Shown here: positions 1-32,993 of the stretch, piece by piece
Layout of the letters: each line of letters begins with the position of its first letter
Numbering within the stretch: position 1 is the stretch's first letter
Origin: Candidatus Faecivicinus avistercoris
Lineage (GTDB): Bacteria > Bacillota > Clostridia > Christensenellales > Aristaeellaceae
DNA length: 32,993 bases
Direction: 5' to 3'
Assembly: GCA_018716805.1 (NCBI GenBank)
Contig: DVJL01000011.1
Coordinates: forward strand, 1-32,993
Position numbers and translations under genes: made by a program
The notes under the pieces: generated by a model
Seen by the model: only the letters and a program-made list of their open reading frames with translations
Told to the model about the DNA's origin: nothing
The model's database searches: none

Positions 1-237
1 ATCCCGGACGAGACCGCCGGCCGGGCGCGGGAGATGGCAAAGGGCCTGTACCGCGCGCTCGGCTGCAGGGGATTTGCGAGGGTCGACCTGTTTTTGACTT
101 CGGACGGCCAGCTGCTGTTCAACGAGGTCAACACCATCCCCGGCTTCACCGCGCACAGCCGGTTCCCGCAGATGATGCAGGCCGCCGGCCTGCCCTTCGG
201 CGAGCTGATCGAGCGGCTGATCGAGCAGGCCCTGTAA
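1..237 (+). CDS. D-alanine--D-alanine/D-serine ligase, C-terminal fragment (5' end outside window)
   Basis: Frame open from base 1; ...GFARVDLFLTSDGQLLFNEVNTIPGFTAHSRFPQMMQAAG... is the typical Ddl/VanG C-terminal motif (NEVNTIPGFT). Confidence 0.93.
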   Translation: MPDETAGRAREMAKGLYRALGCRGFARVDLFLTSDGQLLFNEVNTIPGFTAHSRFPQMMQAAGLPFGELIERLIEQAL

Positions 238-334
238 GGAAACCAGCCCGCGATGCGCCGAGGCGGCGGCAGGAAATCCCGTCCGCCGGGCGCGCCCATT
301 CCCTTTGGCAAATCATTCTTCAGGAGGTCGCTTC

Positions 335-1087
335 ATGAATTCCATCACCCTTCCCCGCGCGGCCGTTCACCGCGGCGCGCTGATCCTCGTCAACGCCTCG
401 CACCCGCTGGCCGATGGCTTCAGCCCGGCGCTCGCGCCCCTCTCCGGCGACGGGCACATCCTGCTCGACCGCACGGCCGCCGCGCTGCTTCGCGCCTGCA
501 TCCAGGCCTGCGGCGGCGAATCGGAAATCGTCGCCGTCTCGGGCTGGCGAAGCCACGGCGAACAGCAGCGCATCTGGGACGATTCCCTCGCCGGGCACGG
601 CGAGCGCTTCACCCGCCGCTACGTCGCCCTGCCCGGCTGCAGCGAGCACCAGACCGGCCTCGCCATCGACCTCGGCCGCGCCGCCCGCCGCATCGACTTC
701 ATCCGCCCGGCGTTTCCGAACCACGGCGCGTGCGGCCGCTTCCGCCGCATGGCCGCCGGCTACGGCTTCATCGAGCGCTACCAGCACAGCAAGGAGGCCG
801 TCACCGGCATCGCCGCCGAGCCATGGCACTTCCGCTACGTCGGCGCGCCCCACGCCCGCCTGATCCACGACCACGGCCTCTGCCTCGAGGAATACGTCCC
901 CTTCCTGCGCGACGGCGGCGCTCGGCTCTGTCCACTCGGCGACGGCCGCTGCGCGCAGGTCTTCTACGTCCCCTGCCAGGGAGAGACCACCGAGATCGAA
1001 CTGCCCGGCGAGGCCACCATCTCGGGCGACAACGACGGCGGCTTCATCGTCACCCTCTGGAGCGCCTCGCGCAGCCGCATCGCCTAG
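335..1087 (+). CDS. vanXY: VanXY/VanY-like D,D-peptidase (peptidase M15B)
   Basis: SEHQTGLAIDL (SxHxxGxAxD zinc motif) and EPWHFRYVG (ExxH). RBS AGGAGG upstream of ATG at 335. Lies between ligase and racemase genes as in vanG clusters. Confidence 0.85.
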   Translation: MNSITLPRAAVHRGALILVNASHPLADGFSPALAPLSGDGHILLDRTAAALLRACIQACGGESEIVAVSGWRSHGEQQRIWDDSLAGHGERFTRRYVALPGCSEHQTGLAIDLGRAARRIDFIRPAFPNHGACGRFRRMAAGYGFIERYQHSKEAVTGIAAEPWHFRYVGAPHARLIHDHGLCLEEYVPFLRDGGARLCPLGDGRCAQVFYVPCQGETTEIELPGEATISGDNDGGFIVTLWSASRSRIA

Positions 1088-1239
1088 AAGGCGCGCAGAT
1101 TTCATGAAGAGAGCCGCTTTCGCGCCTCGAATGTCAGAACTCCGCGCGCTCGCGGAGCTCCCGCCCGAGCCGGCGCAAATCCCGCTCGCGGCGGTCGCTC
1201 CCTTCAAACCATCCCCCTGCATTCATCGGAGGCATTTCC

Positions 1240-3729
1240 ATGCAAAAAAAGTCCTTCGCCGCGCTCGACGCCTTTCGCCTGATCGCCGCGCTGCTCGTCG
1301 TGGCCATCCACACCTCGCCGCTGGCCTCCCTTTCCCCCGACGCCGACTTCCTGCTCACCCGCGTCGCCGGACGGCTCGCCGTTCCGTTCTTCTTCATGGT
1401 CACCGGCTGCTTCCTCCTCAACGACGGCGGCGTGCGGCGCTTTCTCGGCCGGACCGCACGGCTTTACGCCCTTTCCATCGCGCTCTGCCTTCCGCTGAAC
1501 TTCTATGCCGGCGGCATGTCCGCGATCGAATGGCTGCGCGGCCTGCTCATCGAGGGCACCTTTTACCACCTCTGGTACCTTCCCGCCGTCCTGCTGGCCG
1601 TACCGGCGGCGTTCTTCCTCCGCAAGCTGCGCCCATGGCTGGGCTTCGCGCTGGCGGGCGTGCTCTATCTGATCGGCCTCGGCGGCGACAGCTGGCACGG
1701 CGTGGTCTGCCGCACGCCCGCGATCGCGGCGTTCTACGACGGCCTGCTCGCCGCGCTACCCCACACCCGCGCGCTGATGGCGCCGCTGTTTCTGCTGCTC
1801 GGCGCACAGCTTCCCCGCGCGCTCGACGCCCTCCGCACGCGAACCGGCCGCCTCACTGCGCTGTGCGCCGCCTGCTTCGCCGCGTCGCTGGCCATCATGG
1901 GTGCAGAGGCGCTCTGGCTCCGCGCGCTCGGCGCCCCGCGCCACGACAGCATGACCCTCGCGCTTCCCCTGTGCGCCGCGTTTTTGTTCCTGACGCTCCT
2001 GAGCCTGAACGGCGCGCGCTGCCGCGCGGCGAGCGAGATGTCCACGGCCGTCTACATCCTGCACCCATGGTGCATCGTGCTGGTGCGCGGCTTTGCAAAG
2101 CTCACGGGCACGCAGGCAGTCTGGATCGGCAACAGCCTCGCCCACTTCCTGCTGACCGCCGCGCTGAGTCTGGCGCTCGCCGCCGGATGGACGGCCGCCC
2201 TTCGCAGTCTGCGGCGCAGAGGGCCGCGCGCATCGCTCCAGCGCTTCGCATCGAGCGCCGCGGAACCCCCGCAGTCTCCGCGCACGGTCGGCCCGGCGGC
2301 GTCCCGCATTCGCTTGCCCCGCGCGGCTGTATCCATTTCCCGCGAGACCAGCCGCGCGTGGCGCGAGATCGACCTGACCGCGCTGTGCCACAACGCCGAC
2401 GCGCTCGCCGCGATGCTCGTTTCCTCCGATTCCCGCACCGGCGGCATGGCTTCCCCCACTGCGCTCAATTCCGGTGTTTGCAGAGAAACCTTCCCCAGCG
2501 CATCCGGCTCCAACACTGACAGAGACAACTTCCCTTCTGTGTCCAATTCCAGCGTTCACAGAGAAACCGTCTCCGCCGCATCCGGCTCCGGCATTCACAG
2601 AGAAATTTTTCCCGCCACGTCCGGCTCCAGCCATCGCAAAAAAAGCGCGGCTCACCGCCTGTCTGACCGCTCGGGCGGCGCTTCGAGCACTCCGTTGCGC
2701 GCGCTGATGGCCGTCGTCAAGGCGGATGCATACGGCCACGGCGCGGTCATCGCCGCGCGCGCCCTCTGGCGGCACGGCGTGCACGCCTTCGCCGTCGCCA
2801 CGATGGAGGAGGGCATCGAACTGCGCCGGGCGGGCATCCGCGGAACGATCCTCGTGCTCGGCTGGACGCCGGCGCAGTTCGCCCGGCGGCTGGCCCGCTG
2901 GCATCTCAGCCAGACGATCGCCGACGAAGCCCATGCCCGTGCGCTCTCCGCGCAGGGCGTCCGGCTGGACGTCCACCTCGCGCTCGACACCGGAATGCAC
3001 CGCCTCGGCGTCACATGGGACGATCTGGACGCCCAAATGCGCATATTCGCGCTGCCCGGCCTGTGCATTCGCGGCACGTTCTCCCACCTGAGCGTTGCCG
3101 ACAGCCTGTCCAAAGCGGACGTGGCGTTTACGCGCGAGCAGAGCCGCCGCTTCTTCGCCGCCATCGAAGCGCTGCGCGGCAGGGGCTGCGACCCGGGGCT
3201 GGTTCACCTGCAGGCGAGCTACGGCATCCTGAACCACCCCGCCGTGCCGTGCGACTTCGCGCGGGCGGGCATCGCGCTCTACGGCGTGACCAGCGATTCC
3301 CAGCCGACCGCACGAACCGCCGACCTCTGGCCGGTGCTGTCGCTCCGGGCGCGCGTGGCGTCGGTGCGCGCGCTTGCGCCGGGCGAATCCGCCGGCTACG
3401 GCCGCGCCTTCACCGCACGGCGGCCGACGAAGCTGGCGGCCGTCGCCATCGGCTACGCCGACGGCCTTCCGCGCGACCTGCCCGAGCGCGGCGGCGAGGT
3501 GCTGCTGCACGGCCATCGCGCGCCGGCCGTCGGACGGCTGTGCATGGATCAGATGCTCGTGGACGCGACGGACGTGCCGGACGTCCGGCCCGGGGACGTC
3601 GCGACGCTGATCGGCCGCGACGGCGCGGCGCAGATCTCCGCCGTCGATCTGGCCAGGCAGTGCGGCGTTCTCACCAACGAGCTGCTCTCCCGGCTCGGCG
3701 GGCGGCTGGGGCTGCGCGCCCTGCGATAG
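1240..3729 (+). CDS. vanT: VanT-like membrane serine/alanine racemase: N-terminal acyltransferase-3 membrane domain plus C-terminal PLP alanine-racemase domain
   Basis: N-term LDAFRLIAALLVVAIHTSPL plus multiple TM segments; C-term WREIDLTALCHNADAL ... ALMAVVKADAYGHGAV (PLP lysine) ... AGYGRAF...AIGYADGLPRDL. Confidence 0.88.
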   Translation: MQKKSFAALDAFRLIAALLVVAIHTSPLASLSPDADFLLTRVAGRLAVPFFFMVTGCFLLNDGGVRRFLGRTARLYALSIALCLPLNFYAGGMSAIEWLRGLLIEGTFYHLWYLPAVLLAVPAAFFLRKLRPWLGFALAGVLYLIGLGGDSWHGVVCRTPAIAAFYDGLLAALPHTRALMAPLFLLLGAQLPRALDALRTRTGRLTALCAACFAASLAIMGAEALWLRALGAPRHDSMTLALPLCAAFLFLTLLSLNGARCRAASEMSTAVYILHPWCIVLVRGFAKLTGTQAVWIGNSLAHFLLTAALSLALAAGWTAALRSLRRRGPRASLQRFASSAAEPPQSPRTVGPAASRIRLPRAAVSISRETSRAWREIDLTALCHNADALAAMLVSSDSRTGGMASPTALNSGVCRETFPSASGSNTDRDNFPSVSNSSVHRETVSAASGSGIHREIFPATSGSSHRKKSAAHRLSDRSGGASSTPLRALMAVVKADAYGHGAVIAARALWRHGVHAFAVATMEEGIELRRAGIRGTILVLGWTPAQFARRLARWHLSQTIADEAHARALSAQGVRLDVHLALDTGMHRLGVTWDDLDAQMRIFALPGLCIRGTFSHLSVADSLSKADVAFTREQSRRFFAAIEALRGRGCDPGLVHLQASYGILNHPAVPCDFARAGIALYGVTSDSQPTARTADLWPVLSLRARVASVRALAPGESAGYGRAFTARRPTKLAAVAIGYADGLPRDLPERGGEVLLHGHRAPAVGRLCMDQMLVDATDVPDVRPGDVATLIGRDGAAQISAVDLARQCGVLTNELLSRLGGRLGLRALR
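2470..2625 (+). repeat. Four tandem 39-bp (13-aa) imperfect repeats inside vanT
   Basis: 2470-2508 SGVCRETFPSASG; 2509-2547 SNTDRDNFPSVSN; 2548-2586 SSVHRETVSAASG; 2587-2625 SGIHREIFPATSG; partial fifth SSHRKKSA. Confidence 0.9.
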
Positions 3730-3765
3730 ATCCGGAAGCGATGCGGCGCCTTCCGAGGGCTGCGC

Positions 3766-3803
3766 CCAAAAAGATTGCCGCGGACGGCATGTGCCGTCCG
3801 CGG
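3766..3803 (-). terminator. Rho-independent terminator of the SH3b gene (minus strand)
   Basis: 12-bp perfect stem CCGCGGACGGCA/TGCCGTCCGCGG followed on minus strand by AATCTTTTTG. Confidence 0.75.
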
Positions 3804-3856
3804 CGGAAGGGGTTGCTGCCAGCGCGCGCCGCAGGGGCGTGCGCCTGAGGCCAATG

Positions 3857-4618
3857 TCAATAGAGCGTGGTATAGCGGGAGGAGACCCAGCCGGTCTGCC
3901 CCTCAAAGCGGACCTGATACCAGACCACGCCGCGCTCGTCGGTGGAATAGGAGCCGAGGTAAGTCGCCGTCTCGCCCTTCTGCATCGTGCCGACGTCGGC
4001 ATAGCCGAGGCCGGGGCCGGTGCGAAGGTTGGACTTGCCGTTGGTCGCCTTGACATAGCTGCCGGCAACGTTGGTCGTCGTGTCGGCCACGCCGGAAGAA
4101 TTGCCATAGACCAGCTCGGAATACACGCTGGAAACCCAGCCGGTGCCGTAGGAATAATACTGCACCTGATACCAGACGTTTCCGCGGCTGTCCGTCGAGG
4201 AGCTGAGGTAGCGCACCTGCTCGCCCTTTGCGAGCGTGCCGATGTCGTCATAGCCCGTGCCGGGGCCGGAGCGCAGGTTGACGCTCGCCGTCGCGCGGAC
4301 GTAGGTCGCGCCGCCCGGTTGGACGACCGACCCCGAGCCGCCGGAATACAGCGTGGCCCACACCGAGGAAACCCAGCCGTAGGTATTGCTGCCGTAGTAG
4401 ACGCGATACCACGCCACGCCGCGGCTGTCCACGGAAGTCGTGCCATCGGAATCCAGCGTGCCGCCCTTGCGGATTGTGCCGAGGATCGAATAGCCCAGCC
4501 CCGGACCGGAGCGCACGTTGACATCGCCCGTGGCGACGATGTAGCTGCTCGCGGCAAAGGCCGTCATGCAGCTCAGAAGCAGTATTGCGCAGAGAAGCGC
4601 TGCCAGGATCTTTTTCAT
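3857..4618 (-). CDS. Secreted protein with three SH3b domains
   Basis: Signal peptide MKKILAALLCAILLLSCMTAFAA; three repeats of (V)NVRSGPGLGYS..G-T..KG...WYRV...GWVSS. RBS GGGGGAAG before ATG at 4618. Confidence 0.9.
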   Translation of the reverse strand: MKKILAALLCAILLLSCMTAFAASSYIVATGDVNVRSGPGLGYSILGTIRKGGTLDSDGTTSVDSRGVAWYRVYYGSNTYGWVSSVWATLYSGGSGSVVQPGGATYVRATASVNLRSGPGTGYDDIGTLAKGEQVRYLSSSTDSRGNVWYQVQYYSYGTGWVSSVYSELVYGNSSGVADTTTNVAGSYVKATNGKSNLRTGPGLGYADVGTMQKGETATYLGSYSTDERGVVWYQVRFEGQTGWVSSRYTTLY

Positions 4619-4676
4619 AATTCTTCCCCCTTTTTCAAATCCATCGTCAATATTATACTCAGTTTCCATCTATTCG

Positions 4677-5765
4677 TCAAGATTCCGCCGCAGAGTGTGG
4701 AACACTGCGAGCGTGTGTCGCGGCGAGCGCAATCGCCGCGCCGGCCGCGCCGCCTGCCAGCTTCGCCGCCAGCAGCGGAACCAGCATGCCCGCGTCCACG
4801 CCAGCAGTGAATCCCAGATGGGCTGCGAAAGCCGATGCCGAGCAGACCATGGCGGCCGCGTTGACCACCTTGCCGCGCGCGTCCATGTCGCGCACGAGCA
4901 CGATCGCGGGCAGCACGCTCACCGCGCCGACGATCAGCCCCGTCGCGCTCGCGCTGTTCATGCCGGTGCGCTCGCCCAGCCACTTGAGCGGCCGCTTCAG
5001 CGCGCGCTGGAGCAGTTCCGCCGCGGGCAGGCTGCCCAGCATGACCACCCCGATCGACGCGACGACCGCCATGGCGTCCTCGATGGGCGCGAGGCCGGGA
5101 ATCTCCACCTCCGTCATGTACGAAAACGCGCCCGCGATCAGCCCCAGTGTCGTCACCGCGCGGATGACGGCGGCAAAGGCCGAAAAGCCCTTCAGCATCG
5201 CCCGCGGCGCGAACCGAAGCCCCGCCAGCAACAGCGCCGACAGCAACAGCACCGGCAGGCTCTGCCACGCGAGCGCCGCGATCCCCATCCCGCTCAGCAG
5301 CCCGCCCGCCGCAAGCCCCACGGGCAACGCAACCAGCCCGCACAGCATCCCCCGCGCGAAGGGCGCGCGGTCGGCGTCGGACAGCATGCCCATGCCGACG
5401 GGGATCGTAAACGTCACCGTGCAGCCGAGCGTCGCGGCGACCAGAATGCCCGCATACCGGCCGACCAGCGGATCCTCCGCCAACTCCACCGCCAGCGGAT
5501 ATCCGCCCATGTCGATGGCCAGCACGCCCGCCAGAATCGCCGGGTCGAACCCGAGCGCCGCGAAGGCGGGCGCCAGCGTGCCGCCGATCAGCCCGGACAG
5601 GAGCGGGGCCAGACAGAGGATGCCCGCCATCGAGAGCGCGGTGGAACCCAGCAGCTCAAACCCGTCCTCGAAGCGCTTGCCCAATCCCAGCCGGTTGCCC
5701 AACAGGCGGTCCAGCCCGCCCACCACCGCGCAGAGCGCCAGTATCCACATGATTGCCCGTTCCAT
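4677..5765 (-). CDS. eutH: Ethanolamine transporter EutH-like permease
   Basis: Polytopic membrane protein; GLDRLLGNRLGLGKRFEDGFELLGSTALSMAGI...LAPLLSG...IDMGGYPLA matches the EutH pattern. Confidence 0.85.
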   Translation of the reverse strand: MERAIMWILALCAVVGGLDRLLGNRLGLGKRFEDGFELLGSTALSMAGILCLAPLLSGLIGGTLAPAFAALGFDPAILAGVLAIDMGGYPLAVELAEDPLVGRYAGILVAATLGCTVTFTIPVGMGMLSDADRAPFARGMLCGLVALPVGLAAGGLLSGMGIAALAWQSLPVLLLSALLLAGLRFAPRAMLKGFSAFAAVIRAVTTLGLIAGAFSYMTEVEIPGLAPIEDAMAVVASIGVVMLGSLPAAELLQRALKRPLKWLGERTGMNSASATGLIVGAVSVLPAIVLVRDMDARGKVVNAAAMVCSASAFAAHLGFTAGVDAGMLVPLLAAKLAGGAAGAAIALAATHARSVPHSAAES

Positions 5766-5990
5766 TCCGCGTCGCCGCCTTCTCCTTCGTTTGCCGGGAT
5801 ACCTCCCGGCCGCGCGACCATTATATCACATCCACGCGAAAAAGAGAACGCCGCCGCGGCAAATTGCCCAAACCTCAGAACAATGGAATCACCCCACTTC
5901 CCTTCGCCTTTTTCGTTTTCTGCCATTTAGACGAAAGGCGTGGCGCTTCTGTTCCATTTTTTGGGCAAAATTTTTTCCCGGAGGGCGCAA

Positions 5991-6019
5991 TTGACGCCCT
6001 CGCCTGGCGATGGTATAAT
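5991..6019 (+). promoter_or_regulatory. Sigma-A promoter for the 6072 gene
   Basis: TTGACG-17 bp-TATAAT. Confidence 0.75.
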
Positions 6020-6071
6020 GAGGTCGAAGGGAATCGCGCACTTACGCCCCGTGCAAAAGGGGAAATGAAAA

Positions 6072-6473
6072 ATGCAGACATTCTCCTCCCGGGAAGCTGA
6101 AGAAAGGCTCTGCGCCGTGGAATCCCTGCTGGGCGGAACCACGGCGAGGCTCTACCGAAAATACGAATATCTGCACGACGCCTGCCTTCAGGACATGGTT
6201 TGGCGCTTTGACTCGCGCGGAAAGCTGACTGTCGCGCTCAATCTCTTTCAGGACTATGTTTCGCCGGCGTGCGGGCTTCAGCTCCGCGCCGAGGGCGTCC
6301 TTGCGTGCAGCTGTGATTTCTGCAGCAAGCCGCCCTTCCCCGTGGAAATGTATTCCCTCTGCTTCAGCGCGCATCCGGACGGTCTGGAAGTCCTCTGCGA
6401 AACGGATCCGGCCCTTCGGTTCCGCATCGCCGCCCAAAAGGTGCGGATCCGCCGCCGGAAGGACGGCGCCTGA
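6072..6473 (+). CDS. Hypothetical protein
   Basis: 133-aa ORF (MQTFSSREAEERLCAVESLLGG...) directly downstream of a strong promoter; no family recognised. Confidence 0.7.
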   Translation: MQTFSSREAEERLCAVESLLGGTTARLYRKYEYLHDACLQDMVWRFDSRGKLTVALNLFQDYVSPACGLQLRAEGVLACSCDFCSKPPFPVEMYSLCFSAHPDGLEVLCETDPALRFRIAAQKVRIRRRKDGA

Positions 6474-6518
6474 AGCGCGCCATTCCGCGCTGAAAATGCC
6501 TTCAGGAGGTGCACGGCC

Positions 6519-6851
6519 ATGAGCTGGCTGGAAATTTTGTTGACCGCGGCCTTTTCCCTCGGCGCCGTCATCTGGGGCGCATGCCTCTGCCATCAGCGGG
6601 GCGGATGGCTCCTCGCCGGCTGGAACACGATGCCGCGCGAAGCGAAGGCGCAATGCGACAAGGCGGCCGTCCTGCGGTTCCATGGGCGATGCGTCATCGG
6701 CTGCGGCGTCGGGCTGATCCCGCTGCTGTGCGGCAGTTTCGCCGGGCAGGATGCCCTGCTGTGCATCGGACTGGGAATCGTTGCGGCGATGGTCGCCCTG
6801 TCCATCGCATGGCCGGCGCTTCACCCGGAAAAATATCGAAAGCGCGGCTAA
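6519..6851 (+). CDS. DUF3784-like small membrane protein
   Basis: Three TM segments and GGWLLAGWNTMPREAKAQCDKAAVLRFHG, typical of DUF3784. Confidence 0.75.
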   Translation: MSWLEILLTAAFSLGAVIWGACLCHQRGGWLLAGWNTMPREAKAQCDKAAVLRFHGRCVIGCGVGLIPLLCGSFAGQDALLCIGLGIVAAMVALSIAWPALHPEKYRKRG

Positions 6852-6868
6852 CACGCCGGGAACGATTG

Positions 6869-6912
6869 GAGCGCGAAAGGATTTCGATCCTTTCGCGCTC
6901 TCCTTGGTTTTT
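6869..6912 (+). terminator. Strong terminator between convergent genes
   Basis: 14-bp perfect stem GAGCGCGAAAGGAT-TTCG-ATCCTTTCGCGCTC, then TCCTTGGTTTTTT. Confidence 0.85.
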
Positions 6913-6933
6913 TGACAGCCTGAAATCCCGTCT

Positions 6934-8130
6934 TCAACCGCGGGACTTTTTCATGGGCAGAACGCCCTGAAGCGCCGCAATGAGCGCGGCGGCCAGCCAG
7001 ACGGCGGCGATGGGCCGCACGTCGCTTCCCGAAATCAGCAGCCCCAGGCCGAACGCCGCGATGCCGGCGCCGATATAGGCACTGAAGTCAAAGATGCCCA
7101 CCAGCGACGAGGTGATGTTCTTCTCCGCGTAACCCATCGGCAGCACGCCCATGCAGAGGTTGTTCGCCGCATAGCCGAATCCGGAAATCGCGGCCATCAG
7201 CGCGACCGTCGCGATCGCGCCGCACGGCAGGAAGATCAGCGCGCACGCGCAGACGGCGATCAGACCGAACAGCGCCGCCATCAGATGCCGAAGCGGCATG
7301 CGCACGCGGTTGGCCAGCGCGCCGACCAGCGCGATAAACGCCGCGTTGCACACCGGAAACAGCACCAGATACAGCGCCGATTCCCCCGCGCCGACGCCCA
7401 GCAGCCGCGTCAGCAGCGTCGGCGCCCAGACGGTGAAGCTCTCCTTGACGATGCCGTTGCACAGGCAGGTAATCGCAATGCGCCACAGCTTGTCCTCGCG
7501 GATTGTGGCGACCAGTACACGCATCGACGGCTTCGCGGCGCTGACCGGAGCGAACGCCGGATCCCGCGCGGCCGAAGCGGCGATCATCGCCCACAAGAGC
7601 GCCGGCACGGCCACGATCAGCCCCGGCACGAGGAAGTTGTACGTCCACGCCGCGCCGCTCAGCAGCGGCGCAATCGCGCTCCAGCCGAGGATGTAGCCCA
7701 CCGGCATCGACAGCGAATACCACGTCGACACCCGCACGCGCTCCTCGGGCGCAAACCGCCCGGCCAGCAGGCGCGACATCGGCCCCCAGAGCATCGACTG
7801 AAACACCCCGTTTAAGCACCACAGCGGCAGGATCTGCCCGTAGCCGCCTGAGAGCGAGATGCCGATGTTCATCGCCGCAATGCCCGTCATGCCGAGCAGC
7901 ACCAGCCGCTCCGGCCGGACGCGGTCGCCGAAGAACCCGCACACGAGCTGCGCGCAGGCATAGGAGAAAAAGTACGCCGTGCCGAGCAGGCCCAGCTGAG
8001 CCGTCGACGCGCCGAGCGCGAGCTCCATCTTGCCCAGCGCGGACGAGAGATTGACGCGGCACAGGTAGGCGCACATGTAAGTCAGACAGCACAGAAACAG
8101 AAACTCCCACTTCTTGCGAAATACGCTCAT
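6934..8130 (-). CDS. MFS transporter, UhpC/GlpT-like (organophosphate:Pi antiporter type)
   Basis: MSVFRKKWEFLFLCCLTYMCAYLCRVNLSSALGKM...; about 12 TM segments; RBS AAAGGAAA upstream of the MM pair (start 8130 or 8133). Confidence 0.82.
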   Translation of the reverse strand: MSVFRKKWEFLFLCCLTYMCAYLCRVNLSSALGKMELALGASTAQLGLLGTAYFFSYACAQLVCGFFGDRVRPERLVLLGMTGIAAMNIGISLSGGYGQILPLWCLNGVFQSMLWGPMSRLLAGRFAPEERVRVSTWYSLSMPVGYILGWSAIAPLLSGAAWTYNFLVPGLIVAVPALLWAMIAASAARDPAFAPVSAAKPSMRVLVATIREDKLWRIAITCLCNGIVKESFTVWAPTLLTRLLGVGAGESALYLVLFPVCNAAFIALVGALANRVRMPLRHLMAALFGLIAVCACALIFLPCGAIATVALMAAISGFGYAANNLCMGVLPMGYAEKNITSSLVGIFDFSAYIGAGIAAFGLGLLISGSDVRPIAAVWLAAALIAALQGVLPMKKSRG

Positions 8131-8213
8131 CATTTCCTTTGAAACGCCCCTTTGCGTCCAATCATTCGTGCGTCCGGGAAGGCGCGCGGATCCCGCCCTT
8201 TTGCAGAGAGGCC

Positions 8214-8309
8214 GCGCCCTTCTGCCCGCTGCGGCCTCATCGCCGGGTCTTCGCGCCCCTGCCCGCGGCCGCTCCACCGCCGGGTCTTCGTGCCCCTGCC
8301 CGCGGCCGC
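8214..8309. repeat. 37-bp-period tandem repeat, two near-complete copies plus one partial
   Basis: CGCCGGGTCTTCG(C/T)GCCCCTGCCCGCGGCCGC at 8241-8272 and 8278-8309; degenerate partial GCGCCCTTCTGCCCGCTGCGGCC at 8214. Confidence 0.8.
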
Positions 8310-8320
8310 GAAAGCCCCTG

Positions 8321-10585
8321 TTACGACTCCACCTTGATGATCGGCGCAATGCTCGCCGAGAATGTGCGCACGCCGCGCTCGCCAAAATCGACTCTGACCT
8401 TCTGTTCCTGCCCTTCGCCCTCGACGCCGACGACGCGGCCGCGGCCGAACGAGCGGTGGATCACCTGGTCGCCCGCGCGGAACAGCGAGATTGGCTTGAC
8501 GCTGCGCGCCTGCGAGCCGACGAACTTCCCGCCTCCGCCGTATCCCTTCTGCACGCCCTCGATGCCCAGCGCGCGCCCGGCGGCCTGCGGCCTCGACGGC
8601 GCGCGGTCCGCGCCGCCGTAGGCCCGCGCGTGCGATGGCGGCGGCACGCGGCGCTGTTCGCCGCGCTGGGTGCCGTCCGTGATCAGCCGCGCCGGGATCT
8701 CGCCGACAAACCGCGAAAGCGCGTTGGCCGACCGGGCGTTGTACAGCATCCTCGTGCGCGCATGGCTCAAAAACAGCCGCTTCTTCGCGCGCGTGATGCC
8801 GACGTAGGCAAGCCTGCGCTCCTCCTCGAGCTGGTCGTCGTCGTACATCGCGCGGCTGAGCGGGAAGATGCCGTCCTCCATGCCCGGGAGGAACACGTCG
8901 TCGAATTCCAGTCCCTTCGCGGAGTGCAACGTCATCAGCGTCACGCTGCCGCCGGCCTCGTCAATCGAATCCGTATCCGAGACGAGCGCGACGTTTTCCA
9001 GAAAGTCGCTCAGCCCGCCCTCGGGGTTCAGCCGCTCGAATTCGGCGACCGCGCCCTGCAATTCCCTGATGTTCTCGACGCGCGATTCGTTTTCCGGCGT
9101 CTTGACCGCCTCGAGCGCGCGGACGTAGCCGGTCCTGTCGATCAGCGTCTGCACAAACTCGCCCGGCTTCTGCTCGTACATCGCGTCCGTCAGGTCGACC
9201 ATCAGCTCGCCAAACTCGCCGACCAGCTTGCGCGCGCGCGCGGACAGCCCCGCGCCGTCCGCGTCCAGCACCGCCGACATCAGCGGAAGCTCGTTCTCGG
9301 CGGCATAGGCGGCCAGCTGGTCGACCGTCGCGTCGCCGATGCCGCGCTTGGGCTCGTTGATGACGCGGCGGAGCGAGACGTCGTCGTCCGGATTGACCAG
9401 CGCGCGCATGTAGGAGATCAGATCCTTTATCTCCTTGCGCTCGTAGAACTTCTGGCCGCCGTAGACGCGATACGGCACGCCGCCGCGCACGAATGCCTCT
9501 TCCAGCACGCGCGACTGCGCGTTGGTGCGGTACAGCACGGCGATCTCGCCTGGTCGGTCGCCGTGGGCGATCAGCTTGCGCGCCATCGCGGCCACGAACG
9601 CCGCCTCGTCGCGCTCGTCCAGCGCGTGGTACAGCGCGATGCGCTCGCCCTCGCCCGCCTCGGTCCACAGCGCCTTCTCCTTGCGCCCGCGGTTGTGGGC
9701 GATGACCTGGTTGGCCGCGTCGAGGATGTTGCCGGTGGAGCGGTAGTTCTGCTCGAGCTTGACGACCTTCGCCTCGGGGAAGTCCTTCTCAAAGTCGAGG
9801 ATGTTCCGGATGTCCGCGCCGCGCCAGCCGTAGATCGACTGGTCGTCGTCGCCGACGACGCAGAGGTTGTGCTTCTCCCCCGCCAGCAGGCGGACGAGCT
9901 CGTACTGCGCGGCGTTGGTGTCCTGATATTCGTCCACGAGGATGTACTCAAACCGCCGCTGGTAATACTCGAGCACCGGCGGATTCTGGGAGAGCAGTTC
10001 CAGCGTCCGGATGAGCAGGTCATCGAAGTCCAGCGCGTTGTTGCCGCGCAGCGTCTTTTCGTATTGCTCGTAGACCTCGAAGTAGCGGCGGTTGCGCGCG
10101 TCGCTCCCGGCGTCGGCGAGCCACTCCTTCGGCGAGAGCATCCGGTTCTTCGCATCCGAGATGACCGCGCGAACGGCGCGCGGAGGATACTCCTTGTCGC
10201 TCAAATTGAGCGACTTCAGGATGGCCTTGATGACCGTCATGCTGTCGTCGGTGTCGTAAATGGCGAACTGCCGCTTATAGCCGAGCTTTTCGATGTCGCG
10301 GCGGAGGATGCGCGCGCAACAGGCGTGGAACGTCGAGATCCACGCCTCGTCGCCGGCCTCGCCGGTCAGCTGCTTCACGCGCTCCGCCATCTCGCGCGCG
10401 GCCTTGTTGGTAAACGTGATGGCCAGGATCTTCCACGCGGGCACGCCCTTTTCCATCAGGTGCGCCACGCGGTAGGTCAGCACGCGGGTCTTGCCGCTGC
10501 CGGCGCCGGCGAGCACGAGCAGCGGTCCCTCCGTGCACTCCACGGCGGCCCGCTGCGGAGGGTTGAGCCGGGTCAAATCGATCAT
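8321..10585 (-). CDS. pcrA: ATP-dependent DNA helicase PcrA/UvrD
   Basis: MIDLTRLNPPQRAAVECTEGPLLVLAGAGSGKTRVLTYRVAHL...; VDEYQDTN; VVGDDDQSIYGWRGA; TLHSAKGLEFDDVFLPGMEDGIFP; C-terminal RVDFGERGVRTF. Confidence 0.98.
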   Translation of the reverse strand: MIDLTRLNPPQRAAVECTEGPLLVLAGAGSGKTRVLTYRVAHLMEKGVPAWKILAITFTNKAAREMAERVKQLTGEAGDEAWISTFHACCARILRRDIEKLGYKRQFAIYDTDDSMTVIKAILKSLNLSDKEYPPRAVRAVISDAKNRMLSPKEWLADAGSDARNRRYFEVYEQYEKTLRGNNALDFDDLLIRTLELLSQNPPVLEYYQRRFEYILVDEYQDTNAAQYELVRLLAGEKHNLCVVGDDDQSIYGWRGADIRNILDFEKDFPEAKVVKLEQNYRSTGNILDAANQVIAHNRGRKEKALWTEAGEGERIALYHALDERDEAAFVAAMARKLIAHGDRPGEIAVLYRTNAQSRVLEEAFVRGGVPYRVYGGQKFYERKEIKDLISYMRALVNPDDDVSLRRVINEPKRGIGDATVDQLAAYAAENELPLMSAVLDADGAGLSARARKLVGEFGELMVDLTDAMYEQKPGEFVQTLIDRTGYVRALEAVKTPENESRVENIRELQGAVAEFERLNPEGGLSDFLENVALVSDTDSIDEAGGSVTLMTLHSAKGLEFDDVFLPGMEDGIFPLSRAMYDDDQLEEERRLAYVGITRAKKRLFLSHARTRMLYNARSANALSRFVGEIPARLITDGTQRGEQRRVPPPSHARAYGGADRAPSRPQAAGRALGIEGVQKGYGGGGKFVGSQARSVKPISLFRAGDQVIHRSFGRGRVVGVEGEGQEQKVRVDFGERGVRTFSASIAPIIKVES

Positions 10586-10890
10586 GAATTCTCTTCCTCT
10601 TTCGGATTCAGTCGCTCGAGCACGCGCTCGTAGCCGCCCGCGCCATAGTTGAGCGCGCGGTTGACGCGGCCGATCGTGGCCGTGGAGACGCCGGTCTTTT
10701 CGACAATTTCGGTGTAGGTGGCGTGATCGCTCAGCATTTGGGCGACCTCCAGCCGCTGCGCGAGATCCTGAACCTCGCGGATGGTGAACAAATCCTCGAA
10801 CAGCCGGTAGCAATCCTCCACCGTTTCGAGCGAGAGGAACGCATGCGCCAGCACATCCACGCGTTCGCTCTGCAGTCTGGAAGTAAACAT
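10582..10890 (-). CDS. yerC: YerC/YecD family TrpR-like DNA-binding protein
   Basis: LFTIREVQDLAQRLEVAQMLSDHATYTEIVEKTGVSTATIGRVNRALNYGAGGY; ATGA overlap with pcrA start. Confidence 0.93.
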   Translation of the reverse strand: MFTSRLQSERVDVLAHAFLSLETVEDCYRLFEDLFTIREVQDLAQRLEVAQMLSDHATYTEIVEKTGVSTATIGRVNRALNYGAGGYERVLERLNPKEEENS

Positions 10891-10927
10891 CTTTTTCCTC
10901 GCTTTCACATAATAATGTGCTGCATCA

Positions 10928-10956
10928 ATTATACAACGTCCTGTCCGGCGCGTCAA
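10928..10956 (-). promoter_or_regulatory. Sigma-A promoter of yerC-pcrA
   Basis: Minus strand TTGACG-17-TATAAT. Confidence 0.75.
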
Positions 10957-10970
10957 GCGCGGCAAAGATC

Positions 10971-10994
10971 GCCCCGCGCACATTTGCGCGGGGC
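10971..10994 (-). terminator. Hairpin, likely terminator of the sigma/anti-sigma operon
   Basis: GCCCCGCGCA-CATT-TGCGCGGGGC; weak T-run on minus side (GATCTTTG). Confidence 0.5.
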
Positions 10995-11039
10995 AGGCAA
11001 AAGCGCATCTCGAGGCGCACAAGGGGCAAAGTTCTCTCC

Positions 11040-12242
11040 TCAGTTCATCCGCCGCAGATGGAATTCCACCGCATACTGTGGAAGCAGCCGGCCGCTCTCC
11101 TCCTCATAGGGAACCAGCCGCACCCAATCCGGAATCTCGGACGACGCGCGCGCGACGATCTCCCCGACCAGATGGCCGCCCTCGCTGGTCTTGCTCTGCA
11201 TGAACGCATTGTCCGTCGCCTCGCCGTCGGGCAGCACTTCAAACCACATCCGCGCAGCGGGGCTGTCCCACGGATCCATCGCATCGCGCGGCAAAATCCG
11301 ATAGCGGATGTTCACGCCCGCCGCCGTAAAGTCGGCGCGGTCGATGATCATCGTAAACTCGTCGAACACAAACGTCTTTCTGCCATCGATCGCGGTGTGC
11401 ACGATGTTCTTTGCGTCCGGCCGGACCGTGAAGGAGACCGGAATGCGAACCGCCTCCTCGGCGTAGCCCTGTTCGACCATGACGTCCACCAGCGCGTCGA
11501 GCGACCAGCCGTCCTTCAGTGCCTCCAGCGGCGAATTCATCGACAGGCCGCCGTCGATGCGCTCGACGCCCGAAACCGCGTCGTACACGGTGCGCCCATC
11601 GATCTCGCTGGACAGGAAGAGCGGCGAGCCGCTGAACGCCTCCACCGAATCGTAGTCCTCCACCGGCGCGAGCGGGCGCAGCAGCGCCACCGTAAACGCC
11701 ACATCGAACGCCGCCTCCGGCGCGGAATCGTCGAAGTTGACGCGGCTCATAGCCGAATAGCTCGGGTGCTCCCCGTCCAGCAGCACGCCCGACGCGAACA
11801 TCCAGTCGGCGAGGTTGTCCTCATTGATCGGCGTGGCCGGCGCATCGACTTCCAGGTCGGAGGTCATCAGCATCAGCGGTTCATCCCGCCCGTTCGTCAC
11901 CGTCCAGCGGACGTAGAGATCCGCACCGTCGAGCAGGTATTCGTCGATCGTCAGCGTCACGCCATCGCGCTCGACCGCCGTGCCGGCCTGCGTCACCAGG
12001 CGCTCGGCCTCGGGCGTCGGCGCATTGCCGAAGAACAGCGATTCCAGCAGGCGGGACTGGCTGGCCGCAACCGCAAAGCCGCACAGCGCCAGCGCCAGCA
12101 GCACCGCCGCGACCATGACCGCGGGTTTGACCGCGCGCCGCCTGGGCGGCAGGTTGGCGAGCGTGCTCCGCATCCGCGCGTCAAAGCTGTCCGGCGTCGG
12201 CGGAAACGCCCGCTTGAGTCTCTCTCGCTCCGACACGGTCAC
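11040..12242 (-). CDS. DUF4179-type anti-sigma/membrane protein
   Basis: Single TM (VMVAAVLLALALCGFAVAA) after a short cytosolic N-terminus; GTG start overlaps the sigma stop (GTGA). Confidence 0.78.
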   Translation of the reverse strand: MTVSERERLKRAFPPTPDSFDARMRSTLANLPPRRRAVKPAVMVAAVLLALALCGFAVAASQSRLLESLFFGNAPTPEAERLVTQAGTAVERDGVTLTIDEYLLDGADLYVRWTVTNGRDEPLMLMTSDLEVDAPATPINEDNLADWMFASGVLLDGEHPSYSAMSRVNFDDSAPEAAFDVAFTVALLRPLAPVEDYDSVEAFSGSPLFLSSEIDGRTVYDAVSGVERIDGGLSMNSPLEALKDGWSLDALVDVMVEQGYAEEAVRIPVSFTVRPDAKNIVHTAIDGRKTFVFDEFTMIIDRADFTAAGVNIRYRILPRDAMDPWDSPAARMWFEVLPDGEATDNAFMQSKTSEGGHLVGEIVARASSEIPDWVRLVPYEEESGRLLPQYAVEFHLRRMN

Positions 12243-12694
12243 CCCTCCTCCAGCATCGCCTTGAGCGCGCGCCGCCCTGCGTACATCCGGCTCTTGACCG
12301 TGCCGGCCGGAATGCGCAGCAGCCACGCAATCTCCTCTAAAGAATAGCCCTCCAGATAGTGCAGCACGATCGGCAGCCGGTACTTTTCGTCCAGCGCCTT
12401 GAGCGCGTCGCCAAGCTCGGGATCCTCCGGCGGCGGGCCTGCGTCGGCCGGCGCAACCGGATGCCGGCGGCGCGCGGCGCAGAGCCGCTTGCACTCGTTG
12501 ATGAGGATCCTCACGAGCCACGTATCGAAATAGCGCTCCTCACGCAGCTTGCCCACGTTTGCCCACGCGCGCAAAAGCGCCTCCTGAAGCGCGTCGGCAC
12601 AGTCCTGCTCGTTGTGCAAAATCGCGTAGGCAATGCGAAACAGCTTGTCGCGCGAGCGCGTGACGCTCTGCGTGAATGCCCGCTCATCCATCAT
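12239..12694 (-). CDS. ECF (sigma-70 family) RNA polymerase sigma factor
   Basis: LFRIAYAILHNEQDCADALQEALLRAW...FDTWLVRILINECKR...LPIVLHYLEGYSLEEIAWLLRIPAGTVKSRMYAGRRALKAML. Confidence 0.95.
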   Translation of the reverse strand: MMDERAFTQSVTRSRDKLFRIAYAILHNEQDCADALQEALLRAWANVGKLREERYFDTWLVRILINECKRLCAARRRHPVAPADAGPPPEDPELGDALKALDEKYRLPIVLHYLEGYSLEEIAWLLRIPAGTVKSRMYAGRRALKAMLEEG

Positions 12695-12820
12695 GTGCCC
12701 CGCTCCTTCGCCACTTCCTTCTTTCCAATAGTTAGAAGCATTTCAACGCCAAAAGGTTCGCGATTTTCAAAATTTAACAAATTATTCCGCCGCGCCGGAC
12801 GCCGTACATTTTCCGTTCAC

Positions 12821-12864
12821 GAAAAAGCGCCGCTTTCCGATTCCTCGGAATCGAAAAGCGGCGC
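12821..12864 (-). terminator. Terminator of the dpp-like operon (minus strand)
   Basis: GCGCCGCTTTTCGATTCC/GGAATCGGAAAGCGGCGC stem (one G.U) followed on minus strand by TTTTTC. Confidence 0.8.
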
Positions 12865-12900
12865 CGAATGGAGGCATGTGCTTCGCTGAGAATGTCCGGC

Positions 12901-14412
12901 TTACTCCGCCCAAGACCAGTTGTACACCCAGTAGTTGCCCATCTGATCGGCCTTGACGCCCTGCAGGTTCGCGTTGGCGGCAATGCCGTTCATGGCGGTG
13001 TACAGCGGCACGGTCAGCGCGCGATCGCCCATCACATGCTGGACGGTGCGGAACGCCTCGAGGCGGGTCTCCTCGTCGATGCTGGTATGGTTGGCATCGT
13101 AGGCGGCGTTGACATCCGGGTCGTCCATGTGTCCGTAGTTCTGGCTTTCACCGCCGCGGTAGAGCGCATAGAGCTCCTCGAGGTCGGCCATGGCCATGTT
13201 GAAGCTGACCAGATTCAGATCAAAGTCTCCGCCCTTGAACACGTCCTCGAACCACGCGTTGGACTCCATCAGCTCGATGTTCAAAATGATGCCGACGTCG
13301 GCCAGATACGCCTGAACGATCTCCAGCGGCTTGGCATACGCCTCGTTGGAACTGGCCTTGACGGTCAGCTCGAGGCCGTCCGGATAGCCGGCCTCGGCCA
13401 GCAGCTGGCGGGAGAGCTCCGGATCGTAGGCCGGGCCTTCGTACTCGAAATCGTAGCCGGGCACGAAGTTGGCATAGATCGCCTGCGCGACTTCGCCGTT
13501 GCCCTCGATGGCGCCGATCATGACGCCCTCCTTGTCGATCGCGTGCGCGACCGCCAGACGGAGGTTCTCGTCGGCAAAGATGCCGTCAAAGTTGAAGATA
13601 ATCCAGGTCGTGCCGTTGCCGAGCGTCTCGTCGTACTGGAGGTTCGGATCGGCCTGCACGTTGGGAACGTCGGCCTGCGGCACCTTGGTGTGCACGTCGA
13701 TCTCGCCGTTCTGCAGCGCGAGCGTGGCCACGGAGTTGTCGGTGAGGATGCGGAAGGTGACGTCGTGGATGGACGGCTCGCCGAGGAAGTAGTCCTCGTT
13801 CGCGGTCAGCACGATGCGGTCGCCGGTCGTCCACTCGACGAACTTGTACGGGCCGGTGCCGACGGGCTCGCGGCCGAAGTCCGCGGCGGCCTCATACGCG
13901 GCCTTCGGGAAGATGACCATGTAGTCCGACGAGACGCACTCGAGCGCCGGGCCGTACTCGAACTGGAAGTGCAGCACGACGTGCGTGTCGTCCACGACCT
14001 CCATGCTGTCCATCGCAGAGGTGGCGGTGTCGGCATAGCCGGCGTTGATGATCGTGTTGAACGAAAACGCGACGTCCTCGGCGGTCATCGGCTCGCCGTT
14101 GTGGAAGGTCACGTCGTCGCGCAGCGTGAGCACGAGATCCTTGTTGTCGTTCTCCCACGTCCACTCGGTGGCCAGGCGCGCCTCATACACGCCGGTCTCT
14201 TCCGTCTTCGCAATCAACGTATCGAAGATCTGACGGGAGACCATGTTGACCGAAGACGACGCGGCCAGACCGCCGCAGAGCGTACTCGGCTCGCCCCACA
14301 GAGCGATGACGATGTCGTCGCGCGTCTCCTCGGCCATCGCCGGCATGGCGCCGACACCCAGCAGCATCGACAGCGCCAGAAGCATTGCGACCAGTGACTT
14401 GAATCTGCTCAT
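12901..14412 (-). CDS. ABC transporter substrate-binding protein, DppA/OppA family (SBP family 5)
   Basis: Signal peptide; LTLRDDVTFHNGEPMTAEDVAFSFNTI; PVGTGPYKFVEW; RLAVAHAIDKE. Confidence 0.92.
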   Translation of the reverse strand: MSRFKSLVAMLLALSMLLGVGAMPAMAEETRDDIVIALWGEPSTLCGGLAASSSVNMVSRQIFDTLIAKTEETGVYEARLATEWTWENDNKDLVLTLRDDVTFHNGEPMTAEDVAFSFNTIINAGYADTATSAMDSMEVVDDTHVVLHFQFEYGPALECVSSDYMVIFPKAAYEAAADFGREPVGTGPYKFVEWTTGDRIVLTANEDYFLGEPSIHDVTFRILTDNSVATLALQNGEIDVHTKVPQADVPNVQADPNLQYDETLGNGTTWIIFNFDGIFADENLRLAVAHAIDKEGVMIGAIEGNGEVAQAIYANFVPGYDFEYEGPAYDPELSRQLLAEAGYPDGLELTVKASSNEAYAKPLEIVQAYLADVGIILNIELMESNAWFEDVFKGGDFDLNLVSFNMAMADLEELYALYRGGESQNYGHMDDPDVNAAYDANHTSIDEETRLEAFRTVQHVMGDRALTVPLYTAMNGIAANANLQGVKADQMGNYWVYNWSWAE

Positions 14413-14484
14413 TTGTCTTCCTCCTCGTAAATCTATTGCTCAAGCGCGCGGACGCGCAGAACAAACGCTTTCCTATTTAAGAGT

Positions 14485-15450
14485 TCAGCCGTTCAGGCAG
14501 GCGCAGAAGTGGCCCTCGCCCCGGTCGGTCAGCGGCACGTCCTGCTTGCGGCACGCGTCGGTCGCCTTCGGGCAGCGCGCCGCGAAGCGGCAGCCGGGCT
14601 TCGGATCGATCGGGCTGGAGACCTCGCCCTTCAGGATCTCGCGCTTCATGCCGCGGCGCGACAGGTTCGGCACCGGGATCGCCTGCAGGAGCGCCTGCGT
14701 ATAGGGGTGCAGCGGGTTGGCGAAGATCGCCTTCGCCGGGCCGCGCTCGACGCAGCGGCCGAGGTACATGACCGCAATCTCATCGGAGATGTGCTTGACG
14801 ACGGACAGGTCGTGCGTGATGAACATGTACGCCAGCCCGCGGTCGCGCTGCAGATCCATCAGCAAATTCAGGATCTGCGCCTGAATCGACACGTCCAGCG
14901 CCGAGACCGGCTCGTCGCAGACGATGAACTCCGGCTGAAGCACCAACGCGCGGGCGATGCCGATGCGCTGGCGGCGGCCGCCGTCCAGCTCGTGCGGATA
15001 GGCGTTGACCAGCCGCGCGGCCAGGCCGACCGTGTCCATCATCTGAAAGACGTCCTTCTCCAGCTCCGCGGAGTTCTTGTGCAGGTGGCCGGCGATCAGC
15101 GGCTCGGCGATGATCTCGTAGACGGTCATGCGCGGGTTCAGGCTCGCGTAGGGGTCCTGAAAGATGATCTGCGCGCGGTTGCGGAACTGCTTGAGCTGCG
15201 CGCGGTTCATCTTCGCGACGTCGCTTCCGTCGAACAGGATCTCGCCGCTGGTCGGCTCCAGCAGCCGGAGCACCGTGCGGCCCAGCGTGGACTTGCCGCA
15301 GCCGCTCTCGCCGACGACGCCCAGCGTCTGCCCCGACCGGATGGTCAGATCGACGTCGTCCACGGCGTGCAGCATGCCGCGCGGGGTGTTGAAATACTTC
15401 TTGAGATGCTTTGTTTCCAGCAGGATCTTTGCCTCGTTCTGCGCGCTCAT
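14485..15450 (-). CDS. Oligopeptide/dipeptide ABC transporter ATPase (DppF/OppF type)
   Basis: Walker A GESGCGKST; Walker B EFIVCDEP; C-terminal OppC-binding signature GCRFAARCPKA; atypical signature LDGGRRQR. Confidence 0.93.
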   Translation of the reverse strand: MSAQNEAKILLETKHLKKYFNTPRGMLHAVDDVDLTIRSGQTLGVVGESGCGKSTLGRTVLRLLEPTSGEILFDGSDVAKMNRAQLKQFRNRAQIIFQDPYASLNPRMTVYEIIAEPLIAGHLHKNSAELEKDVFQMMDTVGLAARLVNAYPHELDGGRRQRIGIARALVLQPEFIVCDEPVSALDVSIQAQILNLLMDLQRDRGLAYMFITHDLSVVKHISDEIAVMYLGRCVERGPAKAIFANPLHPYTQALLQAIPVPNLSRRGMKREILKGEVSSPIDPKPGCRFAARCPKATDACRKQDVPLTDRGEGHFCACLNG

Positions 15451-16436
15451 GCCTTGCCCTCCTCGTCAAACCGGTGGCACTGGATCATATGGCCGCGCGA
15501 ATCGACGTGCGGCTGCGGGTGCTCGACCTTGCAGCGCTCGGTGCAGTACGGACAGCGCGGATGGAAGCTGCAGCCGCTGGGCAGATCGGAGGGATCGGCG
15601 ATCATGCCGTCGATCGGCCGGAGGCGGTCAGTCTCCACGTCCAGCCGCGGGATCGAGCCGAACAGCCCCTCGGTATAGGGATGGTGCGTCTCGCCCTCAA
15701 AGAGATCCTCGACCGTGCCCTTTTCCACGATCTCGCCCGCGTACATGACCGCGACGCTGTCGCACATCTCGGCCACGATGCCCAGATCGTGGGTAATCAT
15801 GATCATCGAAGTGCCGAGCTTCTCCTTGAGCTCGGTCATCATCGCCAGCACCTGCGCCTGAATCGTGACGTCCAGCGCCGTGGTCGGCTCGTCGGCGATT
15901 AGCAGCTCCGGCTCGCACGCCAGCGAGATGGCGATGACCACGCGCTGCTTCATGCCGCCCGAGAACTGATGCGGGTATTCGCCCTTGCGCTCCGGCGGGA
16001 TGCCGACCAGCCGGAACATCTCGTCCACGCGCGCGTCGATCTGCTCCTTCGTCAGCTTCTTGTCGTTGTGCAGCTGGAGCACCTCGGCGACCTGCTTGCC
16101 GACCGGGATGACCGGGTTCAAGCTGGTCATGGGATCCTGAAAGATCATCGACAGCAGCTGGCCGCGGTAGACGCGCATGTCGGCCTCGCGCAGCTCGAGC
16201 AGCTTCGCGCCGTCGAATTCGATCTCGCCGGACGTAATCCGGCCAATCCCCTTGGGCAGAAGCCTGAGCAGGCTCAGCGCGAGCGTCGTCTTGCCGGCGC
16301 CGGTCTCGCCGACCAGCCCGAGCGTCTGCCCGCGGTCGACGGACAGGCTGACGCCGTTGACGGCCTTGACGGTCATCTCGTCCGTGTGATATTCCACGCT
16401 GAGGTTGCGAACCTCGAGAAGCGGCTTATCGGACAT
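15447..16436 (-). CDS. Oligopeptide/dipeptide ABC transporter ATPase (DppD/OppD type)
   Basis: Walker A GETGAGKTT; FSGGMKQRVVIAISLACEPELLIADEPTTALDVTIQAQ; GCSFHPRCPYC. Confidence 0.95.
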   Translation of the reverse strand: MSDKPLLEVRNLSVEYHTDEMTVKAVNGVSLSVDRGQTLGLVGETGAGKTTLALSLLRLLPKGIGRITSGEIEFDGAKLLELREADMRVYRGQLLSMIFQDPMTSLNPVIPVGKQVAEVLQLHNDKKLTKEQIDARVDEMFRLVGIPPERKGEYPHQFSGGMKQRVVIAISLACEPELLIADEPTTALDVTIQAQVLAMMTELKEKLGTSMIMITHDLGIVAEMCDSVAVMYAGEIVEKGTVEDLFEGETHHPYTEGLFGSIPRLDVETDRLRPIDGMIADPSDLPSGCSFHPRCPYCTERCKVEHPQPHVDSRGHMIQCHRFDEEGKA

Positions 16437-16448
16437 TCAAATCCCTCC

Positions 16449-17345
16449 TCAGTTCTTCAGCTTCGGGTCGAGCGCGTCGCGCAGGCCGTCGCCGATCAGG
16501 TTCAGGGACATGGCCGCGACCATGATGGCCAGCCCGGGGAAGATCACCAGATACGGATAGTTTCGCATGTACTCGCGGCCGTCGGAGAGCATCGTGCCCC
16601 ACTCCGGCGTCGGCGATTCGACGCCCAGGCCGATGTAGCTCAGGCCCGCGATGGACAGGATCGTGATCGCGAGGTTCAGCGTCGCCTGCACGATGATCGG
16701 CCCCAGCGCGTTGGGTAGGATGTGGCGCAGCAGGATGCGCCCGTCGGACGTATTGCAGGCGCGCGCCGCCTCGATGTACTCCTGATTGCGGATCGGCAGA
16801 ATCGCCGAGCGGAACACGCGGGTGAACCCCGGAATGACGCCGACGACGCAGGCCAGCCCCAGGTTGAACATTCCGTTGCCCAGCGAGGCGACGATGCAGA
16901 TCGCCATCAGGTTGAACGGCAGCGCGTAGAACACGTCCATCACACGCATGATGAGGTTGTCCACCTTGCCGCCATAGTACGCCGCGACGGCGCCCAGCAG
17001 CGCGCCGACGACGGTCGCGATCGAGATGATCACCAGCGCGGCCGACAGCGAGATCCGCGTGCCCCACACGACGCGCGCGAGCACATCGCGGCCGTACTGA
17101 TCCGTGCCAAACGGATGCTCCCAGCTCGGAAACTGCAGCCGCTCGCGCATGTTCTGGCCCGTGACATCCGCTGAATAGTCGAGGAACAGCGGACAGCAGA
17201 GGGCGACCAGCGCCAGTATGACCAGGATCACCAGCCCGGCCATGGCCGTCTTGCTCTTGGCAAACCTCCGGCAAATCGAGCCGATCTGGCTGCGCTTCTT
17301 GTATTGACGCAGGCTGGCCGCCGCGGCGTTGCTCGTCTGACTCAT
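16449..17345 (-). CDS. ABC transporter permease (DppC/OppC type)
   Basis: HPFGTDQYGRDVLARVVWGTRISL; EYIEAARACNTSDGRILLRHILPNALGPIIV. Confidence 0.95.
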   Translation of the reverse strand: MSQTSNAAAASLRQYKKRSQIGSICRRFAKSKTAMAGLVILVILALVALCCPLFLDYSADVTGQNMRERLQFPSWEHPFGTDQYGRDVLARVVWGTRISLSAALVIISIATVVGALLGAVAAYYGGKVDNLIMRVMDVFYALPFNLMAICIVASLGNGMFNLGLACVVGVIPGFTRVFRSAILPIRNQEYIEAARACNTSDGRILLRHILPNALGPIIVQATLNLAITILSIAGLSYIGLGVESPTPEWGTMLSDGREYMRNYPYLVIFPGLAIMVAAMSLNLIGDGLRDALDPKLKN

Positions 17346-17346
17346 A

Positions 17347-18294
17347 TTAACCCCTCGCCTTCCGGATCTTAACATACTGGCTCTTCAGCCGCGGGTCGAT
17401 GTAGACGTACAGCACGTCCACGATCAGGTTGATCACGCTGGTGATCAGCGCGATGAACAGCACCTCGGCCATGACCATCGGCACGTCCAGCTGGCGCACG
17501 GACGTGATCGCCAGCGAGCCCAGGCCGTTGAGCGTGAACACCTGCTCGATGATGACCGTGCCGCCCAGCAGGCCGGCAAAGTTCATGCCGACGATCGTCA
17601 CGATCGGCAGAAGCGCGTTCCTCAGCGCGTGGCGCAGGATCACCTGCCGCTCGTTCGCGCCCTTCGCGCGCGCCATCTTGATGTAGTCCGCGCGGATGAC
17701 CTCCAGCATGCTCGACCGCGTCATGCGCACCAGTGTCGCCAGATACGAGGCCGCCAGCGTGATCCACGGCAGGATATAGCCCGAAACTTCGTTGTTCCCC
17801 ATCGCCGGCAGCCACGACAGCTTCAGCGCAAACAGCAAAATCAGCAGCGTGCCCAGCCAGAACGCCGGCATCGACGACAGGATCAGCGCGCCGGTCAGCG
17901 CCATGTTGTCCAGCAGCGAATACTGCTTGACCGCGGACAGGATGCCCACCGGGATGCCGATGGCCACCACCAGCACCATCGCGCCCAGCGCCAGCCGCAC
18001 CGTCGTCAGAAGGCGCGCCATGATCTCGTTGAACACCGGCAGGTTCGTCCGCCACGACGTTCCGAAATCGCCCTGCACCGCATTGATGATGTAGTTGAAA
18101 TAGCGCGTCCAGAACGGCTGGTTCAACCCCATCTCCTCGCGCAGGTTCTCCAGCGCCTCCGGCGTCGCGCGCATGCCGAGGATGATCTGCGCGGGATCGC
18201 CCGGGGAAAGCTCCAGCATGCTGAACACCAAAAGCGAAATGCCCAGCACGACCGGGATCATCAACAGAATTCGCTTGAGTATGTATCGGGCCAT
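17347..18294 (-). CDS. ABC transporter permease (DppB/OppB type)
   Basis: MARYILKRILLMIPVVLGISLLVFSMLELSPGDPA...; DYIKMARAKGANERQVILRHALRNALLPIVTIVG. Confidence 0.95.
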   Translation of the reverse strand: MARYILKRILLMIPVVLGISLLVFSMLELSPGDPAQIILGMRATPEALENLREEMGLNQPFWTRYFNYIINAVQGDFGTSWRTNLPVFNEIMARLLTTVRLALGAMVLVVAIGIPVGILSAVKQYSLLDNMALTGALILSSMPAFWLGTLLILLFALKLSWLPAMGNNEVSGYILPWITLAASYLATLVRMTRSSMLEVIRADYIKMARAKGANERQVILRHALRNALLPIVTIVGMNFAGLLGGTVIIEQVFTLNGLGSLAITSVRQLDVPMVMAEVLFIALITSVINLIVDVLYVYIDPRLKSQYVKIRKARG

Positions 18295-18338
18295 GTGCTC
18301 CTACCTCCCATGTGGGTGCGAACCTTGCGTCCGCATTG

Positions 18339-18367
18339 TTGACAATGTGTTTCGTTTCGGGTAATAT
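18339..18367 (+). promoter_or_regulatory. Candidate plus-strand promoter toward tetR
   Basis: TTGACA-17-TAATAT. Confidence 0.55.
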
Positions 18368-18390
18368 AAGGATAGAGCCGTCGTGCTATG

Positions 18391-18406
18391 ATCGAACATG
18401 TTCAAT
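18391..18406. promoter_or_regulatory. Palindromic operator 1
   Basis: ATCGAACATGTTCAAT. Confidence 0.75.
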
Positions 18407-18417
18407 TTATGTGTTTT

Positions 18418-18446
18418 ATCATACATTGAACGCGTTCGATTGTCAA
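18418..18446 (-). promoter_or_regulatory. Sigma-A promoter of the dpp-like operon
   Basis: Minus strand TTGACA-17-TATGAT; the spacer is essentially operator 2. Confidence 0.8.
18425..18440. promoter_or_regulatory. Palindromic operator 2 inside the dpp promoter spacer
   Basis: ATTGAACGCGTTCGAT = reverse complement of ATCGAACGCGTTCAAT. Confidence 0.78.
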
Positions 18447-18552
18447 GCCCCATTTTTCACTTTTTCCCGTTTTTTTGCAATTTTTGTTATCGCATATTGC
18501 AAAACGTGGCACAATTCGGCAAGGGAGACTCGCGGAAAGGCGGTTACGAAGG

Positions 18553-19299
18553 ATGACCAAGCGTGAACACGGAATTTATACGATCATTTGCGCCGCAATG
18601 GCGCTGTTTCGGGAAAACGGCTATCGGGACACCAGCGTGCGGCAAATTGCAGAAAAAGCGGACGTGGCGCTGGGCATGGTGAACCACTACTTTGGCAGCA
18701 AGGAGACGCTGGGCGCGCAGGTGCTTTCGCTGCTGGACACCTACGCCGTGGGCGGGCTGAAGCGGCGCCTGTCGTTTCACGATGACCCCATTCTCTACGA
18801 CCTCGTCAGCGTGCGCGTGCTGTACGACTTCATGTCCACGCGGGGCTACTGGAATTTCTATCTAGATTCCCTGCGCTACGACTTCTTTTTCAAGCACCTG
18901 TTCAGCCACCCGCCGGTGCTCATCCGCGAATTGCAGCGCTTCTATCCCTTTGAAGCCACGGAGGACGACATCCTGCTCTATTCCAAATACATGCCCTATA
19001 TGATGGAAAAGACCGTCGTGCTGAAAAAGGAAGAGGGGTTCTTTGCAACCATCTCCTATGACGAGGTTCCCTACCTGATCTGCCACACGGCCATGAGCCA
19101 CTTCATCCCCGAGGCGGACATCCGCGCGCGGGACGGAGAGAGCCGCCGTCTCGCCGGCGAAATCGGCGGCACGCTCAACGCCTTTCCCCCCAACGCGATG
19201 ATCGCCGATTTCGCCCGCAATTTCAGCGAATCCGATCCGGACCACGCCGTCCGCCTGCGCGATTTCTGGCTGGAACAGCTCTCCGGCTCGCTGCGCTGA
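18553..19299 (+). CDS. TetR/AcrR family transcriptional regulator
   Basis: N-terminal HTH IICAAMALFRENGYRDTSVRQIAEKADVALGMVNHYFGSKETLGAQVL. Confidence 0.93.
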   Translation: MTKREHGIYTIICAAMALFRENGYRDTSVRQIAEKADVALGMVNHYFGSKETLGAQVLSLLDTYAVGGLKRRLSFHDDPILYDLVSVRVLYDFMSTRGYWNFYLDSLRYDFFFKHLFSHPPVLIRELQRFYPFEATEDDILLYSKYMPYMMEKTVVLKKEEGFFATISYDEVPYLICHTAMSHFIPEADIRARDGESRRLAGEIGGTLNAFPPNAMIADFARNFSESDPDHAVRLRDFWLEQLSGSLR

Positions 19300-19367
19300 T
19301 TTGCCGCCTCCCCGCCCTCCGCGATGCGGAAGGGCGTTTTTTTGCGGAAGAATCTCCTGCAACCCCA

Positions 19368-19395
19368 TTGACAAAACTGCAATTTTTGCTATACT
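19368..19395 (+). promoter_or_regulatory. Sigma-A promoter of the bicupin gene
   Basis: TTGACA-16-TATACT. Confidence 0.75.
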
Positions 19396-19399
19396 AAAA

Positions 19400-19415
19400 A
19401 TCGAACATGTTCAAT
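19400..19415. promoter_or_regulatory. Palindromic operator 3 at the predicted transcription start of the bicupin gene
   Basis: ATCGAACATGTTCAAT, identical to operator 1. Confidence 0.8.
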
Positions 19416-19457
19416 TTCTGCCCGCATTGGCGGCGATTGGAAAGGAAGGATACGACC

Positions 19458-20474
19458 ATGGATCTGAAGAAGATGGAGGAAGTCAAGAATTTCACCGGCC
19501 ACAAATATGTCATTCGAATGATGGAGCCGGGCGACTGGCTGCGCCATTACAACGAGGGCGACGAGGTCGTCAACGATTTCATCCTGCCCCGCGGCCCGCG
19601 GCAGAAGGACGAATTCTCGGATACGGTCTACCACAAGGGCGCTTCCGTGCCCTACCACTGGCACCAGCACGGCTTCGAGACGTTTGAAATCGCGCGCGGC
19701 AGCGTGGACTGCGTCATCGACGGCAAGCACTTCATCGCCAAGGAGGGCGACCTGCTGCACATCCCGCCGTACACGGCGCACGGATTCGTGCACCTCGAGG
19801 AGGGCACGATCTGGCGCGAGCTGTTCCAGGAAATGGACATGTCCGGCGGCATCTTTGAGAAGAACATCGTCAACGCCTACTACGAGCCGATGAAGGAGGA
19901 CGCGGCGTTCATGGCGATGTACCGCGCGGGCAAGACGATGCGCCGCGAGGAACCGGCCGTCTGGAAGCAGCCTCCGGTGGATCACAGCACGGTCTTCCAG
20001 TGCCGCACGCCGGACTTCGCATGGGTGCGCCACGAGGGCGAGGGCTATTCGCTCAAGCTGAAGATCGCCAAATGGGAAACCAACGGCTGCAAGGAGATCT
20101 GGCACGCCGATCTGAAAAAGGGCCTGAAGGTCGAATACGGCTATCCGCACAGGGGCTATGAGATGCTCTACGTCAAGAGCGGCAAGCTGGAAGTCACGAT
20201 CGACCACAGCTATGAGACGGCCGAGCCGCAGACGTTCACCGTCGGCGCGGACACGATCGTGGACATCCCGCCGTACCACACCTATACCATCCGCGTGCTC
20301 GAGGACACCGCGCTGTACAACTACGGCGGCGAGCACGACCTGCAGGCGTGCCTGGAGGATCTCGAATCCGTCAAGCGCGACGCGCCCGAGCGCATCGCCA
20401 AGCCGGAAGATTATCTCGCCTTCCTGCGCCAGTACGGCGTCTACGCCACCCGCCTGACCTACGAGGGCAAGTAA
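19458..20474 (+). CDS. Bicupin (double cupin) protein of unknown substrate
   Basis: Cupin motif YHWHQHGFETFEIARGSVDCVIDGK...GDLLHIPPYTAHGF and a second one EYGYPHRGYEMLYVKSGKLEVTID...DTIVDIPPYHTYTI. RBS GGAAGGA. Confidence 0.85.
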   Translation: MDLKKMEEVKNFTGHKYVIRMMEPGDWLRHYNEGDEVVNDFILPRGPRQKDEFSDTVYHKGASVPYHWHQHGFETFEIARGSVDCVIDGKHFIAKEGDLLHIPPYTAHGFVHLEEGTIWRELFQEMDMSGGIFEKNIVNAYYEPMKEDAAFMAMYRAGKTMRREEPAVWKQPPVDHSTVFQCRTPDFAWVRHEGEGYSLKLKIAKWETNGCKEIWHADLKKGLKVEYGYPHRGYEMLYVKSGKLEVTIDHSYETAEPQTFTVGADTIVDIPPYHTYTIRVLEDTALYNYGGEHDLQACLEDLESVKRDAPERIAKPEDYLAFLRQYGVYATRLTYEGK

Positions 20475-20609
20475 TCCGCGAACCTCCGGCGTCCAGAGTC
20501 CATCCGCCGCAGGGCGCAATGAAAGCGCCGTCTTGATGGCTCAAGCGGCGTGCGCGCGGCGAACGTGCGCGTGGAGATTCTGAAAACGCCGGAAACCCCG
20601 ATGGTTCAA

Positions 20610-20643
20610 GCCGCTTTGCAGAAATGCAAAGCGGCTTTCTTTC
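20610..20643 (+). terminator. Terminator downstream of the bicupin gene
   Basis: GCCGCTTTGCA-GAAA-TGCAAAGCGGC then TTTCTTTC. Confidence 0.85.
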
Positions 20644-20759
20644 GGATTTCTCAAACCATTTGTATCCCTTGGATGGGGCGAAAATTGCGCCATGCTGGGA
20701 CGCCGGCCGTTCCTCGCGGGACGCGGCCAATTGGCACCCCGGCACCGCCGCCCGATGGC

Positions 20760-20993
20760 ATTTCAGTCCACGCTTCCCTCGCGAGTAGCGGCGCAGGCGG
20801 CGATGGAAATATGGAACGGGTTCGACATTTCAACCCCCTCCCCTTACGGGGAGCGACCCTGCCTGCGCGTGGCGTAGGAACAGCATACGCTGATTTCAAT
20901 CCACGCTTCCCTCGCGGGGAGCGACCTGCACCGCCTTCCAGCACACCTACCTGCATGGAAATTTCAACCCACGCTCCCCTCGCGGGTGGCGGC
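20760..20993 (-). CRISPR. Degenerate (relict) type I-C-like CRISPR array: four recognisable repeats, possibly a fifth at 20695-20727; no cas genes in window
   Basis: Minus-strand repeats: 20961-20993 GCCGCCACCCGCGAGGGGAGCGTGGGTTGAAAT; 20893-20925 GTCGCTCCCCGCGAGGGAAGCGTGGATTGAAAT; 20827-20857 GTCGCTCCCCGTAAGGGGAGGGGGTTGAAAT; 20760-20792 GCCGCTACTCGCGAGGGAAGCGTGGACTGAAAT. Periods 68/66/67 bp, spacers 34-35 bp, type I-C-like 3' end GTGGATTGAAAT. Confidence 0.82.
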
Positions 20994-21869
20994 GTTGTAA
21001 ATGCGCACGATGTCCTGAAGCACCTCGGCGTGCTCGAACGTGTGGTGATACAGCAGGTTGATCTGGCGCACCATCGTCAGGTCCTCGATGGGCAGCATCC
21101 GGATCTTGCCCTTGCGCAGCTCATCCATGCAGGCGCTGCGCGCGAGCACGGAGACGCCGTAGTTGCGCCGGACGAGGTCTTTGATGGTGGCGATGTTGTC
21201 GACCTCGAGGATGACGTTGAAGTCGTCCGGCGACATGCCGCGGCTTTCGAGATTGGCGTCGAACAGCGTGCGCGTGCCGGAGCTCGGCAGGCGCAGGATC
21301 AGCCGCTCGCGCCGCAGCTCGTCGATCGTCACCGACGGCCTCGATGCCAGCGGATGTTCGTTGGAGACCGCCACGGCCAGGTCGTCCGTGTCCAGCCGGA
21401 TCGTTCGGATCGCCGGATCGCTGACGTCGCCTTCGACGATGGCGATGTCGATCTGATACGACTTGAGCATCTCGTAGAGGCTGGCCAGCGCGTCGGTTCG
21501 CAGCGTGATGCGCGTGTTGACATTTTCCTCCGTATAGCGCGCGAGCACCTCGGCGACGATGCTGCTCTCGGACGTGTGCGTCACGCCCACGCGCAGGCGG
21601 TCCACGGCGCGGTTCCGGTCGGCGAGCGCGCGCCGCAGGCCGTCGCTCAGCGCGATCACGCGCTCGGCATAGCGGACGATCAGCTTGCCCTCCGGCGTCA
21701 GGCGCAGCTTGGGCCCCGTCCGGTCGAAGATGGAAACGCCCAGTTCGCGCTCCAGCTGGCGGATGTGCTTGCTGACCGCGGGCTGCGTCAGCGACAGCTT
21801 TTCCGCCGCGCGGGTATAGCTGCCCATCTCGTAGACCTTGAGCAGCGTGTTCAGTTTGACGTCGACCAT
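20964..21869 (-). CDS. LysR family transcriptional regulator
   Basis: MVDVKLNTLLKVYEMGSYTRAAEKLSLTQPAVSKHIRQLERELGVSIFDRTGPKLRLTPEG; RBS GGGAGGACG before ATG at 21869. Confidence 0.95.
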   Translation of the reverse strand: MVDVKLNTLLKVYEMGSYTRAAEKLSLTQPAVSKHIRQLERELGVSIFDRTGPKLRLTPEGKLIVRYAERVIALSDGLRRALADRNRAVDRLRVGVTHTSESSIVAEVLARYTEENVNTRITLRTDALASLYEMLKSYQIDIAIVEGDVSDPAIRTIRLDTDDLAVAVSNEHPLASRPSVTIDELRRERLILRLPSSGTRTLFDANLESRGMSPDDFNVILEVDNIATIKDLVRRNYGVSVLARSACMDELRKGKIRMLPIEDLTMVRQINLLYHHTFEHAEVLQDIVRIYNAATREGSVG

Positions 21870-21896
21870 CGTCCTCCCTCCCGAAATGTGCAAAAG

Positions 21897-22296
21897 ACCG
21901 GACGGGCGGTATGCCCATCCGGTCTCAGCTTGTCAAAAAGCTTTTGACAAGCTGGTGGACGGGGGAGCAAGCTCCCCCGCCAGGTGCCGCGCCTCAAATT
22001 TTCAATTTGAGCCGCGGCAGTTTCGCCCGCAGGGCGAAACCGCAGAATCCTGCGGATTCTGCGCCTTCTGCCACCCCCACCACAATTTGCTTGAGTTTTC
22101 CTTGGGAAAACTCAAGCAAATTGTGCAAGGAAGCGATTTTTGCTCTGGGGAATGAATTCCCCGACGCAAAAATCAGCACCCGTGCCCGACGTACACGCCG
22201 TCGGCCACGATTTTACCACGAGAGGGCTCTGTCTCTCGCGCTCTCCTAAGGCTGGACAGATCGAAACCGGACGGGACGCATGCCCATCCGGTCTCA
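21897..22296. repeat. Hairpin-array element bounded by two copies of a terminator-like hairpin
   Basis: Flanking direct repeats ACCGGACGGG(CGGTA/ACGCA)TGCCCATCCGGTCTCA at 21897-21927 and 22266-22296; nine further inverted repeats between them. Confidence 0.85.
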
Positions 22297-22334
22297 TCAT
22301 ACCACATCTGCGCGCGCGGCGCAAGCGCGGCGGG

Positions 22335-23288
22335 TCAGCGCTTGGCGACGGCCTTGCGCATCGTCTCGACCAGCCGGTCGAAGCCGGGGATGATAGCGAC
22401 GATCACCGCGGAGATGACCGCCTCCACGCCGAGGTAGGTGATGTTGTAGCCCAGCGAGTAGATCCACGCGTTCTGCTCGCCTGCGGAATCTGCAAAGAAC
22501 ACCGCGCCGGAAATCGTCGCCATGATGTAGCGGCCGAGGTAGCCCAGCAGCACCGCCACGACCAGCTTTACGCGCACATTCTTGATCGGCAGCACGTTCA
22601 CCAGGCAGCACAGCGCCACCGCCGCGAACGCCAGCGGGTAGTCCACCAGCAGCTGGAGCGGATGAATGACGTAGAAGTCCTCGATCAGCTGCAGCAGGCC
22701 GTAGGCGCAGCCCGCCACGATGCCCTGCGCCGGGCCGCACGCCAGCGCGAACATCACCATCGGCAGCATCGATGCCGGCGTGACCGAGCCGCCCTGCGGC
22801 ATGTGGAACAGCTTGATCATCGACAGCACGAACGAAATGGCGATGCACATCGCCGCGAAGGCCAGCCGCATGGTCGTCCAATTTTCCTTCTGCTTCCGGC
22901 AGACGACGATGCCCAGCACCAGCAGCACGATCAGGATCACCGCCGTGTACCAGTGCACGCTCGTGAAATCGCCAAACGCCTCCTCGAACCAGCTCGCCGG
23001 TTCCTCGGCCTCTTCTTCGGCCTCCTCGCCGGCGGCGTCATCGGCCGCAGTCTCATCGGCCGCAGTCTCATCGGTCGCGGTCTCGCCGGCCGCGGCTTCA
23101 TCGGCCGGAGCCTCGCTGGCCGCAGCTTCGCCAGCCGCGGTTGCATCGGCCGCCGGTTCTTCGGCGGGAGCGGTTGCTTCGACGGCTTCCGTCGCCTCGG
23201 GGGACTCCGCCGTCTCGGCCAGCGCCGGCGCGACCGCCAGCATCAGCGCGAGCAGCAGAGCCGTCAGGATGCTCAGATACTTCTTCAT
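22335..23288 (-). CDS. thiT: ThiT-like thiamine ECF transporter S component with N-terminal signal peptide and acidic low-complexity extension
   Basis: KLFHMPQGGSVTPASMLPMVMFALACGPAQGIVAGCAYGLLQLIEDFYVIHPLQLLVDYPLAFA; preceded by a TPP riboswitch. Confidence 0.88.
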   Translation of the reverse strand: MKKYLSILTALLLALMLAVAPALAETAESPEATEAVEATAPAEEPAADATAAGEAAASEAPADEAAAGETATDETAADETAADDAAGEEAEEEAEEPASWFEEAFGDFTSVHWYTAVILIVLLVLGIVVCRKQKENWTTMRLAFAAMCIAISFVLSMIKLFHMPQGGSVTPASMLPMVMFALACGPAQGIVAGCAYGLLQLIEDFYVIHPLQLLVDYPLAFAAVALCCLVNVLPIKNVRVKLVVAVLLGYLGRYIMATISGAVFFADSAGEQNAWIYSLGYNITYLGVEAVISAVIVAIIPGFDRLVETMRKAVAKR

Positions 23289-23324
23289 CGGTACAAACCT
23301 CCTTGGTTTTTCCCGCAAAAGAAA

Positions 23325-23349
23325 CCCGCATGTGTCGCGCACATGCGGG
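23325..23349 (-). terminator. Riboswitch expression-platform terminator
   Basis: CCCGCATGTG-loop-CACATGCGGG then TTTCTTTTG on minus strand, between the TPP aptamer and the thiT RBS. Confidence 0.75.
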
Positions 23350-23385
23350 AAACGGATGCCGTGTGGACAGACCTCGCGGCGTTCC

Positions 23386-23470
23386 GCTTCCCTCCGGTGG
23401 GATTATCCACTTCAGGTTCCAAGGGACCGGACGAAACGTCCATCTCAGCCTTTCGGCGCCCCTAGCGGTT
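23386..23470 (-). ncRNA. TPP riboswitch (THI element)
   Basis: Minus strand CTAGGGGCGCCGAAAGGCTGAGATGGACG...GGTCCCTTGGAACCTGAAGTGGATAATCCCACCGGAGGGAAGC: THI-box motifs GGGG..GCTGAGA, GAACCTGA, GGATAAT and GAGGGAA. Confidence 0.93.
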
Positions 23471-23600
23471 GAGATTATTGTATGCGCGTCCGCCGCGTTT
23501 GTCAAGGAAAGTTTTCGGGCGAACGGCCAAAATCCGCGAAGTCCACGATTATACAATCAAATCGAAATAGAATTGCAACATCCTGCCGTCCCTGTGGCCG

Positions 23601-24188
23601 TCAATCGTCCGGTTTTTCGGCGGCTTCGGCCCGCCGCTTGCGGAGGTTGCCGGCGGTGTCGTTGTACAGATCGTGCAGCGCGCCGCTGGAGATGGGCGCC
23701 ATGCCGAGGATGCCGAACAGCAAAAGCATCGGCAGAAGCGGCAGCTCAAAGATGAACTTGGCGCTGCCCAATACGAGCCCCGCCACCCACAGGGCGACGC
23801 CCATCCACGAAAACAGCTGCCCAATGCCGTTCCACCGGCCATACCGTTCTTCAGCGCACATCCGGCCCTCGAGCCGGAGTCTGCGCGGCGACGCATCCTT
23901 TGCGCGCTCCCTGGCCTCGCGCACGCGCGTTTCGTAGATCTTCAGGGCGATGGCGCGCTCCTCGGCGGTCAGCGGAAGCGGCGTCCTCTCCACGCGATAG
24001 CGCATTCGCGCGCCGCCGACGATCTCGGACTGGTCGAAGCCCAGCTCCCTCGCGTCGGCGTCCGAGATCCGCCCCTCAAAGTAGACCTTTTTCTCCGTGC
24101 ACAGCCCCAGTTCGATCAGCGCGCGGTCGGCCTCCGCGGCCCCGCGCGCCCGCTGCCGGGCGATCAGCGCTTCGAGCTTTGGATGCAT
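23601..24188 (-). CDS. Hypothetical membrane protein (paralog of 24193-24780)
   Basis: MHPKLEALI...DRALIELGLCTEKKVYFEGRISDADARELGFDQSEIVGGARMRYRVE; two C-terminal TM segments. Confidence 0.8.
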   Translation of the reverse strand: MHPKLEALIARQRARGAAEADRALIELGLCTEKKVYFEGRISDADARELGFDQSEIVGGARMRYRVERTPLPLTAEERAIALKIYETRVREARERAKDASPRRLRLEGRMCAEERYGRWNGIGQLFSWMGVALWVAGLVLGSAKFIFELPLLPMLLLFGILGMAPISSGALHDLYNDTAGNLRKRRAEAAEKPDD

Positions 24189-24192
24189 GGCG

Positions 24193-24780
24193 TCAGTCCT
24201 CCTCCTGTTCGAGCTGGATCGACTGGCTGCGGGTATGGGCGGCGATCTCGTCCATCGCCTGAATCATCTTGCGGCGGGAGATGAAGGTCATGCCGGCCGC
24301 GAAGAATATGGCCGCGTTGAGGATGGCGCCCATCACCTCGCCCTCCAGCAGGCTGACGAACCCATAATACGCGCCGATAAACCAGAGCAGCGCCGCGCAG
24401 ACGGCGAGCGCCTTTCCGATTACGTCGGGCTCGCGGGCGTCCGCGCCTGCGCTCACCGTGCCGGAGAGCGCGAACTTCCGCTTCGCCGGGGGTTCGGCCT
24501 GCTGCGCTGCGCGCTCGCGCGATTCGTACAGCTCGAGGGCCTCGGCGCGCTCCTCATCGGTCAGCTCGATGGGAACCTTCTCGACGCGGTAGAAGGTTCG
24601 GACGCCGCCGATGACCTCCGATTGATCGAAGCCGAGCGCCGCCGCCTCGTCCGGCGAGAGCGCGCCGGTGGGATAGACCTTCCTCTCCTCGAACAGCCCC
24701 AGCTCGATCAGCGCGCGGTCAACCTTCGCATCTGCGCGCGCCTGCTCCTCCTGAATCAGCTTTTCCAATGCCGGATGCAC
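24193..24780 (-). CDS. Hypothetical membrane protein (paralog of 23601-24188)
   Basis: GTG start with GGAGG RBS; MHPALEKLI...DRALIELGLFEERKVYPTGALSPDEAAALGFDQSEVIGGVRTFYRVE. Confidence 0.8.
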   Translation of the reverse strand: MHPALEKLIQEEQARADAKVDRALIELGLFEERKVYPTGALSPDEAAALGFDQSEVIGGVRTFYRVEKVPIELTDEERAEALELYESRERAAQQAEPPAKRKFALSGTVSAGADAREPDVIGKALAVCAALLWFIGAYYGFVSLLEGEVMGAILNAAIFFAAGMTFISRRKMIQAMDEIAAHTRSQSIQLEQEED

Positions 24781-24956
24781 TTCAAAACGCCTCCTTCTCT
24801 CCCGCCCACGCGCGGGAATCTTCCCGAAACCTGTCAAAGGGGATCATCTGGAATTCCAAGGGGGTTCTCTTTCAGTTTTCCGAAAGACTGGGCGGCGGCA
24901 AAATGTGAAAAAACCCAGCCGCACATAAAGGGAATCTTCAAACACTCTTTACAATC

Positions 24957-24985
24957 ATTATAGCCGGTCTCCGATGCGCTGTCAA
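24957..24985 (-). promoter_or_regulatory. Sigma-A promoter of the paralog pair
   Basis: Minus strand TTGACA-17-TATAAT. Confidence 0.8.
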
Positions 24986-25015
24986 CCCATAAAGCCCTTT
25001 CGCCCGCCGCGGGCG

Positions 25016-25044
25016 TTGACCTGCGCGGCGCGTTCTGATATAAT
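25016..25044 (+). promoter_or_regulatory. Sigma-A promoter of the 25080 gene
   Basis: TTGACC-17-TATAAT. Confidence 0.8.
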
Positions 25045-25079
25045 AGACACAGACCATAGAATGGAAGGACGGTGCGGCG

Positions 25080-25631
25080 ATGGGGCTTTTCAACGACGCT
25101 GACGAGGCGAAGCGCCGGGCAAACCTGAAGGCGATGGAGGATCGGCGGCTGTGCTTTGCCGAGCGGATGCAGGCGGAGGGATTCGCGCCGCAGAAGATGG
25201 TTCTGGCCTCGACGGAGCGCGGCGGCGTGATCGGCCTGTGCCGCGTGGATGGCCAGTCGTGCCTCGTGCTGGGGCCGGACTTCGGCGGCGAGGGCGAATT
25301 TGTGCTCGAGCGCTACGACCGGCTGCCGGTGCGGTTTGAGGAATACTTCGAGGAGTCCACCGGCATGGGCGGCTTCCTCGGCATCGGCAAGAAGGGCGCG
25401 GTCGGCTTTCTGGCGGTCGTCGATCGCGGCGGCGTGGAGCTGTCGATCCCGTTTATCGTCAACAAGAACTGTGCGCTGCTGTGCGAGGACGGCAAGAACC
25501 CGCTTCTGCGCGCGCGGCGGCGGCGCGGCGATGCGAACGTCGTCTGGGAATTTCCGCCGGTGGAAAAGAAGATGCTGGCGAAGTTCCGCGCGGCGCTGCG
25601 CGAGATTCTGGAGGAGGCGCCGCAGGGCTGA
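25080..25631 (+). CDS. Hypothetical protein
   Basis: 183-aa ORF (MGLFNDADEAKRRANLKAMEDRRLC...) behind a strong promoter and RBS. Confidence 0.75.
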   Translation: MGLFNDADEAKRRANLKAMEDRRLCFAERMQAEGFAPQKMVLASTERGGVIGLCRVDGQSCLVLGPDFGGEGEFVLERYDRLPVRFEEYFEESTGMGGFLGIGKKGAVGFLAVVDRGGVELSIPFIVNKNCALLCEDGKNPLLRARRRRGDANVVWEFPPVEKKMLAKFRAALREILEEAPQG

Positions 25632-25661
25632 ACGGCGGCGCAGGAACGAGGAGGTGCGGAC

Positions 25662-26033
25662 ATGGAAATCATCTGGCGCGACCGGAAGCGGCCGTTTCTC
25701 GGTCTGCCGTGGTCGTTTACGATCTATACGCTGACGGAGGAAAAGCTGCTGGTCAAAACCGGCATCCTTCGCCAAAAAGAGGAGGAAGTCCGGCTCTACC
25801 GGATCATGGATGTGACGCTCAAGCGCTCGCTCGGGGAACGGATCTTCGGCGTGGGCACGATCCACTGCTGCTCGGCGGACAAGTCGACCCCGGAATTTGA
25901 CATCCTGCACGTCAAGGATTCCCAGCGCGTGAAGAACCTGATCTCGGATCTGATCGAGAAACAGCGCGAGGCCAAGCGCGTCAGCGGCCGCGAGTTCATG
26001 GACGGCGACGACGAGCTGATGGACGGGGAATAA
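25662..26033 (+). CDS. Bacterial PH (bPH2-like) domain protein
   Basis: YTLTEEKLLVKTGILRQKEEEVRLYRIMDVTLKRSLGERIFGVGTIHCCSADKSTPEFDILHVKDSQRVKNLI. Confidence 0.85.
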   Translation: MEIIWRDRKRPFLGLPWSFTIYTLTEEKLLVKTGILRQKEEEVRLYRIMDVTLKRSLGERIFGVGTIHCCSADKSTPEFDILHVKDSQRVKNLISDLIEKQREAKRVSGREFMDGDDELMDGE

Positions 26034-26054
26034 CGGATCCAGCGCAAACGAAAT

Positions 26055-26094
26055 GCGGGTTTCCACGGAACGACTCCGTGGAAGCCCGCTTTTT
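26055..26094 (+). terminator. Terminator after the PH-domain gene
   Basis: GCGGGTTTCCACGGA...TCCGTGGAAGCCCGC then TTTTT. Confidence 0.88.
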
Positions 26095-26175
26095 ATGCGA
26101 TCGCCGAAATCCATGAAATCCATTTTCAGAAAAGCCCCGGCTCTTTCTCAAACTGGGTCCGGCTGAAACGGCCCC

Positions 26176-26204
26176 TTGCGATACCGTGGGGTCTGTGCTA
26201 TAAT
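26176..26204 (+). promoter_or_regulatory. Sigma-A promoter of the MFS efflux gene
   Basis: TTGCGA-17-TATAAT. Confidence 0.75.
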
Positions 26205-26235
26205 GGCCGCAGATGAACGGGAGGGAGGGATTTCC

Positions 26236-26274
26236 GTGCGGCTCTGCATCCGCGAGGCTTCGTGCAAGGTCTGA
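26236..26274 (+). CDS. Candidate 12-codon leader peptide M(V)RLCIREASCKV
   Basis: RBS GGGAGGGAGGGA six bases upstream of GTG; ORF GTG CGG CTC TGC ATC CGC GAG GCT TCG TGC AAG GTC TGA; its 3' half forms the 5' arm of a 10-bp stem. Confidence 0.45.
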   Translation: MRLCIREASCKV

Positions 26275-26369
26275 TCCCGGACGGGACGCACGAAGCCCAA
26301 TCGACCGATGAACCGTCCGGCGGACTTTGCATCCGGCATTCCATCACAATCGGAAGGAGCAAAGTCTCG

Positions 26370-27662
26370 ATGTATAAAGGACATTCCTCGCCCGGGATGC
26401 GCGATTTCACCATCCTCTGGGCGACGCAGACCCTCTCGGCGCTCGGGAGCGCCATGACCAGCTTCGCGCTGGTGCTCTGGTCGTATGGGCAGTCCGGCTC
26501 CGCCGTGGTCACGGCGCTGCTGTCGGTCAGCTCGTACGCGCCCTATGTGCTGATGAGCCTGTTTGCCGGCGCGCTGATCGACCGGCTGGACAAAAAGCGC
26601 GTCATGCTGATCTGCGACCTGTTTGCGGCGCTGACCACGCTGGCCGTGCTCGCGCTGCTGCGCGCAGGACGGCTGGAAATCGCCCATCTCTACCTTCTCA
26701 ACGCCCTGAACGGCTGGATGAACACCCTGCAGCAGCCCGCCTCCGACGTGGCGGTCAGCCTGCTCGTGCCCCGCGAGCGCTATCAGCGCGCGAGCGCCAT
26801 GCAGGCGCTGGGCAGCGCGCTTCGATCGGTGTTCGCGCCGGTACTTGCCTCGGCGCTCTACGCGCTGGCAGGGCTGGAAGCCGTGATCTTCTTCGACCTC
26901 GGCACCTGCGCCGTCGCGATCGCCGCGCTGGGCATTTTCGTGCGCATCCCGGCCGGGCCGCGCTCCGCCGGGAAGGAACCGGCCCTGCGCGCGGCGCGCG
27001 AAGGATTGCGCTTTCTCGGCGCGAACCGGGGCGTACTGCACCTGATCCTGTTTCTGTCGGCCATCAACCTGATCGCGTCGATGTACAACGCGGCACTGCC
27101 GGCGCTGGTGATCCCGGTGGGCGGCGACGCGGCGCTGGGCATGGTCAACGCCTTTTCCGGCGCGGCGATGCTGGCGGGCGGCGCATTCGCGTCGCTCCGG
27201 GGCGCGCCGAAGAGCCGCGTGCGCGTGATCCAGAATGCGCTGATGCTGGCCATGTCGACGGAGAACCTCATCCTCGCCGTGGGGCGGACGCCGCCCGTCT
27301 GGTGCCTCGGCGCGGTGCTCGGCTGGGTGAGCATCCCGGCGATGAACGCCAATCTGGACGCGATCCTGCGCCTGAACATCCCGATCGACATGCAGGCGCG
27401 GGTGTACGCCGCGCGCAACGCGCTGCAATTCTGCACCATCCCCGTGGGCTATCTGCTCGGCGGTTGGCTGGTGGACGGCGTCTGCACGCCGCTGATGGCC
27501 AGGCTGGGCGATGGAAGCCCGCTGGCGAAGCTGCTGGGCGCGCACGCGGGCAATGGCGCGGCGCTTTTGTTCCTCGGCCTCGCGCTGGCCGGCACGCTGG
27601 TCTGCCTGATCTTCCGGAGAGACCGCCACATCTGGAATCTGGAGAAGAATCGGGAAATATAA
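26370..27662 (+). CDS. MFS transporter, MefA/macrolide-efflux-like
   Basis: MRDFTILWATQTLSALGSAMTSFALVLWSYGQSGSAVVTALLSVSSYAPYVLMSLFAGALIDRLDKKRVML; RBS GGAAGGAGC before ATG at 26370. Confidence 0.85.
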   Translation: MYKGHSSPGMRDFTILWATQTLSALGSAMTSFALVLWSYGQSGSAVVTALLSVSSYAPYVLMSLFAGALIDRLDKKRVMLICDLFAALTTLAVLALLRAGRLEIAHLYLLNALNGWMNTLQQPASDVAVSLLVPRERYQRASAMQALGSALRSVFAPVLASALYALAGLEAVIFFDLGTCAVAIAALGIFVRIPAGPRSAGKEPALRAAREGLRFLGANRGVLHLILFLSAINLIASMYNAALPALVIPVGGDAALGMVNAFSGAAMLAGGAFASLRGAPKSRVRVIQNALMLAMSTENLILAVGRTPPVWCLGAVLGWVSIPAMNANLDAILRLNIPIDMQARVYAARNALQFCTIPVGYLLGGWLVDGVCTPLMARLGDGSPLAKLLGAHAGNGAALLFLGLALAGTLVCLIFRRDRHIWNLEKNREI

Positions 27663-27668
27663 AAACTA

Positions 27669-27700
27669 GGGGCGATTCCCTTGCGGGAACCGCCCCTCAG
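27669..27700. repeat. Direct-repeat hairpin, left copy (32 bp)
   Basis: GGGGCGATTCCCTTGCGGGAACCGCCCCTCAG, identical to 27898-27929. Confidence 0.95.
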
Positions 27701-27896
27701 GATGTTGACAAAGTCAACATCCTGCCAGAGCGATGAAAAAACCGCAAGACAAGGAAGCAAGCTGGCAGACAAGGGAGCTTACATGGGCGTAAGTGACCGC
27801 AGTCTGCAAGCGCCGCTGACGCTGGAAGCAAAAATTGCCTCTGACTTCTCTCTTGTCAGGGCAATTTTGCGTTTGCGGGCTTTGTCAGCGCGCTGA
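27698..27896. repeat. Structured repeat element, copy 1
   Basis: CAGGATGTTGACAAAGTCAACATCCTGCCAGAGCGATGA...TTTGTCAGCGCGCTGA; matches copy 2 over its full length. Confidence 0.9.
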
Positions 27897-27897
27897 G

Positions 27898-27929
27898 GGG
27901 GCGATTCCCTTGCGGGAACCGCCCCTCAG
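27898..27929. repeat. Direct-repeat hairpin, right copy (32 bp)
   Basis: Identical to 27669-27700. Confidence 0.95.
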
Positions 27930-27953
27930 CTTCAAAGGGAATGCGGCCGGCGT

Positions 27954-28967
27954 TTATTCCACCAGCCCCGCGACGTTCTCCGCGCGGTAACCGAGCTCTT
28001 CGCGCAGCGCGGCCTGATCCGGCGTGCCGGACAGCAGCACCTTGCCCTCGCCCTCGAGCGCGACGCCCTCCATCTGCGCGGGCACGAGCACGCTGTCGAA
28101 CGGGTTCAGCTCGAGGCTGTCGTCCGCCCAGCGCAATGTGACCGGCGACATCGGCGTCAGGAAGCACATCCGGCCGGAACTGAGCGGCATGCGGCCGGAC
28201 AGGTTCAGGCGGCACAGCTCAAAGTGTTTCTCCGAGATGTAATACGTCCGGCTGCCGCCCTTGCAGAGCACGGTCGTGCCCTCGATCTTGGGCAGACGGC
28301 GATCCGGGACGCTGACGTCCAGCGCCTTTTCGGTGTGCAGCTCGCGCGGCCGGCCGTCCTTGCCGACGCGGCCCCAGTCCCAGAAGCGGTAGGTCGCGTC
28401 GCTCGACTGCTGGATCTCGTAGACCTGAATCCCCGCGCCGAGCGCGTGCACGGTGCCGTTGGGGATGTAATAGACGTCGCCGGGGCGCACGGTCTCCCAG
28501 TGCAGCGCACCCTCGAGCCGGCCTGCCTCAACCTCGGCGCGCAGGTCGCCGCCGTTCAAGTCGAGTCCATAGGCGATCTTCGCGCCCGGCTCGGCGTTGA
28601 GCACGACCCACGCCTCGCTCTTGCCGAGCTTTCCCTCGTGGGCCATTCCATATTCGTCGCCGGGGTGCACCTGAACCGAAAGCGTCTGCTTTGCGTCGAG
28701 CAGCTTCAGAAGCAGCGGGAATTCGCCCTGCATCGGGCCGGTCAGCGCCTCGCCCCACAGCTCGATCATGCGGGAAAGCGTCTTGCCGGCGTGGACGCCG
28801 TTGCGAACCATGCTCTCGCGGCCGGGCAGCGCCGAGACCTCGAGGCTCTCGCCGGTGCAGTCGTCGGGCGCATCCTTCATAAAGACGTCGCGCAGCATCG
28901 AGCCGCCCCAGGGGGTCTCCTCGCCATGGCGGAAATAGGGCGCCATCAACAGCGGATAGATGTTCAT
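27954..28967 (-). CDS. manA: Mannose-6-phosphate isomerase, class I
   Basis: MNIYPLLMAPYFRHGEETPWGG...FPLLLKLLDAKQTLSVQVHPGDEYG...KSEAWVVL...GDVYYIPNGTVHALGAGIQVYEIQQSSDATYRFWDWGR. Confidence 0.95.
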   Translation of the reverse strand: MNIYPLLMAPYFRHGEETPWGGSMLRDVFMKDAPDDCTGESLEVSALPGRESMVRNGVHAGKTLSRMIELWGEALTGPMQGEFPLLLKLLDAKQTLSVQVHPGDEYGMAHEGKLGKSEAWVVLNAEPGAKIAYGLDLNGGDLRAEVEAGRLEGALHWETVRPGDVYYIPNGTVHALGAGIQVYEIQQSSDATYRFWDWGRVGKDGRPRELHTEKALDVSVPDRRLPKIEGTTVLCKGGSRTYYISEKHFELCRLNLSGRMPLSSGRMCFLTPMSPVTLRWADDSLELNPFDSVLVPAQMEGVALEGEGKVLLSGTPDQAALREELGYRAENVAGLVE

Positions 28968-29079
28968 TCCACATGCCTCCTGCTTGCAAATTGCACGGTC
29001 GTAGGGTATACTGGATGTGATTCACTGTCTATAATTTACCATTGACGGGCGAAGCTGTCAAGCCCGGGAGGGAAAAACG

Positions 29080-31389
29080 TTGGCAAAAGTGCACCCGATC
29101 AACGTCCGCGCGCTGGCGGAATTCGCGCTTCAGCGCGGCGATCTGTCGATGGCGGCGGCCGACCGCATGAACGAAGGCGCGCAAATCCACCGCAGGTTGC
29201 AGTCGGCGCTCGGCGAGGGCTGGATTGCGGAGGAATACGTCTCTCGCGAGGTGCCGGTCGGCAAAGTCGCGCTGCGCGTGCAGGGGCGCGCCGACGCCGT
29301 GCGCCGCGCAGACGGCCGCGTGGAGGTGCTGGAGATCAAGTCGACCGCGCGCGATCCGCGGCTGATCGGCCCGGACGACTGGCCGGCGCACTTCGCGCAG
29401 GGGCAGATCTACGCCTATCTGATCTGCGAAAACGAGGGCCTGCCCGGCGCGGAAGTCACGCTGTGCTACGTCGGCACCGCCGGCGGCGAAGTCCGCTACC
29501 GCCGCGAGAGCACGCGCGCCGAGCTGGAAGAGGTCTTTCTGCGCTGCGCCGTGCCCTATGCGGAGTGGATGGCCGCGCTGGACGAATGGCGCGAGCAATC
29601 GGCTCCGACGCTGGAGAGCCTGAAGTTTCCGTTTAAGCGCTATCGCGACGGGCAGCGCGCGATGGCCGCGCAGGTCTACCGCGCGATGCGCGACGGCGGG
29701 CGCGCGCTGATCGAGGCGCCGACCGGCATCGGCAAGACGGCGGCGGCGCTGTTCGGCGCGCTGAAGGCGCTCGGGCGCGGCTGCGTCACGGCGATCTTCT
29801 ATCTGACCGCGCGCACCACCGGCCGGCGCGCCGCCGAACAGGCGCTGGACCGGATGCGCACGCAGGGGCTGAAGCTGCGCTCGATTGCGATCACGGCCAA
29901 GGACAAGTGCTGTCCGATGCCACGCCGGGAGTGCTTCGGCTGTCCGCTGGCGGCGGACTACTACGAGCGCCGGCGTCCCGCGCTGCGCGAGGCGCTCGCC
30001 ATCGAGGCCGCGACCGCCGAGGCCGTCCGCGCGCTGGCGGAGGAATACGAGCTCTGCCCCTACGAGCTGTCGCTGGACATGTCTGAACAGGCCGACGTCG
30101 TCATCTGCGATTACAACTACGCCTTCGACCCGCGCGTGCGGCTTCGCCGCTACTTCGACCAGAAGTCCAAGGCCGGCCTGCTGATCGACGAGGCACACAA
30201 CCTGCCCGACCGCGCGAGGGAGATGTTTTCGGCGGAGCTTTCGGGAAAGAAGGTCGCCACGGCGCGGCGCGAGGTCGGCCGCTACGAGGGGCGGCAGAGC
30301 CCGACGTGGCAGGCGCTGACCGATCTGCTCGCCGCGCTGACGCAACCGGAGGTTGAGCCGGAGGCGTCCGAGGCGCCGCCGGAGGCGATCGTCCGCGCGG
30401 CGCAGCTGTTCGCCGACCGCGCCGGACAGCTGCAATCGCCGGAGCCGCAGGTCAACGAGCTGATGCTGGACGCCATGTGGTTTGTCCGAACGGCCGGGCG
30501 GTTCGACCCGCAGCGCGACCGCGCGCTGATCCTGCCCGAGGGCAAGCGAATCGCGGCGAGGCTGTGGTGCTTTGATCCCTCAGAGCACTTGAAGAAGGCG
30601 CTCAGGCGCGTGGGCGGCGCGGCGCTGTTCTCGGCGACGCTCGCGCCGATGGACCACTATGCGCGGCAGCTCGGCCTTGACCGCGACGACGCGACGCTCC
30701 GGCTCCCCTCGCCGTTCCCGCCGGAGAACCAGCTGACCGTGCGGCTGCCGGTGTCGGTGCGCTTTTCCGACCGCGAGCGCACGCTGGAGGCCGTCGTGCG
30801 CATCATCCGCGCCATGGCGCGCGCCCACGCGGGGAACTATCTGGCCTGCTTTCCGTCGTTCGCCTATCTGGACATGGCGTTCGAGCGCTACCGGCTGCTG
30901 TTTCCGGACGACGTGGCCGTGCGCCAGACGCCGCGGATGGACGAGGCCGCGCGGGCCGCGTTCATCGCGCAGTTCGACGCGCACCCGGCGCGCGGCATAG
31001 TGGCGTTCGTGGTGCTCGGCGGCGTGTTCGCCGAGGGCGTCGACCTGCCGGACGACCGGCTGTCCGGCGCGGCGATCGTCTCCACCGGAATTCCCCAAAT
31101 CGGCTTTGAGCGAAACTTGATGGCCGAGCTGTTCGACGACGGCTTTGGCGCGGGCGGCGACGTCGCCTACACCTACCCCGGCATCCGCCGCGTGCTGCAG
31201 GCGGCCGGCCGCGTGATCCGCACCGAGACCGACCGCGGCGTGGTGCTGCTGATCGACATGCGCTACGGCGATCCGCACATCCGCCAGTTGCTGCCGGAGC
31301 ATTGGCAACTGGAGCGTGCAAAGCGGCTGGACGCACTCGAAGCGCGGTTGAAAGATTTCTGGTCGGTTGAAAAAACAATGGAAATATAA
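29080..31389 (+). CDS. ATP-dependent DNA helicase, DinG/Rad3 (XPD-like Fe-S) family with N-terminal PD-(D/E)XK nuclease-like domain
   Basis: VEVLEIKSTAR (PD-(D/E)XK motif); Walker A EAPTGIGKTAAALFGAL; cysteines KDKCCPMPRRECFGCPLA; DEAH LLIDEAHNLPDRAREMFSAEL; C-terminal QAAGRVIRTETDRGVVLLID. TTG start. Confidence 0.9.
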   Translation: MAKVHPINVRALAEFALQRGDLSMAAADRMNEGAQIHRRLQSALGEGWIAEEYVSREVPVGKVALRVQGRADAVRRADGRVEVLEIKSTARDPRLIGPDDWPAHFAQGQIYAYLICENEGLPGAEVTLCYVGTAGGEVRYRRESTRAELEEVFLRCAVPYAEWMAALDEWREQSAPTLESLKFPFKRYRDGQRAMAAQVYRAMRDGGRALIEAPTGIGKTAAALFGALKALGRGCVTAIFYLTARTTGRRAAEQALDRMRTQGLKLRSIAITAKDKCCPMPRRECFGCPLAADYYERRRPALREALAIEAATAEAVRALAEEYELCPYELSLDMSEQADVVICDYNYAFDPRVRLRRYFDQKSKAGLLIDEAHNLPDRAREMFSAELSGKKVATARREVGRYEGRQSPTWQALTDLLAALTQPEVEPEASEAPPEAIVRAAQLFADRAGQLQSPEPQVNELMLDAMWFVRTAGRFDPQRDRALILPEGKRIAARLWCFDPSEHLKKALRRVGGAALFSATLAPMDHYARQLGLDRDDATLRLPSPFPPENQLTVRLPVSVRFSDRERTLEAVVRIIRAMARAHAGNYLACFPSFAYLDMAFERYRLLFPDDVAVRQTPRMDEAARAAFIAQFDAHPARGIVAFVVLGGVFAEGVDLPDDRLSGAAIVSTGIPQIGFERNLMAELFDDGFGAGGDVAYTYPGIRRVLQAAGRVIRTETDRGVVLLIDMRYGDPHIRQLLPEHWQLERAKRLDALEARLKDFWSVEKTMEI

Positions 31390-31442
31390 CATATCTATGC
31401 TATAATACACAATGATATTTTGGGCTCGGCGAGGTGAGGGAG

Positions 31443-32402
31443 ATGGCGGCAAAGAACAAGGCGGTCAGGCGTCGGAAGGGGCGCATATTCATTCCCTATG
31501 AAAATAAAAAGGGGCCTTCGTGGATCTCCATCGCCGTATTCATCGTCATCCCGCCGCTGTGGCCGATCGGCGCGCTGCTGTTTCTGAAAAAGGGCCTGGT
31601 GCTCTGGCGCAACAAGAAGGCCGGCGACTACCGCGCCTATGCCGCTGTAATCGGCGACCGGGCGGAGATCGACATCACCGAGCTCTCGGCCAAGCTGGGC
31701 AAGCCGATGTCGCTCATCGTCGGCGACCTGCAGGCCATGATCGCCAAGGGCTATCTCGGCGACAACGCCTACATCGACCGCAGCCGCAGTATGCTCGTGC
31801 TCGACGCGGTGGCGACCGAGTTCGTGGAGGCCGAACCGGAGCCGATCGTGGCCGAGCCGGTCGAGGAGCCGGTTCGCCCGAAGCCGGAGCCAAAGCCCGA
31901 ACCGAAGCCCCAGCCGAAGCCTGAGCCGCCCAAGGCCGAGCCGGAACCGCAGCCGCTGTGGACGGACAGCGAGTTCGAGCTGAACCTGCGCGAGATCCGC
32001 CGCCTGAACGACGACATCGACGACGCGGGCGTGTCCGCGCGCATCGACCGCATCGGCGAGCTGACCGCCGGCATCTTCCGCGTATTGCGCGAAGACCCCG
32101 ACCGCGCCGATGAGGTCAAGAAATTCATGAACTACTACCTTCCGACCACCATCAAGCTGCTCAGGAGCTACGCGCTGATGGAGGAGCAGAGCTATCAGGG
32201 CGAAAACATCGTCGCCGCGCGGCGGAAGATCGAGCAGATCCTCGATTCGCTGGTCACGGCGTTCGAGCAGCAGCAGGACCGGCTGTTCCGCACGACGGCG
32301 CTCGACGTCGACGCCGACATCGAAGTGCTCGAGACCATGATGGCCAAGGACGGCCTGCTGGCGCAGAAGGGGTTGGATCTGCGCGCAACATCGGGGAAAT
32401 AA
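31443..32402 (+). CDS. XpaC-like (5-bromo-4-chloroindolyl phosphate hydrolysis family) protein
   Basis: N-terminal TM, PKPEPKPEPKPQPKPEP linker, C-terminal helical IDRIGELTAGIFRVLREDPDRADEVKKFMNYYLPTTIKLLRSYALMEEQ, typical of XpaC. Confidence 0.85.
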   Translation: MAAKNKAVRRRKGRIFIPYENKKGPSWISIAVFIVIPPLWPIGALLFLKKGLVLWRNKKAGDYRAYAAVIGDRAEIDITELSAKLGKPMSLIVGDLQAMIAKGYLGDNAYIDRSRSMLVLDAVATEFVEAEPEPIVAEPVEEPVRPKPEPKPEPKPQPKPEPPKAEPEPQPLWTDSEFELNLREIRRLNDDIDDAGVSARIDRIGELTAGIFRVLREDPDRADEVKKFMNYYLPTTIKLLRSYALMEEQSYQGENIVAARRKIEQILDSLVTAFEQQQDRLFRTTALDVDADIEVLETMMAKDGLLAQKGLDLRATSGK

Positions 32403-32434
32403 TCGAAAAAATTCGGAGCATGGATTTGACTGAA

Positions 32435-32468
32435 GCCGGCGGCGCAATTCTTCGGATTGCCCGCCGGC
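32435..32468 (+). terminator. Hairpin downstream of the XpaC-like gene
   Basis: GCCGGCGG(cg)CAAT-TCTTCGG-ATTG(c)CCGCCGGC; short T-run only. Confidence 0.5.
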
Positions 32469-32714
32469 AGTTTCATCCGGGCCGATCCCACGGCATTCTG
32501 CCGGCTCTGCGCCTTCTATCCCGCAGCCCATCCCGGGACTCCCCTGAACCGGCTTCCCGCGCGCGTTGCCCGTTTATCCGCCCGGCCAACGAACCCACAA
32601 AGAGAAAGTGAGCCAGCGCAGCTTCTCCCTCCGCCGCAGTCATCGCGCAGCGCTCGCCGTTCATATGCGGGGAGGAAAACGCATGGAATTCTCGCCATTT
32701 GCAGCCATATGAAA

Positions 32715-32959
32715 ACAGCATTGTTGATACTATGCTCAGGATGTTGACAAAGTCAACATCCTGCCAGAGCGATGAGAAAGTCTGCAAGACAAGGAAGTAA
32801 ACTTGCAGGCAAGGGAATTTACTTGAACGTAAGTGACCGCAGCCTGCAAGTGCGGACGACACTGGAAGCAAGAATTGCCTCTGACTTCTCTCTTGATCAG
32901 GGCAATTTTTGTGTTTGCAGGCTTTGTCAGCGCTCTGACAGCATTATTGATACAATGCT
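32715..32959. repeat. Structured repeat element, copy 2 (core 32737-32938) with flanking duplicated hairpin
   Basis: CAGGATGTTGACAAAGTCAACATCCTGCCAGAGCGATGA...TTTGTCAGCGCTCTGA flanked by ACAGCATTGTTGATACTATGCT (32715) and ACAGCATTATTGATACAATGCT (32938). Confidence 0.88.
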
Positions 32960-32993
32960 GTCAATGCGTTTCCCCCATATTCTCTCAGTTCCC

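Follow-up and report, generated by a model that had tools for sequence, protein, structure and literature searches.

A window of 32,993 nucleotides, the whole stretch of Candidatus Faecivicinus avistercoris DNA analysed here, contains two copies of a short folded repeat (Table 1). The repeat, referred to below as a MITE, is 199-202 bp long and lacks a transposase gene; it has no conserved ORF and shows indels and covariation instead. The element proper terminates in CTG, which places its boundaries at 27698-27895/6 for copy 1 and 32737-32937/8 for copy 2. Elsewhere in the window, degenerate copies of ATTTCAATCCACGCTTCCCTCGCGGGGAGCG, which we take to be a type I-C-like CRISPR repeat, occur at irregular spacing in positions 20760-20991 and resemble a decayed CRISPR array. 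The sole Rfam match in the window, a TPP riboswitch on the minus strand at 23372-23473 (74.6 bits), lies outside the element.

Table 1 Features of the two MITE copies and their flanks in the window
Feature	Position	Strand	Remark
5' copy of duplicated target hairpin, GGGGCGATTCCCTTGCGGGAACCGCCCCT	27669..27697		direct repeat with 27898-27929
MITE copy 1, CAGGATGTTGACAAAG...CTTTGTCAGCGCGCTGA	27698..27896	+	199 bp
Terminal hairpin P0, includes left end repeat CAGGATGTTGACAAAG	27698..27724	+	counterpart at one end of IS1182 elements
5' arm of closing stems P1/P2	27727..27755	+	pairs with right end of element
Core motif (CAAGGA..GGGAGCTTAC-loop-GTAAGTGACCG..TGACGC)	27742..27836	+	model R1, E 3.1e-13; shared with non-MITE elements and rRNA-operon spacers
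Hairpin P5, AAAATTGCC..GGCAATTTT	27828..27870	+	changes on both sides in 9 of 11 pairs
Right end (3' arm of P1/P2)	27872..27896	+	right end repeat is read on the other strand as TCAGCGCGCTGACAAAG
3' copy of duplicated target hairpin	27898..27926		direct repeat
5' target palindrome at copy 2, ACAGCATTGTTGATACTATGCT	32715..32736		duplication
MITE copy 2	32737..32938	+	core at 32782-32876
3' target palindrome at copy 2, ACAGCATTATTGATACAATGCT	32938..32959		duplication

Distribution of the repeat

The element gave 37 matches in its own genome, a 2.83 Mb draft in 149 contigs, and the true copy number is probably higher because several matches lie at contig ends. Copies were present in 7 of 39 relatives, comprising three of the four genus relatives and members of four other genera, and were also identified in Ca. 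Pullichristensenella and other Clostridia MAGs. Phage and plasmid records yielded no match. Several variants were observed. Two copies (L048 and L054) are about 280 bp long and carry an extra folded insert near position 124, and a third (L060) is a short form of 152 bp. On the minus strand of L008, at 1501-1701, the loop of the terminal hairpin reads TTT where the others have AAA, as would result from an inversion of the palindrome.

Folding of the repeat

A first-pass annotation of the same DNA had proposed that the repeat folds into nested stems, and every one of these stems was found where that annotation had placed it. The terminal hairpin of copy 1 is identical in copy 2 (32737-32763). 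The closing stem AGAGCG (27727)/CGCGCT (27889), the second stem CCGCAA (27742)/TTGCGG (27873), the third stem GCAGAC (27765)/GTCTGC (27802), the CTTAC/GTAAG inner hairpin and the long hairpin formed by AAAATTGCC and GGCAATTTT are all present, and the two compensatory changes described between the copies, C-G to T-A in the second stem and A-T to G-C in the third, are real. Copy 1 has an A.G mismatch at the third pair of the closing stem, and its CCGCAA stem carries a 1-nt deletion relative to the family, in which the majority pair is T.G.

Two copies alone would have been weak evidence for selected folding. An absence of significant covariation in the proposed stems would have refuted the first-pass proposal; covariation was significant in an alignment of 54 copies that spans genera. 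Changes on both sides were seen in 23 of the 60 pairs of this alignment. Paired cells amounted to 96.5%, compared to 89.2 +/- 0.3 in shuffles, and pairing fell to 30-42% when the partners were slid by 1-3 columns. The number of cells changed on both sides was 234, against 64 +/- 8 in shuffles, and the covariation score was 0.256 against 0.122, with none of 500 shuffles reaching the observed value. The most informative helices were the inner stem 27761-27770/27802-27811 and the AAAATTGCC hairpin. Alignment cells are not independent events, and kinship of the copies inflates the cell counts; even so, the loss of pairing on sliding and the range of genera covered argue that the structure is real. 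G.T cells outnumbered A.C cells (181 to 37, or 97 to 36 after removal of two pairs with a wobble majority), which suggests that the plus strand is the strand that folds. A comparison with Rfam, which the first-pass annotation had put forward as a check, matched the element to no family at the gathering score. Neither the element nor the core copies had a credible family in Rfam scans, and the core is absent from Rfam 15.

Duplication of whole hairpins at insertion sites

Nearly all intact copies of the MITE sit between direct copies of an unrelated, terminator-like hairpin that differs from locus to locus. These flanking duplications, the key feature of the element, lie outside the coordinates of the first-pass annotation and were missed by it, as were the transposon family and the presence of the core beyond the MITE. 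The direct repeats around copy 1 consist of the 32-nt GGGGCGATTCCCTTGCGGGAACCGCCCCTCAG on both sides, with 100% identity over 32 nt, and hairpin duplications were also found at 29 of 33 further copies. Across 52 sites, from which known duplicates were removed although a few may still represent one locus drawn from two collections, the duplication ranged from 20 to 41 bp and its length followed that of the hairpin (correlation 0.92). The ends of the duplication coincided with the hairpin feet, with a median offset of 0 at both ends and an absolute offset of at most 3 nt in 51 and 50 of the 52 sites, respectively. Hairpin scores had a median of 9.0 at these sites and 3.8 in shuffles.

The target hairpins are inferred to be terminators from their form and their position beside gene ends; only about half have a T-run of at least 4 after or before them. 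With respect to terminator T-runs, the MITE showed no preferred orientation (10 against 11), and a fixed role of the MITE as a 3'-UTR RNA was thus unsupported. In G002, a relative from the genus, the orthologue of the gene at window positions 27954-28967 is followed by one hairpin without the element. The sequence of that hairpin differs, and the locus is hence not an exact pre-insertion site. The paired hairpin copies of one locus often show a few base differences, indicating that many of the insertions are old.

IS1182-family elements with the same ends

IS1182-family elements of the same bacterial family have ends in common with the repeat (CAGACC..TTGACAAAG). They start with CAGACCGTTGACAAAGTAAAGTCAGCGGTC or CAGACCGCTGACAAAGCC and finish with matching inverted repeats; the IS end is CAGACCGCTGACAAAGCC in L099 and CAGACCGTTGACAAAG in L101, and the MITE right end is TCAGACCGCTGACAAAGCC in several relatives. 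Like the MITE, these elements carry a small hairpin at one end. Exact duplications of a palindrome, 31, 22 and 21 bp long, border three of them (L101, L102 and L105, respectively). The proteins of L101 and L102 scored 438.6 and 357.8 bits against NF033551 (cut-off 270) and contain DUF772 and DDE_Tnp_1_6. In Ca. Pullichristensenella stercorigallinarum, a MITE meets an IS1182 end at a shared hairpin, the order being hairpin-MITE-hairpin-IS1182 at L166 and IS1182-hairpin-MITE-hairpin at L147, and two genomes (G071 and G112) contain both an IS1182 element and many cores.

The IS1182 matches obtained at first in 40 genomes were partial genes without matching ends; complete elements later showed matching ends. 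In the draft genome that carries the window, IS1182 genes are only broken or partial, and the active transposase there is unidentified. Other TIR-like matches in this genome were mostly chance matches in coding sequence. A search of 35 IS1182 loci with the core model described below gave no match, which speaks against an IS-derived MITE interior; such an interior is expected only of MITEs that arose by internal deletion. The repeat is therefore no fragment of a coding transposon, the other outcome that would have overturned the first-pass proposal, and shares only its ends with IS1182.

A second, unrelated repeat occupies window positions 21897-22296, with the element at about 21926-22265 and hairpin copies at 21897-21927 and 22266-22296. 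It is a string of about six hairpins and gave 80 matches in the genome; its copies number about 40 or more. Its copies start with CAGCTTGTCAAAA and end with TTTTGACAAGCTG, resembling the IS1182 element L105 and unlike the ends of the first MITE, and duplicated hairpins were observed at L313, L314, L321 and L322. This repeat is likely another hairpin-duplicating MITE. Because it has IS1182-type ends as well as duplicated hairpins, such MITEs appear to be a recurrent theme in this genome.

The folded core outside the MITE

The core of the MITE is one member of a broader family of structured elements. A covariance model, R1, was built from 25 non-MITE copies only and matched the core of copy 2 (32782-32876) at E 5.1e-9 in addition to that of copy 1. 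The R1 copies had been chosen by a 27-nt pattern derived from the MITE, and the hairpin part of the match is consequently biased; covariation in the other stems is unbiased, with changes on both sides in 11 of 20 pairs. Non-MITE cores appear as long rods that have outer stems of their own and recurring GA/GA internal loops; some of these cores lie in tandem arrays. They were recorded at L135, L141, L151, L164, L172, L176, L179, L184, L189, L193, L205 and other loci, and in G036, G398 and G443; single copies were seen in Gracilibacteria, Campylobacterota and Sulfurovum MAGs. In protein-coding contexts, scored with a simple ORF caller, the core was mostly antisense and near gene 3' ends (antisense downstream gene at 41 of 50 scored sites).

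Cores adjacent to rRNA genes were identified by an R1 search without the 27-nt pattern. All lie on the rRNA strand. They precede 23S by 15-16 nt in G365 and G301 and by about 40 nt in G170, precede 16S in G301 and G446, and stand between 23S and 5S in G286. The 16S context in G446 was assigned from the sequence start and not from an Rfam match. The loci with the core motif on the sense strand beside rRNA genes (L247-L253, L258, L259, L261 and L283) come from several Clostridia families. Full-text literature searches covering the core sequence, antitermination RNAs of rRNA operons and MITE/IS1182 papers found no description of the element.

Discussion

The repeat is very probably a MITE moved by an IS1182-family DDE transposase that acts on hairpins, its mobilisation in trans being inferred. 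Mobility is indicated by the dispersal of many copies, no two of them in one and the same duplicated hairpin, and by the ends shared with the IS1182 family. This agrees with the first alternative of the first-pass annotation, a non-autonomous mobile element carrying a structured RNA, which the dispersal, the locus-specific hairpins, the IS1182 ends and the covariation across genera all fit. The structural part of that suggestion is supported by the covariation, but an action of the core as RNA in this genome has not been shown and any such function remains inferred.

The target of the proposed mechanism would be a structure and not a sequence, namely the palindrome of an intrinsic terminator or a similar hairpin. 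The element ends would be joined at the hairpin feet, which on a cruciform are the two 5' feet, and repair would then copy the whole hairpin to both sides, giving a target duplication as long as the hairpin. With one hairpin copy on each side, the insertion should be nearly harmless and the site could be targeted again, although this too is inferred. The MITE presumably captured a conserved folded core between IS-type ends, as IS1182 elements occur without the core. Dispersal in multiple copies, shared ends, duplication of whole hairpins and covariation are established as far as sequence comparison allows; no transposition was observed, and the cruciform chemistry is an inference.

Bacterial MITEs such as MITEAba12 are short, non-coding, IS-derived elements present in many copies. 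The repeat is of this kind, but its target is a whole hairpin, its duplication varies from 20 to 41 bp, and its interior is a conserved folded motif that also exists outside the transposon. The closest systems are IS1272 and TnSha1 of the IS1182 family, which target hairpins, often terminators, without a sequence consensus (PMC5678879, PMC4923244). The transposase family, the hairpin targets without consensus and the inverted-repeat ends are as found here. IS1272 and TnSha1 replace or trim the target hairpin without duplicating it (PMC5678879, PMC4923244), whereas the hairpin stands on both sides in the 52 sites described here. Duplication of the whole stem-loop, through attack of the 3' ends on the two 5' feet of a cruciform, has been presented as a possible pathway (PMC5678879, Fig. 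13b). The natural sites reported here show the pattern predicted for that pathway, with the chemistry inferred.

Other routes of spread were considered. A folded RNA might be reverse transcribed into terminator hairpins, with the duplications arising from target-primed copying. This would account for the terminator targets and for a structured sense strand with more G.T than A.C cells, and group IIC introns are likewise structured elements that enter beside terminators. We give it scarcely any credence, as the ends are held in common with DDE-transposase elements that have the same duplications, orientation is unbiased with respect to terminator T-runs, and no group II intron model in Rfam gave a match; nor do we know of any hairpin duplication by group IIC introns. 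The strong covariation and the conserved unpaired motifs would also suit a stand-alone family of structured RNA genes spread by recombination, in which the flanking hairpins would belong to the RNA itself. That is very improbable when the hairpins vary between loci yet left matches right within each, and when the termini are sharp and common to IS1182.

Folded, intergenic and present in many copies, the repeat also recalls REP/BIME elements, and could have been moved as single-stranded DNA by an HUH (RAYT) transposase, the folding serving recognition of the single strand. The antisense position of most non-MITE cores near gene 3' ends points in the same direction. HUH transposition produces no target duplication, however, whereas the repeat has both target duplications and terminal inverted repeats, and the MITE ends match DDE elements. 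We consider such an origin of the MITE barely credible; an HUH/RAYT reading may still be applicable to the non-MITE core copies. Returning to the IS1182-driven MITE, it is conceivable, though unlikely, that its core is an RNA element acting on transcription or pre-rRNA in Clostridia rRNA operons, such as an element for rRNA-leader processing or a processive antiterminator, captured by a terminator-inserting IS1182-type MITE. If this were true, an element that lands in terminators would bring along an RNA that allows readthrough by polymerase or shields the transcript.

Hairpin targeting by the IS1182 family was known from IS1272, where the hairpin is lost, and the roughly fifty natural sites found here show the opposite, its entire duplication. 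As the hairpin, instead of a constant stagger, determines how long the duplication is, the cruciform strand-transfer model becomes directly testable. The cargo is a covarying motif without an Rfam 15 entry that, in other Clostridia, also immediately precedes 16S and 23S rRNA genes. This small mobile element therefore points to an undescribed family of RNA (or single-stranded DNA) with a possible general function.
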